From positions 79,414-143,413 of the forward strand of contig CALVAD010000003.1 in assembly GCA_944325495.1 (NCBI GenBank): a stretch of 64,000 nucleotides of DNA, given 5' to 3'. Shown here piece by piece: positions 1-64,000 of this stretch (the first letter of the stretch is position 1; every line of letters starts with the position of its first letter). The translations under genes and the position numbers were made by a program. This DNA is from an uncultured Bacteroidales bacterium. Lineage in GTDB: Bacteria; Bacteroidota; Bacteroidia; Bacteroidales; UBA932. The notes under the pieces are model-generated. The model was given only the letters and a program-made list of their open reading frames with translations. It made no database searches and was not told where the DNA came from.

Positions 1-111
1 TACCAGGCCAAGTCCGGGAAACCCATGAGCGTCCTTTTCGTGGCTTCGGGCAAGATTCTGAAATTCAACAGGGTCGATGACATCCTGCCGTTCATTTTCA
101 ACAATATATAG
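1..111 (+). CDS. C-terminal fragment of an unidentified protein
   Basis: An open frame enters from the left edge and stops with TAG at 109-111, leaving 36 residues that end in DDILPFIFNNI. Codon use looks like the neighbouring genes, so this is probably the real end of a gene whose start lies outside the window. The fragment is too short to identify and shows no motif I recognise. The SRP RNA promoter follows about 50 bp downstream. Confidence 0.5.
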   Translation, partial: YQAKSGKPMSVLFVASGKILKFNRVDDILPFIFNNI

Positions 112-163
112 CCTCCGATTCGTCCTCCGCGGTCAGTCGGTATGGATATTTATGAAATTTTAC

Positions 164-171
164 TAACTTTG
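164..171 (+). promoter_or_regulatory. -7 box of the SRP RNA gene
   Basis: TAACTTTG matches the Bacteroidota housekeeping -7 consensus TAnnTTTG. It ends six bases before the predicted 5' end of the SRP RNA, which is the expected spacing. Confidence 0.7.
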
Positions 172-176
172 CGGCG

Positions 177-273
177 GGGAAAGTCGTACACGACCAGCTC
201 CCTCCGAACTCCCCCAGGGCCGGAAGGCAGCAAGGGTAGGAGGTTGTAGCGGTGCGATGTGCTAAGCTTTCCC
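177..273 (+). ncRNA. ffs: Signal recognition particle RNA, small bacterial type (4.5S)
   Basis: The RNA partner of Ffh in co-translational targeting of membrane proteins. The segment holds the hallmark apical domain GGCCGGAAGGCAGCAAGGGT at about 219-238, including the GGAA tetraloop and the asymmetric internal loop that binds the Ffh M domain. The ends pair: GGGGAAAG at 177-184 with CTTTCCC at 267-273, giving a single long hairpin of about 97 nt. A T-run follows at once (274-279) and can act as the terminator. A consensus -7 box sits just upstream. Identification is by motif and is firm; the exact ends are approximate. Confidence 0.93.
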
Positions 274-289
274 TTTTTTGTATTCAGTC

Positions 290-1672
290 ATGAAATCAGA
301 TATCGTGGTGGTCGGAGGCGGGGCTTCCGGACTCATGGCCGCGTATGCGGCGGCCGACTGTCTCGTGGGCGCAGGTTCCGGCGCCCAGGTGCTCCTGCTG
401 GAGAAGATGCCCAGACCGGCGCGCAAGATAATGATTACCGGCAAGGGCCGGTGCAATTTCACCAATGTCAAGGACTGGACGGACTTCTCGTCCCATCTGC
501 GGGCCAATGCCGCCGCTGTGAGGCCTGCCTTCTACAATCTGACGCCGGAGGCGCTGATGCGCTTCTTCGATGAATTCGGCATGAAGTCGGTCGTGGAGAG
601 GGGTGACCGCGCCTTCCCGGAATCGCATCTGGCTTCGGATGTGGTCGACACGCTCGTGCTGGCATGCAATTCCAAGGGAGTCAAGATAATGTGCGGCGCC
701 GAGGTTTCCTCTGCCGGGCGCAGGGGAGAGAAGTTCCGGCTGGAGCTTGCGTCGGGCGAAAGCTGCGAGTGCGCGAAACTGGTTCTCGCCACTGGCGGTC
801 TCAGCTATCCCGCCACTGGCTCCACCGGCGACGGCTATGCCTGGGCTGAGGCCTTCGGCCACGGGGTAGTGAGGACCTTTCCCTCGCTCACGGCTCTCGT
901 GCCGGTCGGGTACAAGCAGCCCGCAGGTCCGGATCCCGCCTTGCCGCGTCATGTCGACCGCGCCGTTCCGCTTGCCGAACTGGGGGAGAAGCTCTGCGGA
1001 GTTCATCTGAAGAATGTCGGAATGTCCCTCGAGGTCGACGGCAATACGGTGGATTCGGAGTTCGGCGACGTGGATTTCACCGACGGAGGCATTGAAGGGC
1101 CTCTCGGCTTCCGCTTCAGCCGCAGGGCGGTCAAGGCTCTGCTCAACGGAGGCCGTGCGGCACTGGTGCTCGACCTGAAATCCGCAGTCGGCGAGGAGGA
1201 GCTGTCGGAACGCGTCAGGCAGCTGTATTCGGAGATTGAGTCTGACCCCCGCTCGCAGCGCATCCGGGAGAAGGAAAGATGCCGCATTCTGCTCGGAAAG
1301 CTCATGCCCTGGGACCTTATCCCCGGTTTCACGGCGATGCATCCGCGGATTTTTTTCGTCTCGCGGCTCCGCAACGGCAGACAGCTGGTCAAGGTCAATC
1401 TCGACGTGATAGCGCGGGCTCTCAAGAACTGGCGTTTCCCGCTCGACGGCTATGTGGGCTATGAGCGCGCGGTAGTGACGGCCGGAGGGGTCTCCATCGA
1501 CGGAATCGTGCCCAAGAGCATGGAATCCAGGCTCGTTCCGGGTTTGTACTTCTGCGGCGAACTGCTCGATATCGATGCCGATACGGGAGGTTACAATCTG
1601 CATTCCGCCTTCGCGACAGGCGCACTGGCGGGGCTCAATGCCGCCAAGGCGCTGCTGGCTGCCGGGGCCTGA
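290..1672 (+). CDS. NAD(P)/FAD-dependent oxidoreductase, HI0933/BaiN family
   Basis: A flavoprotein of 460 residues, the usual length for the HI0933 (YhiN/BaiN-like) family. The N-terminus carries the dinucleotide-binding glycine motif VVVGGGASGLMAA, and a second FAD contact lies at the C-terminus in GLYFCGELLDIDADTGGYN followed by FATG. The middle matches the inserted domain typical of this family. Substrates are known for few members: BaiN was linked to bile-acid dehydroxylation, while most homologues are annotated only as aminoacetone-oxidase-like, so no substrate is claimed. The frame is open from a TTG at 278, inside the T-run after the SRP RNA; the ATG at 290 is preferred. It starts only 17 bp after ffs and no separate promoter is visible. 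Confidence 0.85.
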   Translation: MKSDIVVVGGGASGLMAAYAAADCLVGAGSGAQVLLLEKMPRPARKIMITGKGRCNFTNVKDWTDFSSHLRANAAAVRPAFYNLTPEALMRFFDEFGMKSVVERGDRAFPESHLASDVVDTLVLACNSKGVKIMCGAEVSSAGRRGEKFRLELASGESCECAKLVLATGGLSYPATGSTGDGYAWAEAFGHGVVRTFPSLTALVPVGYKQPAGPDPALPRHVDRAVPLAELGEKLCGVHLKNVGMSLEVDGNTVDSEFGDVDFTDGGIEGPLGFRFSRRAVKALLNGGRAALVLDLKSAVGEEELSERVRQLYSEIESDPRSQRIREKERCRILLGKLMPWDLIPGFTAMHPRIFFVSRLRNGRQLVKVNLDVIARALKNWRFPLDGYVGYERAVVTAGGVSIDGIVPKSMESRLVPGLYFCGELLDIDADTGGYNLHSAFATGALAGLNAAKALLAAGA

Positions 1673-1764
1673 AACTGATCCTGCCGGGGCTTGAAGCCGG
1701 GGCTGCCAGGCTGCGTCATGATTTATCTATAAGCGGCAGCAGTTGTGGAAATGAGGAGCTGAGC

Positions 1765-1845
1765 GTCTGCTGACGGAGTTGCCCCGACGCTGTAGCAGCC
1801 GGCGCACGACCCTATACAGCATCGGGGCAAGCTCCGTCAGCAGAC
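1765..1845. repeat. Long palindrome, type A copy 1 (20-nt conserved loop)
   Basis: Arms 1765-1794 and 1815-1845 are inverted copies with one mismatch and one extra base. The 20-nt loop 1795-1814, read on the minus strand, begins TAGGGTCGTGCGCCGG and closely matches the loop of the palindrome at 2083-2158, although the arms of the two are unrelated. It lies downstream of the flavoprotein gene, so terminator activity is possible, but there is no adjacent T-run. Confidence 0.75.
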
Positions 1846-1849
1846 TCCA

Positions 1850-2072
1850 CATGCAGGTCGGGTTGCCATATTAAACCAAGGTCGTCGCATGCAGGTCAGG
1901 TTGCCATATTAAACCAAGGCCGTCGCATTCCGGCAGGTCAGCCATGTAAAGCCAACGCGTCTCATGCAGATAGAGCCGCCATATTAAGCCATGGCCGCCG
2001 CATTCCGGCAGGGTAACCATGTAAAGCCAACCCGTCTCATGCGGATAGAGCCGCCATATGAAATTGCCGTCG
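1850..2072. repeat. Array of six 35-38 bp imperfect direct repeats
   Basis: Units start at 1850, 1888, 1926, 1963, 2001 and 2038, each opening with CATGC or CATTCC and containing a GCCATAT or CCATGTAAAGCC segment. From the second unit on, two subtypes alternate (CATGCrG then CATTCCGGCAGG), giving a higher-order period of 75 bp. The array sits exactly between two type A palindromes. A minus-strand frame stays open through it because 75 is a multiple of three, but its peptide resembles nothing known. Confidence 0.8.
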
Positions 2073-2082
2073 CATGCAATCC

Positions 2083-2158
2083 GTCCTCCGGGACCTTCCC
2101 TCCGGCCGTATAGGGTTGTGCGCAGGTCCTTACGGCCGGAGGGAAGGCCCCGGAGGAC
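2083..2158. repeat. Long palindrome, type A copy 2 (20-nt conserved loop)
   Basis: Arms 2083-2110 and 2131-2158 are inverted copies over 28 bp with one mismatch. The loop 2111-2130 begins TAGGGTTGTGCGCAGG, nearly the same as the minus-strand loop of the palindrome at 1765-1845. Both loops are bordered by GTA on one side and TAC on the other. Confidence 0.75.
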
Positions 2159-2224
2159 AATTCCAAGCCGTCCTGCTTCACCAACCCTGCCGGCGGGCGA
2201 TTTTGACCACGGAATAAATATTCG

Positions 2225-2232
2225 TAATTTTG
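2225..2232 (+). promoter_or_regulatory. -7 box of the acetyltransferase gene
   Basis: TAATTTTG fits TAnnTTTG. It overlaps the alternative TTG start at 2230, so transcription from here would begin downstream of that codon. This supports the ATG at 2257 as the true start. Confidence 0.6.
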
Positions 2233-2256
2233 CCTGATTTGATAAAAACAACAGCA

Positions 2257-2817
2257 ATGGAACTCAGAAAAATACTCCCCGGCAGCCCCGACGCCGCCCT
2301 GATGGACGAAGTCAACCTCGAATCCTTCCCTCCCGAAGAACAGATGAGCACCGCCATGCAGACCGGTCTCTGTGAAAAGGGAGAGCTCGAAGTCTGGGCG
2401 ATATATGACGGAGAGGACTTCGTGGGTTTCACCACCGTGTTCCCGGGGACGAAACTCGCATATGTGTTCTTCCTCGCGATCAGCAGCAATGTGCGCTCCA
2501 AGGGTTACGGCACGAAGGTGCTCGACCTGCTCCGCCGCCAGTACGCCGGCAGGCGGGTGGTGCTCGACATAGAGCCGGACGATCCTTCAGTCCCGGACAA
2601 CGAGCTGCGCCGGCGCAGGAAGCAGTTCTATCTTCGCAACGGTTTCCTCGAAAGCGGCTACCTGCTGGAATACTGCGGGCTGAGCTTCGAGATACTCTAC
2701 GACGGGCCAGGAAGTTTCAGCCTCGCCGACTACGAGGAGCTCATGGGCGGCATATCGTCCATGATCAGGTCCTGCGGCTTCGAAGTCTTCAAGCCGGAAA
2801 TTTCTCCGATTGCCTGA
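2257..2817 (+). CDS. GNAT-family N-acetyltransferase
   Basis: A 186-residue cytoplasmic protein with the GNAT fold pattern. Residues about 45-65 (VWAIYDGEDFVGFTTVF) form the central beta strands, and LAISSNVRSKGYGTKVLDLL holds the acetyl-CoA pyrophosphate loop in the RSKGYG form of (R/Q)xxGxG/A. The C-terminal RRRRKQFYLRNGFLESGYLLEY is the usual final strand-helix region with the NGF signature. The acceptor substrate cannot be inferred. The ATG at 2257 is chosen because a -7 box overlaps the only upstream start candidate. It appears monocistronic; the next gene begins 59 bp later. Confidence 0.8.
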   Translation: MELRKILPGSPDAALMDEVNLESFPPEEQMSTAMQTGLCEKGELEVWAIYDGEDFVGFTTVFPGTKLAYVFFLAISSNVRSKGYGTKVLDLLRRQYAGRRVVLDIEPDDPSVPDNELRRRRKQFYLRNGFLESGYLLEYCGLSFEILYDGPGSFSLADYEELMGGISSMIRSCGFEVFKPEISPIA

Positions 2818-2876
2818 TGCAAGGTTTCTGCGGAAACTGCATTATGTCAATGGAAAGAATTTAAAACGACCTGATT

Positions 2877-3644
2877 ATGAAACGATTCATCTTACCGATT
2901 GCATTGATCGCCGCGGCGGGACTCATGTCGACCGCCTGCTTCAAGGACCTTGAGGGCTACGACGGGACATTGTTCTATCCCAACGCCATAGTGACCGCCA
3001 GGACTTCGGATGCCGGGGAATTCTATCTCCAGCTCGACGACGAGACATCGCTGAAGCCCGACAACATGGTCAAGTCCCCCTACGACAAGGAGGTGCGGGC
3101 GCTCGTCAATTTTACCGACAAGGGACCCTGGACGGCCTCTGAAGACGGCGGCATGACCTTCGACAGGACGGTGACGGTCAACGCCATCGACAGCGTGCGC
3201 ACCAAGGACGCCGTCCCGACCAAGGGTGACAAGGACGACGAGGTCTACGGCACCGCGCCCATATCCATCATCACCAACAGCTGGACGGTGCTGGAGGACG
3301 GATATCTGACGCTGACATTCTGCGCATACTGGGGCAATCCGTACATTTATCACGAGATCAATCTCGTGACCGGAACCGATCCGGAGAATCCCTATCTCGT
3401 GGAATTCCGCCACGACCCTCTCGATGACACCCTGTATTATCCCGGAGGGCTCAAGGCCACGGGCATAATAGCCTTCCGTCTCGACGGGGAGCTTGCGGAC
3501 GCCGACCACCTCGACATCAAGTTCAACTCCCTCTACGGTGGCGACAAGGTCTGGACCATCGAGAGGAACGACAACTACTATGTCGGCGACGGCTCCGGGA
3601 GCCGCTCCACGACGCAGCTGACGGACGAACTCGCCGTCAGGTAA
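2877..3644 (+). CDS. NigD-like outer-membrane-targeted lipoprotein
   Basis: 255 residues with a lipoprotein signal peptide whose hydrophobic segment ends in STAC, so cysteine 21 should be acylated. The stretch from about residue 36 (NAIVTARTSDAGEFYLQLDDETSLKPDNM) is typical of the NigD-like family N-terminal domain, which takes its name from NigD of the Prevotella intermedia bacteriocin system. Most chromosomal homologues in Bacteroidales have no known role, and no bacteriocin genes are present here. A sigma factor gene begins 14 bp after its stop, so the two may be co-transcribed. Confidence 0.72.
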   Translation: MKRFILPIALIAAAGLMSTACFKDLEGYDGTLFYPNAIVTARTSDAGEFYLQLDDETSLKPDNMVKSPYDKEVRALVNFTDKGPWTASEDGGMTFDRTVTVNAIDSVRTKDAVPTKGDKDDEVYGTAPISIITNSWTVLEDGYLTLTFCAYWGNPYIYHEINLVTGTDPENPYLVEFRHDPLDDTLYYPGGLKATGIIAFRLDGELADADHLDIKFNSLYGGDKVWTIERNDNYYVGDGSGSRSTTQLTDELAVR

Positions 3645-3658
3645 TTTCCGAAGTCCGG

Positions 3659-4225
3659 ATGAACGGCAGCGGCAAGCCGGCGGAGGCGGAACTTGTCCGC
3701 AGGGCAAGGCTCAAGGATACTGCCGCGGTCAGAGCGATCTATGACTCTTACGCGCAGTATCTTTTTGCCGTATGCCGCCGTTATACCGGAGATTCCGAAT
3801 CCGCAGCCGATGTCCTTCAGGACAGTTTCGTGAAGATTTTCACCTCTCTCGACAGATTCGAATGGAGGGGAGAAGGTTCTCTCAGGTCATGGATGAGACG
3901 CATCGCCGTCAACGAGGCGCTGATGTACCTGCGCTCCAGAAAGCGCGACGAGGGGTTCGTCTCCTCCGTCCGGCCGCCGGAGAATGTTCCGGACGAGGAG
4001 CCTGAGGTTGACGACATACCGATGCCTGAACTTCAGAGGATGATAGCGGAGCTTCCCGAGGGCTACAGGACGGTATTCAATCTGTATGTGTTCGAGAACA
4101 TGAGCCATAAGGAGATAGCCGCGGCTCTCGGAATCAGTGAGAACACTTCATATTCCCAGTTCAGCAGGGCCAAGACTCTGCTCGCCAAGAAGATAAAAGA
4201 ATATAGAGCGAATGGTCAACAATGA
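3659..4225 (+). CDS. RNA polymerase ECF-type sigma factor
   Basis: 188 residues with the two-domain plan of extracytoplasmic-function sigma factors. Region 2 (about residues 23-95) includes AADVLQDSFVKIFTSL, the core-binding and -10 recognition helices. Region 4 (about 125-180) ends in the helix-turn-helix MSHKEIAAALGISENTSYS. No region 1 or 3 is present. The reading frame overlaps the next gene by 14 bp, so the partner protein is probably translated with it and may regulate it, as is usual for ECF operons. No FecR-type anti-sigma gene or SusC/D pair follows, so this is not a standard polysaccharide-utilisation regulator. Confidence 0.9.
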   Translation: MNGSGKPAEAELVRRARLKDTAAVRAIYDSYAQYLFAVCRRYTGDSESAADVLQDSFVKIFTSLDRFEWRGEGSLRSWMRRIAVNEALMYLRSRKRDEGFVSSVRPPENVPDEEPEVDDIPMPELQRMIAELPEGYRTVFNLYVFENMSHKEIAAALGISENTSYSQFSRAKTLLAKKIKEYRANGQQ

Positions 4226-5462
4226 CTGGCAGGACAAATTGAGGTCCGGAATGGAGAATTATTCCGAGCCCGTTCCGGATTCGGTCTGGAACGCGGTTTC
4301 GGCCGGAGTGTCCGGAGCCTGGGACCGGCAGCGGAGGCTGAGACGCCGCCGGCGCATGTATGCGGCCGCCGTCTCCGTTTCGGCTGCCGCGGCGCTTGTG
4401 CTCGCGCTTCTTCCTTCCGGGTCCGGGGATATTCGTCCCGTTTCGCCCGAACGGCGCATAGCCTATGCCTCGGCGCCGGCATTCCCGTCCGGAATGTTTT
4501 CTCCGGCGAAAGCCCGTGAGCTCGTGGATCTTCCCTCCCGTAGCGGAGAGGCGTCCGCCGGGCCCGACGGAAATGCCGGAACTCAGGCGGGCTTGTCCGG
4601 TGTCCGTGCTTCCGCTGACGAAGAAGCCGGGACAGAGCGGGCGTCCCTGCCTTCGGGAGAGGCTGAATTGCCTGGAGCTCCGTCCGGAGAAACCTCGGGA
4701 GCCGCACCGGCAGTGCCGGAAGGAGCGGAGGAGTTCTTCCCGCTTTTCGCCGATGATGCGGGGCGGCGTTCCGGACCGCGTGTCGCCCTGAATTTCAGGG
4801 CTTCGAATCTGGCTTCCGGCGCTTCCGGCTCGGCGGGCTACAGCGGCATGTTCGGTTCGACGGTCATGCCTTCCGCCGCCGGTTCGAGAGACCAGGTCGA
4901 CGGCTATTCGTCCGTCCTGATGAACAATAATTCGATGGAGGTCGCCACCAGCACCAGATACTGGCAGCCGGTGAGCGTCGGAGTCACGGCTTCATTGAGC
5001 CTGACCGACAATCTGGCCGTCGAGAGCGGACTGAACTATTCGTGTCTGATTTCCGACCTCTCGTCCGGAACCGCCGAGAACCGCTATGACATACGCCAGA
5101 CTCTCCATTATATAGGCGTTCCGCTGAGACTGAGGCTGTCGCTGTGGACTCCCGGAAACTTCGACATCTATCTTAGCGCCGGCGGAGAGGTGGAGAAATG
5201 TGTCTACGGAACGACTTCCACGACCTATTTCGTGGATTCGTCGCCTCTGTCCTCCGCTTCTGCGCGGATTGATGACGACAGGCTGCAATGGTCCGCAGGC
5301 GCTTCCGTAGGACTCGGTTACCGTTTCAATGATTTTCTCGGCATTTATGCGGAGCCCGGCGTCAGCTGGCATTTCAGCAACGGGAGCTTCGTCGAGAGCG
5401 TGTACAGCCGGAAGCCTTTCAATTTCAGCCTCGCCCTGGGCCTGCGTTTCTATCTCAATTGA
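4212..5462 (+). CDS. Membrane-anchored protein with C-terminal outer-membrane-barrel-like domain, ECF partner
   Basis: 416 residues with an unusual layout. Residues 1-45 are charged and presumably cytoplasmic, with an arginine-rich run before a single hydrophobic segment at about 49-68. Then comes a long low-complexity linker rich in Ser, Gly, Ala, Pro and Glu (about 85-180). The last 200 residues alternate aromatic and polar residues and end in a beta signal (FNFSLALGLRFYLN), like the porin-family beta-barrel domain common in Bacteroidota. It overlaps the sigma factor gene, so an anti-sigma or surface-sensing role is plausible but is inference. A normal outer-membrane barrel would have a cleavable signal peptide at its very start, which this lacks. 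Confidence 0.6.
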   Translation: MVNNDWQDKLRSGMENYSEPVPDSVWNAVSAGVSGAWDRQRRLRRRRRMYAAAVSVSAAAALVLALLPSGSGDIRPVSPERRIAYASAPAFPSGMFSPAKARELVDLPSRSGEASAGPDGNAGTQAGLSGVRASADEEAGTERASLPSGEAELPGAPSGETSGAAPAVPEGAEEFFPLFADDAGRRSGPRVALNFRASNLASGASGSAGYSGMFGSTVMPSAAGSRDQVDGYSSVLMNNNSMEVATSTRYWQPVSVGVTASLSLTDNLAVESGLNYSCLISDLSSGTAENRYDIRQTLHYIGVPLRLRLSLWTPGNFDIYLSAGGEVEKCVYGTTSTTYFVDSSPLSSASARIDDDRLQWSAGASVGLGYRFNDFLGIYAEPGVSWHFSNGSFVESVYSRKPFNFSLALGLRFYLN

Positions 5463-5526
5463 CGGCCGGCGCGGGACATGGCCTGCGCGGGTGAAGTGCG
5501 GATTTTGCCGAATACAAATTTTGCGG

Positions 5527-5534
5527 TAATTTTG
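5527..5534 (+). promoter_or_regulatory. -7 box of the fabK-fabF operon
   Basis: TAATTTTG, matching TAnnTTTG, lies 55 bp before the fabK start codon. Confidence 0.55.
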
Positions 5535-5589
5535 CAGGCCGTGCCGGCGGAAAGGCTGCCGTGCACGGCATGCTAAAACCAGACAATCC

Positions 5590-6537
5590 ATGATCAAGAG
5601 CAAAATCTGCGACATGCTCGGCATCCGTCACCCCCTGTTCCAGGGCGGCATGGCCTGGATAGCCGACGCACGCCTTGCCGCCGCGGTTTCGGAAGCAGGC
5701 GGTCTTGGCCTGATCTCATCCGTCAATTTCGGGACGGAGGCCGTAAGAGAGGAAATACGCAAGTGCCGTGAACTCACGGACAAGCCTTTCGGCGTGAACA
5801 TCATGCTCCAGGCCCCCAACGCTGGGGAAGTCGCCGACATGGTCATCGAGGAAGGCGTGAAGATACTCACCACGGGCGCCGGTTCTCCGGCTTCGTACAT
5901 GCCGAAGTGGAAGGCCGCCGGCATCAGGGTGATTCCCGTGGTCGCATCCGTGGCGTATGCCGTCAGGATGCAGGAATGCGGCGCCGACGCCGTGATTGCG
6001 GAAGGCGCCGAGTCCGGAGGGCATGTGGGGGACAACCATACCATGGCCCTCGTGCCCCAGATAGTCGACGCTCTCGATATCCCCGTGATGGCGGCGGGAG
6101 GAATATTCGACGGCAGGGGAGCGGCCGCGGCCTTCATGCTCGGAGCCTGCGGCGTCCAGGTGGGCACGAGATTCCTGATGGCCGACGAATGCCATATCCA
6201 CGATAATTACAAGGAGAAGCTCATCAAGGCTTCGGACGTGTCCACCATGGTGACCGGAAAGTCCATGGGGGATGCCGTGCGCTGCCTCAAGACTCCGTTC
6301 TCGAAGAAATTCTTCAAGATGGAATATGATCCCGCGGTGCCGGAGGAAGAGGTGCGCCGCTTCGGCACCGGTTCGCTGCGCAAGGCCGTGTTCGACGGCG
6401 ACGGTTCCGGCGGCAGCTTCCTCGCGGGGGAGGTCGCGGGAATGATCACCAGGCGCGAGACGGCGGCTGAAATAGTCAATGACATCATCTCCGGTGCGGA
6501 GAAGCTCCTTTCCTCCGCTCCGGAACTTATGGGATAG
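5590..6537 (+). CDS. fabK: Enoyl-ACP reductase FabK (FMN-dependent, NPD family)
   Basis: 315 residues of the 2-nitropropane-dioxygenase/FabK fold. FabK uses NAD(P)H and FMN to reduce trans-2-enoyl-ACP in the last step of each fatty-acid elongation cycle. The N-terminus PLFQGGMAWIADARLAAAVSEAGGLGLIS and the later AEGAESGGHVGDN and MAAGGIFDGRGAAAAFMLGA segments are family signatures and include the phosphate-binding glycine loop and the SGGHxG active-site region. The fabF gene starts 6 bp after the stop, so the pair is an operon of fatty-acid synthesis genes. Nitronate monooxygenase is the main alternative, but length and the fabF neighbour favour FabK. Confidence 0.85.
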   Translation: MIKSKICDMLGIRHPLFQGGMAWIADARLAAAVSEAGGLGLISSVNFGTEAVREEIRKCRELTDKPFGVNIMLQAPNAGEVADMVIEEGVKILTTGAGSPASYMPKWKAAGIRVIPVVASVAYAVRMQECGADAVIAEGAESGGHVGDNHTMALVPQIVDALDIPVMAAGGIFDGRGAAAAFMLGACGVQVGTRFLMADECHIHDNYKEKLIKASDVSTMVTGKSMGDAVRCLKTPFSKKFFKMEYDPAVPEEEVRRFGTGSLRKAVFDGDGSGGSFLAGEVAGMITRRETAAEIVNDIISGAEKLLSSAPELMG

Positions 6538-6543
6538 AAGAAA

Positions 6544-7797
6544 ATGCAGCATAGAGTAGCAATAACCGGCATGGGCGTGATATCGCCTGTCGGCAATGAC
6601 GTGGCGGCCTTCTGGGACTCGCTCGTCCACGGCGTCTGCGGTATAGATTTCATCAGGGATTTCCCTGCCGAAGGTCTGCCCGTCAGGATAGCCGGTATGA
6701 TAAGGGACTTCAACGGAGAAGCCTTCGGCATGGACAAGGCCTTCCTGCGCAAGCAGGACAAGTTCGTGCAGTACGGCATGGCGGCCGCGGTGCAGGCGAT
6801 GGAGCAGTCCGGCCTGCGTGCCGACGGCGATGACGCCAACATCGATCCCTTCCGCCTCGGAGTCTATGTGGGGTCCGGAATCGGCGGTTTCGAAACCCAG
6901 TTCCGCGAGAGCGCCAAGATGGTCGAGGACCCGAGCGGACGCTGGGTGTCTCCCATGCTGATACCTTCCGTGATATCCAACATGGCGGCCGGACAGATAG
7001 CCATACGCTTTCATGCCGAAGGCCCCTGCATCGACGTCGTGACCGCGTGCGCGACCTCCACCAATGCGCTCGGCGAAGCGTTCAGGGCGATACGCCACGG
7101 CTATGCCGACGCGATCATAGCCGGCGGCTGCGAACACATGACCACGCCGCTCGGGATAGCCGGTTTCGCCAACGCCAAGGCTCTTTCCCGCTCGGAGGAT
7201 CCGGACTACGCTTCGCTGCCGTTCAGCGCGGACCGCAAAGGCTTCGTCATGGGCGACGGAGGCGCGGTGCTCATACTTGAGGAGATGGAACATGCCCGCG
7301 CGCGCGGGGCGAGAATCTATGCCGAGATGGTGGGCTACGGCAACACCTGCGACGCCTATCATGCCACGGCGCCCAGACCTGACGGCAGCACGCAGTCGCG
7401 GTGCATGACGGAAGCCCTGAAGCAGGCCGGGTACGACAGCGGCAGGGACAGGCTCTACATCAATGCCCACGGCACGGGCACCAGACTCAATGATTCGGCC
7501 GAGACTCTGGCATGCAAGCTCGCTCTCGGCGATGCCGCATATCAGGCTCACATCACTTCGATAAAGTCGATGACCGGCCACATGTTCGGAGCTGCCGGGG
7601 CGGCTGAGGCCATAGCCACGGTGATGTCCCTGAACGAAGGAATCGTGACGCCGACCATCAATCTTACGGCTCCCGATCCGGAATGCGATCTGGACTACAC
7701 GCCCTGCGATGCCGTCAGGGCGGATCTCACTCTCGGCATCTCCAATTCGTTCGGTTTCGGCGGGCACAACGCCTGCGTGGCGTTCCGCAGATACTAA
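6544..7797 (+). CDS. fabF: Beta-ketoacyl-ACP synthase II (KAS II), copy 1
   Basis: 417 residues, a full-length condensing enzyme of the thiolase fold that extends acyl-ACP with malonyl-ACP. The catalytic triad is complete: Cys169 in VVTACATSTN, His309 in INAHGTGT and His346 in SMTGHMFGAAGA, with Lys341 in place. The glycine-rich end NSFGFGGHNA is present. It follows fabK closely and probably shares its promoter. A second full KAS II gene lies on the opposite strand downstream and converges on this one, with a hairpin between. Whether this copy is the housekeeping FabF or makes a special acyl chain is not decidable here; no ACP gene is adjacent. Confidence 0.9.
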   Translation: MQHRVAITGMGVISPVGNDVAAFWDSLVHGVCGIDFIRDFPAEGLPVRIAGMIRDFNGEAFGMDKAFLRKQDKFVQYGMAAAVQAMEQSGLRADGDDANIDPFRLGVYVGSGIGGFETQFRESAKMVEDPSGRWVSPMLIPSVISNMAAGQIAIRFHAEGPCIDVVTACATSTNALGEAFRAIRHGYADAIIAGGCEHMTTPLGIAGFANAKALSRSEDPDYASLPFSADRKGFVMGDGGAVLILEEMEHARARGARIYAEMVGYGNTCDAYHATAPRPDGSTQSRCMTEALKQAGYDSGRDRLYINAHGTGTRLNDSAETLACKLALGDAAYQAHITSIKSMTGHMFGAAGAAEAIATVMSLNEGIVTPTINLTAPDPECDLDYTPCDAVRADLTLGISNSFGFGGHNACVAFRRY

Positions 7798-7811
7798 CTG
7801 ATGTCCCGGCG

Positions 7812-7867
7812 GACAATGCCGGCACGGAGGTTTTCGCCGAATCAGGTGCCTCCGTGCCGGCATTGTC
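7812..7867. terminator. Bidirectional hairpin between convergent ketosynthase and ligase genes
   Basis: Arms 7812-7830 and 7849-7867 are perfect 19-bp inverted copies with an 18-nt loop, located between the stops of two convergent genes. The loop starts TTTTCGCCGAATC and resembles the loops of the palindromes at 28884 and 42285. Confidence 0.7.
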
Positions 7868-7913
7868 TGTCCGTGGGTAAGCCCGCTTGTACGGAAGGGC
7901 GGAGTCCGGTCGG

Positions 7914-9563
7914 CTATCTGTGCAGCAGTCCCGAAGCGAAGTCGATTACGGCCTGCTCCCTGACCACCGCCCTCTGCAGTTTGCCGGTGGCAGTGTGCGG
8001 AAGCTTGTCGCAGATGCGGTAATAGCGCGGCCGCTTGTATGCGGCGAGCATCTGGTGGCCGTTGACGAACTGTATCAGGTCCTTGACGGTCAGCTTGTCG
8101 TCCTTGGGTACGACATACGCCACGGTGACCTGCTCCCTGAGCTTGTCCGGAAGGCCCACGACGCAGGCTTCCGCGACATCCGGATGTTCCAGCAGCACGC
8201 TCTCCACCTGCGCCGGGTAGATGTTCTCGCCGGCGGAGACTATCATGTCGTCCTTCCTGGTCACGATGGTGACGTATGAATCCTTGTCCCAGGTGCCGAT
8301 GTCCCCGGTGTAGAAGAATCCGTCCTTGAACCTCATCCGGCTGAGCTCGTCATTGCCGAAATAATGCATTCCCGATTTCGTCGGCGAGGATATTATTATC
8401 TCCCCGGTCTCCTTGCCGTCCTTCCTGACGAGTTCGTCCGGTCCGGCGAGTCTGTCGGGATGGATTCTGACCACGCGCACATCGTCGTCGGTGCATGCCC
8501 TTCCGCAACTGCCGGCGTGTTCCGGCAGGTCTTCGGGACGAAGGAAGGTGTTCCAGAATGTCTCGGTGGTGCCGTAGCCGTTGAATATCCTCGGCGTCAG
8601 CACTTTCATGAAGCGTATGCAGTTCTCCCTGTCGAGAGGGGCGCCCATGGTGACTATGCCCTTGAGGCTGCTCAGGTCCGCTCCGGTGTCTTCCTGCACC
8701 CGGCAGAGCAGGCTGAGCACCGCAGGGACTCCGATCAGGAAATTGATTCCGTAGTCCCGGGTGTACTGGAGCGTGAGCCCGGCGTTGAACTCCTTCATGA
8801 CTATGACCTCGCCGCCCGCGTACAGAGTGGGGCAGGGGCCGCCGGAATGTATGCCGCCGCGGTGGAACCAGGGGGTCATGTTCATGGTCCTGTCCCCGTG
8901 GGTCAGGGGGAAATGCATTATGACGTCGTGGGCCGAGAGCACTTCGTTGACCGAATACAGGGGCACGCCCTTGGGACGGCTCGTGGTGCCCGAGGTGTAG
9001 AGGCGCGTGCATTCGTCGTAGATGTTCAGCGTCCATCCAACCGCCGGTTCGGCTTCGCTGCGGCCTTTCAGGAATTTCTCCAGGCCGACATGGCCTTCCG
9101 GGGCCGGATGCTCGTTGCCCGTCACGAGCACGATGTCGGGCCGCCAGCTGCAGAGCTTCAGCGCCGTCGCGACTTTCTCCTGCATCGAGCTTTCATAGAC
9201 GAATACCCGAGGTCTGGAGTCGTCGATGTTCAGCGCTATCTCTCCGGACGACATGTAGTAGTTTACGGGGCAGTTTATCGCCCCTATCTTCTGCGGAGCG
9301 ATATAGCAGAGCACGAACTCGCTGCTGTTGTGCAGCAGGTACATGACCACGTCGCCTTTGTGCAGCCCGCATTCGAGCAGCGCGTTCGCCAGACGGTTGA
9401 CGCGGGCGTTCAGCTCCGCGTAGCTGAACTTCTCGCCGGTGGCCGGGGTGAATACCGCCGGCTGGTCGCCGTAGCGGCGTACATTGCGCATGAAGCCTTC
9501 TATCCAGGTGAATCTGCTTTCGAAAATCTCCTTGAAATTACCTTTGCTGTCCATAGCCGTCAT
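7914..9563 (-). CDS. Acyl-CoA/ACP synthetase, class I adenylate-forming ligase
   Basis: 549 residues of the ANL superfamily: it should activate a carboxylic acid with ATP and pass the acyl group to CoA or to a carrier protein thiol. The P-loop-like motif LYTSGTTSRPKGVPL, the YGTTETFWN motif, FYTGDIGTWD and the C-terminal catalytic lysine in TGKLQRAVV are all present. The start ATG at 9563 overlaps the stop of the upstream ketosynthase as ATGA, implying translational coupling. The frame is open further upstream to 9821, but that part overlaps the ketosynthase. Coupling to a KAS suggests it loads a fatty or aryl acid for chain building; the substrate is unknown. Confidence 0.85.
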   Translation of the reverse strand: MTAMDSKGNFKEIFESRFTWIEGFMRNVRRYGDQPAVFTPATGEKFSYAELNARVNRLANALLECGLHKGDVVMYLLHNSSEFVLCYIAPQKIGAINCPVNYYMSSGEIALNIDDSRPRVFVYESSMQEKVATALKLCSWRPDIVLVTGNEHPAPEGHVGLEKFLKGRSEAEPAVGWTLNIYDECTRLYTSGTTSRPKGVPLYSVNEVLSAHDVIMHFPLTHGDRTMNMTPWFHRGGIHSGGPCPTLYAGGEVIVMKEFNAGLTLQYTRDYGINFLIGVPAVLSLLCRVQEDTGADLSSLKGIVTMGAPLDRENCIRFMKVLTPRIFNGYGTTETFWNTFLRPEDLPEHAGSCGRACTDDDVRVVRIHPDRLAGPDELVRKDGKETGEIIISSPTKSGMHYFGNDELSRMRFKDGFFYTGDIGTWDKDSYVTIVTRKDDMIVSAGENIYPAQVESVLLEHPDVAEACVVGLPDKLREQVTVAYVVPKDDKLTVKDLIQFVNGHQMLAAYKRPRYYRICDKLPHTATGKLQRAVVREQAVIDFASGLLHR

Positions 9564-10783
9564 TCTGCTGATACGATTATGCTGGAATTCTGCCCTCCGA
9601 AGCCGAAGGCGTTGGACATCGCCGCCCTTATGCCGCTCCTCCTCGCGCTGCCGGTGATTATGTCGACCCCCGCGCATGCGAGATCGAGCTCGCTGGTGTT
9701 CATCGTCGCGGGAAGCACTCCTTCGCGGCAGGCGAGCAGGCAGGTGATCACTTCGGTGATGCCTCCGGCCCCCATCATGTGACCGGTCGCCGCCTTCGTG
9801 GAGCTGACCGCGGTCCTGCATCCCTCGAAGACTTCCTTAATGGCCGCGATCTCTATGCTGTCTCCGACAGGAGTCGAGGTGCCGTGCGCGTTGATGTAGC
9901 CTATGTCCGAGGCCTTGAGTCCGGAACGTTCGAGAGCTGCTTCCATGCACGCCCTGGCTCCGTGGCCGTCGGGGGCGGGAGAGGTCACATGGTATGCGTC
10001 GTTGTTGTTGGCTGCCGCGAGCACATATCCGAGTATCTCGGCGCCCCTGGCTTTCGCATGCTCCTCGGTTTCGAGAACCAGGGCCCCGCCGCCTTCGCCC
10101 ATCACGAAGCCGTTCCTCCTGATGTCGAAGGGGCAGCAGGCGAGTCCGGGGTCCTCCTCGCGGCTCAGCGCCTTGGCCATGGAGAGCGAGGAGGTGACGA
10201 GGGGGCAGATTATGCTTTCCGCACCCACTGCCAGCATGGTGTCGGCTTCTCCGGCCTGCAGCATCATGGCTGCGATCTTTATCGCGTCGCCGCCGGACGA
10301 GCAGGCGGTGCTGACGGTCATGCTCGGGCCTTTCAGGCCGTACTCTATGGCTATCTGGGCCGCCGCTATGTTGCCGAGAATCCTTGGAACGAATCTCGGG
10401 CTGACCTTGCTCTCGCCGCTGAGGCTCATTTCCTCCTGTGTCTTCGCAATGTCCGTCACTCCGCTCATCGCCGTCCCCATCACTATGCCCGTTCTCCATG
10501 CCTCCGCCGCGGTGTCGAGTCCGCTCTGCCGCAGGGCTTCCGCCGCCGCCGCGAATGCATACTGGGAAAACAGCGAAGAATCTTTGGCGAGGCGTCTGGG
10601 CATGTGCTCCTCGGGGTGGAAATCATTTATCAGCGCGGCGACCCTGACCGGAATCTCCGCGTTGTCGAAGCGTGTGAGTTTTCCGATTCCGGACATTCCG
10701 GCTGTCAGGTTCTTCCAGAAATCGGCGACGCATCCGCCTATCGGCGTTACGGCTCCCATGCCGCTTATGACTATTCTTTTCAT
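9560..10783 (-). CDS. Beta-ketoacyl-ACP synthase II (KAS II), copy 2
   Basis: 407 residues with complete catalytic residues: Cys161 in VSTACSSGGDA, His300 in INAHGTSTPVGD, Lys330 and His335 in KAATGHMMGAGG, and the NAFGFGGQN end motif. It clearly differs from the fabF copy on the other strand: the active-site motif is TACSS rather than TACAT and there are many other substitutions, so it is not a recent duplicate. It is translationally coupled to the acyl-activating ligase. This points to a dedicated acyl-chain pathway, though a second housekeeping KAS is possible. The best promoter match upstream is AAGTTTTG on the minus strand (10805-10812), one base off consensus. Confidence 0.85.
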   Translation of the reverse strand: MKRIVISGMGAVTPIGGCVADFWKNLTAGMSGIGKLTRFDNAEIPVRVAALINDFHPEEHMPRRLAKDSSLFSQYAFAAAAEALRQSGLDTAAEAWRTGIVMGTAMSGVTDIAKTQEEMSLSGESKVSPRFVPRILGNIAAAQIAIEYGLKGPSMTVSTACSSGGDAIKIAAMMLQAGEADTMLAVGAESIICPLVTSSLSMAKALSREEDPGLACCPFDIRRNGFVMGEGGGALVLETEEHAKARGAEILGYVLAAANNNDAYHVTSPAPDGHGARACMEAALERSGLKASDIGYINAHGTSTPVGDSIEIAAIKEVFEGCRTAVSSTKAATGHMMGAGGITEVITCLLACREGVLPATMNTSELDLACAGVDIITGSARRSGIRAAMSNAFGFGGQNSSIIVSAE

Positions 10784-10852
10784 ATTCAGGTTTTAGTTCG
10801 GTTGCAAAACTTTTCGGGAAGGCGTCCCTTCCGCATGCGTACAAAACAAAAC

Positions 10853-10887
10853 CCGGACTCCGCCTCCGTGTGGAGGCGCGATTCCGG
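10853..10887 (-). terminator. Terminator of the tRNA-Thr gene
   Basis: A GC-rich inverted repeat (CCGGACTCCGCCTCC against GGAGGCGCGATTCCGG) lies 13 bp after the tRNA 3' end on the minus strand. On that strand it is followed by a T-rich run (A-rich 10841-10852 on plus). Confidence 0.65.
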
Positions 10888-10900
10888 ATTAAGTCTTTGA

Positions 10901-10972
10901 GCCACTCACGAGACTCGAACTCGCGACCTGCGCGTTACGAATGCGCTGCTCTACCGACTGAGCTAAAGTGGC
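10901..10972 (-). tRNA. tRNA-Thr, anticodon CGU
   Basis: On the minus strand the 72 bases fold as a cloverleaf: acceptor GCCACTT/GAGTGGC, D-stem GCTC/GAGC, anticodon stem GCGCA/CGCGC with loop TTCGTAA, T-stem GCGAG/CTCGT with loop TTCGAGT. The loop gives anticodon CGU, reading the threonine codon ACG. The innermost anticodon-stem pair is an A-C mismatch. The 3' CCA is not encoded. Confidence 0.93.
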
Positions 10973-10981
10973 TTGGGACTG

Positions 10982-10989
10982 CAAAGATA
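10982..10989 (-). promoter_or_regulatory. -7 box of tRNA-Thr
   Basis: On the minus strand TATCTTTG matches TAnnTTTG and ends nine bases before the mature tRNA 5' end. Confidence 0.65.
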
Positions 10990-11035
10990 GAAAAAATATC
11001 CGAAGCGGCAATATTCTTCGTCAGAATCGGGCTCA

Positions 11036-12466
11036 TTAATCGGACTCCTGAGGAATGCGGCGCGCTTTCTCCCTTCTGCCCGAGAGCATTATCATGAGGC
11101 TGCCGAAGATGCCGGAGCAGATGGAGGCCAGAAGCACCGCTATCTTACCCGCATCCCTTAGGGCCAGCATCACGGCTTCCGGCTGCTCTCCGAACGAAAG
11201 GGTGTCTATGAATATCGACATGGTGAAGCCTATGCCGCCGAGACATGCGACAGCCGCAAGCATCCTCCAGCTGCCGTTCTCGGGCATCGCGGCTATGCGG
11301 AACTTCACGGCGAGCCAGCTGAAGAGCATTATGCCGAGAGGTTTCCCGACGAGCAGGCCGAAGAACACGCCCATGGACACGCTGCCGAGCGTGCTGTCGT
11401 AGCGGAAGATGTTCAGCAGGGAGGCGTCGCCGATCGTGACTCCGGCGTTGGCGAGCGCGAACAACGGAACGATCAGGAAGTTGACCCAGGGGCCGAGAGC
11501 GTGCTCGATCCTATAGCTCATGTCGAGAGTCCCGTGCGCTACTGATTCCAGACGCCTGAGGCAGGATCTCTGCGCGTGGTTCGGGAAAGGTTCCCCGCTG
11601 CTTTCGGCAAGTTCGTCGAGCCTGGCGATCAGCCTGTTCCTCTTATGGTAGTACTGCGCCTTGTTGTAAAGCGGGGCGGACGGGATCAGGAAGGCCATGA
11701 CCACTCCGGACATGGTGGCGTGTACGCCGCTGTAGTAGAAAAGCACCCACACGAGCAGCGTGCAGGCTATGTAGGGGAACATGCGCTTCTCTCCCAGTCT
11801 CCGCATCAGGAATACGAAGGCTATCACCGCGAGCGAAAGTCCGAGCAGGCCGGGATTGACGCCTCCGCCATAGAACAGTATGACCACGAGTATAGCTATG
11901 AGGTCGTCCGTGACCGCCAGGGCGGTGAGGAATATCTTCAGCGACACGGGTACCTTGCCGCCCATCATGGAGATGATGCAGACGGCGAAAGCTATGTCGG
12001 TGGCCGTGGGTATGCCCCATCCTCCCGCGGAGGCGGTGCCTGCGTTGATGGCCGTATATATCAGTGCGGGAGCCAGAACCCCTCCGAAGGCTGCGATTAC
12101 CGGCAGCATCGCCTTCCTTGTCGATGAGAGGGCGCCTTTCGCGAATTCCCTCTTGATTTCCAGGCCTACTACGAAGAAGAAGAGCACCATCAGAATGTCG
12201 TTGATGAACTTCTCCACCGTCATGTCTTTGGGAAACAGCACATTGACCCGGCCGTCGTCGCTGAACAGGTGCAGCTGGATGTTGGTCTCGAGGACGGCGT
12301 GATAGTGGTGGCCGGTGGCGGGAAGGTTCGCGAGCAGCATCGCCACCGCGACGCAGACCATGAGGATGACCCCCAGCAGCCACGGCTTGTGGGCCAGCCT
12401 GCTGCTGCTCTGGTTGAACTTGAGTATGCCCTTGTTCCAGGTGTAGATCGGAGGAATGATTCTCAT
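11036..12466 (-). CDS. nhaA: Na+/H+ antiporter NhaA
   Basis: 476 residues, an inner-membrane antiporter that exchanges cytoplasmic Na+ or Li+ for protons. About eleven or twelve hydrophobic segments are visible. The family core is intact: FVVGLEIKREFAKG, then GVLAPALIYTAIN, WGIPTATDIAFAVCIISMMGGKVP and FLTALAVTDDLIAILVVILFYGG, which contains the two adjacent aspartates of the ion site (TDD). The central loop and C-terminal segments (GFTMSIFI) are also typical. The length exceeds the 388 of the E. coli protein, as in many Bacteroidota. It starts 10 bp after the end of the preceding gene, so it may be the last gene of the dnaN operon. Confidence 0.93.
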   Translation of the reverse strand: MRIIPPIYTWNKGILKFNQSSSRLAHKPWLLGVILMVCVAVAMLLANLPATGHHYHAVLETNIQLHLFSDDGRVNVLFPKDMTVEKFINDILMVLFFFVVGLEIKREFAKGALSSTRKAMLPVIAAFGGVLAPALIYTAINAGTASAGGWGIPTATDIAFAVCIISMMGGKVPVSLKIFLTALAVTDDLIAILVVILFYGGGVNPGLLGLSLAVIAFVFLMRRLGEKRMFPYIACTLLVWVLFYYSGVHATMSGVVMAFLIPSAPLYNKAQYYHKRNRLIARLDELAESSGEPFPNHAQRSCLRRLESVAHGTLDMSYRIEHALGPWVNFLIVPLFALANAGVTIGDASLLNIFRYDSTLGSVSMGVFFGLLVGKPLGIMLFSWLAVKFRIAAMPENGSWRMLAAVACLGGIGFTMSIFIDTLSFGEQPEAVMLALRDAGKIAVLLASICSGIFGSLMIMLSGRREKARRIPQESD

Positions 12467-12475
12467 TCCCCTAAT

Positions 12476-13042
12476 TTAGAAAATAATCTTGAAATCCAGA
12501 AGATAGTTGCCGCAGCAGCTGCCTTCGATGCTGCATGAGCCGTCCTCCCTGGTGCACAGGGGCTCCCGGCTCCGCAGTTCGACGCATACGAGGTCGCCGG
12601 TGCGCAGGTAGCAGTATTTCGAGACTTCCTCAAGGGCGTGCTCCACGGTTTCCGCGGACGCGAAGGATGTGCCGAAGAGCGGTTGTCCGTCCTTCAGCAG
12701 CTCCGCCCTGTTGCCTTCCCGCCCCAGCGTCACCTTGTTGTACATCGGCGACGGCAGGAACGAGGTATGGTCCAGGCAGCACGCGCGGGCGTAACCGTCC
12801 TCGCCTCCGTCGATGAAGTCTTCGGGATACAGCAGCAGGCCGTAGTTCACGCTGTCGTAATGGCGCGTGGCGAATTTTGCAGCTATGTACTTTCCCGGCT
12901 TGCTGACCCTGGCGAAAAGCACAGGGCTCCAGCATATCCTGTCGATGAAGTCCGGAACATAGAAGTCGTCGCTGCTCTTCTTCAGCGTGGTGTCCGGACG
13001 GACGATGGTCCTTCCGGCGGAGTTGAGCACGACGATGTTCAT
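12476..13042 (-). CDS. Conserved protein, weak resemblance to fumarylacetoacetate-hydrolase C-terminal domain
   Basis: 188 residues. The first half (PVLFARVSKPGKYIAAKF) and the end (LLKDGQPLFGTSF followed by EEVSKYCYLRTGDLVCVEL) echo the strand pattern of FAH-family proteins, especially the L-x-x-GDL element. The metal-binding glutamates of true FAH enzymes are not evident. The C-terminus is rich in cysteine. Its start overlaps the stop of the exonuclease gene as ATGA, so it is co-translated with replication genes. Function is unknown; the FAH relationship is a by-eye impression. Confidence 0.6.
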   Translation of the reverse strand: MNIVVLNSAGRTIVRPDTTLKKSSDDFYVPDFIDRICWSPVLFARVSKPGKYIAAKFATRHYDSVNYGLLLYPEDFIDGGEDGYARACCLDHTSFLPSPMYNKVTLGREGNRAELLKDGQPLFGTSFASAETVEHALEEVSKYCYLRTGDLVCVELRSREPLCTREDGSCSIEGSCCGNYLLDFKIIF

Positions 13043-13872
13043 CTCTTCCAGTTGAATTTCTCCTTCAGATTCTCAAGCTTGTATTCCTCCTGGAGCCTGG
13101 TGAACTGGGCCTTGGTGTCGAGGGGGAAATTGCCCTGGAGCACCCACGCGAAATAAGATGGCTCGGCGTTGAACACGTCCCGGAGCCTCTTGCCCTTGTG
13201 CTTGCCGAAGTTGACCGTCACCTCCCCGTCCTTGTCGTAGATCAGGTAGCCGCTGAAGTCCACGTTCTTCTTCATGCACGAGAAGGACGACAGGAACTTG
13301 ACGTCGTTCTTGAGTTCGGGATACCGGTCCAGCTGCGCCTTCAGCACTTCGCAGGTCGCCACCGTGTCGGCTTCGGCCGTGTGGGCGTTGTCGAAGTCTC
13401 CGCCGCAGTAGAACCTGTATGCGGCCTTGAGGTTGCGCGGCTCCATCATGTGGTATATGTTCTGCACGTCCACCATGAGAGGGGAATGCAGGTCCACTCC
13501 GAGGTCCTTGCCCGCGAGCCTGGCCCGTTCGAACTCCTCGGCCAGCATGGGCAGGTCGAACTTTGAGGAATTGAATCCGGCGAGGTCGCAGTCCCTGAGC
13601 CATTCGGCCACCTCGTCCGCGACATCGTAGAAGGTGGGGCAGTCCCTGACCATGTCGTCTGTGATGCCGTTGACCTTCGAGGCCTCGGGGTTGATGGGTA
13701 TCTGCCTGCGCCGCACATAGTCCCACGGCCTTATCTTCCAGGTCTTGATTCTCTGCTCTCCTCCGGGGAGCACCTTGACGAAGCTGAGCTCTATGATTCC
13801 GTCGGACGAAATGTTCAGGCCGGTGCTCTCGATGTCGAAGAACAGCAGCGGCCGTTTCAGTTCCAGCTGCAT
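13039..13872 (-). CDS. DnaQ-type 3'-5' exonuclease (DNA polymerase III epsilon-like)
   Basis: 277 residues. The DEDDh exonuclease core is present: motif I FFDIESTGLN (residues about 10-19), motif II LAGFNSSKFDLPML and motif III around HTAEADTVATCEVLKAQL, with the conserved His and Asp. The C-terminal 90 residues include VNFGKHKGKRLRDVFNAEPSYFAWVL, a small domain seen in many Bacteroidota DnaQ homologues. It begins 5 bp after dnaN, and the neighbour supports a proofreading or DNA-repair role on the replisome. A stand-alone exonuclease such as an RNase T relative is an alternative. Confidence 0.88.
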   Translation of the reverse strand: MQLELKRPLLFFDIESTGLNISSDGIIELSFVKVLPGGEQRIKTWKIRPWDYVRRRQIPINPEASKVNGITDDMVRDCPTFYDVADEVAEWLRDCDLAGFNSSKFDLPMLAEEFERARLAGKDLGVDLHSPLMVDVQNIYHMMEPRNLKAAYRFYCGGDFDNAHTAEADTVATCEVLKAQLDRYPELKNDVKFLSSFSCMKKNVDFSGYLIYDKDGEVTVNFGKHKGKRLRDVFNAEPSYFAWVLQGNFPLDTKAQFTRLQEEYKLENLKEKFNWKR

Positions 13873-13877
13873 GGCTC

Positions 13878-14999
13878 CTATGAAATCATTATGGGCATCA
13901 TGATTCCGCAGATCTTCCCGCTCTCCTCTTCCTCCTCGGAAGGCACTATGAGCACGGCTCTCCGCTCGTCCGCGAACTTCATGACTATCGTCGAGCTTTC
14001 CATGTTGCCGAGCATGTCGAGAATGTGGGAGGACTTGAAGCCTATCGTGAGTCCGTCGCCGCTGTAGTCGCAGCTGATCTTCTCATAGGCCGCCAGTGCG
14101 AAGCCCAGGTCCTGGGCCGTGATTTCGAGCTGGCCAGGACGGAGTTCGAACTTCACATGGTTGGACGCCTTGTTTGCGCACACGGAAACCCGGCGCACGG
14201 CGTTGAAGAGCTGCAGTCTGTCTATCTTGAGCACGTTGGAGTTGTTCTGGGGGATGACGCGCCTGTAGTCCGGGAACTTGCCCACGATGAGCCGGTAGAT
14301 CATGAGATTGTCGCCGAAGCTGAACTCGACGGTGTTGCTGTCGAAGGATGCGGTCACGTCGCCGTCCTTCCTCTCGATGACGTTCCGGAGCACGTTGGCG
14401 GCCTTCTTGTGAAGTACGAACGAGGCTTTCTCCGCGACCTTGCATTCGGTGGTGTGATAGGTTATGAGTTTTTGCGCGTCGGTCGCCACGAGCGTCGTCC
14501 CGTCGGAGTCCATGTCGAAATAGATTCCGTTCATCACCGGACGCATCTCCTCGTCGGCAGTCGCGAACACGGTATACCTTATGCCCTCGGAGAGCACGGC
14601 CGCCGGGAAGACGGCCCTGGCGGCGTCCTGGCCCGCGCCCTTGATCTCGGGGAAGTCCTCCGCGGGGAAATAGGGCAGGGAGGAATTACCGTTGCTCCAG
14701 ACGCATTCGAACGAGCCGTCCGACGTGGTCCTGATGCTTATGGGCTGGTCCGGAAGGGTCTTGAGCAGTTCGGTCATCTGGCGCGAAGGCACGGCTATGC
14801 TGCCGTTCTCCCCGGCGCTCTGGACCGCCACCGCGGTGCGCAGGGTCAGCTCCTGATCGGATGCGGTTATCCACAGCTTGTCTCCGTCGAGCGCGAAGAG
14901 GAAATTCTCGAGTATGGGGAGCGTGGTTTTTGCCGGTATGGCCTTGGCTACGTCTGACAGACCCTTCAGCAGGTCGGCGCTTGAAACATTGAATTCCAT
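13878..14999 (-). CDS. dnaN: DNA polymerase III beta subunit (sliding clamp)
   Basis: 373 residues, the normal length of the clamp, which dimerises around DNA and tethers polymerase III. Three repeated domains are discernible: MEFNVSSADLLKGLSDVAKAIPAKTTLPILENFL at the N-terminus, the middle domain from about residue 128 (AAVLSEGIRYTVFATADEEMRPVMNGIYFDMD) and the C-terminal domain ending RRAVLIVPSEEEEESGKICGIMMPIMIS. It heads a minus-strand operon with the exonuclease and the FAH-like gene. dnaA is not adjacent. Confidence 0.95.
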   Translation of the reverse strand: MEFNVSSADLLKGLSDVAKAIPAKTTLPILENFLFALDGDKLWITASDQELTLRTAVAVQSAGENGSIAVPSRQMTELLKTLPDQPISIRTTSDGSFECVWSNGNSSLPYFPAEDFPEIKGAGQDAARAVFPAAVLSEGIRYTVFATADEEMRPVMNGIYFDMDSDGTTLVATDAQKLITYHTTECKVAEKASFVLHKKAANVLRNVIERKDGDVTASFDSNTVEFSFGDNLMIYRLIVGKFPDYRRVIPQNNSNVLKIDRLQLFNAVRRVSVCANKASNHVKFELRPGQLEITAQDLGFALAAYEKISCDYSGDGLTIGFKSSHILDMLGNMESSTIVMKFADERRAVLIVPSEEEEESGKICGIMMPIMIS

Positions 15000-15034
15000 A
15001 TATGTCGTCTTGTTTTAGTATTCGTTTCAGTTCT

Positions 15035-15042
15035 CAAATATA
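15035..15042 (-). promoter_or_regulatory. -7 box of the dnaN operon
   Basis: TATATTTG on the minus strand, 35 bp before the dnaN ATG, in an AT-rich divergent intergenic region shared with the htrA gene. Confidence 0.6.
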
Positions 15043-15128
15043 GTACAAAAAGTCATATTTCGGAAGACAATTGTTTGGCATGTAATTTGACTGAACACCC
15101 CTCCGGAAATTTTTAAACCACGGCATAT

Positions 15129-16544
15129 ATGAAAAAAGGTATTTTAATTGTATTGGTTTCCGTCCTTCTCAGCGGACTTACGGCTTTCGCCATAGTCAGG
15201 ACCGCCGGGCCGGCGGAAAGCGGCGCGCAGGTGGTGTACAGCCCCGACGGACAGATGGTCAGGACTGTCAATCTGTCAATGTCGGATTATCCCGACTTCA
15301 CCTATGCGGCGGAGAATGCGGTTGAGGCGGTGGTGTATGTGCAGGTTACCTCGAAGACCCAGCAGCAATACTATATCGACCCCTTCTTCCGCTTCTTCTT
15401 CGGCGATGAAGGCCAGCCCCGCGAGAACATCCGCAGGGGCAGCGGCTCCGGAGTCATAATCCGTCCGGACGGCTACATCGTGACCAACAACCATGTAGTG
15501 GCGAACGCCACCGAGGTCAAGGTCACCCTGAACAACAACAAGACCTACGACGCCACCGTAGTGGGGACCGACCCCGCCACGGACGTGGCCCTGATCAAGA
15601 TAGAGGAGAAGAATCTCCCGGTGCTGCAGTTTGCCGATTCCGACAAGCTGAGGCTCGGTGAATGGGTGCTCGCCATCGGTTCTCCTCTCGGAGAGCAGCT
15701 GCGTTCCACCATCACTGCCGGCATAGTCAGCGCCAAGGGGCGCTCGATGCCCAGCGACGACGGTGAATTCAGGATAGAGTCGTTCATCCAGACCGATGCG
15801 GCCGTGAATCCCGGCAATTCCGGCGGTGCGCTCGTGAACAAGACGGGTGAGCTTGTCGGCATCAACACGGCGATAGTCTCAACGACCGGCTCCTACACGG
15901 GCTATTCCTTCGCGGTTCCTTCCAATATCGTGAAGAAGGTGGTTTCGGACCTCATAGACTTCGGTTCCGTGAAGCGCGCCACGCTCGGCGTCACCATGAG
16001 CAGAATAGACGAGAAGACAGCCAGGGATCTCAAGCTCGACTCTCTCGACGGCGTGCTCATCCATGAGGTTCTTCCGGGCAGCGCTGCGCAGAAGGCCGGA
16101 GTCAAGGAGGGAGACATCCTCACGGCGATAGATTCCACGCTTATCAAGACTCCTGCCGGGCTGCAGGAGAAGGTCAACGGCTTCCATCCCGGCGACAAGG
16201 CCGTTCTCAAGGTGCTGCGCGACGGCAAGGAGCATGAACTGAAAGTGACCTTCCAGGAGGGTGCCGACCAGATAGGCAGCATCGAGGAGGACGGGACGGT
16301 GATGTTCTACGGAGCCAAGCTGGCGCCGGCCGAAAGAGGCGTGAAGATCGTGGACGCCGGCGACGGAAGGCTTGCGGAGGCGGGCGGAATCGACGGATTC
16401 ATCATCCTCTATGTCAACGACCAGAAGGTCAGCAAGCCCGAGGACGTGATAGAGATCGCCAAGAAGAGCAGGCGCTCGATCTTCATCGAGGGCGTGACGT
16501 CCACCGGCCGTCCGGGATACTTCGGCTTCGGAAAGGATGACTGA
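15129..16544 (+). CDS. Periplasmic serine protease of the HtrA/DegP (Do) family
   Basis: 471 residues. A signal peptide or anchor (residues 5-25) is followed by a trypsin-like domain with the full triad His122 (VTNNHVV), Asp152 (TDVALI) and Ser231 (GNSGGAL). Two PDZ domains follow at about 260-350 and 365-465; the first contains GVLIHEVLPGSAAQKAGVKEGDIL. Members degrade or refold damaged envelope proteins. It is transcribed alone, diverging from dnaN, and ends at a strong terminator. Bacteroidota encode one or more paralogues, so DegP or DegQ is not specified. Confidence 0.92.
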   Translation: MKKGILIVLVSVLLSGLTAFAIVRTAGPAESGAQVVYSPDGQMVRTVNLSMSDYPDFTYAAENAVEAVVYVQVTSKTQQQYYIDPFFRFFFGDEGQPRENIRRGSGSGVIIRPDGYIVTNNHVVANATEVKVTLNNNKTYDATVVGTDPATDVALIKIEEKNLPVLQFADSDKLRLGEWVLAIGSPLGEQLRSTITAGIVSAKGRSMPSDDGEFRIESFIQTDAAVNPGNSGGALVNKTGELVGINTAIVSTTGSYTGYSFAVPSNIVKKVVSDLIDFGSVKRATLGVTMSRIDEKTARDLKLDSLDGVLIHEVLPGSAAQKAGVKEGDILTAIDSTLIKTPAGLQEKVNGFHPGDKAVLKVLRDGKEHELKVTFQEGADQIGSIEEDGTVMFYGAKLAPAERGVKIVDAGDGRLAEAGGIDGFIILYVNDQKVSKPEDVIEIAKKSRRSIFIEGVTSTGRPGYFGFGKDD

Positions 16545-16590
16545 AACTGACGACAGTCTCTCATACGGCAGTTTTCTGATATTTGGTTTT

Positions 16591-16621
16591 CCGGCGGGGC
16601 TTCGGCTCCGCCGGTTTTTTT
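16591..16621 (+). terminator. Intrinsic terminator after the HtrA gene
   Basis: A ten-pair stem CCGGCGGGGC / GCTCCGCCGG with a TTCG loop, followed by eight T residues. Confidence 0.9.
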
Positions 16622-16634
16622 GATGCTTCGGCCG

Positions 16635-16752
16635 TTTCGTCATGCGGGCGGGCTGCGCTGAAAGGCTTGCCGTCCGCGGCAGTGAGCGGACGATGCGCAG
16701 CATCGATGAAGCGTAGCGGAACCTTTCAGCGCAGCCCGCCCGCATGACGAAA
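16635..16752 (+). repeat. Structured palindromic element, type B copy 1
   Basis: Perfect 31-bp inverted arms (16635-16665 and 16722-16752) enclose a 56-nt interior. The interior starts CTTGCCGTCCGCGGCAGTGA, forms a first hairpin GTCCGC/GCGGAC, then a second small hairpin CGATGC/GCATCG, and ends GATGAAGCGTAGCGGAA. Four other copies with the same interior plan lie at 23309, 40707, 40994 and 47602, while the arms are unrelated between copies. This is the shortest interior. Confidence 0.85.
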
Positions 16753-16832
16753 GTTTCAGGGAAAATTGAAACTTTTTAAAAAGTCGGCCGTATATATACA
16801 CGAAAAGTTTCCAGAAATCACGAGACTCGAAC

Positions 16833-17693
16833 ATGAGACAACTTAAGATCACCAAGTCGATCACCAACCGCGAAAGCGCCTCCCTCGACAAATACCTTCA
16901 GGAAATAGGCCGCGAAGAGTTGGTTTCCCCCGAAGAAGAAGTAGAACTTGCCCAGCGCATACGAAAGGGTGACCAGGAGGCCCTCGAAAAACTGACGAGA
17001 GCCAACCTGCGCTTCGTCGTCTCAGTGGCGAAGCAGTACCAGAACCAGGGACTCAGCCTTCCCGACCTCATCAACGAAGGCAACCTGGGCCTCATCAAGG
17101 CGGCCGAGAAATTCGACGAGACCAGAGGTTTCAAGTTCATTTCATACGCCGTATGGTGGATACGCCAGTCGATACTCCAGGCCCTCGCGGAGCAGAGCCG
17201 CATCGTCAGGCTCCCGCTCAACCAGGTCGGTTCGCTCAACAAGATAAACAAGGCCCTCGGAAAGTTCGAGCAGGAGAACGAGCGCCAGCCGTCCACCGAG
17301 GAGCTCGCCGAGATGATAGACATCCCCAAGGACAAGATAGCCGACACCCTGAGGGTTTCCGGCCGCCACGTGAGCGTGGACGCACCCTTCGTGGAGGGCG
17401 AGGACAACAGTCTGCTCGACGTGCTGCCCAATGAGGACTCTCCGAGCGCCGACAGGGGACTGACCAACGAATCCCTGAGCACCGAGATTGAAAGGGCTCT
17501 CCAGATACTCACTCCGCGCGAGCGCGAGATCATCAAGTCCTTCTTCGGGATAGGCTGCCAGGAGATGACGCTCGAGGAGATAGGCGAGCGTCTCGACCTC
17601 ACGCGCGAGAGAGTGCGCCAGATAAAGGAGAAGGCGATCCGCAAGCTCAAGAAGCCCGCCGCAAGCAAACTGCTCAAGACATACCTCGGCTGA
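16833..17693 (+). CDS. rpoD: Primary RNA polymerase sigma factor RpoD
   Basis: 286 residues, the short housekeeping sigma-70 typical of Bacteroidota: it begins almost directly at region 1.2 ([31 protein letters not shown]) and lacks the long region 1.1 found in E. coli. Region 2 ([13 protein letters not shown], then [21 protein letters not shown]), region 3 and region 4 ([14 protein letters not shown] with the helix-turn-helix [20 protein letters not shown]) are all complete. It should recognise the TAnnTTTG promoters seen across the window. Its stop and the argS start share one base (TGATG), implying coupled translation. Confidence 0.95.
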
Positions 17694-19423
17694 TGACTGC
17701 GGAACAGCTCATAGCTGCGAAGGCCTCAGAGGCCGTCAAGGCAATCTACGGCGCCGACATCGATGCCGCGGCGCTTCAGGTGCAGCCTACGCGCAAGGAA
17801 TTCGAAGGGGACTATACGCTGGTCGTGTTCCCGCTGCTGAAGATTTCCCGCCAGGCTCCGGACGTCACCGGCAACGCAATAGGCGGGTGGCTGCTTGAGA
17901 ACTGCGCGGAGATAGCGGCGTTCAATTCGGTGAAAGGTTTCCTGAACCTTTCGCTCTCCGGCGTCTACTGGCAGGAGCAGCTGGCCGCTGTCTCCTCCGA
18001 TCCGGAATTCGGCCGCCTGCCGTCTACCGGCCGCAGGATCATGGTCGAATTCTCTTCTCCCAACACCAACAAGCCGCTGCATCTCGGACATGTGCGCAAC
18101 AACCTGCTCGGAGCTTCGGTTTCCGACCTGCTCAAGGCGGCCGGAAACGAGGTGATCAAGGTGACTCTCGTCAACGACAGGGGCGTGCATATCTGCAAGT
18201 CCATGTACGCCTGGCAGCAGAGATTCGACGGGGCGACCCCCGAGAGCACCGGCAAGAAGGGCGACCATCTCGTCGGGGACTGCTATGTGGAGTATGCCAG
18301 GATGGAGAAGGAGGATCCTTCGGTCATCGACAAGGTCCACGAGATGCTCGTGAAGTGGGAGGAGGGCGATCCTGAAGTCCGCGCCCTCTGGGAGAAGATG
18401 AACTCATGGGTGTTCGACGGCTTCGACAAGACCTACAAGGCCCTCGGCATCACTTTCGACAAGACCTATTACGAGCATGACACCTACCTGCTCGGCAAGG
18501 AGCTCGTGCAGCGCGGCCTCGACATGGGCGTGTTCCAGCGGGACCCCGACGGTTCGGTATGGTGCGACCTCACCGCCGACGGCCTCGACCGCAAGCTGCT
18601 GCTGCGCTCCGACGGCACTTCCGTCTATATCACCCAGGATCTCGGGACCGCGGAGAAGCGTTTCGAGGAATATCACCTCGATTCCCACATCTATGTCGTC
18701 GGCGACGAGCAGAACTATCACTTCCAGGTGCTCAAGCTGATTCTGAAGAAGCTCGGTTTCGACTGGGCGGACCAGATATACCATCTTTCATACGGTATGG
18801 TGGAGCTCCCGGAAGGCAAGATGAAGTCCAGGGAAGGGACCGTGGTGGACGCCGACGACCTTATCGAGAAGATGTACGAGGAGGCGAAGGCGACTTCCGA
18901 CGAGAGCGGCAAGCTGGCCGAGCTGCCCGAGGAGGAGAAGGACAGGCTCTATCATGTCATAGGGCTCGGGGCGCTCAAGTATTTCATCCTCAAGGTCGAT
19001 CCCAGGAAGAAGATGCTCTTCAACCCCAAGGAGTCCATCGACTTCAACGGCAATACGGGGCCTTTCATCCAGTACACCCACGCGAGGATCATGTCCATCC
19101 TGCGCAAGGCGGACGAGCGCGGCATAAGCGCGGTGCTGGACAAGGACGCCGTCCTCAGCCCCAAGGAGGTGCGGCTGGTCAAGCTGGTTTCGGCATATCC
19201 GCAGAAGGTGGCCGAAGCGGCCGAAGCCCTTTCCCCGGCCCTGATTGCGAATTACTGCTATGAGCTCTCCAAGGAGTTCAACCAGTACTACCACGACACG
19301 GTCATTCTGCGCGAAGCGGACAGGAAGCTGCTCGAGATGCGTCTCGTGCTCATTTCCACCCTGGCTTCCGTTCTGCGCAGAGCGATGAACATACTCGGAA
19401 TTGAACTGCCTGACAGAATGTGA
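17693..19423 (+). CDS. argS: Arginyl-tRNA synthetase
   Basis: 576 residues, a class I aminoacyl-tRNA synthetase. The HIGH motif appears as PLHLGHVRNN after FSSPNTNKPL, the usual Bacteroidota form. The N-terminal Add-1 domain (1-110) and the C-terminal anticodon-binding helical domain (about 450-576, with FIQYTHARIMSILRKA) are present. The region PEGKMKSREGTVVDADDLIE takes the place of the KMSKS loop; many ArgS lack a canonical KMSKS. It overlaps rpoD by one base and the next gene by 23 bp. Confidence 0.95.
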   Translation: MTAEQLIAAKASEAVKAIYGADIDAAALQVQPTRKEFEGDYTLVVFPLLKISRQAPDVTGNAIGGWLLENCAEIAAFNSVKGFLNLSLSGVYWQEQLAAVSSDPEFGRLPSTGRRIMVEFSSPNTNKPLHLGHVRNNLLGASVSDLLKAAGNEVIKVTLVNDRGVHICKSMYAWQQRFDGATPESTGKKGDHLVGDCYVEYARMEKEDPSVIDKVHEMLVKWEEGDPEVRALWEKMNSWVFDGFDKTYKALGITFDKTYYEHDTYLLGKELVQRGLDMGVFQRDPDGSVWCDLTADGLDRKLLLRSDGTSVYITQDLGTAEKRFEEYHLDSHIYVVGDEQNYHFQVLKLILKKLGFDWADQIYHLSYGMVELPEGKMKSREGTVVDADDLIEKMYEEAKATSDESGKLAELPEEEKDRLYHVIGLGALKYFILKVDPRKKMLFNPKESIDFNGNTGPFIQYTHARIMSILRKADERGISAVLDKDAVLSPKEVRLVKLVSAYPQKVAEAAEALSPALIANYCYELSKEFNQYYHDTVILREADRKLLEMRLVLISTLASVLRRAMNILGIELPDRM

Positions 19424-21128
19424 CATACCTACTTCCGTCAAGGAGGTCGGGAAACTCGGATGGGACTACATAGACGTCATCATGTTCACCGGTGACGCCT
19501 TTGTGGACCATCCGAGTTTCGGCACTGCGTGCATCGCCCGCTGGCTCCAGAAACACGGCTACCGGGTGGCGGTGGTGCCTCAGCCGAACTGGCGGGACGA
19601 TCTTCGCGATTTCCGCAAGCTCGGAGCCCCGAGGCTGTATTTCGCGGTGAACGCCGGCGCCATGGATTCCATGGTGAACCATTATACCGCGGCTAAGCGG
19701 CTGCGCCACGACGATGCATATACGCCCGAAGGACGCGCCGGACAGCGGCCGGACAGGGCCGTGACGGTTTACACACGGATACTGAAGCGGCTGTGGCCCG
19801 ACATCCCCGTGGTAATCGGGGGAGTCGAGGCTTCGCTGCGCCGTCTATCCCACTACGACTACTGGGACGACCGCATATATCCTTCGGTGCTGGTCGACAG
19901 CGGGGCTGACTGGCTGTGCTACGGCATGGGGGAGAGGCCAATGCTGGAACTTACCAGGGCCATCGAGAGCGGACGCAACCTCAGGCAGATCGAACGCATC
20001 CCGCAGCTGGCCTTCCTGCGCAAGGGCAGATGCCGGGTGGAGAATCCCCTGATGCTGCATTCCTACGAACTCTGCTGCAGCGACGGAAGGGCTTTCGCCG
20101 AGAATTTCCACGAGATAGAGACGCATGCCAACATGCTTCACCCGCAGACGATGGTCGAACCCGTGGGCGACGGCTATGTTCAGGTGAATCCTCCGTATCC
20201 GCCAGCGACGACGGAGGAGATGGATTCTTTCTGGGACCTTCCGTTCACGAAACGTCCGCATCCGCGCTACAAGGACAAGAGGATACCTGCGTATGACATG
20301 ATACGCGATTCGATAATAACCCACCGCGGCTGTTTCGGAGGCTGTAATTTCTGCACTATCGCCGCACATCAGGGCAAGTTCATACAGTCGCGTTCCGAAG
20401 AGTCGATACTCGAGGAGGTGCGCGCCCTTGCGGCGATGCCCGAGTTCCGCGGCAACATATCCGATCTCGGGGCCCCTACGGCGAATATGTACGGCCTGCA
20501 CGGCAGGGACCTGTCGCGCTGCGCGTCATGCAGGCGCAAGTCCTGCCTCTATCCCTCGCGCTGCCCCAACATGGAGACCAGCCACGAAAGGCTGCTGCAG
20601 CTCTACAGAAAGGTGGATGCGGTCAAGGGGGTGCGGCATTCCTACATAGGGAGCGGCATACGCTATGACCTTTTCCTGGACGAACGCGGTTTCATCGACG
20701 GCAGCGGCAGGAAATACCTGAAGGAGCTCATGCTCCATCATACTTCCGGAAGGCTCAAGGTCGCTCCGGAACATACCGAAGACAAGGTCCTCGCCTGCAT
20801 GGCCAAGCCCTCGTTCCGGCTTTTCGAGCGGTTGAGAAAGGAGTTCGACGGCATCAACAGGGAGAGCGGCACGCATACCGAGCTCGTGCCGTACTTCATC
20901 TCCTCACATCCTGGCTGCACGATGCAGGACATGCTCAGGCTGCGCTCGAATCCATGTCTTCACGGTATCTGGATGGACCAGGTGCAGGACTTCATGCCCA
21001 CACCGATGACCACATCCTCCGTGATGTTCTGCACTGGGCTCGATCCCCGCACCATGAAGCCCGTCTTTGTGGAGCGCGACCCCGACAGAAAAAAAGCGCA
21101 GAAGGCGGTTTTTTTTCAAAAAAAATAA
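19401..21128 (+). CDS. YgiQ-family radical SAM protein
   Basis: 575 residues. The N-terminal half has the YgiQ pattern (GWDYIDVIMFTGDAFVDHPSFGTACIARWLQ, VVIGGVEASLRRLSHYDYWDD), and the radical SAM cluster motif is CFGGCNFC with the three cysteines spaced CxxxCxxC. A cysteine-rich insert CASCRRKSCLYPSRCPN, typical of the family, may hold a further cluster. The reaction is unknown for most homologues. No ATG lies near the expected start: the frame opens at TTG 19401, overlapping argS by 23 bp, and the next Met (about residue 27) would cut into the conserved domain. TTG is chosen for that reason. The gene ends in a lysine-rich tail over homopolymeric A and T runs. Confidence 0.87.
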   Translation: MNCLTECDIPTSVKEVGKLGWDYIDVIMFTGDAFVDHPSFGTACIARWLQKHGYRVAVVPQPNWRDDLRDFRKLGAPRLYFAVNAGAMDSMVNHYTAAKRLRHDDAYTPEGRAGQRPDRAVTVYTRILKRLWPDIPVVIGGVEASLRRLSHYDYWDDRIYPSVLVDSGADWLCYGMGERPMLELTRAIESGRNLRQIERIPQLAFLRKGRCRVENPLMLHSYELCCSDGRAFAENFHEIETHANMLHPQTMVEPVGDGYVQVNPPYPPATTEEMDSFWDLPFTKRPHPRYKDKRIPAYDMIRDSIITHRGCFGGCNFCTIAAHQGKFIQSRSEESILEEVRALAAMPEFRGNISDLGAPTANMYGLHGRDLSRCASCRRKSCLYPSRCPNMETSHERLLQLYRKVDAVKGVRHSYIGSGIRYDLFLDERGFIDGSGRKYLKELMLHHTSGRLKVAPEHTEDKVLACMAKPSFRLFERLRKEFDGINRESGTHTELVPYFISSHPGCTMQDMLRLRSNPCLHGIWMDQVQDFMPTPMTTSSVMFCTGLDPRTMKPVFVERDPDRKKAQKAVFFQKK

Positions 21129-21162
21129 TACTATTATTGCAGTCGCAAATTCAAGAGATATT

Positions 21163-21537
21163 ATGGCAGCCGATAACAAGAAGCGTCACATTGTAAGCTA
21201 TGAGAACATGTCCCGGGAACTTGCCGAGGCATTCGCGGAGAAATATCCCAAAGGATTCAACGACTATCTTCCCGACATCGTCAAATACACCAAGCCGGAC
21301 GGGACGCCGTTCTATGCGGTCATGATAGAAGTCCCCGATGCCATCTACCTTGTGAAGATAAAGGTCAAGATAGATGATGCGGACGACATCGAGCGCTGGC
21401 TCGAGGGCGAGGAGGACGCCGAGAACGAGCAGGTTGCAGGCGCGACCGCGGTCGGCGGCGAGGAAGGCGGACCTCTGCCCGACGACAATATCTCCCAGTA
21501 CGGGGCGGACGACGAAGCTCAGGACGCAAGTGAGTAA
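21163..21537 (+). CDS. Small conserved acidic protein of unknown function
   Basis: 124 residues. The first 75 (KKRHIVSYENMSRELAEAFAEKYPKGFNDYLP, then DGTPFYAVMIEVPDAIYLVKIKVKIDD) look like a small globular domain I recall as conserved in Bacteroidales, while the last 45 are acidic and of low complexity. There are no membrane segments or catalytic motifs. The ATG at 21163 is chosen; an upstream extension of the frame runs back through the homopolymer end of the preceding gene. Its stop overlaps the ClC start by 8 bp, so the two genes are coupled. Confidence 0.75.
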   Translation: MAADNKKRHIVSYENMSRELAEAFAEKYPKGFNDYLPDIVKYTKPDGTPFYAVMIEVPDAIYLVKIKVKIDDADDIERWLEGEEDAENEQVAGATAVGGEEGGPLPDDNISQYGADDEAQDASE

Positions 21538-23278
21538 TCCTTTCTGGAAATTGTCTGAACATAGCAGGCTTCTGCTGCTCAGTTTCATAGTCGGCGTACT
21601 CTCCGGGTGCGCCGCTGTCATTCTTGACGGGGCCATAGAACTGATAAGCCGTCTGCTCATGGGAGGAAGCATTCTCGAGGACAGGGGAGGCTGGCGTTTT
21701 CTGGTGCTGCCGGGAGTCGGAATGCTGATATCTCTCTTCATGCTGAAATATGTCGTCAGGGACAATATAGGCCACGGTGTGACCAAGGTTCTTCTTGCCG
21801 TGTCCAGGAACGAATCCAAGATACGGCCGCACAACATGTGGTCATCGGTGCTCACTTCATCGTTCACCATAGGCTTCGGAGGTTCCGTGGGAGCCGAAGC
21901 TCCGATAGTGTACACGGGGGCCGCGATAGGCTCGAACATAGGCCGGGTCTGCGGGCTCTCCTATCGCAGCATAACCATACTTCTGGGCTGCGGCGCCGCC
22001 GGAGCTGTCGCCGGCATCTTCAAGGCTCCGCTCGCGGGCGTGCTCTTCACGATGGAGATACTGCTTTTCAATGTCTCCATGAACTCGATGCTCCCGCTGC
22101 TGATCTCGACGATTTCCGCGACCGTGGTGTCGTATGTGTTCCGCGGGGCGACGCCGGTGTTCGCCTGCGCCCTGACGCCTTTCTCGCTGGGGAACATTCC
22201 GTATTATGTGGTCCTCGGGGTCGCTGCGGGCGTGTTTTCGCTTTATTTCACCAACGGCACGCTCTGGCTGGAGGACAGGCTGGGGCACATACGGAACGTC
22301 TACCTGCGCTGGTTCCTGTGCGCTTTCGGGCTGGGGGTCCTGATATTCCTGTTCCCTCCTCTCTATGGACAGGGATATGATTCCCTGAACGCGCTGCTGG
22401 CGGGGCAGGACATCGCGGTGGAGGGCAGTTCGGTGCTCGGGTTCATGATGCGTTCCTCGTGGGGTGTGCCTCTGTTCTTCCTGCTAGTGCTCTTCTTCAA
22501 GATAGTGGCGATGACTCTGACCAATTCCGGGGGCGGTGTCGGAGGGACATTCGGTCCGACTCTGTTCGCCGGGGCGATTCTGGGTTTCGTGGTGAGCCGC
22601 TGTCTGAATCTCGCCGGCGCCGATGTCCCGGAGCAGAACTTCGTGCTCGTGGGCATGGCCGCCCTGATGGCTTCGGTCATGCAGTCTCCGATGACAGCCA
22701 TCTTCCTTATCGCCGAGATCTCCGGAGGCTATGAGCTGCTGATTCCGCTCATACTCACGGCTACCGTGTCTTTCGGCACTGTGCGCATATTCGAGCGATA
22801 TTCCATCTATACCAAGCGCATAGCGCAGAGCGGCGATCTTCTGACGCACGACAGCGACCAGGCGGTCCTCACGCTGCTGGATACCAACAGCCTGATACGT
22901 GACAAATATCCCAAGGTCCAGATAGACGCGACTCTCAGGGAGGTGGTGGACATCGTTTCGGAAACCGATGCGGCGGTGCTTGCGGTCATCGATTCGCAGG
23001 GGCGTTTCCAGGGCATGGTGGATCTCGCCGCCGCGCGCAAGTATCTTTTCGATTCTGACAGATACGACTCGGTCCATGTCTACAATCTCATGGAGACTCC
23101 GCCGGAGTATATCTATTATGGGGAGAAGATGGGGTCGGTGATGAACAAGTTCGACAAGACCGGCGCCTGGCGTCTGCCGGTGATCGACGAGAACCGCAGG
23201 TATCTCGGTTTCATCTCCAAATCGCGTCTGCTGACCGCCTATCGAGCGGAGCTCAAGGAGATTTCCCTCGACGATTAG
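21530..23278 (+). CDS. ClC-family chloride channel/antiporter with CBS domains
   Basis: 582 residues from a GTG start at 21530, overlapping the previous gene by 8 bp. About ten hydrophobic segments form the ClC core. Selectivity motifs are GGSVGAEAP, whose Glu corresponds to the gating glutamate, and GIFKAPLAGVLFTMEI, whose Glu sits where the internal proton glutamate of exchangers lies. The GGGVGGTFGPTLFAGA motif is also present. A pair of CBS domains occupies about residues 440-575 and may bind nucleotides. Retention of both glutamates suggests Cl-/H+ exchange rather than a pure channel. No ATG is available near the first membrane segment, which supports GTG. Confidence 0.88.
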   Translation: MSNPFWKLSEHSRLLLLSFIVGVLSGCAAVILDGAIELISRLLMGGSILEDRGGWRFLVLPGVGMLISLFMLKYVVRDNIGHGVTKVLLAVSRNESKIRPHNMWSSVLTSSFTIGFGGSVGAEAPIVYTGAAIGSNIGRVCGLSYRSITILLGCGAAGAVAGIFKAPLAGVLFTMEILLFNVSMNSMLPLLISTISATVVSYVFRGATPVFACALTPFSLGNIPYYVVLGVAAGVFSLYFTNGTLWLEDRLGHIRNVYLRWFLCAFGLGVLIFLFPPLYGQGYDSLNALLAGQDIAVEGSSVLGFMMRSSWGVPLFFLLVLFFKIVAMTLTNSGGGVGGTFGPTLFAGAILGFVVSRCLNLAGADVPEQNFVLVGMAALMASVMQSPMTAIFLIAEISGGYELLIPLILTATVSFGTVRIFERYSIYTKRIAQSGDLLTHDSDQAVLTLLDTNSLIRDKYPKVQIDATLREVVDIVSETDAAVLAVIDSQGRFQGMVDLAAARKYLFDSDRYDSVHVYNLMETPPEYIYYGEKMGSVMNKFDKTGAWRLPVIDENRRYLGFISKSRLLTAYRAELKEISLDD

Positions 23279-23308
23279 CCGCTCTGTACGCGTCAAGATG
23301 CCGTAATG

Positions 23309-23437
23309 AATGCGGAGCCGGCAGCCTCCGGGGAGGTTCCGCTACGCTCCATCAATGCTCTCTCCGCTTCGCTACGGAGCATTGCCCGCTCACTGCCGCG
23401 GGCGGCAAGCCTCCCCGGAGGCTGCCGGCTCCGCATT
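23309..23437 (-). repeat. Structured palindromic element, type B copy 2
   Basis: Perfect 28-bp arms (23309-23336 and 23410-23437) around a 73-nt interior that, on the minus strand, begins CTTGCCGCCCGCGGCAGTGA and ends GATGGAGCGTAGCGGAA. Hairpin one is GCCCGC/GCGGGC, a compensatory change relative to GTCCGC/GCGGAC at 16635. Hairpin two is CAATGCTC/GAGCATTG. It lies between the convergent ClC and GH106 genes. Confidence 0.85.
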
Positions 23438-23523
23438 CGGCCGGAATGCCATTCTAAACAGCTTCAAAAAAGCAAAAGCAGACACCGGCGGGCATCTGCT
23501 TTTGCAATAGGATATATGTCGGA

Positions 23524-26397
23524 TTATTCTGCTATGGCAGCCATCGGGGTCAGCGTCACGGGGCCGAGCAGTCCGGAGTCTACCGTGTCCCAGCCGGCGG
23601 CGGTGAAATAGCCGTCAGCTCCGCGGTCTTCGGGCAGCCTCGCCTGCATGTTGGCGTTGTAGAATATCTTCCAGGGCTTGCCGTTCCTGTCCATCCAGGC
23701 GATGCGGTTCTCCATCGAGTTGGAGACCCTGACCGTGAGTCTGCCGCCGGTCTGAGCCTGCTCCTGGCTGAGCGTCACCGCGAAGGGCTGCTTGAACAGA
23801 GTTCCGAGACATTCGCCGTCGAGCCATACCGATGCGGTTTCACGCACGTCCCCGAGCTCGAGTTTCCATGCATCGGCGCTGCCTGTCACTGCGGGGAGGT
23901 CGATGCTGTATTCGGCGGTTCCGCTGAAGACGGCGGCGTCGCTGCCGTATGAGGTCCAGCTGCCGAGCCTGTTCACGGTCCTGGAGGCAGGAAGTTCGGG
24001 GCCGCCCTTGACGAAGCTGACCGTCCAGGTGCCGCTGACGGCTTCAGCTTCGCCCGCTTCGGTGTAGAAACGGTATTCGTCGCCGCTGTAGCTTCCTGCG
24101 AAGGTCTCAAGCAGCAGAGCCTCGTCGGGGAGGAGACGCATGAAGACTTCCTTCCTGCCGTTTCCGGCATCGCGCACCTTTCCGTAGCCGAACGCGTCGG
24201 TCATCGGATTGTAGATTCCTACGGTACCGCATACTGCGTCGAGAGGAATCCAGCCCTGCACGGTCTCGTTTCCAGGATTCTTGACGAAATAGTATCTGCC
24301 ACCGTCGTCCTTGATCCTGCTGATGCACTGCAGTCCGGCGTCATACATGGTCTCGCGGGTGATTCCGGCCGTTTCGAGCATTGCATCCAGATTGTCGGAA
24401 ACAAAGATGCGTCCCTTGCCGCAGCGGGCTGAACTTATGCCGTTTTCGCTGGTGAATTCCAGGCCGTCCTTGAGCCCGGCGAGCGTCCTGCGGTTCTCCT
24501 CGAGATCCACGAGTCCGGGAACGTCCTCGGGCAGTTCATTCTCGATTATGACAGTCGCTCCCTTGCCGGCGAGTTCCACGAGCCTTGAGAAGGTTTCCAC
24601 CAGCATCTGCTCGCATTCGGGTATTATGATGGCTGAGTAGCTGCTTCCTGCACCCGTGACTATCTTGCCGTCCTTGACGGACACATTCTCCGAAAGCATC
24701 CTGTCGCTGATGTAGTCCCAGGTGTAGCCCTTGTCGTAAAGATAGGAGGCGGATTCCCCGATAGCGCTCTGCGCCGGAGTGTTCTGGGTCATGTGGAAGA
24801 GCAGGGAGTTGCGCGCCGGCTGCGAAAGCAGGTCGGTCGCGTCGAAGAACAGGAGCAGGTCATTGTCGGGCTTTCCGGCCTGCATGAAGGACTGGCAGCG
24901 CGCGACATATTTGTTGAGCGCGGCGAAGTCTGTCCAGAAGCTGTTGTTGGGCTGGAAGTGCACGGCGGCATAGAAGAGCCAGCCCGGCCAGGGGGCGTCA
25001 TTGGGCGACATGCAGGTGCCGTGGTAGAAGATATGGTTCACTCCCGAAAGCAGGTAGGTGTCCATGGCTGTCTTGACATCTCCGAGGTTCGAGCGGAAAT
25101 GCTCGTTCAGCCATGTGGCGGATTCTGAAGAAGTCAGCTGCTTGTCGCAGACATGGGCGGCCGAAGAGGCGGTCTTCATTCCGATTATGCTGCGTCCTTC
25201 GGTTTCGGGCACGTCGCTGACCGAATAGAGGTCGAGTATGTTGGCGGGGGAGCCGTGGGCCTGGTTGCGTATTCCCTTGCCCTGCTTCGCCGCCCATTCC
25301 TGCCACATCATCGAGTATTTCTCAAGCAGCAGTTCGCCTATCGTGGTACGGTAGTCGAAAAGAACGCGGCTCGCCAAATCCTTGTCACCGCCCTTGCCGA
25401 GCAGGTCGAGCATGTAGGGCCTGAGGTCATAGCCGCGGCGGGCCTGGAATTCATCGAAGAAACCTTCGGTCCAGTCAGAGTCGCCGACGGCATCGTCGAC
25501 TTCGTAGGAGTCGTTGAAATAGTAGCGTATCCCGCTCACGTCGTAGCCTTTGAACGCCTCGTCGAACTTCGCGAGGTAGCGGGTGATGGCGTCGCCCGAG
25601 AAATGGTCGATCACGTCTCCTTCACCTCCGGGGCCGGCGCGCTCTACCATCTTGCCGTGCCATCCGAGGAACATCGCGCAGACCGTCCAGTCGCCCTCGG
25701 GGGCTGTCCAGCCGAGGCTTCCGTCCTCTCCGACCAGGGAGGTCAGATCTTCATACTGCCCGTCGGCACCGTAGGCCGCCACCGCGATGAGCGGCAGGGA
25801 GAGGGGATAGCGAACCTGTTCGAAGGCATACTGCTGGAGGCTGTCATTGGCGGCGATGGGATATTCGAGTTTCGAGATGTCCGTCTTCTTTCCGAGACTG
25901 CGCACCATGGGCTTCTCGACATATTCTATCTTGTCTTCGAGCCTTTCCCCGCCTTCGAGCTTCCATGTCCTGGTCGCGAGATAGCGGCAGGCATAGTCGG
26001 GAGTCACCCAGGGACCGCCGAACGGCCATCCGGAGGCGTTGGCGAGGTCGATGCCGAGACCTTTGCCGACGGCTTCGTCAAGGGTGTAGGTGAACAGTTC
26101 CATCCATTCGGGGGACAGGTAGTCGAGATATTTGTCCTCGTAGCCTTTGGCTCCGTAGATGGTGGTTACTTCCAGTCCTCCGAGACCGGCTTCGGAATAT
26201 CTGGTGAGCATGGTGTCTATGTCGGCCTTGCCGACGGCGCTTGCCGGCCACCACCAGCGTGACCAGGGCTTGTTCTGCGCCGTGATTTCGGGCCAGCCGA
26301 GCTCTCCGGTTTCAGGAACGGACGAACCGCCTCTTCCGGAGCATGCGGCAAGAGCCAGAGACAGTCCGGCCGCAAGCACAAGGGGAATCTTTTTCAT
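23524..26397 (-). CDS. GH106 family alpha-L-rhamnosidase, lipoprotein
   Basis: 957 residues with a lipoprotein signal (LALAAC, Cys19). The segment after it, KPWSRWWWPASAVGKADIDTML followed by GGLEVTTIYGAKGYED, LSPEWMELFTYTLDEA and ANASGWPFGGPWV, is the recognisable start of the GH106 catalytic domain. Family members cleave terminal alpha-L-rhamnose from plant pectins, notably rhamnogalacturonan. The C-terminal region (about 800-940) has beta-sandwich character (WKLELGDVRETASVWLDGECLGTLFKQPF). It starts 30 bp after pyrG on the same strand. No SusC/SusD pair or transporter lies nearby, so it is not in an obvious utilisation locus. Confidence 0.87.
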   Translation of the reverse strand: MKKIPLVLAAGLSLALAACSGRGGSSVPETGELGWPEITAQNKPWSRWWWPASAVGKADIDTMLTRYSEAGLGGLEVTTIYGAKGYEDKYLDYLSPEWMELFTYTLDEAVGKGLGIDLANASGWPFGGPWVTPDYACRYLATRTWKLEGGERLEDKIEYVEKPMVRSLGKKTDISKLEYPIAANDSLQQYAFEQVRYPLSLPLIAVAAYGADGQYEDLTSLVGEDGSLGWTAPEGDWTVCAMFLGWHGKMVERAGPGGEGDVIDHFSGDAITRYLAKFDEAFKGYDVSGIRYYFNDSYEVDDAVGDSDWTEGFFDEFQARRGYDLRPYMLDLLGKGGDKDLASRVLFDYRTTIGELLLEKYSMMWQEWAAKQGKGIRNQAHGSPANILDLYSVSDVPETEGRSIIGMKTASSAAHVCDKQLTSSESATWLNEHFRSNLGDVKTAMDTYLLSGVNHIFYHGTCMSPNDAPWPGWLFYAAVHFQPNNSFWTDFAALNKYVARCQSFMQAGKPDNDLLLFFDATDLLSQPARNSLLFHMTQNTPAQSAIGESASYLYDKGYTWDYISDRMLSENVSVKDGKIVTGAGSSYSAIIIPECEQMLVETFSRLVELAGKGATVIIENELPEDVPGLVDLEENRRTLAGLKDGLEFTSENGISSARCGKGRIFVSDNLDAMLETAGITRETMYDAGLQCISRIKDDGGRYYFVKNPGNETVQGWIPLDAVCGTVGIYNPMTDAFGYGKVRDAGNGRKEVFMRLLPDEALLLETFAGSYSGDEYRFYTEAGEAEAVSGTWTVSFVKGGPELPASRTVNRLGSWTSYGSDAAVFSGTAEYSIDLPAVTGSADAWKLELGDVRETASVWLDGECLGTLFKQPFAVTLSQEQAQTGGRLTVRVSNSMENRIAWMDRNGKPWKIFYNANMQARLPEDRGADGYFTAAGWDTVDSGLLGPVTLTPMAAIAE

Positions 26398-26427
26398 GAT
26401 TGAATGATTATTAGCGGATTATGGTGA

Positions 26428-28047
26428 TTATTCTTTTTTCCCTGCCTTGAGTTTCATGGCCGCTTTCACGAATGCCGTGAAGATGGGCTGCGGGTGCTCC
26501 GGAGTGCTCTTGAATTCGGGGTGGAACTGTACGCCGATGAAGAAAGGATGCGAGGGCAGTTCCATGACTTCGACGAGTCCGGTCTGCGGGTTGCGTCCGG
26601 AAGCGACCATGCCGGCCTTCTCGAATTCCGGAAGGAAGTCGGAATTGAATTCATAGCGGTGCCTGTGACGCTCGGAGATGAGCCCGGTTCCGTAGATGTC
26701 GTAGATTTTCGAGCCTTTCCTGAGTTCGCACTCATAGGCTCCGAGCCGCATCGTGCCGCCCTTTATGGTGGTGGACTTCTGGTCCTCCATGAGGTCGATT
26801 ACCGGGTGCTCCGTCTTTGAGGTGACTTCGGTCGAGCAGGCGTCGCTCCATCCGAGCACGTGCCTTGCGAACTCGACCACGCACATCTGCATGCCGAGGC
26901 ATATTCCGAAGAAGGGTATGCCGTTCTCCCTTGCATACTTGATTGCGGAAATCTTGCCTTCGAGCCCGCGCTCGCCGAATCCGGGCGCCACGAGGATTCC
27001 GTCGGCTTTTCCTATCACTTCGGCGGCGTTCTCGTCGTCGAGATGCTCGCTGTGCACCGTGTGGACGTTCACCTTGCACTCGTTTGCCGCTCCGGCGTGA
27101 ACGAAGGATTCAAGTATGGACTTGTAGGCGTCCTGAAGTTCCACATATTTGCCTACGAGGGCTATGTCGATTTCGGACTTGGGGTTCTTGAGCTTGTCAA
27201 GGAAGGCGTTCCATGCGCGCATGTCGGGCTGCGCGAAGTTGTCGATCTGGAGATGGCGCACCACGAGCTCGTCGAGGTGTTCCTCGTGCATGTTGAGAGG
27301 TACCTGATAGATGCTCCATGCGTCGATGGATTGTATGACATGTCCGGGCTTCACGTTGCCGAACATTGCGATTTTCTTGCGTATTTCGGGGGTCAGCGGG
27401 TGCTCGGTGCGGCAGACGATGATGTCAGGCTGCACTCCGGACTGCTGGAGCATCTGCACGGAATGCTGGGTGGGCTTGGTCTTGAGCTCCTTTGCCGCGC
27501 TGAGGTAAGGCACGAGCGTCAGGTGGATGGACAGGCAGTCCTCCTCGGGCAGCTCCCACTGGAGCTGGCGCACCGCCTCGACGAAGGGCTGGGATTCCAT
27601 ATCGCCTATGGTTCCGCCGATTTCGGTGATGATCACGTCATATCTGCCGGTCTTGCCGAGCAGCAGCATGCGGCGCTTGATCTCATCGGTGATGTGGGGG
27701 ATGATCTGCACGGTCTTGCCCAGATATGCGCCTTCGCGCTCCTTGGTTATGACGGTGTAGTATATCTTGCCCGTGGTGACATTGTTGGCCTTGGAAGTGT
27801 GGACTCCGAGGAAGCGCTCGTAGTGGCCGAGGTCGAGGTCGGTCTCGGCTCCGTCCTCCGTGACATAGCACTCGCCGTGCTCATAGGGATTCAGAGTCCC
27901 CGGATCGACGTTGATGTAGGGGTCGAACTTCTGGATCGTGACGCTCAGGCCTCTTGCCTGAAGGAGTTTTGCTAGAGATGCGGCGATAATGCCCTTGCCC
28001 AGAGATGAGGCAACTCCGCCCGTGACGAAAATATACTTTGTGTCCAT
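26428..28047 (-). CDS. pyrG: CTP synthase
   Basis: 539 residues, the normal size. It makes CTP from UTP, ATP and glutamine. The N-terminal amidoligase domain begins MDTKYIFVTGGVASSLGKGIIAASLAKLL with the P-loop, and the C-terminal class I glutamine amidotransferase domain has the nucleophile Cys in FFGICLGMQMCVVEFAR and the His-Glu pair in GVQFHPEFKS. The ATG at 28047 matches the family start; the frame is open further upstream without similarity. A consensus -7 box lies 10 bp upstream. Confidence 0.96.
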   Translation of the reverse strand: MDTKYIFVTGGVASSLGKGIIAASLAKLLQARGLSVTIQKFDPYINVDPGTLNPYEHGECYVTEDGAETDLDLGHYERFLGVHTSKANNVTTGKIYYTVITKEREGAYLGKTVQIIPHITDEIKRRMLLLGKTGRYDVIITEIGGTIGDMESQPFVEAVRQLQWELPEEDCLSIHLTLVPYLSAAKELKTKPTQHSVQMLQQSGVQPDIIVCRTEHPLTPEIRKKIAMFGNVKPGHVIQSIDAWSIYQVPLNMHEEHLDELVVRHLQIDNFAQPDMRAWNAFLDKLKNPKSEIDIALVGKYVELQDAYKSILESFVHAGAANECKVNVHTVHSEHLDDENAAEVIGKADGILVAPGFGERGLEGKISAIKYARENGIPFFGICLGMQMCVVEFARHVLGWSDACSTEVTSKTEHPVIDLMEDQKSTTIKGGTMRLGAYECELRKGSKIYDIYGTGLISERHRHRYEFNSDFLPEFEKAGMVASGRNPQTGLVEVMELPSHPFFIGVQFHPEFKSTPEHPQPIFTAFVKAAMKLKAGKKE

Positions 28048-28056
28048 AACGGGATG

Positions 28057-28064
28057 CAAAGATA
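28057..28064 (-). promoter_or_regulatory. -7 box of pyrG
   Basis: TATCTTTG on the minus strand, 10 bp before the pyrG ATG, implying a very short leader. Confidence 0.65.
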
Positions 28065-28075
28065 ATAAAACTTCG

Positions 28076-28083
28076 TAACTTCG
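28076..28083 (+). promoter_or_regulatory. Probable -7 box of the cyclotransferase gene
   Basis: TAACTTCG, one base from TAnnTTTG. It ends five bases before the ATG at 28089, so transcription from it would give a leaderless mRNA or one starting translation at the second ATG (28095). Confidence 0.45.
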
Positions 28084-28088
28084 CGGAC

Positions 28089-28865
28089 ATGGAAATGAAA
28101 AGGATTTTTTGGGGTCTGCTGCTTCCGGCCGCCATCTGTCTCGGGAGCTGCGCCGGCTGCTCGGCAAGGACCAGGGAATATAAGGTCGAAGTCGTCAGGG
28201 AATATGCCCACGACACCGGGGCCTACACCCAGGGCCTTTTCTTTGACGGCGGCAAGCTCTACGAGAGCACGGGGCAGTACGGCGAGTCTTCGCTGCGGAT
28301 CGTGGATCTGGAGTCGGGAAAGGTGGAGCGCCGCCTGGATTTCGCGCGCAAGTATTTCGTGGAGGGCTCGGTGGTTCTGGACGGAAAGCTTTATGTGCTG
28401 ACATGGACCAACAGGGTCGCGTATGTCTATGACGCGGCGACCCTTGAATACGAGGGGGCGTATTCCTATCCGCGCGACGGCTGGGGGCTCACGACCGACG
28501 GGAAGTCGCTGATAGCTTCCGACGGCTCTTCGAGGCTGTATTTCCTGTCCCCGGAGCTCAAGCTGGAGCGCAGCCTGAATGTCAAGCTGGACGGCCGCCC
28601 GCTTCGCAATCTCAATGAGCTTGAGTGGGTGGAGGGAAAGATCTGGGCCAATGTCTACCTAACGGACATGATTGTGATAATCAATCCTGAAGACGGCACC
28701 GTCGAGGCTTCGGTGGACTGTTCGGGCCTGCTGCCAGGTAGCCTCCGCACCCGCGACACCGACGTGCTCAACGGCATCGCCCTCGATCCGGCCACCGGCA
28801 AGATCTACCTTACCGGCAAGTACTGGCCGCGGCTCTACGAGGTGAAATTGAAAGAGAAGAAGTAA
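28089..28865 (+). CDS. Glutaminyl-peptide (glutamine) cyclotransferase, beta-propeller type lipoprotein
   Basis: 258 residues. The motif YTQGLFFDGGKLYESTGQYGESSLRIVDLESGK and the later LNELEWVEGKIWANVYLTDMIVIINPEDG and DVLNGIALDPATGKIYLTGKYWPRLYEV are signatures of the plant-type glutamine cyclotransferase family (five-bladed propeller). These enzymes turn N-terminal glutamine into pyroglutamate. A lipoprotein signal ends in LGSC/AGC (Cys21 or Cys24), placing it in the periplasm or outer membrane; Bacteroidota homologues modify secreted proteins whose N-terminus after signal cleavage is Gln. Two in-frame ATGs (28089, 28095) are possible. Confidence 0.85.
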   Translation: MEMKRIFWGLLLPAAICLGSCAGCSARTREYKVEVVREYAHDTGAYTQGLFFDGGKLYESTGQYGESSLRIVDLESGKVERRLDFARKYFVEGSVVLDGKLYVLTWTNRVAYVYDAATLEYEGAYSYPRDGWGLTTDGKSLIASDGSSRLYFLSPELKLERSLNVKLDGRPLRNLNELEWVEGKIWANVYLTDMIVIINPEDGTVEASVDCSGLLPGSLRTRDTDVLNGIALDPATGKIYLTGKYWPRLYEVKLKEKK

Positions 28866-28883
28866 AAGTCATATTGCGATTGA

Positions 28884-28953
28884 CCGGAGGCAGTGTGCGC
28901 CGGAGGAGGCTTTTCCCTGTTTCATCGCCTCCTCCGGCGCACACTGCCTCCGG
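28884..28953. terminator. Perfect 27-bp palindrome between convergent genes (short-loop element)
   Basis: Arms 28884-28910 and 28927-28953 are perfect inverted copies with a 16-nt loop. It separates the convergent cyclotransferase and ABC genes and should terminate both. The loop read on the minus strand, GATGAAACAGGGAAAA, resembles the 3' end of the type B interior (GATGAAGCGTAGCGGAA at 16635). Confidence 0.75.
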
Positions 28954-28966
28954 CTGCCGCACTTTA

Positions 28967-30706
28967 TTATGGTGTCTCGACTATCCGTTGTCTTTCCGAC
29001 ATTCTGGCGAACCAGCCGCCGGCCTTCCTGAGTTCTTCGGGAGAACCGCATTCGGTAACATGCCCGTCTTCGATGACAACGACTTTGTCGGTGTCGGCAA
29101 TCGTGCGCATGCGGTGGGCTATGACGAGGACGGTCTTGTCTTTCACCAGTTCCGACAACCCGGCCTGTATTTTTGTTTCGTTCTCCACGTCCAGAGATGC
29201 CGTGGCTTCGTCAAGCAGCACTATCGGAGCGTTCTTGAGCATGGCCCGTGCTATCGATATCCTCTGACGCTCGCCTCCGGAGAGCGTGTCGCCGTTCTCT
29301 CCGATCACTGTCCGGTAGCCGTCAGGCATCTTTGACACGAACTCGTCACATTGCGCGAGCCTTGCGGCCCGAAGCACCTCTTCGTCGCTGGCGCTCCGAC
29401 GGCCGATGCGGATGTTTTCCATAACGGAAGCGTTGAAAAGCACGACGTCCTGGAATACCACGGAATAGTATTTCAGCAGAGTCTCGGGATCTATCTTGCT
29501 GATGTCCTGGCCGCCGAGGGTGATGACACCTCCGTTTATGTCCCAGAATCTTGCGGCAAGTTTCACGGCGGTGCTCTTTCCGCTTCCTGAGGGTCCGACA
29601 ATGGCCGTAGTCTCTCCCTGCCGTGCGGTGAACGATACATTCTCGAGCACCTGCTTCCCCTCCTCGTATGCGAAGCTGACATTCCTGAATTCGATGTCGA
29701 AGTCTTCAGGGCTGAAGTCCCGGCTTCCTCCCTGGCTGGGCATGGCCTCCATCTCTTTCATCCGGTCTATGCGGACATCAAGGTAGAACAGGGCGGCGAG
29801 ATTGTTCAGGACCTCGTCGATCGGCGAGTAGATGCGTGAGCCGAGCACGAGTATCACGAGCCAGGTGAACAGATCCAGGGACCCTCGTGACAGCATGGCC
29901 GCACCGACGATGATGACGCTGGCGAGTCCAAGTTTAAGTACGCTCTGGGCTCCGTTCACAAGAACGCCAAGCAGGAGTTCTCCGCGGGTCTGGTCACGCT
30001 CGTATGTATCAATCTTGTCATAAAGCCCGTTTAGATATTCCGGTTCACGGTTGCATGCCTTGATTTCCTGAATGTTCTCGAGACCCTCCTGGATCTTTTC
30101 GCTGACCGCGCGTTTCTTCAGATAGTTCTCCCTGTTCCTGCGAGACATTGTCTTTTTTGACAGGAGCACCATCAGAAGAGCGACGGGAACAACCCAGAAC
30201 AGAGCCAGGGCGAGCTGCCAGTTCCAGAAGAACATGGCCACGGCCACAAGCCCTATGCTGATTAGCGCTGCATATAGCTGGGGGACAGAATGCGAGAAAG
30301 TGTGCTCGAGATCCGTGCAGTCATCCATGATGGTGGATGTCAGGTCTGAGAGGTTCTTCTCTCCGAAGAAGGCCATGGGCAGTTTGCGCAGCTTCTCGGC
30401 GAGGGATACTCTTCTTGCCGCACTCTCGTCATATACTGACGTGTAGGTGCTGTTGTACTGCCGGACACCGATCAGGTAGGTCACCAGAATGAATGACAGA
30501 CCAAGCACGACATAGTACACGATGTCTTTTTCCACTTGTGCCCCGGGGTTGAGCGCCGGTCGTATGTAGTCGTCCAGGAAGAGGAACACAAACACGAACG
30601 GCAACATGAGAGCAAGGTCGAGCAGAATCGTGAAGGCCACTCCCTTGCAGAAATCTTCGGCTCCCTTTCTGGAAAGCGCGAAACGTCTTTGAATTTTCCT
30701 AAGCAT
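28967..30706 (-). CDS. ABC transporter, fused permease/ATPase (exporter fold), second of pair
   Basis: 579 residues: six membrane segments in the first 320, then an ATPase with Walker A GPSGSGKST, signature LSGGERQ, Walker B IVLLDEATASLD and the His switch VIAHR. Its start overlaps the stop of the preceding ABC gene by 8 bp, so the two half-transporters probably form a heterodimer. It most resembles exporter-fold pairs such as YbtP/YbtQ or multidrug pumps. The divergent haem operon 180 bp away makes a role with haem, porphyrin or metal chelates worth testing, but substrate and direction are unknown. Confidence 0.87.
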   Translation of the reverse strand: MLRKIQRRFALSRKGAEDFCKGVAFTILLDLALMLPFVFVFLFLDDYIRPALNPGAQVEKDIVYYVVLGLSFILVTYLIGVRQYNSTYTSVYDESAARRVSLAEKLRKLPMAFFGEKNLSDLTSTIMDDCTDLEHTFSHSVPQLYAALISIGLVAVAMFFWNWQLALALFWVVPVALLMVLLSKKTMSRRNRENYLKKRAVSEKIQEGLENIQEIKACNREPEYLNGLYDKIDTYERDQTRGELLLGVLVNGAQSVLKLGLASVIIVGAAMLSRGSLDLFTWLVILVLGSRIYSPIDEVLNNLAALFYLDVRIDRMKEMEAMPSQGGSRDFSPEDFDIEFRNVSFAYEEGKQVLENVSFTARQGETTAIVGPSGSGKSTAVKLAARFWDINGGVITLGGQDISKIDPETLLKYYSVVFQDVVLFNASVMENIRIGRRSASDEEVLRAARLAQCDEFVSKMPDGYRTVIGENGDTLSGGERQRISIARAMLKNAPIVLLDEATASLDVENETKIQAGLSELVKDKTVLVIAHRMRTIADTDKVVVIEDGHVTECGSPEELRKAGGWFARMSERQRIVETP

Positions 30707-32474
30707 ATTCTGTTTCCTTTTTTCCTAATGTCCAGTTTACGCTGCGGCGGTACTCATCCCACATTCTTGAGTAGACGCCGCTTTGATTTATGAGTTCGGC
30801 GTGCGTGCCCTGTTCTGCGATTTTTCCTTTGTCTATTACCAGAATCCTGTCGACGTCCGTCACGCTTGACAGCCTGTGTGCGATCATCAGCACGGTTTTT
30901 CCTTTGGTAAGCCGGTGCAGCGCCTGCTGTATGAGGTGTTCGTTCTCCGGATCCGCGAAAGCCGTGGCTTCGTCAAGCACTATTATGGGCGCATTCTTCA
31001 GTATGGCGCGGGCGAGAGCTATCCGCTGCTGCTCGCCGCCGGAGAGCCAGGTGCCTTCGGTGCCTATCCTGGTGTCAAGTCCGTCCGGAAGCCTGTCGAT
31101 TATCTCCCTGCATTGAGCGGCATCCACGGCCCGTTCAACCTCTTCGAGGCTTGCCTCGGGTCTTCCGTAGCGAATGTTTTCCAGCAGCGATGTCTTGAAG
31201 AGGCGAGTCTGCTGGAAGACGAAGGAGATGTTGTCCATCAGTTCCTGCGGCAATATGTCCCTGACATCGACCCCTCCTATCAGGATATGGCCTTCGTCAG
31301 CCTCCCAGAATCGCGGGATCAGCCGTGCTATGGTTGTCTTGCCTCCTCCGGATTCGCCTACAAGGGCATAAGTCTTGCCTGCCGGCAGGCGGAAATCGAT
31401 TCCGTCCACGGCCTTGACGCATGTTCCGGGATAAGAGAAGGAGACGTTGCGGAACTCTATGTCGCAGTTCTCGGGACTTTTCGGATGCATGCTGACGCTC
31501 AGTTTCGTGTATGACAGGAGATTCTCCAGCCGTCCGACGGCTTCGTCCGCCTGTCCGACCGCCTGGACCAGATACATGCTTTTCATGATGCTTGACGAAA
31601 AGACGGGGGTGATGAGCACGTAGAACAGGAAGTCGGCGAGCACTGCGGCCCAGTCGTTCCCGTGAGTCATCATAAGAATGGCGACAGGTGCGAGAAAATA
31701 TGCGAAGCCGTTGATCATCACGGTATAGAAAGTCATGGGGCGCGTCCAGTTGCGAGTGTAGGCCATGACCATACTGTTGTAGTTCTGAATGCTGCGGTGG
31801 AAGTTCTTGAAAGAATAGATGGTCTGCTGGAACACCTTGACCACAGGTATGCCGCGCACATATTCGACCGCTTCAGTGTTCATCTCCTCAAGGGAATTCA
31901 TGTACTTGCGCATGAATTCGCGGCTGGAGGTGTTCATCATGTACATCATTGTCCCTCCTGCGATGATCAGCGGAATCATGCAGGCCAGTCCGAGCTGCCA
32001 GTTGATTGCGAAAATCAGAACCGCGGCGATCACCGGAACGAGCAGGGTAGCGGCGAGATCCGGCAGCTGGTGCGCCAGAAAGGAGTGGGTGATGCCTGCG
32101 TTGTCGTCGATAATCTTGCGTATGCGCCCGCTCGTGGTGCTTTCAAAGAATCCAAGGGGCATTTCTACCACCCTCTTCATAGCGTCCTTGCGTATGTTGG
32201 ACTCCACGCGGAAGGCTGCGAGATGCGAGGACATCAGGGCGAGGAAGTATAGAACTACGCCGGAGACCGCTGATACGGCGGCCCATACCGCGAAACTTGC
32301 GATTCCTCCGCCTTCGGGCAGACTGCCCGGGATAAGCAGCTCCCTGACTATGAACCATATCAGAATGTAGGGAACAAGTCCGGCCAGCGAGCTTGACGCC
32401 GACAGGAGCAGCGACAGAGGGAATAGTATTCTCCTCCCTCCCATATATCGCCTTAGTTTGGATAAGAGACTCAT
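30699..32474 (-). CDS. ABC transporter, fused permease/ATPase (exporter fold), first of pair
   Basis: 591 residues with the same layout: six membrane segments, Walker A GESGGGKTT, signature LSGGEQQ, Walker B IIVLDEATAFADPENE and His switch MIAHR. The D-loop region AFADPENE departs from the usual ASLD, which often marks one half of an asymmetric heterodimer with a weakened ATP site. It overlaps the downstream ABC gene by 8 bp. A near-consensus -7 box TAATTTCG lies on the minus strand at 32503-32510, so both genes are transcribed away from the haem operon. Confidence 0.87.
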   Translation of the reverse strand: MSLLSKLRRYMGGRRILFPLSLLLSASSSLAGLVPYILIWFIVRELLIPGSLPEGGGIASFAVWAAVSAVSGVVLYFLALMSSHLAAFRVESNIRKDAMKRVVEMPLGFFESTTSGRIRKIIDDNAGITHSFLAHQLPDLAATLLVPVIAAVLIFAINWQLGLACMIPLIIAGGTMMYMMNTSSREFMRKYMNSLEEMNTEAVEYVRGIPVVKVFQQTIYSFKNFHRSIQNYNSMVMAYTRNWTRPMTFYTVMINGFAYFLAPVAILMMTHGNDWAAVLADFLFYVLITPVFSSSIMKSMYLVQAVGQADEAVGRLENLLSYTKLSVSMHPKSPENCDIEFRNVSFSYPGTCVKAVDGIDFRLPAGKTYALVGESGGGKTTIARLIPRFWEADEGHILIGGVDVRDILPQELMDNISFVFQQTRLFKTSLLENIRYGRPEASLEEVERAVDAAQCREIIDRLPDGLDTRIGTEGTWLSGGEQQRIALARAILKNAPIIVLDEATAFADPENEHLIQQALHRLTKGKTVLMIAHRLSSVTDVDRILVIDKGKIAEQGTHAELINQSGVYSRMWDEYRRSVNWTLGKKETEYA

Positions 32475-32543
32475 GATATTATGTTTTTGTGATTTCCGGA
32501 TGCGAAATTATCAGGCGGCCGCTTATGTGTCAATCCTCAAATA

Positions 32544-32600
32544 TTGTGATTTACGCCGCTGTATGGGCGAAAATACCAACATGTTGTGATTGACACGGCT
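32544..32600 (+). promoter_or_regulatory. Direct repeat upstream of the haem operon, possible operator
   Basis: Two similar 17-mers, TTGTGATTTACGCCGCT at 32544 and TTGTGATTGACACGGCT at 32584, are spaced 40 bp apart, roughly four helical turns, in the divergent region between the ABC pair and the haem operon. The second lies just upstream of the -7 box. They could bind a regulator responding to haem or iron; this is inference from position. Confidence 0.35.
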
Positions 32601-32612
32601 CCCGGAAATCTT

Positions 32613-32620
32613 CAACTTTG
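32613..32620 (+). promoter_or_regulatory. -7 box of the haem operon
   Basis: CAACTTTG, one base from TAnnTTTG, 31 bp before the first start codon of the operon. Confidence 0.5.
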
Positions 32621-32650
32621 CAGCCGGAAAAAACATAAAACTCTCAGACC

Positions 32651-33106
32651 ATGAAAGCTAAATTTCTTTCAATCATCGCGCTGGCCGCTTTCGGAATCGT
32701 GGCGGCCGCGGCATGCAACAAACCCGAAACGGAAACCGACATCGCCGCCGAGGTGGCTGGCTCCTACACCGGAACCACTTCGGCATCCTTCCAGTACAGT
32801 CCCGGTCCCATGGTGACCGAGAACGAGACCTTCACTCTCACCGCAGCAGGCGAAGACAAGGTCAATGTCAGCTATGAATCCTCGACCTGGGGATCGTTCA
32901 CATTCGAGGGAGTGGCCGTCAGCGGCGCCGACCCCTACACCCTGGAGGGCGAGGGAACCACTCTGATGGGCATGGGCGACACCAAGAACGAATATGCCGC
33001 CACCTTCGAAGGCACGGTCGGCAAGAAGGCCGGCACTGCGGACTTCCTGATCACCGTTCCCGCCGTAATGGGCGGAATTACAATAGAATTCACGCTCGCC
33101 GAATAG
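32651..33106 (+). CDS. Calycin-like domain lipoprotein, first gene of the haem operon
   Basis: 151 residues with a lipoprotein signal ending AAAAC (Cys22). The rest forms a predicted beta-rich small barrel (VAGSYTGTTSASFQYSPGPMVTENETFTLTAAGEDKVNVSYESSTWGSF), like the calycin-like lipoprotein domain found beside HmuY-type genes in Bacteroidales. The hmuY start codon directly follows its stop (TAGATG), so translation is tightly coupled. A role as an accessory surface haem-binding or scavenging protein is inferred from the operon; there is no cysteine or obvious histidine ligand pair in the mature part. Confidence 0.7.
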   Translation: MKAKFLSIIALAAFGIVAAAACNKPETETDIAAEVAGSYTGTTSASFQYSPGPMVTENETFTLTAAGEDKVNVSYESSTWGSFTFEGVAVSGADPYTLEGEGTTLMGMGDTKNEYAATFEGTVGKKAGTADFLITVPAVMGGITIEFTLAE

Positions 33107-33748
33107 ATGAAGAGGCTCTTTTTCTTGACATTCCTCGCGTTGCTGCCGTCCTGCAACGGGATTTTCCATGGGATTTACGATTCCGGCGAAGGGGAGCTCA
33201 TAACCGAATACGGCTTTCTTGAATATAATCCCACGGACAATTCCGGCACCATATACATTGACGCTACTGACTACACGAAATGGATATATCTTGATTTCTC
33301 CGAAAGGACGGCGGTGACTGCGGGGATGTCTGAAGAAGAAGCTCCTGCCGAATGGGACATCGCGGTGCACCGCTACGATGTCAAGACCAACGGCGCGGCC
33401 GCCCTGGAGACAGGCATGACAGGACTGGAGCTCTTCATGAGCTCCGGAGCCATGCCCGAGGGCGACTATGTCAGCGATGAATGGACTACCGAACAGATAA
33501 TAGTCGACATGTCCGGCATGATGGACGGCAATATCGGCTACAGCGAAAGCTGGTACAACCGCGAGCTCTCGAAGTGGCTCAAAGTGGACACGGGCACGAT
33601 GCCGCCGGTCTATTCCATGTCACAGAAAGTCTATGCGGTGAAGCTGGCAGACGGGACGCATCTCGCGCTCAAGCTTTCCAACTATATGGACGCCACGGGA
33701 GTCAAGGGCTTCATGACCATAGATTATGTTTATCCGGTAGAATTCTGA
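33107..33748 (+). CDS. hmuY: HmuY-family haem-binding lipoprotein
   Basis: 213 residues with a lipoprotein signal (LLPSC, Cys16). The core WDIAVHRYDVKTNGAAALETG, the WYNRELSKWLKVDTGTMPPVY stretch and the closing YAVKLADGTHLALKLSNYMDATGVKGFMTIDYVYPV are characteristic of HmuY, the outer-membrane haemophore that captures haem and hands it to HmuR in Porphyromonas gingivalis. Haem ligands vary between species (two His in P. gingivalis, Met in others), and this copy has many Met, so ligation is unassigned. It lies directly upstream of the receptor gene. Confidence 0.85.
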   Translation: MKRLFFLTFLALLPSCNGIFHGIYDSGEGELITEYGFLEYNPTDNSGTIYIDATDYTKWIYLDFSERTAVTAGMSEEEAPAEWDIAVHRYDVKTNGAAALETGMTGLELFMSSGAMPEGDYVSDEWTTEQIIVDMSGMMDGNIGYSESWYNRELSKWLKVDTGTMPPVYSMSQKVYAVKLADGTHLALKLSNYMDATGVKGFMTIDYVYPVEF

Positions 33749-33752
33749 GAAT

Positions 33753-35891
33753 ATGGGAAAACTTTTGTTCAGCGCCTGCCTTGCGTGTCTGGCGGCCGCA
33801 TCCCTTCAGGCGCAGATAAGGATAAGCGGAAGCGTGCTCGACGAGAAGGGTGAGGCGATACCGGGAGCCGCGGTGACCGTGGACGGGATGCCCGGAACCG
33901 GCGCGGCTACGGATCTCGACGGCAGCTATGGCTTTGAAATCCCGCAGACGGGACAGAACCGGATCGTCCTCGTCGCGTCGGCGGTGGGATACGAGAGCCA
34001 GCGCCGGCGTATCAGCGAGCCGCAGGGCTCATACGGGGAGGATTTCGTGCTCCGGGAATCGCAGGAGCTGCTTGAGACCGTGGTGGTCACCGCGACGCGC
34101 ACTCCCAAGCCACTCAAGGACGTGCCCATCATCACGCGCGTCATCTCCGCCGAGGAGATCGCCCGCGCCGATGTCGTGCACATAGGTGAGCTGCTGGAGA
34201 CCGAGCTGCCCGGTCTGGAGTTCTCGTATTCGATGGACCAGCAGGTGTCCCTGAACATGCAGGGTTTCGGAGGGAATTCGGTGCTTTTCCTGGTCGACGG
34301 CGAGAGGATGGCGGGCGAAACCCTCGACAACATCGACTACAACCGCCTGAATCTCGACAATGTGGAGAGGGTGGAGATAGTCAAGGGGGCCGCTTCCTCA
34401 CTCTACGGCTCCAACGCCATTGGCGGAGTCGTGAACATCATCACCAGGGAGCCGGCGGAACCCTGGTCGGTCAGCATGAACACGCGCTACAGCACCTTGG
34501 GCCAGAAGGTAGGTTCGATTTCCGCCGGCTTCCGGGCGGGGAGACTTTCCGGCCTCACCAACGCCCAGTATGTCCAGAGCGACTCCATCTCCCTGAAGAA
34601 CGACGGCGACTATTCCAAAGTCTACGGCAGCTGGAACTACAATGTCAAGCAGCAGCTGGTCTACAGGCCGCTTGACAGGCTGAAGATCACCGGCAAGGCC
34701 GGCTATTATTTCCGTCAGCGCGACGCGTCGCCGGACGTCAAGGACAACTACCGCGACTTCAGCGGCTCGCTCAAGGCGGAATACGACTTCGCCGAAAGCG
34801 ACAACCTCACTCTGGGCTATGCTTTCGACCAGTATGACAAGAGCAACTACATGGTCGCCGGAAGCCGCGACGTGCGCGAGTACAGCAATGTGCAGCACAA
34901 TGTGCGCGCCCTGTACACCCACAGCTTCGGCAAGAGCGACAACCTCGTGTTCGGCGGCGACTTCATGAGGGACTATCTGATGTCCTACCAGTTCAGCGAC
35001 GGCGCGAAAGCCCAGTACACCGGCGACCTGTTCGCCCAGCTTGACTGGAGCCCGACCGACAGGCTCAATTTCGTGAGCGGCCTGCGTTTCGACTATTTCT
35101 CCGACAGGAATCTCTTCCACGCCTCTCCCAAGCTCGGAGTCATGTACAAGATAAGCAACTGCTCCGTCAGAGCCTCATACGCCGGCGGATTCAGGGCACC
35201 GACGCTCAAGGAGATGTACATGAACTTCAACATGGCGAACATCTTCATGATCTACGGCAACCCGGACCTCGAAGCCGAGGAGAGCCACAACTTCTCGCTT
35301 TCGGCGGAGTACATGACCCGGCGCCACAACCTCACGCTCACGGGATACTGGAACCTTGTGGACAACCGTATCACCACGGCGTGGAGCGACGCGCTCAAAG
35401 GGCAGCTCTACACCAACATGGCCCCGCTCCAGGTCGCCGGATTCGACCTCAACTTCTCGGCCGCATACGACTTCGGCCTCAAGTACAGGATCTCCTACAC
35501 CTTCACGCACGAGAAGATAGAGAAGGGGCAGCCGATGACCTCCTCGACCCGTCCCCACAGCGCCACGGTCAAGATAGAATACGGCAAGGACTGGAGGACA
35601 TACGGCTTCGACATCGCTCTGACCGGCCGCGTGATGTCGGCTGTCACGGCGGATGTCTACACCTCGCTCACCGATTACAGCCAGACTGAGAAGCAGACCT
35701 ACCCGGGCTACACGATGTGGAAGCTTTCGATAGCTCAGCGGATATGGCACGGCATCAGGCTCAACGCCATAATCGACAACCTGTTCAACTATGTCCCCGA
35801 CTATTACTACAACAACAGTCCGGCGACCGTCGGCACGACCCTCTCGCTGGGGCTGTCGCTCGACTTCAATGAAATATTCAACAACAGATAG
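33753..35891 (+). CDS. hmuR: TonB-dependent haem receptor, HmuR family
   Basis: 712 residues: signal peptide, then a carboxypeptidase-regulatory-like domain (about 22-105; ISGSVLDEKGEAIPGAAVTVDG), a plug (about 110-230, VVVTATRTPKPLKDVPIITRVIS) and a 22-strand type barrel ending in a phenylalanine-rich beta signal. The FRAP box (residues 480-483) and NPDL box (503-506) typical of haem and haemoglobin receptors are both present, as in P. gingivalis HmuR. It imports haem across the outer membrane using TonB energy. It follows hmuY by 4 bp. Confidence 0.92.
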   Translation: MGKLLFSACLACLAAASLQAQIRISGSVLDEKGEAIPGAAVTVDGMPGTGAATDLDGSYGFEIPQTGQNRIVLVASAVGYESQRRRISEPQGSYGEDFVLRESQELLETVVVTATRTPKPLKDVPIITRVISAEEIARADVVHIGELLETELPGLEFSYSMDQQVSLNMQGFGGNSVLFLVDGERMAGETLDNIDYNRLNLDNVERVEIVKGAASSLYGSNAIGGVVNIITREPAEPWSVSMNTRYSTLGQKVGSISAGFRAGRLSGLTNAQYVQSDSISLKNDGDYSKVYGSWNYNVKQQLVYRPLDRLKITGKAGYYFRQRDASPDVKDNYRDFSGSLKAEYDFAESDNLTLGYAFDQYDKSNYMVAGSRDVREYSNVQHNVRALYTHSFGKSDNLVFGGDFMRDYLMSYQFSDGAKAQYTGDLFAQLDWSPTDRLNFVSGLRFDYFSDRNLFHASPKLGVMYKISNCSVRASYAGGFRAPTLKEMYMNFNMANIFMIYGNPDLEAEESHNFSLSAEYMTRRHNLTLTGYWNLVDNRITTAWSDALKGQLYTNMAPLQVAGFDLNFSAAYDFGLKYRISYTFTHEKIEKGQPMTSSTRPHSATVKIEYGKDWRTYGFDIALTGRVMSAVTADVYTSLTDYSQTEKQTYPGYTMWKLSIAQRIWHGIRLNAIIDNLFNYVPDYYYNNSPATVGTTLSLGLSLDFNEIFNNR

Positions 35892-35894
35892 CTT

Positions 35895-38800
35895 ATGAAA
35901 ACTCGTTCACGGGTTCTGGTGACTGTCTCCATACTGGCCGTATGCGCCGCCATCTGCGCGATATGGTCAGTATGGCTTTCACCTGTGAGGATAGGGTTCG
36001 TCAACTACCAGACGATGACTCTCGGGCAGATTGCCAAAGCCAATACGAACAGATTCATCAGGATACGGCAGCTTGACGGCGAGAACCTCCGGAAGATTTC
36101 GCGCAGCGACTTCGTGTTCATCAACGGAATGGGCATGCGCATCACCGAAGACGAGCGCGCCCTCATCCGCAAGGCGGCCGAAAGGGGAGTGCCCATGATC
36201 ACCACCATGGCGACGAATCCGGCCAACGACATCACTACGGTGGACTCCCTCCAGCGGGAGACCCTGTCGGCATATCTTTCCGGCGGTGACCGCGCCAATT
36301 ATCACAACATGCTCGAATATGTGCGCGGGGAAGTCTGCGGCAGGCTGCTGTGGACCGACAAGCCGGGAGCGCCGACCGTGCCGGAATACGGTCTGCTGTA
36401 CCATGCCGATCCGGACGACCCCGACGGCGGGGACATCCCCTTCGCCTCGGTCAGGGAATATGAGGGCTGGCTGCGCTCCGAAGGCCTTTTCAAGCCGGGG
36501 GCGCCGGGCGTCGTGGTCACCGGCCCCATGGGCGACCCCGCCGAGCTCATAGCCGCGCTGGAGAAGAGCGGCAAGAATGTCTATCCGGTGAACAACATGC
36601 GCCTTTTCATCCTGAAGCACCATGCCGATTCCGTGGATGTCTCCGCGCTCATCAACATGGCGCACGGAAGGATGGGGGACTATATAACCGACTTCCTTGA
36701 GGAGAGGAACGCGCCGCTGTTCACTCCGCTGAACGTCAACACCCTGGTCAGCGAGTGGGAGGAGGACCGGATGGGCATGAGCGGAGGATTCATGTCGCAG
36801 AGCGTCGTGACTCCGGAGATAGACGGGGCGATACGTCCTTTCGCCCTTTTCGGCCACTATGAGGGCAAGGACGGCCTCCAGTACCTCAAGGCGATTCCCG
36901 GCAGGCTGGAGGAGTTCGTTGAGACCGTGGACAGGTACATCGCGCTGAAGAAGCTTCCGGACAGCGAGAAGAAGGTCGCGATATTCTACTACAAGGGACC
37001 CGGACAGAACAGCCTGACGGCCGCAGGCATGGAAGTGCTGCCGTCGCTCTACAATTTCCTGAAGGAGCTCCGTTCGGCCGGCTACAGGGTTGAAGGGCTT
37101 CCTGCCAGCGAGGCTGAATTCGGAAAACTCGTCCAGCGCCAGGGCGCCGTGTTCGGCACCTACGCCGAAGGGGCGATAGCCGATTTCATCGAAAACGGGA
37201 ATCCCGGGCTGGTTTCGGCAGCCGATTATGAGAAATGGAGTTCCGAGGCGCTCGGTCCGGAGATGGCCGCGGAGACTGCCGAGGTGAACGGAGAATTCCC
37301 GGGAAGCTACCTTGCGACCGAAGACGGACGGCTTGCGATTCCGCGGGTGGAGCTCGGCAACATCGTGCTGCTTCCCCAGCTTGCGGCGGGCATGGGCGAT
37401 GACGAATTCAAGATAGTCCACGGCACCGACAACGCCCCTCCTTATCCCTATATCGCCGAATACCTCTGGGCGCGCATGGGCTTCGGCGCGGATGTCATGA
37501 TACACTTCGGCACTCACGGAAGCCTGGAGTTCACTCCTTCCAAGCAGGTCGCCCTGAGCAGCCGCGACTGGCCGGACAGGCTCGTGGGGACCACGCCGCA
37601 TCTCTATGTCTACACGATATCCAACGTGGGTGAGGCCATGATCGCAAAGCGCCGCTCCTACGCGGGAATACAGTCCTACCTGACCCCTCCGTTCATGGAG
37701 AGCGGACTTCGCGGCACATACAGGGAACTCAAGGATGCGATAGGCCGGTATTATGACGCGGCGGCTCAGGGAGGCGATGCTGCCTCCGAGTCCCGCAAGG
37801 TCAAGGAGCTCGCGCTCGAAATGGGGCTGCATCGCGACCTGCGACTCGACTCGCTTTCGACATCCGGCTATACCGAGGAGGAGATCGCACGTATCGACAA
37901 TTTCGCCGAGGAGCTCACCAACGAGAAGATCACCGGAGAGCTATACACCATGGGCGAGCCGTACGAGCCGGCAAGGATACGCAGCAGCGTCTTCGCGATG
38001 GCGAGCGACCCCATCGCATATGCTCTCTACGCCCTGGACAGGCAGCGCGGCATTGCGGATGCAGGACTGGAAGAAAACTCCCGCAAGTTCAACCGCGAGT
38101 ATCTCGAACCTGCGAAGGAGATAGTGCGCCGCGTACTTGACAACCCCGGCCTGGCTGATGACGGATTCATCTGCGGTCTCGCCGGAATCAGCCGCGACGA
38201 GCTTGCCGACGCAAGAAAGACGGTGGCGCGGCTCGACCGTCCTAAAAGCATGATGGAGCTGATGATGAACCCGGCCGGAAGTGCCCCTGAAACGGAAATC
38301 AGCGATGAACGGGAGGCGTATCTGCGTGCCGTGGTGCAGCTGGCGACGGCGGTGGAGAACATAGACAACTACTCCGTCGCTCTGCGCGAGAGTCCGCGTG
38401 AGGAGTTCCGTTCCTTGCTCAACGCCATGGATGGAGGTTATGTCGCTCCTTCTCCAGGAGGCGACCCGATAGTCAACCCCAACACCCTGCCCACGGGGCG
38501 CAACCTCTATGCGATAAACGCCGAGGCTACGCCTTCCGAGAAAGCCTGGGAGGAGGGCAGGAAGCTCGCTGAAAGAACCATCGAGATGTACCGCCGCAAC
38601 CACAACGACTCCATCCCGCGCAAGGTCAGCTATACGCTCTGGAGCGGGGAGTTCATCGAGACCGAAGGGGCCACGATAGCCCAGGTGCTCTATATGCTCG
38701 GCGTCGAACCGGTGCGTGACGCATTCGGCCGCGTGACCGATCTCAGGCTGATTCCCTCCGCTGAACTCGGGCGTCCGAGGATAGACGTCGTGGTGCAGAC

Positions 38801-39992
38801 CAGCGGACAGCTGCGCGACATAGCCGCCTCGCGTCTCTTCCTGATAAGCCGCGCCGTGGAGATGGCCGCGGCGGCAAGGGATGACGATTACCGGAATCTT
38901 GTCGCGGAAGGGGTCGTGGAGTCCGAGAAGATGCTGACCGAGAGGGGAGTGAGTCCAAGGGAAGCCCGCGAACTTTCGAGATACAGGGTGTTCGGCGGCG
39001 TGAACGGCGGCTACGGCACCGGCATCACCGGGATGATACAGAACGGCGACAGCTGGGAGGACAGCGGACAGATCGCCGACAGGTACATGCGGAACATGGG
39101 CGCCTACTACGGCAGTGAGGACGAGTGGGAGAAGTACGGCGACTATGCGTTCGAGGCGGCTCTCGGCGGCACGGACGTGGTCATACAGCCGCGTCAGAGC
39201 AACACCTGGGGCGCATTGAGCCTCGACCATGTCTACGAGTTCATGGGAGGGATGAACCTCGCGGTGCGCAAGGTCACCGGCAAGGACCCCGACGCCTACC
39301 TGAGCGACTACCGCAACCACAACAACATGCGCATGCAGGAACTCAGGGAGGCCATTGGCGTGGAGAGCCGCAGCACCATCTTCAATCCCGCATATATCAG
39401 CGAGAAGATGAAAGGCGGGGCGGGCGCCGCATCCGGATTCGCGGAGATAGTCCAGAACACCTACGGATGGAATGTCACGAAGCCTTCGGTCATCGACGAC
39501 GAGATGTGGGACGAGATATACGATGTCTATGTCAAGGACAAATTCGGCCTGGGCGTGGAGGAGTATTTCGGAAACAGCAATCCGGCGGCTCTCGAGGAGA
39601 TCACCGCCGTGATGATGGAGACTGCGCGCAAAGGCATGTGGGACGCCGGCGAGAGGCAGCTTCAGGACATAGCCGCCCTGCACTCGCGTCTCGTGGACGA
39701 GTACCTGCCTTCCTGCTCGGAGACAGTATGCGACAACGCTCCGCTGCGCAATTTCATAGCCTCGAAGCTTGACGCTCCGGCTGCCGTGCGCTACAATTCG
39801 AACATCGACAATATACGCGAGGCGAGAAGCTCCGGCAGTGACGGGGTCGTGATGAAACGGGAGACGCTGGACGAGGGGGCCGCACGGCGCACCGCGGTTC
39901 TCAGCAACACCGTAGTCGCAGTGTTCGCCGCCGCGGCACTCGTGGTTATCGTGCTTCTGGTCCGCAGAAGGCGCAGAAACAGTCCGCAGTAG
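35895..39992 (+). CDS. hmuS: HmuS: membrane-anchored CobN/magnesium-chelatase H-like protein of the haem operon
   Basis: 1365 residues related to the large subunit of cobalt and magnesium chelatases (CobN/BchH). Recognisable blocks include NAPPYPYIAEYLWARMGFGADVMIHFGTHGSLEFTPSKQ and the C-terminal GGTDVVIQPRQSNTWGALSLDHVYEFMGGMN. One hydrophobic segment at residues 5-27 and another near 1335-1358 before an Arg-rich tail suggest the bulk lies in the periplasm, unlike cytoplasmic CobN. No ChlI/ChlD-type partners are present. As I recall, HmuS of gut Bacteroides has been proposed to remove iron from haem under anaerobic conditions; applying that here is by homology and operon context. Confidence 0.9.
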   Translation: MKTRSRVLVTVSILAVCAAICAIWSVWLSPVRIGFVNYQTMTLGQIAKANTNRFIRIRQLDGENLRKISRSDFVFINGMGMRITEDERALIRKAAERGVPMITTMATNPANDITTVDSLQRETLSAYLSGGDRANYHNMLEYVRGEVCGRLLWTDKPGAPTVPEYGLLYHADPDDPDGGDIPFASVREYEGWLRSEGLFKPGAPGVVVTGPMGDPAELIAALEKSGKNVYPVNNMRLFILKHHADSVDVSALINMAHGRMGDYITDFLEERNAPLFTPLNVNTLVSEWEEDRMGMSGGFMSQSVVTPEIDGAIRPFALFGHYEGKDGLQYLKAIPGRLEEFVETVDRYIALKKLPDSEKKVAIFYYKGPGQNSLTAAGMEVLPSLYNFLKELRSAGYRVEGLPASEAEFGKLVQRQGAVFGTYAEGAIADFIENGNPGLVSAADYEKWSSEALGPEMAAETAEVNGEFPGSYLATEDGRLAIPRVELGNIVLLPQLAAGMGDDEFKIVHGTDNAPPYPYIAEYLWARMGFGADVMIHFGTHGSLEFTPSKQVALSSRDWPDRLVGTTPHLYVYTISNVGEAMIAKRRSYAGIQSYLTPPFMESGLRGTYRELKDAIGRYYDAAAQGGDAASESRKVKELALEMGLHRDLRLDSLSTSGYTEEEIARIDNFAEELTNEKITGELYTMGEPYEPARIRSSVFAMASDPIAYALYALDRQRGIADAGLEENSRKFNREYLEPAKEIVRRVLDNPGLADDGFICGLAGISRDELADARKTVARLDRPKSMMELMMNPAGSAPETEISDEREAYLRAVVQLATAVENIDNYSVALRESPREEFRSLLNAMDGGYVAPSPGGDPIVNPNTLPTGRNLYAINAEATPSEKAWEEGRKLAERTIEMYRRNHNDSIPRKVSYTLWSGEFIETEGATIAQVLYMLGVEPVRDAFGRVTDLRLIPSAELGRPRIDVVVQTSGQLRDIAASRLFLISRAVEMAAAARDDDYRNLVAEGVVESEKMLTERGVSPREARELSRYRVFGGVNGGYGTGITGMIQNGDSWEDSGQIADRYMRNMGAYYGSEDEWEKYGDYAFEAALGGTDVVIQPRQSNTWGALSLDHVYEFMGGMNLAVRKVTGKDPDAYLSDYRNHNNMRMQELREAIGVESRSTIFNPAYISEKMKGGAGAASGFAEIVQNTYGWNVTKPSVIDDEMWDEIYDVYVKDKFGLGVEEYFGNSNPAALEEITAVMMETARKGMWDAGERQLQDIAALHSRLVDEYLPSCSETVCDNAPLRNFIASKLDAPAAVRYNSNIDNIREARSSGSDGVVMKRETLDEGAARRTAVLSNTVVAVFAAAALVVIVLLVRRRRRNSPQ

Positions 39993-39995
39993 GAT

Positions 39996-40679
39996 ATGGA
40001 GACGGTTGTCAAGGTCGCAATGGTGCTGGTGAGCTTCAGCTTCGTGCTCAAGCTCACGGGCTACAAGCTGCGCCAGCTGCTGCTGATGTCCCTGCTGTGC
40101 GCACTGTTCGTGGGTTTCTCGTGGCAGTTCGCGGCGGAGCAGTCGAAGACCGCGATCGCTTCATGGCTGTCGGATCGGGAGCTGATGCAGGACATAGCCG
40201 TGCTGATGACCCTGGACGTCGCGTTGCAGATGGCATACTGCCTTATGGCGGTGAATCTGATGAACAGCGGCCCGCTCAAGAGACGTACGATATTGGTGTA
40301 CAAGTTTTTGCGTCTTTTCCCGGGTATAATGGTGTTTCTGGTTCTGTTCAGCCTGCTGGTCAGCTGCGTGTTCGCGTTTCCCGGAGTGTCGTTCTCGCTG
40401 ATCTCGTGGTGCATGGCCGCTGCGGTGCTGGTGCTGCTGCCATTGGCGGTGCTTGGCGTCAGGAAGCTGCTCCCGGAGAAGGAGATAAGGCTGGAGCTGC
40501 TGTTTCTGTCGAACGCCCTGACCGCTGTGCTGGGAGTGATCGCGACCGTGAACGGCACGACGGCTTCCGAGAGCGTGGATTCGGTGGACTATCCTGCCAC
40601 CGCCGCCGTTTTCGGCATCGTCCTTCTCGGCGCCGCGCTTGGTTTTCTGCTGTACCGCATAAAATCCCGGAAGTCATGA
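39996..40679 (+). CDS. hmuT: HmuT-like multi-pass membrane protein
   Basis: 227 residues with about six hydrophobic segments and few charged residues. It starts 3 bp after hmuS and occupies the HmuT position of hmuYRSTUV. No catalytic motif is visible; the family is defined mainly by gene order. It probably works with HmuU and HmuV, which look like energy-transducing proteins, to support HmuS or the receptor. The operon is interrupted after this gene by two palindromic elements. Confidence 0.7.
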   Translation: METVVKVAMVLVSFSFVLKLTGYKLRQLLLMSLLCALFVGFSWQFAAEQSKTAIASWLSDRELMQDIAVLMTLDVALQMAYCLMAVNLMNSGPLKRRTILVYKFLRLFPGIMVFLVLFSLLVSCVFAFPGVSFSLISWCMAAAVLVLLPLAVLGVRKLLPEKEIRLELLFLSNALTAVLGVIATVNGTTASESVDSVDYPATAAVFGIVLLGAALGFLLYRIKSRKS

Positions 40680-40706
40680 CGAGTCTGATTTATATTGTAT
40701 CGGCCG

Positions 40707-40832
40707 TAGAGGTGACGGCTTCCTCACAGGAGGTTCCGCTGCGCTTCATTGATATTTCTTCGCTACGCTGCGAAATATCACCCGCTCACGGCCGCGGGCG
40801 GCCAGCCTCCTGTGAGGAAGCCGCCACCTCTA
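40707..40832 (-). repeat. Structured palindromic element, type B copy 3
   Basis: 27-bp arms (40707-40733 and 40806-40832) with one mismatch around a 72-nt interior. Read on the minus strand it starts CTGGCCGCCCGCGGCCGTGA, has hairpin one GCCCGC/GCGGGT and hairpin two TGATATTTC/GAAATATCA (different in sequence from other copies but still paired), and ends AATGAAGCGCAGCGGAA. It lies 27 bp after hmuT. Confidence 0.85.
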
Positions 40833-40929
40833 TGGCGAAAGATACTCTTATATGAGTTTTTGATACCTTGGTTTGGGATTGACAGAATATATAATAATGT
40901 GAGAATTAATGACAGTAGCCTTTGCGTCG

Positions 40930-40937
40930 TATGTTTG
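40930..40937 (+). promoter_or_regulatory. Internal -7 box ahead of hmuU-hmuV
   Basis: TATGTTTG matches TAnnTTTG. It lies in the AT-rich 161-bp segment between two oppositely oriented type B elements, within the interrupted haem operon, and points toward hmuU. Confidence 0.45.
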
Positions 40938-40993
40938 TATCAAGAAAATGATTCAAGATGCAAAAAGTTTATGGAAGTTGACGCGGGCAGGAG

Positions 40994-41127
40994 CCGTTCA
41001 TGGACTGTTTGCCTCTGGAGAGGCTGGCCGCCCGCGGCTGTGAGCGGGCGATGCTCATAGTGAAACGGAGAGCATCGATGGAGCGCGAAGCGCGGAACCT
41101 CTCAGGAGGCAAACAGTCTATGAACGG
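40994..41127 (+). repeat. Structured palindromic element, type B copy 4
   Basis: 30-bp arms (40994-41023 and 41098-41127) with a few mismatches, around a 74-nt interior starting CTGGCCGCCCGCGGCTGTGA, with hairpin one GCCCGC/GCGGGC and hairpin two CGATGCTC/GAGCATCG, ending in a GATGGAGCGCGAAGCGCGGAA-like tail. Its orientation is opposite to the copy at 40707. It lies 29 bp before hmuU. Confidence 0.83.
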
Positions 41128-41156
41128 TTAAAGCCAATTAATTAAAGATAAAGAAT

Positions 41157-41873
41157 ATGGAAACGATTTCAAATGTGTTGTTCTGGATTTCGAACGGACT
41201 GCTGGTACCGGACATCGTGCTGCTGATACTGCTGTTCTGCAAGTCGCTGCTGCTTGTCGGCGGCTTCTTCGGCCAGTATATCGGAATACGCAGGACCAGC
41301 AGACTCGTCCACGACGAGATGGAGAAGCTTGAGGCCTCGGGCGTTGAGGAATTCCGGAAGAAACTGCCGGAGAAAAGCGGCATGGCGGTGATCGAATACG
41401 CCAGGAAGCTCATTGATGCAGGGAGCAACAGACCTCTCAAGGACAGACTGCTGTCCGAGTTCGAGATCTATGCCGATAAGGACATGGCCTGGTCACGCTA
41501 CCTCGCCAAGCTCGGCCCCATGCTCGGACTCATGGGCACCCTGATTCCGATGGGCCCGGCACTCGTGGGCCTTTCGACGGGAGACATAGGCTCGATGGCC
41601 TACAACATGCAGGTGGCGTTCGCCACGACCGTGGTCGGCATGGTGTCGGCGGCCATAGGCTATTTCACCGAGCAGGTCAAGCAGCGCTGGTACCTCCGCG
41701 ACCTGACCTCGTTGCAGTATCTGGCGGATATTCTCGACCCGGTCCAGGCATCCGCGACGGTCGCGGAAACTTCCGTTCCTGTCCGTGACCGTCGTCCTTC
41801 AAGGCCCGCCGTGGCGGCGGCCGGACGGCGCGGGCGCGAGGCGGCTGTTAAAGATGGAGGAAAGGCGGAATGA
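41157..41873 (+). CDS. hmuU: HmuU: MotA/TolQ/ExbB-family proton channel protein
   Basis: 238 residues. One membrane segment at about 17-40 is followed by a cytoplasmic domain, then two more segments containing AKLGPMLGLMGTLIPMGPALVGLSTGDIG and VAFATTVVGMVSAAIGYFTEQVK, which match the conserved ExbB/TolQ/MotA helices. It is likely the proton-channel half of a motor dedicated to this haem system. Its end overlaps hmuV by 4 bp (ATGA). It sits in the usual position but is separated from hmuT by 477 bp. Confidence 0.88.
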   Translation: METISNVLFWISNGLLVPDIVLLILLFCKSLLLVGGFFGQYIGIRRTSRLVHDEMEKLEASGVEEFRKKLPEKSGMAVIEYARKLIDAGSNRPLKDRLLSEFEIYADKDMAWSRYLAKLGPMLGLMGTLIPMGPALVGLSTGDIGSMAYNMQVAFATTVVGMVSAAIGYFTEQVKQRWYLRDLTSLQYLADILDPVQASATVAETSVPVRDRRPSRPAVAAAGRRGREAAVKDGGKAE

Positions 41874-42196
41874 GACGGCATCTTCTGAAAGGCCGCGAGG
41901 AGAGCGACCCGATGGGAGTGGTCAGCAACCTCTTCGACGTGGCCATGGTCTTCGCCGTCGCTCTGATGGTGGCGCTCGTGACCCGTTACAGCATGACCGA
42001 GATGTTCAGCCAGGAGGATTTCACGATAGTGAAGAACCCCGGCAAGGAAAACATGGAGATCATCACCAAGGAGGGAGGCAAGGTGAACCGCTACACTCCT
42101 TCCGAGGACCAGAGTTCCAAGTCGGGTGCGAAAGGACGCCGCGTGGGCATAGCCTACGAACTCGAGAACGGCGAAATCATCTATGTTCCGGAGTAG
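41870..42196 (+). CDS. hmuV: HmuV: DUF2149 small membrane protein
   Basis: 108 residues with a single N-terminal membrane segment (VVSNLFDVAMVFAVALMVALV) preceded by ESDPMG, and a C-terminal polar domain ending in a YELENGEIIYVPE strand pattern. This is the DUF2149 layout found after HmuU in Bacteroidales and resembles ExbD/TolR in topology, which fits a stator or force-transducing partner. It is the last gene of the haem operon; its start overlaps the hmuU stop. Confidence 0.82.
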   Translation: MRRHLLKGREESDPMGVVSNLFDVAMVFAVALMVALVTRYSMTEMFSQEDFTIVKNPGKENMEIITKEGGKVNRYTPSEDQSSKSGAKGRRVGIAYELENGEIIYVPE

Positions 42197-42284
42197 CTTT
42201 GGTATAATTGACATTTTGGGTTGGTGCCAATGACAAAAGAGGCCGGTATATGGAGGTCGATGTTGAAAGTTGTGCGCCGGCTGT

Positions 42285-42344
42285 CGCAGCCTGCCCCTCG
42301 GGAGGCGGGAGATTCGGGAACAGCCTCCCGAGGGGCAGGCTGCG
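42285..42344. repeat. Perfect 22-bp palindrome with short loop, after the haem operon
   Basis: Arms 42285-42306 and 42323-42344 are perfect inverted copies. The 16-nt loop GGGAGATTCGGGAACA shares the GGGAA core with the minus-strand loop at 28884 and resembles the tail of type B interiors. A likely terminator of hmuV transcription. Confidence 0.7.
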
Positions 42345-42377
42345 GCCGCCGGCTCCCCAGGACTTGCGCAAACCACT

Positions 42378-42413
42378 GCTCTCAAGTCGCCACAAAAACA
42401 CTGACTTAAGAGC
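42378..42413. repeat. Short palindrome
   Basis: GCTCTCAAGTC at 42378-42388 pairs with GACTTAAGAGC at 42403-42413 with one mismatch. No T-run follows. Confidence 0.45.
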
Positions 42414-42460
42414 ATTATTCTTTCAGAACAGATTCTCAATCAACCTATTAAACTCGCACC

Positions 42461-42500
42461 ATGCTCCCAAATCGGCTTCCTTGGTCCGATCTGGGAGCAT
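42461..42500. repeat. Perfect 15-bp palindrome
   Basis: ATGCTCCCAAATCGG at 42461-42475 and its exact inverse at 42486-42500 enclose a 10-nt loop. This is the third palindrome within about 220 bp after the haem operon, in a stretch without convincing genes. Confidence 0.6.
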
Positions 42501-42669
42501 TAGGTTTCAGAAAAACGGCTTCCTATAGCTCTACAACGGCATTTTCCCAAAACATATTGCTCACAGATAATTTCATCCACCCTGACATGACGGCTCCGCT
42601 CGTCCGGCTGACCTGGCAGCATAGCCGATGGAGACGCTTGGAGTGAATGTGGAGACTGCTTTCAGGAAC

Positions 42670-42782
42670 AAAAAAAAGGAGAGAACCCCATCGCCTAAGG
42701 TTCTCTCTTTTTTTGTAATCTGGAATGGCTCACTGATTGTCTGACGCGTTAAGCTATGTCGGGCGATGTCTTGCGTTTTTGT
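42670..42782 (-). ncRNA. Candidate small RNA with consensus promoter and intrinsic terminator
   Basis: On the minus strand a perfect -7 box TAACTTTG (42789-42796) is followed about 80-105 bp later by a terminator stem GAGAGAACC/GGTTCTCTC (42679-42707), with a T-run on this strand from the A-run at 42669-42677. The roughly 110-nt interval holds no convincing ORF. The hairpin also has a T-run on the plus strand, so it can serve both directions. Function unknown; it could also be the 3' end of transcription from the small ORF upstream on the same strand. Confidence 0.5.
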
Positions 42783-42788
42783 TCAGTG

Positions 42789-42796
42789 CAAAGTTA
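42789..42796 (-). promoter_or_regulatory. -7 box of the candidate small RNA
   Basis: TAACTTTG on the minus strand, an exact TAnnTTTG match in a stretch without a gene start. Confidence 0.5.
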
Positions 42797-42886
42797 CGGT
42801 TTCCGCAGTCGTCTTTCAATACCAATATCTTGTGATTTTGCGTCAGCCTCCGTGGGCCTTCCGGGCGGTCAGTCAGTTCTGACCTT

Positions 42887-43000
42887 CTACGCAGTCACCA
42901 GCTTCTTGCCGGTCTTAGCGTTGCGTGCAGGCTTCTTCTCATAGATGTCCTGTGTGAAGAACCTGCATATTGTCGCCAAAGCAATGAAAAATGTTCTCAT
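42887..43000 (-). CDS. Candidate 37-residue small protein
   Basis: ATG at 43000 to TAG at 42887 on the minus strand. The peptide starts MRTFFIALATICRFFT and ends KKPARNAKTGKKLVTA. The N-terminal half is hydrophobic and the C-terminal half strongly basic. The RNAKTGKK segment faintly recalls the DNA-contacting arm of HU-family proteins, but the length rules out a complete one. It lies in the 1.1-kb gap between hmuV and gapA, upstream of the candidate small RNA and on its strand. It could be a genuine small membrane or basic peptide, or a gene remnant. Confidence 0.35.
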   Translation of the reverse strand: MRTFFIALATICRFFTQDIYEKKPARNAKTGKKLVTA

Positions 43001-43256
43001 ATTCTTGTGTTTTTGATTATCGGTTCCTGAAATCCATAAATAAGATGAAAAAACCTTTCTTTCCGTTGCGTCATTAGTGAATTATTTTCAGAATATTTCA
43101 TGATTTTCAGAATCCATCCGGCGTCATCCGGCCGGCGTCCTTGAAATTGCGGCGGAATAAGGCGGCATTGGGGAAATTCCGTGCTTCGGAATCCGTTTGG
43201 CCGGGCCGAGCATGGCCTCGATCTCGCGGCTGAAAATTATAGTTGGGAACAACAAT

Positions 43257-43292
43257 ACAAAAAAGGACGGAGGCCCGTATGAGCCTCCGTCC
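43257..43292 (-). terminator. gapA terminator
   Basis: Stem GGACGGAGGC/GCCTCCGTCC with a loop of eight bases, followed on the minus strand by a T-rich run, 25 bp after the gapA stop. Confidence 0.88.
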
Positions 43293-43316
43293 CGTCTTAT
43301 GCAATCGCTTGCGGAA

Positions 43317-44318
<1,002 letters not shown>

Positions 44319-44371
44319 TTAAAAAATTATAAGAAATATTAAACTTAAATTTCTAACCCTTTCAAGCGGTG

Positions 44372-44379
44372 CAAATTTA
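44372..44379 (-). promoter_or_regulatory. -7 box of gapA
   Basis: TAAATTTG on the minus strand, 56 bp before the gapA ATG, in an AT-rich region. Confidence 0.6.
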
Positions 44380-44402
44380 TCAAAAAAATAGGGAAAATCA
44401 AT

Positions 44403-44410
44403 TATCTTTG
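44403..44410 (+). promoter_or_regulatory. -7 box of the surE-lpxB operon
   Basis: TATCTTTG, 14 bp before the surE ATG; it diverges from the gapA promoter 23 bp away. Confidence 0.65.
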
Positions 44411-44424
44411 TAGAAAAAGTGTAG

Positions 44425-45249
44425 ATGAAAATTCTTGTGACGAACGACGACGGATTCGGGGCGAAAGGGCTTTCGGTTCTTGTTGACATACTGAAACCAT
44501 ATGGCGACATTACGGTGGTCGCACCGAAGAAACCGCAGAGCGGAATGTCCATGGCGGTCAGCATGGGGCTGAAGCCTCTGGCGGCAAGGAAACTCTCGGA
44601 GACTCCGGGAGAGAGCTGGTGGAGTTTCGACGCCTCGCCTGCGAGCTGCATCAAGTTCGGACTTGACAATGTGATGTATCCGGAGCGTCCGGATCTGGTG
44701 GTCAGCGGAATCAACCACGGCAGCAACGCCGCGACCGCCGCCCTGTACTCGGGAACGCTCGGTGCGGCGATGGAAGGTGCGGTGAACGGCATCCCTTCGA
44801 TCGGGGTGAGCCTTGACAGCTTTGCAAAGGACGCGGACTTCTCGGCCGTCGTCGACAGGTTCCCTGCGATTCTCGACCTGCTGCTTTCGCGCCCTCGCCG
44901 CTTCGGCATGTTCTACAATGTCAATTTTCCGGATGTGCCGTCGGGCGGCATAAAGGGCGTCAAGGTCTGCCATATGGGCAGGGCGCATTGGGAGAGGGAA
45001 TACCGCGATTTCAGGGAGTTCCTCGCGCAGTGCGGCCGGGAGCCTTCGCAGGAGGATCTCAGATACCTTGAGGCGGCGGAGCCCGGGGAGGAGATATTCG
45101 TGATGGCAGGGGACTTCACCGACAACGGCGACAGCCTCAATTTCCCCGACCACATATTCCTCGCCGACGGATGGATCACCGTGACGCCGCACAACATCGA
45201 CAACACCGACTGCGCCGAGGAGAAGGCGCTTTCGGAAATTTTCGTATAG
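44425..45249 (+). CDS. surE: 5'/3'-nucleotidase SurE
   Basis: 274 residues. The N-terminal MKILVTNDDGFGAKG contains the paired aspartates that bind the catalytic metal, followed by VVAPKKPQSGMSMAV and VSGINHGSNAATAALYSGTLGAAMEG, which are SurE signatures. SurE removes phosphate from nucleoside monophosphates and is often found in stationary-phase or stress gene sets. lpxB starts 4 bp later, an arrangement I recall as frequent in Bacteroidales. Confidence 0.94.
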   Translation: MKILVTNDDGFGAKGLSVLVDILKPYGDITVVAPKKPQSGMSMAVSMGLKPLAARKLSETPGESWWSFDASPASCIKFGLDNVMYPERPDLVVSGINHGSNAATAALYSGTLGAAMEGAVNGIPSIGVSLDSFAKDADFSAVVDRFPAILDLLLSRPRRFGMFYNVNFPDVPSGGIKGVKVCHMGRAHWEREYRDFREFLAQCGREPSQEDLRYLEAAEPGEEIFVMAGDFTDNGDSLNFPDHIFLADGWITVTPHNIDNTDCAEEKALSEIFV

Positions 45250-45253
45250 GGAC

Positions 45254-46402
45254 ATGCGCTACTATATCATAGCAGGGGAGGCTTCCGGCGACCTTCACGG
45301 CAGCAATCTGGTCCGCGGTCTCGCGGCCGAGGACCGCTCCGCCGAAATACGCTTCTGGGGCGGCGACATGATGCTGGCGGCGGCGGGCGAAAGCGGAGTC
45401 GGCGCCGAGCTTGTGAGGCATTATCGTGACGGAGCCGTGATGGGCTTCACCGAAGTGCTTGCGAAAGGGTTCAGGCTGCTCGGGAACATTGACTTCTGCA
45501 AGAAGGACATACTGGCATGGAGACCCGACGTGGTGATACTCATAGACTATCCGGGCTTCAACATGAAGATCGCCAGGTTCTGCCATGAGCACAACATAAA
45601 GGTGTTCTACTATATCGCACCCAAGACCTGGGCGTCGCGCGAAGGCCGGAACCGCAGGCTCAAGGCGTGGGTTGACCGGCTGTTCATAGTTTTCCCGTTC
45701 GAGAAGGAGTATTTCTCCAGCCGTGGGATTCCGTATGTCTACGAAGGCAATCCTCTCGTCGACGCCGTCGACTCCCATGAGTTCGTGCGTCCAGTGGAGG
45801 GCCGTTACATCGCGTTGCTGGCCGGCTCGCGCAAAGCCGAGATCTCCCGCACCATGCCGGTGTGCATGGAGCTTGCCGACAGGCTCTCCGCCCTGCCCCG
45901 CTACCGGGACTACAGGTTCCTCGTCGCAGGCGCTCCGGCGAGAAGCCGCGAGGACTATCTTCCGTACATCGGAGAGCGGAAAAACGTGGATCTGCTGTTC
46001 GACAGGACATACGACATCCTGAAATTCGCGGATGCCGCCGTGGTCAATTCCGGGACGGCGTCGCTGGAGGCTGCGCTGATCGGCACCCCGCAGGTGGTCT
46101 GCTGGAGCACCTCACCGCTGACTTTCCTGGTGGCGAAGCATGTGCTCAGGGTCGGTGACCATATTAAATATATCTCGCTGGGCAACCTCTGCATCGACAG
46201 ACTGGCTTTCCGCGAGCTGATTCAGGATGATTTCAACATCGAAGAGCTGCTTGCGGAGATGCGCAGGCTCAACGAGGATGAAGCATACCGCGCGCGCATG
46301 CTGGCCGACTACGAGGCCATACGCGAGTCTCTCGGAGGCAGCGGCGCGTCGCGCAAGGTCGCCGCGGCGATGATCAGAGAACTGAAAGGAGAACGGATAT
46401 GA
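45254..46402 (+). CDS. lpxB: Lipid-A-disaccharide synthase
   Basis: 382 residues, a GT19 glycosyltransferase that joins UDP-2,3-diacylglucosamine and lipid X during lipid A synthesis. Signatures include YYIIAGEASGDLHGSNLVRGL at the N-terminus, LIDYPGFNMKIARF, YYIAPKTWASREGRNRRLKAWVDRLFIVFPFEKEYF, and the acceptor-binding ALLAGSRKAEISRTMP and VVNSGTASLEAALIGTPQVVCW. It is co-transcribed with surE and overlaps the next gene by 4 bp. Confidence 0.95.
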   Translation: MRYYIIAGEASGDLHGSNLVRGLAAEDRSAEIRFWGGDMMLAAAGESGVGAELVRHYRDGAVMGFTEVLAKGFRLLGNIDFCKKDILAWRPDVVILIDYPGFNMKIARFCHEHNIKVFYYIAPKTWASREGRNRRLKAWVDRLFIVFPFEKEYFSSRGIPYVYEGNPLVDAVDSHEFVRPVEGRYIALLAGSRKAEISRTMPVCMELADRLSALPRYRDYRFLVAGAPARSREDYLPYIGERKNVDLLFDRTYDILKFADAAVVNSGTASLEAALIGTPQVVCWSTSPLTFLVAKHVLRVGDHIKYISLGNLCIDRLAFRELIQDDFNIEELLAEMRRLNEDEAYRARMLADYEAIRESLGGSGASRKVAAAMIRELKGERI

Positions 46403-47109
46403 ATGCATTGATTACCGGAGCGTCGCGCGGAATCGGCCGGACCATCGCGCTGGAGCTCGCCTCTCTCGGATACTGCGTGTCCCTCGTCGGACGGAGAAGG
46501 GAGACGCTGGACGCGGTGGTGTCGGAAGCGCTCGCGGCGGGCGCGCCCCGGGCTGTCGCCATACCTGCCGATCTGGGCGATGCGGCAAGCTGCCCCATGA
46601 TAGTCTCAAGGACGGTCGAAAGTCTCGGCGGTCTTGACCTGCTCGTGAACTGCGCCGGGCTGTCGCTTGCCGGCAGTTTCACGGAAGCGACCCCGGAACA
46701 ATGGGACAAGGTGTTCGCCGTGAACGCCCGCGCCCCGTTCTTCATCTGCCAGGCAGCGCTGCCGGAGCTGCGCAAGTCGAAGAAGCCTGTGGTGATAAAC
46801 ATCGCTTCGGTCGTCGGGTTCAAGGGGTATGCCAACCAGTCGGTCTATGCCTCCTCGAAGCATGCCTTGACGGGCTTCACCAAGGTGTTCGCCAAGGAGG
46901 TGCAGCCCTACGGGATCCGGGTGCATCTGATTTCGCCGGGCGGCGTGGCGACGGAGATGGTGAAGGAGATGCGGCCGGACATCAGGCCGGACGAACTCAT
47001 ACAGCCCGAGGAGATTGCGGAGATAGTGCGTTTTCTCGTGACTCGCAAGGGGAGCGGCACCATCGACCAGTTCTATATACGGCGCTATTCGGGGCTTGCC
47101 TTTGACTGA
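46399..47109 (+). CDS. Short-chain dehydrogenase/reductase (3-ketoacyl reductase-like)
   Basis: 236 residues of the classical SDR family. The cofactor motif is ITGASRGIGRTIALELA, the second motif is NCAG, and the catalytic Ser-Tyr-Lys appear as NIASVVGFKGYANQSVYASSKHAL. The Arg residues after the cofactor motif (VGRRRE) point to NADPH. It resembles FabG-type reductases, but the family is too broad to assign a substrate. It overlaps lpxB by 4 bp and its 3' end overlaps the convergent PH-domain gene by 25 bp. Confidence 0.85.
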   Translation: MNALITGASRGIGRTIALELASLGYCVSLVGRRRETLDAVVSEALAAGAPRAVAIPADLGDAASCPMIVSRTVESLGGLDLLVNCAGLSLAGSFTEATPEQWDKVFAVNARAPFFICQAALPELRKSKKPVVINIASVVGFKGYANQSVYASSKHALTGFTKVFAKEVQPYGIRVHLISPGGVATEMVKEMRPDIRPDELIQPEEIAEIVRFLVTRKGSGTIDQFYIRRYSGLAFD

Positions 47110-47513
47110 TTTTCCGCGGCGGACAGTTCGTCGAACAGCTCTCTGGTGCGGCTGGCGTCCTTCGTGTTGAAGAAGATGTGCTTGCCGTCGCCGGTGACTA
47201 TGTGCACGAACGGCGGGCGGTCAAGGTTGAGATGGAGCCGGCATGCGCCGATCTCCTTCATGCGGAAATGTCCGATCATCACGTCGCCGAGCGCGATGCC
47301 GTTGGTGCGTATCGTTATTTTCGGCAGGCTGTCGAGCAGCTCGGCCGACTCTATGGAGTCCAGCTTCAGCGTCGTGGAATAGCTGCCGGATATGACGAGG
47401 CTGCCGTCGGTGATTTCTATCTTGTTCGGCCGTGTCATGGACACCAGCAGCACGACGATGCCCGCGCACATCAGCAGTATTCCAATTATGAGCCCTGCGT
47501 TCATGTTTTTCAT
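47085..47513 (-). CDS. Single-pass membrane protein with bacterial PH-like domain
   Basis: 142 residues. An N-terminal membrane helix (about 5-28, AGLIIGILLMCAGIVVLLVSM) precedes a small beta-rich domain (NKIEITDGSLVISGSYSTTLKLDSIESAELLD, then GYxx-type strands and FFNTKDASRTRELFDEL) resembling bacterial PH-domain proteins. Ligand and role are unknown. Its 3' end overlaps that of the SDR gene on the other strand. Met codons at residues 1 and 4 are both possible starts. Confidence 0.7.
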   Translation of the reverse strand: MKNMNAGLIIGILLMCAGIVVLLVSMTRPNKIEITDGSLVISGSYSTTLKLDSIESAELLDSLPKITIRTNGIALGDVMIGHFRMKEIGACRLHLNLDRPPFVHIVTGDGKHIFFNTKDASRTRELFDELSAAENQSKASPE

Positions 47514-47601
47514 CTGATTTGCCTTTTTCGTGTGAAATTTACGAAATAACCGGCATTAATTCAAGTCGGCCGCCAGTGGTGGCACTGCTGAACCGGCATG
47601 T

Positions 47602-47737
47602 GGCCTTTGCGGAAGGTGCCGCCTCTCGGGAGGCTTGCCGTCCGCGGCAGTGAGCGGACGATGTCCGGAGCGGACGCGGAGAGGCATCGATGGAGCGCAG
47701 CGGAACCTCCCGAGAGGCGGCACCTTCCGCAAAGGCC
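47602..47737 (+). repeat. Structured palindromic element, type B copy 5
   Basis: Perfect 32-bp arms (47602-47633 and 47706-47737) around a 72-nt interior starting CTTGCCGTCCGCGGCAGTGA, with hairpin one GTCCGC/GCGGAC, hairpin two based on CGATG/CATCG, and the end GATGGAGCGCAGCGGAA. It lies between the divergent PH-domain and ogt genes, so here it is not a simple 3'-end terminator. Confidence 0.87.
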
Positions 47738-47789
47738 GGGGTCAGTATCAGGAAAAGATTTCCTATATTTAAAAAATTGAAAATAGGCG

Positions 47790-48302
47790 ATGAACAGGAT
47801 ACTTATAAGAAAGTATGCGGCTCCCTGCGGGGAGCTGCTGCTCGGCTCGTTCGGCGACAGCCTCTGCCTGTGCAACTGGACGGAGGAGAAGCATCCCGGC
47901 AGAGTGGACCGGCGTCTGAAGTCCCTGCTTGACGCGGACTACGAGTACGCCCCTTCGGATGTCACCGGCGAAGCTGCGAGGCAGCTGGATGAATATTTCC
48001 GGCGGGAGAGGACAAACTTCGACCTTCCGCTGCTTTTTGCGGGGAGCGGTTTCCAGAAGAAGGTCTGGCGGCGCTTGCTGGAGATACCTTACGGGGAAAC
48101 GGTTTCGTATGGCGGAATGGCTGCCTCGCTCGGCATGCCGAAGGCGGTCCGGGCGGTTGCAGGTGCGGGCGGCGCCAATGCGATTTCGATTATCGTCCCG
48201 TGCCACCGCGTCATCGGCGCCGACGGCTCGCTGACCGGATACGGCGGCGGTACCGCTGCAAAGGAATTTCTTCTGAGGCTGGAGGGAGTATCCGGCTTCT
48301 AA
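47790..48302 (+). CDS. ogt: Methylated-DNA-[protein]-cysteine S-methyltransferase
   Basis: 170 residues. The C-terminal domain has the acceptor cysteine Cys138 in IIVPCHRVIGADGSLTGYGGG and the DNA-binding helix segment SYGGMAASLGMPKAVRAV. It repairs O6-methylguanine by transferring the methyl group to its own cysteine. There is no AraC-type N-terminal extension, so it is the stand-alone repair form. Its stop overlaps the convergent yggS stop by 4 bp. Confidence 0.93.
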   Translation: MNRILIRKYAAPCGELLLGSFGDSLCLCNWTEEKHPGRVDRRLKSLLDADYEYAPSDVTGEAARQLDEYFRRERTNFDLPLLFAGSGFQKKVWRRLLEIPYGETVSYGGMAASLGMPKAVRAVAGAGGANAISIIVPCHRVIGADGSLTGYGGGTAAKEFLLRLEGVSGF

Positions 48303-48976
48303 TATTGTCTCGGGCCGAAGATGGCGGTGCCTATCCGGACCATCGTGGCGCCGTAGTCGAGCGCTATGCGCCAGTCGTCGGACATGCCTATGGAGAGTTC
48401 CCGGAAGTCGCACAATTCAGGGAACAGGTCGCGGCAGTAGCTGTGGAAGGATGAAATGCGGGAGAAGTCGGCGCGTATGTCCTCTTCGCTGTCAGTGTGG
48501 GTGGCCATGCCCATGAGTCCGCAGAAACGGATATTCCTGTATTTCGAGGCGTTGAACAGAATGTCGAGCGCCTCCTCCTCCACGAAGCCCTGCTTGGTCT
48601 GTTCGGCTCCGATATGCATTTCCATCAGGATGTTCACGGTCCTGCCCTCCGCCTTGCCCCAACTGTCGACGGCCTGAAGCAGGTGCAGGCTGTCAATGGA
48701 CTGGACCAGGGAGGCGTAGGGGAGCACGAGCTTGAGCTTGTTGGTCTGCAGGTGCCCGATGAAATGCCACTCCAGCCTGCCGGCTATCTCCGGATATGCT
48801 TCGTGGAAGTCATGGACCTTCTTCTGGAGTTCCTGCGGCCGGTTCTCGCCGAAGCACAGCTGTCCGGCTTCCACGGCCTCCAGCATCGCTTCCATGGGGT
48901 GGAATTTGGAAACTGCCACCAGCTTGACGTCGGGTGGCAGTTCCTTGTGGATGTCGAGCAGATTCTGCTTTATCAT
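48299..48976 (-). CDS. YggS/PLPBP-family pyridoxal-phosphate homeostasis protein
   Basis: 225 residues from the ATG at 48976. The PLP lysine is Lys24 in LVAVSKFHP. Further signatures are CFGENRPQELQKK, WHFIGHLQTNKLK, EMHIGAEQTKQGF and LSIGMSDDWRIALDYGATMVRIGTAIFG. Members bind PLP and influence vitamin B6 and amino-acid balance but have no known enzyme activity. The start overlaps the yidC stop as ATGA. A longer frame upstream lies inside yidC and is not used. Confidence 0.92.
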   Translation of the reverse strand: MIKQNLLDIHKELPPDVKLVAVSKFHPMEAMLEAVEAGQLCFGENRPQELQKKVHDFHEAYPEIAGRLEWHFIGHLQTNKLKLVLPYASLVQSIDSLHLLQAVDSWGKAEGRTVNILMEMHIGAEQTKQGFVEEEALDILFNASKYRNIRFCGLMGMATHTDSEEDIRADFSRISSFHSYCRDLFPELCDFRELSIGMSDDWRIALDYGATMVRIGTAIFGPRQY

Positions 48977-50820
48977 TTTCTGCCCTGTTTTCTGCGCTGC
49001 TCGCGGAGCTGCTGCTCCTGGATTTTCTGAGCTTCTTCCAGGCGCTGCTGCCATTTGCTCTTGGGCAGCGGCTTGCCCTCGCTCGCACGGACCTTTTCAA
49101 GGATCGCCTCCTTGTTGATGCTCTTGCGTATGATCACGGTCTCGAGGATGGAGATAAGCTGTGAAAGCAGATAGTAGTAGCTGAGGGCGGCTGAGAGCTG
49201 GTTGCAGATGAAGAACATCATGATAGGCATCAGCCAGAGGCTCATGAAGCGCATGGACGCCGCGCTCGGGTCATTTCCTCCCGGCTGCGAGGCCATCGTG
49301 AATTTCGAATAGACCCACATGGTCACGGCCATCAGGAGGGCGAAGAGCGACAGGTGGTCGCCCAGAATGGGTATGCGCATCCCGTAGTCGATGATCGAAT
49401 CGTATGCGGAGAGGTCGTCGCACCAGAGGAAAGGCTGCTGCCGAAGTTCTATGGACGCCGGGAAGAAGCGGAACATCGCCCAGAGTATGGGGAAGGTCAG
49501 CAGCATGGGCAGACATCCTCCCATGGGGCTCACGCCCGCTCTCCTGTAGAGATCCATCGTGGCCTGCTGCTTCTTGAGCTGCTCCTGCTGGTTGTCGAGG
49601 TGCGGATACTTGGCGTTGATCTTGTCGAGCTCGGGCCTCAGCGCGCTCATCTTGGCGGATGACGCGTACGACTTGTAGGTGAACGGCAGCACGACAATCT
49701 TTATGACTATGGTCATGAGCAGGATGACGAGACCGAAGCTGTCGATGAACTTTCCGAAGAAGTTGAACATCGGAATGATCGCATACTTGGTGAACCAGCC
49801 CACGAGCCAGCCTCCGAGAGGTATGATCTTCTCGTAGTTGTGGTCGTAGCTCTTGAGGGTCTGGAAATGGTTCGGCCCCAGATAGAATTCGAACGGAACC
49901 GTGGTGTCGCCCTGGGCGAGGTCGGCGCGCATCCTCGCGCTGCAGTCCATGAGGTTGTGGGTCGGGTCGCCTTCGGGATAGAAGTCTATCGCGAGGTCGC
50001 CCGAGCTGAATTCCTGCGGCGCGCGCATGATGACTGAGAAGAACTGCTGCTGGAACGCGAACCAGCTCAGCCTGGAGTCTACGCGGCGCTCGCCGTCGCG
50101 TCCGTTGCCGATCGATTCCGGTTTCTTGTCCCCCTCATAGTAGTAGTTGAGCTTGGAATACTGCGATTCGTTGCGGTAGCCCTTCTCCATCCTCGGCACG
50201 GTCACGCTGAAGTCGATGTCGAAGGAGCTGACATTGCGGGGTATGACGCCGTCCATGCCGACGAACGAGAGCAGGTTGTCCATGCGGTAGCTGTCTTCAT
50301 GGAGGATGTACTTCTGCTCTATGTATCCGCCTCCGGAGAAGGGCAGCCTCATCGTCACGCTGCTGTCGGTCCGTTCCGCAATCTGGAAGGCGAAGTCGTC
50401 CGTGCGTATGTATTCTCCTGCGTAGACGCTTATCGCATAGTCGGCCTCGCCCGGCTTGAACAGGTAGAGGTCGGTGCTGTCATAGTTGTAGTAGTCCTTG
50501 ACCCTGACGGAGTAAGGCTGTGCGCCCCTGGTGTTGAATTCCACCTTGAGCCTGCTGTTCTCTATGGCCACGATCTGGGCCTCGGCGTTGTATGCCTTCT
50601 GGATGGCGGAATCCTTGAAGATGTCTTCGCCTCCGCGGACGGCCGCCGATGACTCGTCCTGGATTTCAGGAGTGTCTTTCACGGGATTCATGGCCAGAGC
50701 AATGGAGTCGGCCTGGGCCTGAAGTTCGGCGTTCTTGCGCGCACGACCCGTCTCGAATACGGAGAAACCTACGAAAATCAGAATTATGAGGACGAATCCT
50801 ATAATCGTGTTCTTGTCCAT
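48973..50820 (-). CDS. yidC: Membrane protein insertase YidC
   Basis: 615 residues. An N-terminal anchor (5-22) precedes a large periplasmic beta-sandwich domain (about 60-340), then a group of membrane helices with KIVVLPFTYKSYASSAKMSALRPELDKINAKY and GGCLPMLLTFPILWAMFRFF, the conserved Oxa1/YidC core containing the hydrophilic groove. The C-terminus is basic (about 590-615), which aids ribosome contact. It inserts inner-membrane proteins alone or with SecYEG. It follows the DUF349 gene by 3 bp, with yggS overlapping after it. Confidence 0.95.
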   Translation of the reverse strand: MDKNTIIGFVLIILIFVGFSVFETGRARKNAELQAQADSIALAMNPVKDTPEIQDESSAAVRGGEDIFKDSAIQKAYNAEAQIVAIENSRLKVEFNTRGAQPYSVRVKDYYNYDSTDLYLFKPGEADYAISVYAGEYIRTDDFAFQIAERTDSSVTMRLPFSGGGYIEQKYILHEDSYRMDNLLSFVGMDGVIPRNVSSFDIDFSVTVPRMEKGYRNESQYSKLNYYYEGDKKPESIGNGRDGERRVDSRLSWFAFQQQFFSVIMRAPQEFSSGDLAIDFYPEGDPTHNLMDCSARMRADLAQGDTTVPFEFYLGPNHFQTLKSYDHNYEKIIPLGGWLVGWFTKYAIIPMFNFFGKFIDSFGLVILLMTIVIKIVVLPFTYKSYASSAKMSALRPELDKINAKYPHLDNQQEQLKKQQATMDLYRRAGVSPMGGCLPMLLTFPILWAMFRFFPASIELRQQPFLWCDDLSAYDSIIDYGMRIPILGDHLSLFALLMAVTMWVYSKFTMASQPGGNDPSAASMRFMSLWLMPIMMFFICNQLSAALSYYYLLSQLISILETVIIRKSINKEAILEKVRASEGKPLPKSKWQQRLEEAQKIQEQQLREQRRKQGRK

Positions 50821-50823
50821 TTA

Positions 50824-52629
50824 TTATTTGCTTTCTTCTTCGGCGTTTCTAATCTGTTCCTCCAGTTTCTTCAGCTCGGCCTTGGCTTCGTCGATCTTGG
50901 CCTGCATCTGCTGTATCAGCGGATTGCTGCTGCTGGACGAAGAGAAGAATCCTATGTTGTTCTCGTAGGTGGCGATGTTCTGCTGAAGGGTGTTGTACTT
51001 GGCTATCAGCAGGTCCTTGGGGCTCCTGTGCTGGTTGGACGAGGCGCCCTGCCTTCCGCTCCTCTGGCGGCTGAACAGGGGGAATTTCTCCTGCATGACC
51101 TCGCGGAACTCGGCAAGTATGGAATCCTTCTCCTTGTACGGCACATGGCCGATGGCCTGCCAGCGCTCGTTGAACTCCCTCATCATCTCGGCGTTCGCCG
51201 TCTCGTCGTCGCCGGCGACGAAGGCCCGGATCTCCTCTATGAGCTTTCTCTTGGCCTTGAGATTGCCGTAGAAGTCGTTCTCGGGAGAGGCGTTGGCATC
51301 CCTTCTCGCGAAGAACTCGTCGCAGGCAGCGCGGAACCTCTTCCACAGCTGCTCGGATTTCTTGCGCGGAACTGGGCCGATCTCCCTCCATTGTTTCTGC
51401 AGTGAGATGTACTGGTCCGTGGTCTTCTTCCATTCGGTGCTGTCCTTGAGGGCCTCCGCCTGCTCGATAAGGGCCTGCTTCTTCTCAAGGTTCTCGTTCA
51501 TCGCCCCCTTGATGCCGGAGTAATAGTCGCGCTTGCGGCCGAAGAAGACGTCGCAGGCGGCGCGGAAGCGGTCATATATCTTCTGGTTCTCCTTCTTGGT
51601 GGCGAAGCCTATCTTGCGCCATTCGGCCTGGATCTCCTCGATTTCCTTGGACAGGGCGTTCCATTCCGCGGAACCCTTGACCTCGCGGGCGGCTATCTCC
51701 TCGACGCGCTCGCAGAGTTTCTTCTTCTTCTCGAGGTTCTCGAGCTGCTGCTCCTTAAGCCCCTCGAAATGCGCCTGATAGCGCTTGTTTATCACGGCCG
51801 TGGCCGCCTTGAAACGGTCCCATATCTCCTCGCGCTTCTCCTTGGCGACGGGGCCGAACTCCTTCCACTGCTCATGGAGCTTCTGGAGTTCGTGGAATGC
51901 GGCGACGATGTTCTCGTTCTCGGCCAGCTTCTCCGCCGCCTCGCACAGGGCTTCCTTGACTTCGAGGTTCTTCTTGAAGTCGAGGTCCCGGAGGTCGCGG
52001 CTAATCTTGACCATGTCGTAGAATTTCTCGACATAGAACTGATAGCGGTCGTTTATGTCCCTGAACGACTGGGCGGGTACGGGGCCGGCCTCTCTCCAGC
52101 GGTTCTGTATCTCGCGGAAAGCGGGGAACTGGGAGCTCATGTCCTCCTGTCCTTCGACGAGGGCCTTGAGATCCTCGATGACTGCCTGCTTCTTGGCGAG
52201 ATTGGCCTCCCTCTGCTCCTCCTGCTGCCTGTTATACTCGGCGCGCACCTTCTTGTAGTCGGCGTACATGGCCTTGAAGTTCTGCTCCACGGCCTCGAAG
52301 GGATTGTTGCGCGTGTCCTCCGACATCTCGGGGTTCTCTCCCTTGAGCTTGGTCAGAAGCTTGTAGAAGGCGGACTTGATGGATTCGGCCTCTTTCGAGC
52401 GCAGCATGCTGTCTGCGCTGTCCTTGAGTTTGACGAACATTTCGGACAACTCGGCGAGAGTCTTGTCTGCAAGCTCCTCCGCCTTGTCGGCTGCGCTCTC
52501 GGCAGCATCTTCCGCCTTCTCGGCAAGCGCCTGGAGCTTGTCTTCGGCGGCTTCGACGACGTCGTTCACCGTTTCTGCGGTTTCGGCGAGGACATCCTGC
52601 ATCTTCTCGGGAAAGTTGTTTTCGCTCAT
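50824..52629 (-). CDS. DUF349-repeat coiled-coil protein
   Basis: 601 residues, highly charged and largely alpha-helical. The first 80 residues are Ala/Glu-rich heptads. Then come about five DUF349 repeats of 70-75 residues, each marked by a W-x-x-x-G-P/F block (RWREAGPVPAQSFRDINDRY, QWKEFGPVAKEKREEIWDRF, EWRKIGFATKKENQKIYDRF, QWREIGPVPRKKSEQLWKRF, RWQAIGHVPYKEKDSILAEF). The role is unknown in Bacteroidota. It is first in an operon with yidC and yggS. Confidence 0.88.
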   Translation of the reverse strand: MSENNFPEKMQDVLAETAETVNDVVEAAEDKLQALAEKAEDAAESAADKAEELADKTLAELSEMFVKLKDSADSMLRSKEAESIKSAFYKLLTKLKGENPEMSEDTRNNPFEAVEQNFKAMYADYKKVRAEYNRQQEEQREANLAKKQAVIEDLKALVEGQEDMSSQFPAFREIQNRWREAGPVPAQSFRDINDRYQFYVEKFYDMVKISRDLRDLDFKKNLEVKEALCEAAEKLAENENIVAAFHELQKLHEQWKEFGPVAKEKREEIWDRFKAATAVINKRYQAHFEGLKEQQLENLEKKKKLCERVEEIAAREVKGSAEWNALSKEIEEIQAEWRKIGFATKKENQKIYDRFRAACDVFFGRKRDYYSGIKGAMNENLEKKQALIEQAEALKDSTEWKKTTDQYISLQKQWREIGPVPRKKSEQLWKRFRAACDEFFARRDANASPENDFYGNLKAKRKLIEEIRAFVAGDDETANAEMMREFNERWQAIGHVPYKEKDSILAEFREVMQEKFPLFSRQRSGRQGASSNQHRSPKDLLIAKYNTLQQNIATYENNIGFFSSSSSSNPLIQQMQAKIDEAKAELKKLEEQIRNAEEESK

Positions 52630-52659
52630 AATGTTTTCAGTTCTGATTATTACAGACTA

Positions 52660-52667
52660 CAAATATA
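52660..52667 (-). promoter_or_regulatory. -7 box of the DUF349-yidC-yggS operon
   Basis: TATATTTG on the minus strand, 30 bp before the DUF349 gene start. Confidence 0.6.
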
Positions 52668-52869
52668 GGAATCTGTTTGGCTTTTTTCAATAAGGTGACA
52701 ATAATTTATGCGGCCCGCCCGTTTCCCGCCGACCTTGACCTCGCTTCCGGCGGCGCGCCGTCCGCTTCTCCGCCATTGTGCGGGCGCCGGGTATGAGCCG
52801 CAGATGCCGGAAATTCGGCGTTGATTGAAAATATCGGCCGCGTCTTTCGGCTATATTGTGTAAAAAGGG

Positions 52870-52877
52870 TATTTTTG
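52870..52877 (+). promoter_or_regulatory. -7 box of trmD
   Basis: TATTTTTG, 20 bp before the trmD ATG. The following TACGA is shared with the promoter-like site at 54156. Confidence 0.6.
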
Positions 52878-52897
52878 TACGACCAAATCTGACGAAC

Positions 52898-53575
52898 ATG
52901 CGCATCGACATATTGAGCGTGGTGCCCGAACTGCTCGAAAGCCCGCTGGGCCATTCGATAGTCGGGAGAGCGATAGACAAAGGCCTCGTGGACATACGGG
53001 TCCACAATCTCAGGAAATACGGCATCGGGCCGAGGAAGAACGTCGACGACTACAGCTACGGCGGCGACGCCGGCATGGTGATGCGGGTCGAGCCTGTATA
53101 CAATATGATAGAGGAGCTTCGCGGCGAGCGCGACTATGACGAGGTGATCTACATGTCCCCCGACGGTGAGCGGCTGAATCAGGGGATTGCGAACGAGCTG
53201 TCGCTCAAGACGAACCTGATAATCCTCTGCGGGCACTACAAGGGCATAGACCACCGCATACGCGAGCATCTGGTCACGCGGGAGATATCGGTGGGCGACT
53301 ATGTGGTCAGCGGCGGCGAGATTCCGGCCGCGCTGCTCACGGACGCTTTGGTCCGCCTGATTCCCGGTGCGCTTACCGACGAGACTTCGGCTCTTTCCGA
53401 TTCTTTCCAGGACGACCTGCTCTCGCCTCCGGTGTACACACGCCCGGCGGAGTTCAACGGCTGGAAAGTGCCCGAGGTGCTGCTCAGCGGCAATCCGAAG
53501 CTCATACGCCAGTGGCAGGACGAGCAGGCCATGGAGCGCACCCGAAGGTTCAGGCCGGAGCTGTTGGAAAAATGA
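52898..53575 (+). CDS. trmD: tRNA (guanine37-N1)-methyltransferase
   Basis: 225 residues of the SPOUT superfamily. Signatures: MRIDILSVVPELLESPLGHSIVGRA, RKNVDDYSYGGDAGMVMRVEP, and the knotted SAM site ILCGHYKGIDHRIREHLVTREISVGDYVVSGGE. TrmD methylates G37 next to the anticodon and prevents frameshifting. The ATG at 52898 is chosen; the open frame extends 42 bp further but the -7 box lies in that extension. It stands alone, without the rplS/rpsP neighbours seen in other phyla. Confidence 0.95.
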   Translation: MRIDILSVVPELLESPLGHSIVGRAIDKGLVDIRVHNLRKYGIGPRKNVDDYSYGGDAGMVMRVEPVYNMIEELRGERDYDEVIYMSPDGERLNQGIANELSLKTNLIILCGHYKGIDHRIREHLVTREISVGDYVVSGGEIPAALLTDALVRLIPGALTDETSALSDSFQDDLLSPPVYTRPAEFNGWKVPEVLLSGNPKLIRQWQDEQAMERTRRFRPELLEK

Positions 53576-53604
53576 AAACGGCTGTGAGCGAATCGATATG
53601 CCGC

Positions 53605-53657
53605 GCCGGAGAAGTCTGTGCCGGTGATCTGCTGCACTGTACAGGCCGCTTACGAGC
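53605..53657 (+). repeat. Partial tandem copy of the start of repeat R
   Basis: The segment opening GCCGGAGAAGTCTGTGCCGG resembles 53669-53720, the beginning of the 230-bp repeat that follows, with several substitutions. Confidence 0.5.
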
Positions 53658-53671
53658 TTGAATACCATGCC

Positions 53672-53901
53672 GGAGAAGTTTGTACCGGTAACTGCTGAAC
53701 GGTCCAGGCTGCTCGCGGACCTAAATTCGGCCTGTGCGGTTCTATTTGTCATTCCATTGGTAATCAGTCGGTTGCATTTCCGGGCTGCACACTCGTCGGG
53801 TTTCTGAAGGCGGGCAATGTGCAGCGTCTTTCGGGAAATGAGCCTCCGAGGGGCTTGCAAGGTCGATTTCTGAATCTCCGGCGCACAGGCTGTTTTCAAC
53901 C
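53672..53901 (+). repeat. Dispersed repeat R, copy 1
   Basis: About 230 bp that recur in inverted orientation at 60606-60836, at about 80 percent identity by eye. Conserved blocks include GTACCGGTAACTGCTGAAC, GCCTGTGCGGTTCTATTT, TTGGTAATCAG and TGCACACTCGTCGGGTTTC. Frames on either strand are broken at different points in the two copies, so this looks noncoding or like a decayed gene. It lies downstream of trmD. Confidence 0.75.
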
Positions 53902-54155
53902 GCCACCTTCGGACCGTCCTCTTGCGATTCGCTGGACCCCTGTCAATGCACCGGACTCTGTGCGCGGCCGGCTTGGGTGTAAAAAGTGAGGTGCTGCATG
54001 GAAAATGCTATGCATCCGGATGCGGGGCTGCTGAAAGTCCCGTTCCCCATTTTTGCGGCCTTCCTTTCTCTCGTATCAAGGGTGCCTCCAGACGAGGGAT
54101 TTCCAGAAGAAAGAGACTTGCGGAGATAAGGCTATGAAATTCTGGAAGGATTCGC

Positions 54156-54163
54156 TATTTTTG
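54156..54163 (+). promoter_or_regulatory. -7 box in the gene-free region after trmD
   Basis: TATTTTTG followed by TACGA, the same 13-mer context as the trmD promoter. Confidence 0.4.
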
Positions 54164-54169
54164 TACGAG

Positions 54170-54300
54170 AAGGTGATGACTCGGAAACAGGCGTGGCTAT
54201 CAGTTACATGTCTGTATTTCGGGTTCGAAAATTCAGGGACAGGGCCGTATAGCCGTGTACCACCTCCGGGATGGCTAAAAAGCCGTCCCGGTTTATTTAT
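54170..54300 (+). ncRNA. Candidate small RNA with promoter and terminator
   Basis: A TATTTTTG box at 54156 is followed by about 130 nt that end in a strong hairpin CCGGGATGGCT/AGCCGTCCCGG (54266-54291, one G-U pair) and the T-rich TTTATTTATT. A short frame from an ATG at 54176 runs through the hairpin, which argues against it being a normal gene. No known RNA family is recognised. Confidence 0.4.
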
Positions 54301-54304
54301 TCCA

Positions 54305-54820
54305 CCTATGTACTACGAGATGACCAGAGACTTGTCGCGTCGGGAACCACCTGAAAATTGCGGCGCCAATCCTTGCATTTATGTGTCGTTTCTACCTTTC
54401 AGCCGTTCCTGACCACATTTGCGGGTCCGCAGAAAAAGGTCATCTGGACATTTTGAGTGATGAAATGAGTTGAAAAGATCAAAGATGGACAGTTTGGGTG
54501 ATGGAAAGGCAAAAGTCAAGCACGGAGCGAGCTTCTCCGACGGGCTCGGCGCAGTGCCTGGCCTTTAGCCGCCGGAGGTCGTATATTCCGGCGGCGGTGC
54601 CGGTGTCAACAATGTCTTCTGATGTATTCATCCAGCAAACGGAAAAGGAGAATGAGATGCTCTTTGACACCATCGCTGAACATGGACGGGGCGGGCTGTG
54701 GCTCCGCTTTTTTGTGCCCGCGTTTTGACATCTTTTTACATCTCCGTCAAAGAAACTTGCCAACTTTCTTGCCAACTTTTCGGGTGCTCCAAAGCCGTCC
54801 AAACCCGTAACTCCCTGAAC
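54305..54820. other. Gene-free stretch, possible element remnant
   Basis: No convincing gene. At 54747-54780 there are two copies of TTGCCAACTTT separated by a few bases, followed by a run of short C-rich phrases leading into a terminator hairpin. I have the impression of the 3' margin of an integrated element, but no integrase or matching end is visible in the window. Confidence 0.25.
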
Positions 54821-54943
54821 GACAAAAGCCTACCGTCACGGCAGGCTTTTACGGTTAGTTAGTAGTGTATTACCTTATAGAAGGTTAATTATTGTTGGTT
54901 AGAAACCTCCGGAACAGATCCGGAGTCGAGTTGTTTTCATTTC
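54820..54943 (-). ncRNA. Candidate small RNA, minus strand
   Basis: On the minus strand an exact -7 box TATCTTTG (54950-54957) is followed by a small hairpin CTCCGG/CCGGAG and, about 120 nt on, by a stem AAAAGCCTGCCG/CGGTAGGCTTTT (54824-54850, one mismatch). An unstructured segment TTCTAACCAACAATAATTAA lies between, similar to the leader at 63192. There is no ORF of note. The same hairpin could terminate plus-strand transcription. Confidence 0.4.
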
Positions 54944-55086
54944 CGAGAGCAAAGATACACAATTTTTCTTTTTCACAACAATTTTTCAAAAAAAATTCAA
55001 AGAAAATATTGAGTTATTAAAAATCTTTATTAATCCGCAGTCGCCATCTTCTCCGGACTATGGTGCGAATGTATTTCGATTCTTTG

Positions 55087-55094
55087 TATTTTTG
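55087..55094 (+). promoter_or_regulatory. -7 box of the GH127-type gene
   Basis: TATTTTTG, 22 bp before the ATG at 55117. It excludes the upstream in-frame ATG at 55060 as the start. Confidence 0.6.
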
Positions 55095-55116
55095 TGGATG
55101 TCAATATGAAACATTT

Positions 55117-57168
55117 ATGAAAAAGCTGTTATTTGTAATCATCTTCTTGTGTTCCGCGATGCTGGCCGGGTGCAGATCCGCGGCTCCCGTCGTGCATGCC
55201 GCGGACGTCCCTGCTCCCGGGCATGCGGTATATACCGACGGCCTCATCGCCGACATCCGGCCGGAAGGCTGGCTGCTGGAAATCCTCGAACGCCAGCGCG
55301 ACGGACTTACCGGACATCCCGAAGCAATGGCGTATCCCTATGATTCCTGCCTGTGGGCCGGTGACCTCAAAAGGGATTCCGAAAGCCGCGGCGCCGACTG
55401 GTGGCGTTATGAGCAGACGGCATACTACCTCGACGGACTGACCCGTCTGGCTTATCTGCTGGAGGACGGGGATCTCCTTGCCGTTTGGAACGAGAACCTC
55501 GACTATGTTCTCGGTCATCCGCTGCCGTACAGGAAAGGCTCGCCGGAAGAGCTTGTCCCCGTAGACGCGCGTCGGCCCATGACTCCGGAGGCCGAGGCAA
55601 GGCTTGAGAGGATGATGAAGATACGTTCGGCCGACAGGCCGGAAGGGCGTCTGGGTCCGGACGCCGAGTCCATGGCATGGCCGTTCGCGGTGTTCTTCAG
55701 GGCCGCCAAAGCCTGCTATGAAGCGACCGGCGACGAGCGGATTCCGGCAGCTCTTGAGAAGCATTATCTCTCGTATACGGTCGAGGAGCTCGGAATGGGC
55801 AGAGGCCCAGTGAACGTGGAGGGCATATTGTGGACCTATGCCCTGACCGGCAACGGGAAACTGCTGGAACTTGCCGAGGCGGTGTGGGCCGACGGTGGCG
55901 GAGATCTGACCCAGGAGGACTGCCTGGACGACTCGGTGCTTGACATCCACGGCGTGACGATGAACGAGATGATGAAGATTCCCATGATTCTCTATGCATA
56001 TACCGGAAAGCTGGACTATCTTGAAGCCGCGCTGAAAGCCGACGAGAAGATGGAGGGCCCCAACATGCTGGTCGACGGGGTCAATTCCAGCACGGAGCAT
56101 CTTGCCGGCAACGATCCTCTCGCGAGCCATGAGACCTGCGACGTCACCGACTACGGCTGGACCATGGGCTATTACCTGATGACCACGGGCGATGCGGAAT
56201 GGGCCGACCGCATCGAGAAATCCGTCTTCAATGCGGGGATGGGCTCCATCACCAAGGATTTCAAGGCGATGCAGTATTTCTCCTGCCCCAACCAGTTCAT
56301 CGCGACGGGCACGTCCAACCACAACGAATTCAAGCGCGGCCTGACATGGATGGCGTACAGGCCCATTCACGAGACCGAATGCTGCATAGGCAACGTGCAC
56401 AGGTTCCTGCCCAACTATGTGTCGAGAATGTGGCTCAAGGACAGCGGAGGATCGCCGGTAGCGGCTCTCTACGGACCTTCATCGGTGGTCTACGACCTCG
56501 GAGGGGGCGTGACCGTGAAGATAGACGAGGAGACCGACTATCCGTTCGGGGAGAAGATCGACTTCCGCTTCACTTTCTATAAGGACGGACGCGTGATCAA
56601 GGCTCCCGTGAACATGGATTTCACCTACCGCGTGCCCGGCTGGTGCAGGGAGAAGGCGGCGGGGTTCGTCACCGAGAGCCGCGAATGGAGGAGCGGCGAC
56701 GTGTTCTCCGTGGAGTTCCCGATGGAGATAGAGATAGTCGACAATCCTGTCGCCGGAGCGAGCATAGTACGCGGACCGCTCGTATATTCGTATGCCATTC
56801 CCGCCGACTGCGTCGAGGATACTGCGGTGTATGAGAATCTTGCCGGCAAGGTTTCCGGCAATCCCGACTTCAAGAGCTGGAACATGACTCCGGCCGGCAA
56901 ATGGAACTACGCCCTTCAGGCCGACGCGCTCGACGGAATCTGGTATGAACCGACCGGCGCGTCGGGATTCCCGTTCGATCCGGCAGGCGTGCCCGGAAAG
57001 ATACGCGTTCCCGTAGTGGGTGTCGAAGGATGGGAGCTCGAGGAGGGAAGATATACCCCGGCGCTGCCGGATGAGGTGAAGGTTGAGGACGGAGGCGTCA
57101 GCTGGATTGAGCTTGTGCCTTACGGAAGCACCACCCTGAGGCTGACGGTGTTCCCGCTTGCCGTATGA
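55117..57168 (+). CDS. GH127/DUF1680-type glycoside hydrolase (beta-L-arabinofuranosidase-like), lipoprotein
   Basis: 683 residues with a lipoprotein signal (MLAGC, Cys19). An alpha/alpha-barrel runs over about 30-450, followed by beta-sandwich domains. The zinc-thiolate site of GH127 is conserved in position: Glu339 and Cys341 in SHETCDVTDYGW and Cys422-Cys423 in HETECCIGNVHRF, matching Glu338, Cys340, Cys417 and Cys418 of Bifidobacterium HypBA1, where the second cysteine of the pair is the nucleophile. Sister families (GH137, GH142, GH146) share much of this, so the exact linkage is uncertain. It is probably transcribed alone; the next gene on its strand is a GH3 enzyme. Confidence 0.8.
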   Translation: MKKLLFVIIFLCSAMLAGCRSAAPVVHAADVPAPGHAVYTDGLIADIRPEGWLLEILERQRDGLTGHPEAMAYPYDSCLWAGDLKRDSESRGADWWRYEQTAYYLDGLTRLAYLLEDGDLLAVWNENLDYVLGHPLPYRKGSPEELVPVDARRPMTPEAEARLERMMKIRSADRPEGRLGPDAESMAWPFAVFFRAAKACYEATGDERIPAALEKHYLSYTVEELGMGRGPVNVEGILWTYALTGNGKLLELAEAVWADGGGDLTQEDCLDDSVLDIHGVTMNEMMKIPMILYAYTGKLDYLEAALKADEKMEGPNMLVDGVNSSTEHLAGNDPLASHETCDVTDYGWTMGYYLMTTGDAEWADRIEKSVFNAGMGSITKDFKAMQYFSCPNQFIATGTSNHNEFKRGLTWMAYRPIHETECCIGNVHRFLPNYVSRMWLKDSGGSPVAALYGPSSVVYDLGGGVTVKIDEETDYPFGEKIDFRFTFYKDGRVIKAPVNMDFTYRVPGWCREKAAGFVTESREWRSGDVFSVEFPMEIEIVDNPVAGASIVRGPLVYSYAIPADCVEDTAVYENLAGKVSGNPDFKSWNMTPAGKWNYALQADALDGIWYEPTGASGFPFDPAGVPGKIRVPVVGVEGWELEEGRYTPALPDEVKVEDGGVSWIELVPYGSTTLRLTVFPLAV

Positions 57169-57191
57169 CGCCGGACTGACAGGCTGTATGG

Positions 57192-57233
57192 ACTGCGCCG
57201 CGAAGGCCCTGACGGGAGCCCTTGCGGCGCAGT
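57192..57233. terminator. Hairpin between convergent GH127 and EFR1 genes
   Basis: ACTGCGCCGC and GCGGCGCAGT pair, extended by AAGG/CCTT after a one-base bulge, with a 12-13 nt loop. It lies just after the GH127 stop and just before the EFR1 stop, so it can serve both. Confidence 0.75.
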
Positions 57234-57240
57234 TCCGTTT

Positions 57241-58014
57241 TCAGTAGACCAGAGGGTTCTTGTACCGGCCCTTGTTCTCCGTGATTTTCCCGTATTCTAT
57301 CGCGCGGCGGGGGCAGCGGTGTATGCAGGCGAGGCACTGGACGCACTCCCGGCCCCACACCGGACGGCCGTCTTCGCCGAGCCTGATATTGCTTTCCGGG
57401 CAGATTTCCGTGCAGAGTCCGCAGCCGTTGCAGTCGCCGGTCGCATGGAAGGCCCTGCCGTCCTGCATGTATCTGCGAAATCCGAAATTGATCACCTTGG
57501 TCTTGAACCATGCGGCCGAGCCTTCCTTGTAGAGTCCGCTCTCGGGCTTTCCGGTCTCTATGGCTTCTATTATGGCGCTGACGCCGGAAGGGGCGTTCTC
57601 CAGCTTGCGTTCGGCGAGCTGCGGAGAGTCGATGTCGAACAGGGGGAGCAGGATGTAGCTGTTGGGCATGATCAGTGAGAATATGCGCGTGAGCTTCAGC
57701 CCCCGGTCGGCCAGGGCGCCTGCCGTCATCCTGTCGGTGCGCCCGCAGTCGTCGCCGCAGGTGCATACGGCATATATCTCCTTGCCCTCCGCGCCTTCAA
57801 GCTCCATCCGGCGGAAGAACTTGAGCATGCTTACCGCCGGCCCCCAGGAGTGGACCGGGAAAACGAACATGACGAACGGGGAGGTGCTGACGTCGAAACG
57901 GCATTCACCCTTCTTCATCGCGTCCGCAACGGAAACCGGAGTCATGTCGAAATGCCTGCCGAACTGCCTTGCGGCCCAAAGCGAGTTGCCCGTAGCTGAG
58001 AAATAGAATATCAT
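57241..58014 (-). CDS. EFR1-family flavodoxin-ferredoxin protein
   Basis: 257 residues. The N-terminal flavodoxin-like domain starts MIFYFSATGNSLWAARQF with the FMN-phosphate loop SATGNS. The C-terminal ferredoxin part has two 4Fe-4S motifs, CNGCGLCTEICPESN and CVQCLACIHRCP. Such proteins carry electrons in anaerobes; the partner is unknown. It stands between a GH127 and a GH3 gene without obvious metabolic link. Confidence 0.88.
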   Translation of the reverse strand: MIFYFSATGNSLWAARQFGRHFDMTPVSVADAMKKGECRFDVSTSPFVMFVFPVHSWGPAVSMLKFFRRMELEGAEGKEIYAVCTCGDDCGRTDRMTAGALADRGLKLTRIFSLIMPNSYILLPLFDIDSPQLAERKLENAPSGVSAIIEAIETGKPESGLYKEGSAAWFKTKVINFGFRRYMQDGRAFHATGDCNGCGLCTEICPESNIRLGEDGRPVWGRECVQCLACIHRCPRRAIEYGKITENKGRYKNPLVY

Positions 58015-58096
58015 CGGTTATCGTCCAGTCTTTGTGTCGTGCGGCCGCAAAGTTAGCATATTTTGAAGATTCTGAAAAAAGCATTAACTTCAAAAA

Positions 58097-58104
58097 TCGA
58101 TTTG
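58097..58104 (+). promoter_or_regulatory. Possible -7 box of the GH3 gene
   Basis: TCGATTTG, one base from TAnnTTTG, 32 bp before the GH3 start. Confidence 0.4.
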
Positions 58105-58136
58105 TACGGAGTACACTGAAACATAATAGCCGATTT

Positions 58137-60419
58137 ATGAAAAAATCCATTCTTATGCTCGGCGCGGCGCTTTGTGCCGTGCAGCTGTCCGCCCAGCCGA
58201 AACTGACGGCGGACAACATTGAAGAAGTGCTCGGGGCAATGACCCTCGAGGAAAAGGCGGAACTCTGCGTGGGCCTCATCCATTACGCACCTCCAGCCGC
58301 GGGCAGCCGTAACTATGTGCCGGGCGCCGCGGGCAATACGAAAGCGATTCCGCGTTTCGGCATTCCGTCCACCGTGCTTCCCGACGGCCCTGCCGGTATC
58401 CGCATCGACCCCACCCGCGAAGGTAGCGACCGTACCTACTACGGAACCGGCTTCCCGGTAGGAACGGCGATCGCGTCTTCATGGGATGTCGACCTCGTGG
58501 AGAATATGACGGCGGCTATGGGGAACGAGGTGCTTGAATACGGGGCGGACGTGATTCTGTCGCCCGCGATGAACATTCACCGCAATCCTCTGTGCGGCCG
58601 CAACTTCGAGTACTATTCCGAAGATCCCGTGCTGACCGGCAAGATCGGCGCGGCCTATATCCGCGGCATCCAGTCCAACGGAGTCGGAACTTCAGTCAAG
58701 CATTTCGCCGTGAACAACCAGGAGACCAACCGTCACGAGAACGACTCCCGCGTGGACACCCGTGCCCTGCGCGAGATCTACCTCAAGGGCTTCGAGATCG
58801 CGATCAAGGAGGCCGGGCCCTGGACGGTGATGTCTTCATACAACAAGCTCAACGGAGAATATACCCAGCAGAGCTATGACCTGCTGACCAGGATCCTGCG
58901 CGACGAATGGGGCTTCGACGGCATAGTGATGACCGACTGGGGCAGCAAGGAAGGCACCGTGAAGGCCGCTGCCGCCGGCAACGACCTGATGATGCCCGGC
59001 AACGAGACTGAGGTCCAGAGGCTGATCGACGCCGTGAAGAGCGGCGAACTTCCGGAAGCCGACCTCGACAGGAACGTGAAGAGGATGCTGGAGTACATCG
59101 TGAAGACTCCTCATTTCAAGGGCTACAAATACAGCGACGCCCCCGACCTCAAGGCCCATGCCAAGGTGGCCCGCGCGGCCGCGACCGAGTCCATGGTCCT
59201 GCTGAAGAACGAGGACGGAGTGCTCCCTCTGAAAGGCACGGAGAAGGTGGCTCTGTTCGGAATATCCTCCGTCGACTTCGTGGCCGGCGGAACCGGCTCC
59301 GGCAATGTCAACAAGGCTTATGTGGTCAACATGGTGCAGGGTCTGGAGAACGCCGGTTTCACCCTCGTGGAGTCTCTCAAGGATTTCAATCAGAAGTATG
59401 TAGATTTCCAGAAGCTGAATATGAGGATAGGCGGCGAGTCGATTCTGCTCGGCGAGTCCAAGGTTCCCGAGACCGGACTTTCAAAGACCTATATCAACTC
59501 GCTCGTCCCCGAGAGCGATCTCGCCATCGTGGTTATCGGACGTAACGCCGGAGAAGGCGGAGACCGCAGGGTCGACAACGACTTCAACCTGACCGAGACC
59601 GAGCGTCAGCTGCTCAACGACGTGACCACCGCTTATCATCTCGCGGGCAAGAAGGTCGTGGCCGTGATGAACATAGGCGGCGTGATCGAGACCGCATCCT
59701 GGAAGAATCTCGCCGACGCGATCCTGCTCGCATGGCAGCCCGGCCAGGAGGGAGGGGACGCTGTCGCCGACGTGCTCACCGGCAAGGTGAATCCTTCCGG
59801 CAAACTGCCGATGACCTTCCCGGTGGCCTACATGGACCATCCTTCATCATATAATTTCCCTACGGGACTGGAGACTCCCGGCCGCCGGGGACGGAACGGT
59901 TCCGAAGGGGTGAAGAACTGGGACTATACCGACTATGCGGAGAGCATCTGGGTGGGTTACCGCTGGTTCACGACTCAGGACAAGGCGGTGTCATATCCTT
60001 TCGGCTACGGACTCAGCTATACGACTTTCGAGTATTCGAAGCCGGTCGTCAAGGCTGACAGGGACGGCAACATCACGGCGAGCGTGACCGTGACGAACAC
60101 CGGAAAGGTCGCCGGCAAGGAAGCGGTCCAGCTTTATGTGGCCGCGCCCGCAGGCGGAATGGAGAAGCCCGCGAGAGAGCTTAAGGCGTTCGACAAGACG
60201 AAGCTTCTGGCGCCCGGCGAGAGCGAGACCCTGACTTTCAGCATCACTCCTTACGAACTTGCGTCGTTCAACATCGATGCGAACGAGTGGGAGACCGCCG
60301 CAGGCAGCTATACCTTCTATTTCTCGAAGAATGTCAACGACCTGAGCACAAGCGCGAAGGTCAGCTTGAAGAAGGCGGGCAGCTATGAGGTGACCGACGC
60401 TTACGCGCATATCAAGTAA
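58137..60419 (+). CDS. GH3 family beta-glucosidase-like enzyme
   Basis: 760 residues with a signal peptide (cleavage near SAQ, residue 20), so periplasmic. The N-terminal (alpha/beta)8 domain contains LPDGPAGIRID, GRNFEYYSEDP, VKHFAVNNQETNR and the nucleophile Asp267 in GIVMTDWGS. The second alpha/beta sandwich domain (about 360-600) and the C-terminal fibronectin III-like domain (about 680-755) complete the standard GH3 three-domain plan. GH3 covers beta-glucosidases, beta-xylosidases and others; specificity is not assignable. The ATG at 58137 fits the signal peptide, and an upstream frame is ignored. Confidence 0.92.
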   Translation: MKKSILMLGAALCAVQLSAQPKLTADNIEEVLGAMTLEEKAELCVGLIHYAPPAAGSRNYVPGAAGNTKAIPRFGIPSTVLPDGPAGIRIDPTREGSDRTYYGTGFPVGTAIASSWDVDLVENMTAAMGNEVLEYGADVILSPAMNIHRNPLCGRNFEYYSEDPVLTGKIGAAYIRGIQSNGVGTSVKHFAVNNQETNRHENDSRVDTRALREIYLKGFEIAIKEAGPWTVMSSYNKLNGEYTQQSYDLLTRILRDEWGFDGIVMTDWGSKEGTVKAAAAGNDLMMPGNETEVQRLIDAVKSGELPEADLDRNVKRMLEYIVKTPHFKGYKYSDAPDLKAHAKVARAAATESMVLLKNEDGVLPLKGTEKVALFGISSVDFVAGGTGSGNVNKAYVVNMVQGLENAGFTLVESLKDFNQKYVDFQKLNMRIGGESILLGESKVPETGLSKTYINSLVPESDLAIVVIGRNAGEGGDRRVDNDFNLTETERQLLNDVTTAYHLAGKKVVAVMNIGGVIETASWKNLADAILLAWQPGQEGGDAVADVLTGKVNPSGKLPMTFPVAYMDHPSSYNFPTGLETPGRRGRNGSEGVKNWDYTDYAESIWVGYRWFTTQDKAVSYPFGYGLSYTTFEYSKPVVKADRDGNITASVTVTNTGKVAGKEAVQLYVAAPAGGMEKPARELKAFDKTKLLAPGESETLTFSITPYELASFNIDANEWETAAGSYTFYFSKNVNDLSTSAKVSLKKAGSYEVTDAYAHIK

Positions 60420-60432
60420 GTCATCTGTACAG

Positions 60433-60477
60433 CAATTGAGGAGGACAGGCCAGAGCCCGTCCTCCCCAATTGTTTCC
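60433..60477 (+). terminator. Terminator of the GH3 gene
   Basis: CAATTGAGGAGGAC and GTCCTCCCCAATTG form a 14-bp stem (one mismatch) with a short loop, followed by TTTCC, 13 bp after the stop codon. Confidence 0.75.
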
Positions 60478-60605
60478 TGCGGTCCGAAGCCATGCGGTCG
60501 GAGAGGCCTCGGGGTGGTGGTCCGCAATCCTCTGCATGGCGCTTCCCGCAGACATTGTCCGATGTCCGGGCTGTCGGAACATTCGGGCGGCGCTCCGAAG
60601 GAAGA

Positions 60606-60836
60606 GGCTGAAAACAGCCTGTGCGGCCGGGATTCGTAAATCGGCCTTGCAGGCCTGCAGGAGACACATTTTCCGAAATGCGCCGCACATTGCTCGGCTC
60701 CGGAAACCCGACGAGTGTGCAGTCCAAAAACGCAACCGGCTGATTACCAATGGGATGATAAATAGAACCGCACAGGCAGAATTCAGGTTCGCGAACAGCC
60801 TGGACTGTTCAGCAGTTACCGGTACAGACTTCTCCC
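60606..60836 (-). repeat. Dispersed repeat R, copy 2 (inverted)
   Basis: Inverse counterpart of 53672-53901, with about 80 percent identity by eye across its length. It abuts the end of the DMT transporter gene: the final bases lie next to that gene's stop at 60837. No conserved reading frame is shared by the two copies. Confidence 0.75.
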
Positions 60837-61754
60837 TCACGCCGCCTGCTTCCGCCGTCCGGAAAGCACCATGAAGAGTATGGCGGCGATGCAGACGGCG
60901 ACCCCGACCGCCACGTTGGCGGTGAAGGGTTCGGAAAACACCAATGTGCCTATTGCAATGGCAGTCAGCGGCTCAGCAACGCCGAGGACTGCCGTTTTCG
61001 TAGGTCCTATGGTCTTGGTCGAAATCGCGAGCGCGAGCATTGCGACCATGGTCGGCACGATGCCGAGGCCGCACAGGTTGAGCCAGTCGCGCGCTGAGTC
61101 GATGCCCGCGGCGAGCGGTATGCCGGAACGGATGCAGAGCGCCAGATAGAGGACCGAGCCTATGCTCAGCGAATAGAAGGTGATGGTGTCCGCGGAAACG
61201 CTCGCAAGCCTTCTGGACTGGTTGACTATGACCAGGTACATGGCATAGCTGAAAGCGGATGCGGCGCACAGGAGGATGCCTGTTAGATTGAAGCTTCCGC
61301 CCTGACCGGCGCCGGTCATTATGGCGACGCCCGCAAGCGACGCTCCTATCGATATCCACGACTGCCATGACGGCATCCTGTGCAGGAAGACCATGATGAG
61401 CGCCGTGAACACCGGATAGAGATATACCACCGTGGTCGCCAGCCCCGCCGGGATGTATCTGTAGGCTTCGAAGAGGGTGAGACTGCTCGCACTGAAGAAC
61501 AGGCCGAGCATGATCATCCATTCGAACTGCTTCCGGTTGATTCTGAGCGACTCCTTCTTCCATGCGATGAGAAGGGCCATGCAGGCCATGGCTATGACAT
61601 AGCGGAAGAAGAGCACGGAACTGACGGATACGCCGCCGGCGAGCAGGTCCTTGCCGAACAGGGGATTGGCCCCGTAAGCCATGCCTGCAATCAGTCCGGC
61701 TGCATAGCCGCCGGCCTTGGAGCGTTGTCCGGCCTTCCCGGGAAATGGTGCCAT
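60837..61754 (-). CDS. EamA/DMT-superfamily transporter
   Basis: 305 residues with ten hydrophobic segments in two EamA repeats (about 15-145 and 160-295). Typical features are FFRYVIAMACMALLI, SLTLFEAYRYIPAGLATTVVYLYPVFTALIMVFLHR in the first half and LGVAEPLTAIAIGTLVFSEPF in the second. Likely an inner-membrane exporter of metabolites or amino acids; the substrate cannot be inferred. It lies 6 bp downstream of the TrpB2 gene on the same strand, so the two are probably one operon. Confidence 0.87.
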   Translation of the reverse strand: MAPFPGKAGQRSKAGGYAAGLIAGMAYGANPLFGKDLLAGGVSVSSVLFFRYVIAMACMALLIAWKKESLRINRKQFEWMIMLGLFFSASSLTLFEAYRYIPAGLATTVVYLYPVFTALIMVFLHRMPSWQSWISIGASLAGVAIMTGAGQGGSFNLTGILLCAASAFSYAMYLVIVNQSRRLASVSADTITFYSLSIGSVLYLALCIRSGIPLAAGIDSARDWLNLCGLGIVPTMVAMLALAISTKTIGPTKTAVLGVAEPLTAIAIGTLVFSEPFTANVAVGVAVCIAAILFMVLSGRRKQAA

Positions 61755-61760
61755 CGCCGT

Positions 61761-63074
61761 CTAGTCCCCGGTGTTGCTCATGGAGCCGGAGAGGTACTGG
61801 TCATAGGCGCTCATGTCCACGAGACCGTGTCCGGAAAGGTTGAACAGTATGACCTTCTTTTCGCCGCGTTCCTTGCATCCGAGGGCTTCGCCGACTGCCG
61901 CCGCGATGGCATGGCAGGATTCCGGCGCGGGTATTATGCCTTCGGTCCTGGCGAACAGCAGTCCGGCCTTGAACGAGTCGAGCTGCCTTATGTCCACCGC
62001 TTCAATCAGGGAATCCTTGAGCAGCTGGGAGACTATTGCGCCGGCTCCGTGGTAGCGCAGTCCTCCGGCGTGTATGTTGGCGGGCTGGAAGTCATGCCCG
62101 AGGGTGAACATCGGTATAAGGGGCGTGTAGCCGCTTTCGTCGCCGTAGTCGTAGCGGAATTCCCCCTTGGTGAGCTTCGGGCATGATGCCGGCTCCGCGG
62201 CAATGTATCTGGTTTTCGTGCCTTCGGTGAGCGTGTGGCGCAGGAAAGGGAAGGCGAGACCGCCGAAGTTCGAGCCTCCGCCGAAGCAGGCGATGACGAT
62301 GTCTGGATATTCGCCGGCCAGTGCCATCTGCTTTTCCGCCTCCAGGCCTATTACGGTCTGGTGCAGAGCCACATGGTTGAGCACCGAGCCGAGGGTGTAC
62401 CTGCAGTTGGGCGTGGTGGTCGCGAGCTCGACCGCTTCGGAAATCGCCGTTCCGAGCGACCCCTGGTGATGCGGACAGGCCGTAAGGATATCCTTGCCTG
62501 CGCGGGTGGACATCGACGGCGAAGGGGTCACCTGCGCGCCGAACGCCTGCATCATGCTCTTGCGGTAGGGCTTCTGCTCGTAGCTGATCCTGACCTGATA
62601 GACCGCGCATTCGAGTCCGAAGACCTTGGCCGCGTAAGAGAGAGCGGCGCCCCATTGTCCGGCGCCGGTCTCCGTGGTTATGTTGCTTATCCCTTCCTGG
62701 CTGCAATAGTAGGCCTGAGCCAGTGCGGAGTTGAGCTTGTGGGAGCCGATCGGGCTCACGCTTTCGTTCTTGAAGTAGATGTGCGCCGGAGTGCCGAGAG
62801 CTTCTTCGAGCCCGTATGCCCGCACGAGCGGCGTGCAGCGCCAGTAGCTGTATTTCTCCCTCACCGCCTCGGGGATGTCTATCCAGCGGTTGACGGTGTC
62901 GAGCTCCTGGTCGGAGCAGGCCTTGCAGAACAGATGATACAGATCTTCGGCCTTGACCGGCTCGTGGGTCTTCGGATTCAGCATGGGCTGCGGAAGCTGC
63001 TTCATGTCCGCCATGATGTTGTACCATCTGGCAGGTATTTCCGATTCGGGGAGAATGAACTTTTTCTGTCTCAT
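61761..63074 (-). CDS. TrpB2-type tryptophan synthase beta-like PLP enzyme
   Basis: 437 residues, longer than TrpB1 (about 400) and matching the TrpB2 subgroup. The N-terminal extension PARWYNIMADMKQLPQPMLNPKTHEP is a TrpB2 hallmark. The PLP lysine is Lys113 in SPIGSHKLNSA, and the phosphate-binding GGGSNFGG motif is present. TrpB2 enzymes condense serine with indole, often without TrpA. No other trp genes are nearby. The ATG at 63074 is chosen over 63104 because family similarity begins at RQKKFIL. It is followed by a transporter gene. Confidence 0.92.
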   Translation of the reverse strand: MRQKKFILPESEIPARWYNIMADMKQLPQPMLNPKTHEPVKAEDLYHLFCKACSDQELDTVNRWIDIPEAVREKYSYWRCTPLVRAYGLEEALGTPAHIYFKNESVSPIGSHKLNSALAQAYYCSQEGISNITTETGAGQWGAALSYAAKVFGLECAVYQVRISYEQKPYRKSMMQAFGAQVTPSPSMSTRAGKDILTACPHHQGSLGTAISEAVELATTTPNCRYTLGSVLNHVALHQTVIGLEAEKQMALAGEYPDIVIACFGGGSNFGGLAFPFLRHTLTEGTKTRYIAAEPASCPKLTKGEFRYDYGDESGYTPLIPMFTLGHDFQPANIHAGGLRYHGAGAIVSQLLKDSLIEAVDIRQLDSFKAGLLFARTEGIIPAPESCHAIAAAVGEALGCKERGEKKVILFNLSGHGLVDMSAYDQYLSGSMSNTGD

Positions 63075-63123
63075 AGCGGTGATAATTGCCGGCGAAGATA
63101 GCAACTTCCGCTGAATTTTTGTG

Positions 63124-63131
63124 TAGATTTG
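63124..63131 (+). promoter_or_regulatory. -7 box of the ybaK transcript
   Basis: TAGATTTG, matching TAnnTTTG, about 122 bp upstream of the ybaK ATG, which implies a long leader. Confidence 0.5.
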
Positions 63132-63149
63132 CCGCCGGATTCAAAAAAA

Positions 63150-63236
63150 TAACGGCTGCGATATCGCATCGGAGCCGTTACCTTGATTCTAACCAAAATT
63201 TAACCTATGAAAAATCTATTTCGACCGAAATATTAG
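63150..63236 (+). promoter_or_regulatory. Structured leader of ybaK with nine-codon upstream ORF
   Basis: After the -7 box, a hairpin TAACGGCT/AGCCGTTA (63150-63181) is followed by TTCTAACCAAAATTTAACCT and then an ATG at 63207 that opens the peptide MKNLFRPKY and stops at 63236, ahead of the ybaK start at 63253. The hairpin has a T-run only on the minus strand. Attenuation or ribosome loading by the mini-ORF is possible but unproven. Confidence 0.35.
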
Positions 63237-63252
63237 CAAGCACCGTGCCAAA

Positions 63253-63717
63253 ATGTTAAAGACTAACGCCGCCAGATTGTTGGATGCAGCAGGAATCCGC
63301 TATGAACTGACAGCCTATGAATATTCCGAGGATGACTTGTCCGCGGGGAAGGTGGCCGCGTCGCTCGGCGAGGACATCGACCGCGTGTTCAAGACGCTGG
63401 TGCTCCGCGGCGACCGCAGCGGGGTGTTCGTGTGCGTGATTCCCGGCGATTTCGAGGTCGACCTCAAAGTCGCCGCCTCGATTTCCGGAAACAAGAGCTG
63501 CGCGATGGTCCATGTCCGGGAGCTTCCCGGCCTTACCGGATATATCCGCGGCGGCTGCTCTCCGATCGGCATGAAGAAGCTGTATCCGACCTATATCCAC
63601 GAGTCGGCGCTGCTCTACGACTATATCTATGTAAGCGCCGGAGTCCGGGGCCTTCAGATGAAAATCGCCCCGTCGGACCTGTTCAGCTACACCGGCGCCG
63701 AAGTCTATCCTATCTGA
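63253..63717 (+). CDS. ybaK: Cys-tRNA(Pro) deacylase YbaK
   Basis: 154 residues of the YbaK/EbsC family, which removes cysteine wrongly attached to tRNA-Pro. Signatures are SLGEDIDRVFKTLVLRGDRSGVFVCVIPGDFEVDLKVAA, with the active-site lysine in VFKTL, and GYIRGGCSPIGMKKLYPTYIHESA with the GxxSPxG motif. The length is normal. It is transcribed divergently from TrpB2. Confidence 0.92.
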   Translation: MLKTNAARLLDAAGIRYELTAYEYSEDDLSAGKVAASLGEDIDRVFKTLVLRGDRSGVFVCVIPGDFEVDLKVAASISGNKSCAMVHVRELPGLTGYIRGGCSPIGMKKLYPTYIHESALLYDYIYVSAGVRGLQMKIAPSDLFSYTGAEVYPI

Positions 63718-63720
63718 CAG

Positions 63721-64000
63721 CGCAGGCTGAGTCAACGCGAAGGTTGTAATTAGGACAAGCCCCACGAATGAGGGACGGCAGCCGTATGGAAGCCGCATCA
63801 GCGGCCCGGCGAAGCGTCAGCGAGATTTGCTTCTGCAAATCGAAGCAGCGCAGCCGACAGCCGTAGCGACCGCGCAGGCTGAGTCAACGCGAAGCGTTGT
63901 AATAAGGACAAGCTCCACGAAAAAGGGACGGCAGCCGTATGGAAGCCGCATCAGCGGCCCGGCGAAGCGTCAGCGAGATTTGCTTCTGCAAATCGAAGCA
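63721..64000. repeat. Tandem repeat of about 152 bp, running off the window
   Basis: The phrase CGCAGGCTGAGTCAACGCGA occurs at 63721 and again at 63873, and the sequence between repeats almost exactly to the window end (second unit 128 nt visible). The unit contains the self-pairing GATTTGCTTCTGCAAATC. Indels of one base give a period of 152-153. No reading frame or known element is recognised. It begins 3 bp after the ybaK stop. Confidence 0.85.

Follow-up and report, generated by a model that had tools for sequence, protein, structure and literature searches.

What kind of element can recur five times within one stretch of bacterial DNA, with arms that differ from copy to copy around a shared interior? 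The question is raised by a region of 64 kb, analysed here over its whole length (the window), which is contained in a metagenome-assembled genome (MAG) of Candidatus Cryptobacteroides (2.02 Mb, 61 contigs), called the source genome below. On balance, the five sites appear to be copies of a single non-autonomous, mobile-type intergenic repeat of approximately 120-140 bp, which would work as a folded strand, most likely RNA.

Layout and predicted fold of the repeat

The five copies reported by an earlier sequence-only reading of the window are all present where it placed them (Table 1). Each is a near-perfect inverted repeat, with arms of 29-32 nt that are 90-100% complementary, enclosing an interior that starts with CTxGCC and finishes with GGAA. 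The arms of c5 (32 nt), c1 (31 nt) and c2 (29 nt) are 100% complementary, those of c3 (31 nt) 94% and those of c4 (30 nt) 90%, while the interiors measure 72, 56, 73, 72 and 74 nt in c5, c1, c2, c3 and c4, respectively. An arm finder returned eight inverted repeats of at least 20 nt in the window, five of them being c1-c5; when the window was block-shuffled five times, the mean was 0.

Table 1. Positions in the window of the five copies (c1-c5) and of the stems predicted within c5
Feature	Position	Strand	Description
c1	16635-16752	+	neighbours tandem; the upstream gene's terminator-like hairpin on one side, on the other a gene that reads like rpoD
c2	23309-23437	-	neighbours convergent
c3	40707-40832	-	neighbours tandem; strand opposite to the genes
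c4	40994-41127	+	neighbours tandem; genes on the same strand
c5	47602-47737	+	left arm 47602-47633, interior 47634-47705, right arm 47706-47737; neighbours divergent
c5, stem S1	47636-47639 with 47646-47649	+	crossing stem, xGCC/GGCn
c5, stem S2	47641-47645 with 47654-47658	+	core of the earlier hairpin 1; loop GTGA at 47650-47653
c5, hairpin H3	47659-47663 with 47685-47689	+	the earlier hairpin 2
c5, mini-hairpin H4	47695-47701	+	GC(GCA)GC, then GGAA

The interior had been described as two hairpins with coupled base changes, and both hairpins are confirmed. Hairpin 1 is GTCCGC/GCGGAC in c1 and c5 and GCCCGC/GCGGGC in c2 and c4, with GCCCGC/GCGGGT and a terminal G-U in c3; the coupled changes of hairpin 2 in c2, c3 and c4 are also as described. 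What that description missed is the crossing stem S1, the GC(GNA)GC mini-hairpin and the long, copy-specific arms. Comparison of the copies shows the plan predicted for the whole element, in which a closing stem, P1, of any sequence so long as it is paired, surrounds the conserved interior. In the 5' module, S1 (xGCC/GGCn, up to 7 bp in other copies) and S2 (yCCGC/GCGGr) are shown by covariation to cross, and the 3' part of the interior comprises the variable hairpin H3, which differs between copies in both length and sequence, followed by the GC(GNA)GC mini-hairpin H4 and the conserved GGAA.

The evidence for this plan comes from two alignments, A2 (44 copies) and A3 (40 copies from five genera), which were built by sequence, with the structure then drawn from them. 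In A2, P1, S1, S2, H3 and H4 are paired in 95.1% of cells, versus a mean of 81.6% in shuffled alignments and at most 46.1% in slid ones, where the kinship of rows inflates cell counts and the slid controls keep that relatedness. Both sides change at 20 of the 27 pairs, giving 173 double-change cells (shuffled mean 46.2); further pair types are not above the shuffles (42 versus 38.1, the 42 being reached in 37 of 500 shuffles). The x-n pair of S1 is standard in all 44 rows (U-A 21, G-C 11, A-U 9, G-U 3) and in 39 of 40 rows of the wider set. S2 is paired in 99.5% of cells in A2 and 100% in A3, and the H3 helix in A2 changes on both sides at 6 of 6 pairs, with 92.4% of cells paired. In A3, S1 with a 3-bp extension and S2 together reach 97.5% of cells paired versus 86.9% in shuffles and at most 50.9% in slid controls, with 50 double-change cells versus 11.7; further pair types equal the shuffles (12 versus 11.3). 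Three of the five S2 pairs in A3 change on both sides (for instance, CCCGC/GCGGG, CCCGT/ACGGG, CCCAT/ATGGG and CCCTC/GAGGG), and the innermost of the three extension pairs of S1 is unpaired in 8 of 40 rows. The covariation test that the sequence-only reading had proposed thus gives values far above both kinds of control.

Because S1 crosses S2, the 5' module would be either an H-type pseudoknot or a two-state switch. The pseudoknot is feasible in copies with a short S1 (4 bp, connecting loop of 4 nt). In copies with a long S1 (7 bp, loop of 3 nt), the full S1 and the full S2 would be geometrically incompatible, so that a switch between two hairpins is possible. The energies of the isolated stems, calculated for six copies, prefer S2 in the short-S1 copies and S1 in the long-S1 ones. 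Among 79 copies, H4 is GC(GNA)GC in 63 (N being C in 34, T in 15, A in 10 and G in 4); of the others, 15 have an extended GCGC hairpin and one is unclear. The interior has a GAUGA..GAA resemblance to the core of hammerhead ribozymes; a hammerhead-like core was nevertheless rejected, since the CUGAUGA box and the conserved A-U closing pair of those ribozymes are absent.

Copy number, distribution and genomic sites

The repeat is abundant in the source genome, where the pattern GCCGYCCGCGGCNGTGAGCGG gives 44 matches with up to three mismatches and its backwards version gives 0. The two sampled genomes closest to the source genome, Candidatus Cryptobacteroides merdipullorum (G201) and Ca. C. avistercoris (G175), have 29 and 43 matches, respectively, with one backwards match each. 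Forty places were examined in the source genome, 37 with paired arms and 3 without. In GTDB release 220, a near-identical pattern was found in 74 stretches, of which the two Cryptobacteroides species account for 53; arms accompany 0 of the 21 stretches outside both species (best score 8), so that core matches without arms are regarded as chance outside this clade. Within both species, an arm score of at least 12 was reached by 36 of 57 matches, the other 21 including contig ends and imperfect arms. Some match with up to three mismatches occurs in 58 of 101 genomes of the genus, mostly in small numbers similar to the backwards control, and one of these genomes (G004; 9 matches versus 0 backwards) carries a sister form.

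The family continues in diverged sequences detected by a structure model. The covariance model R1, built from 44 copies, matches 187 of 400 genomes drawn from the genus (E<=1e-4), 91 of 398 from the family (E<=1e-5), where 6 of 25 genera are represented, and 3 of 393 from the order, namely the source genome, one genome of the same family and one of another family (G821). The genomes that supplied model sequences match by construction, and up to ten candidates were scored per genome, so that copy numbers from R1 are lower bounds. Further copies, for which the sequence-only reading had suggested such a search of related genomes, are thus present. The diverged copies that were readable follow the same plan; a fixed core expression missed 7 of 27 diverged loci in one set and missed or misread 3 of 17 in another, and some of the missed loci were read by eye. 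Carriage by phages or plasmids was rejected, as a search with one 86-nt copy found nothing in a phage collection or in a plasmid collection.

The sites are intergenic. A codon-scored gene caller found two called neighbours for 33 copies of the source genome (4 at contig edges and 3 without arms were left out), and none of the 33 overlaps a called gene by more than 20 nt. Thirteen lie between convergent genes, 16 between tandem genes and 4 between divergent genes; the tandem pairs have 8 copies on the same strand as the genes and 8 on the opposite one. A cruder caller, applied to 79 copies, placed 17 between divergent genes, 14 between convergent genes, 22 and 20 between tandem genes (same and opposite strand, respectively) and 6 at edges; because it accepted spurious open reading frames, it gave way to the codon-scored one for the source genome. 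The window holds three plus-strand and two minus-strand copies within 64 kb, and the reading as a replication-strand element was set aside on that ground.

Comparison with the relatives shows that many sites are common to related species and that units have amplified with their arms since. The flanks of 27 of 35 element loci of the source genome can be aligned with a locus of G201 or G175 that carries the element, and the details come from 17 inspected locus pairs. One pair (L023/L123) has the same arms with the interior turned round between them; at two others (L017/L159 and L003/L136), the interior has the opposite orientation in the same gap with far diverged arms, and these may be separate insertions. 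Other sites are empty: c2 and the following gene are absent at the G175 site, c5 and a neighbouring gene are absent in both relatives, and G201 has no element at the sites of L025, L026 and L027, with a different repeat-like sequence in the gap of L027. Target-site duplications could not be defined at any of these element-free sites, which are highly diverged in the relatives, L025, L026 and L027 in G201 included.

These sites bear on the view that the element is a cis-acting module of the adjoining genes, such as a terminator, an mRNA 3'-end stabiliser or a regulatory RNA. It would suit the sharing of sites between species and the copies between convergent genes, 10 of those 13 being within 30 nt of a stop codon. 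However, the even split of orientation between tandem genes and the four divergent sites speak against it, as do the interior oppositely oriented between the same arms at L023/L123 and the separate terminator-like hairpin that precedes c1. An intrinsic terminator, in particular, is contradicted by the tandem orientation and by the five window copies, none of which has a T-run directly 3' of its hairpin. A cis-acting module is therefore quite improbable, and among the three guesses of the sequence-only reading it is the non-autonomous mobile element that fits best, while the mRNA 3'-end module is disfavoured by the same orientation counts.

Several side observations concern these and other repeats. 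The copies c3 and c4 (window 40707-41127) stand head to head with approximately 160 bp between them, and the corresponding site of G201 has a single fused element, a product of recombination between interiors or of assembly collapse. Four simple long hairpins (window 28884-28953, 42276-42353, 2083-2158 and 7812-7867), with arms of 19-31 bp and loops of about 16-20 nt, are without the conserved interior; two of the loops start with TTTTCC or TTTTCG after GGAGG(C), and the G175 site that corresponds to 28884 has no such hairpin. Next to the hairpin at 2083 are imperfect tandem repeats with a length of about 37/75 bp (window 1850-2063). A second conserved repeat, GACCGCATCAGCGGTGC..AATCGAACCAACGAAGCYGCCAACCGG..GGAGGTTGAGC, is nested in or joined to the element at L006, L075, L114, L122, L156, L162 and L163, and its relatives occur apart from the element at L012, L027, L168 and window 63716-64000, the last being a 153-bp tandem repeat of 1.9 copies that contains the second repeat and extends to the window end. 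Additionally, window 42377-42612 and 54486-54640 have about 20 and 4 partial-match places in G201 and are probably two more dispersed repeats.

Arms, spread and the folding strand

The arms of the source genome have a median length of 28 bp and 29 mismatches in 1014 positions; their sequence differs from copy to copy while complementarity is kept. The G+C content of arms is 66%, versus 43-45% in the flanks, and the part of the arm adjoining the interior has a consensus of approximately GCCTCCGGAGAGG, which fades by position 26 (across 79 copies, information is at most 0.15 bits at every left position from 26 outward). The high G+C content and the shared, fading consensus indicate that the arms descend from a common arm and not from local DNA, which rules out the copying of arms from flanking DNA on insertion. 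Three source copies (L008, L020 and L028) have arms 82-96% alike. Most diverged copies have arms of their own, and two arm types recur across genomes, one ending in CTCCGGGACC (L293, L345, L351, L359 and L361) and the other associated with IS1182. One orthologue, L123 (G201:C22:9645), has arms of 69 bp with one mismatch, those of its counterpart L023 being 31 bp; one of its flanks resembles an inverted copy of the other, and an assembly artefact is possible.

In 14 pairs of orthologous copies, the arms show 16 double Watson-Crick changes, 7 of transition type and 9 of transversion type, together with one-sided changes that make or mend a mismatch; a 15th pair (L014/L127), excluded as misregistered, contributes none of the 16. 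The transversion share suggests that templated correction from arm to arm may act besides selection and share the credit for the paired changes.

The unit spreads together with its arms. G175 has 15 copies with one common left arm, the matching right arm being present in 10 and the other five being nested, cut or at contig ends; the homology of one of them (L147) to the others is limited to 148 bp, comprising the hairpin and a short margin, and others share longer flanks. Since units amplify with their arms, an insertion of the interior into existing hairpins is unneeded as an explanation. Closely similar arms of the AGTTGTCGGAAGGCTCTGACAGAG type occur in seven genomes (G344, G257, G290, G377, G112, G348 and G247), and 12 of the 14 such copies listed adjoin flanks that read as the end of an IS1182-type transposase gene or as the right end of that element; in 3 of these 12 the interior is turned round. 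The protein pieces match NCBIfam IS1182 with E values of 3e-4 (a 56-aa C-terminal piece) and 1.4e-12 (an N-terminal piece), below the curated cut-off because they are fragments, and Pfam gives DUF772 above its cut-off and DDE_Tnp_1_6 below it. These flanks indicate that at least one lineage spread as cargo. The IS1182-type remnants carry one subfamily; no autonomous partner of the source-genome copies and no transposase acting in trans were identified.

Which strand folds can be judged from the mismatches in the arms. Copies occur in both orientations, and a G·T becomes an A·C when the opposite strand is read; a palindrome without strand-specific selection should therefore show both equally. 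Among 79 copies chosen for their arms (score >=10) and read in the best arm register, 68 of 2123 arm positions are mismatched, with 34 G·T, 8 A·C and 26 others. A separate set of 35 elements from other genomes has 48 mismatches (24 G·T, 7 A·C and 17 others), an excess with p ~0.003 if they are independent; this set omits L303 and L313, which are already in the first one, and their inclusion gives 37 elements with 26 and 8. A count from a fixed anchor (G·T 67, A·C 34) takes in copies misregistered at the anchor, and the best-register count is preferred. The excess identifies the CTxGCC..GGAA strand as the one that is predicted to fold, as RNA or as single-stranded DNA. G·T pairs are tolerated in RNA and, less so, in DNA, where they are the best-tolerated mismatch; the folded strand is for this reason called RNA only with a "probably". 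The selection on a folded single strand proposed by the sequence-only reading is thus backed by covariation with controls, the one-strand G-T bias and the conservation of loops.

The folded strand may also be a hairpin of single-stranded DNA on which a recombinase or transposase acts, in the manner of IS200/IS605, REP/RAYT or integron attC systems, with the interior as the structural landmark of the enzyme. This is conceivable, though unlikely. The GC(GNA)GC loops match the very stable DNA mini-hairpin d(GCGNAGC), and both the two orientations beside genes and the joint amplification of units and arms suit a DNA element. However, no Y1 transposase was found in the three richest genomes (G000, G201 and G175; E<=0.001, MAGs 82-93% complete), in a search whose control gives matches in 5 of 14 genomes; both genomes with the sister form (G004 and G011) do have Y1 matches. 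In integron attC sites, the base of the variable stem is marked by a conserved core-site pair; here the outer arm ends are unconserved, with neither such a pair nor a GTAG foot. Moreover, the G-T pairs fit RNA at least equally well.

A palindrome without present function is a further alternative to a repeat kept as folded RNA. In this view the repeat is old, and template switching and gene conversion maintain the pairing of its arms, which would explain the transversion-type share of double arm changes and the inversion of the interior, both at L023/L123 and in the IS1182-flanked copies. It would also explain the x-n pair: by inspection, A-T prevails in G175 and T-A in G201, as though interiors had been homogenised genome by genome. 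Arm correction cannot, however, explain why the interior stems S1 and S2 covary in copies from five genera, and it leaves the one-strand G-T excess unexplained, as well as the retention of H4 as a hairpin in 78 of 79 copies. This explanation is already weakened and appears improbable.

Known families and the meaning of the repeat

The statement of the sequence-only reading that no named family fits holds for Rfam 15 and for the open-licence literature searched, in which nothing on repeats or hairpins of Cryptobacteroides was found. At gathering thresholds, Rfam 15 recognises in the window only the SRP RNA and one tRNA. For 18 loci (copies or a related long form) at E<=3, only miRNA-precursor models match at the elements; these matches, MIR8622 (E 0.007, 34.5 of 197 bits) and mir-612 (E 0.03, 30.9 of 100 bits), are far below gathering and are taken as chance long hairpins. 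The features of a miniature inverted-repeat element (MITE) are present in size (below about 200 bp), lack of a protein and many dispersed copies; terminal inverted repeats are shared only within recent subfamilies and not across the family.

ERIC elements are intergenic and imperfectly palindromic, and their copies share sequence, whereas the arms of the present repeat are copy-specific. The ERIC/IRU/RU-1 repeat, as described in one review, is a dispersed element of 127 bp with a long stem-loop RNA and reported effects on mRNA stability (PMC2229807), and it resembles the present repeat in dispersal, size and stem-loop. It differs in having TA ends and target duplications, of which none were found here, and that review mentions neither a pseudoknot nor compensatory changes. 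The Correia/NEMIS MITEs of Neisseria, shorter than 200 bp and with inverted ends of 24 bp, have a proposed RNase III cleavage of their RNA stem-loop (PMC2229807); size, inverted repeats and a stem-loop, probably of RNA in the present repeat, are common features, but those elements have terminal inverted repeats, TA ends and target-site duplications, while the outer arm ends are unshared in the source genome. The REP/RAYT repeats (GTAG and CGTC) are dispersed palindromes with G-T pairs in their stems, for which RNA action was suggested (PMC3733652). They have stems of 5-13 bp and GTAG/CGTC tags, in contrast to stems of about 28 bp and no tag here, and membership was rejected on these grounds and because no Y1 transposase was found in three host genomes. 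The STAXI motif (RF01728) is a bacterial pseudoknot for which RNA and single-stranded DNA were likewise weighed (PMC2864571); it forms repeated pseudoknots near DNA-handling genes of Enterobacteriales, while the present repeat has no Rfam match. By analogy, the present repeat may resemble ERIC and NEMIS in its working, and it is a shown member of neither, nor of REP/RAYT or any Rfam family.

The simplest account is that of a MITE- or ERIC-like element, old in this bacterial family and kept as a folded strand, probably RNA. Its RNA would arise when transcription of a neighbouring gene runs through the element. The unit may have spread as passive cargo (of the IS1182 type in one lineage) or by means of an enzyme acting in trans; the arms of each copy would later drift by paired changes, while selection would keep the interior and interiors would be homogenised within each genome. 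By comparison with the processing of ERIC- and NEMIS-type repeat RNA, the conserved interior, folded as RNA, might be bound by a protein and influence the ends or the stability of the transcript that contains it. Against this account, the outer arm ends are unconserved, although a classical transposase of terminal inverted repeats would need conserved ones, and a cis effect is hard to reconcile with interiors that point in opposite directions at one shared site. It is rather unlikely that the mobile element is recognised by the fold of its middle and not by its ends. The pseudoknotted or two-state RNA would in that case be the handle by which the element is copied or by which a host protein takes hold of it, with long arms free to form a different duplex at each locus.

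Crossing, covarying stems in a repeat element are unusual, and so are arms free of sequence constraint. The result is a family of structured repeats without an Rfam entry; so far, 6 of the 25 genera sampled from one Bacteroidales family have it, as does a single genome from another family. In the richest genomes, the core with its crossing stems hardly varies among dozens of copies whose surrounding stems differ, so that each genome constitutes a natural mutational scan of the parts that the fold requires. If a protein binds the core, this would represent a new system for the recognition of RNA or single-stranded DNA; if no protein does, the repeat would provide a clean test of the extent to which selection on structure can be mimicked by templated correction between arms.
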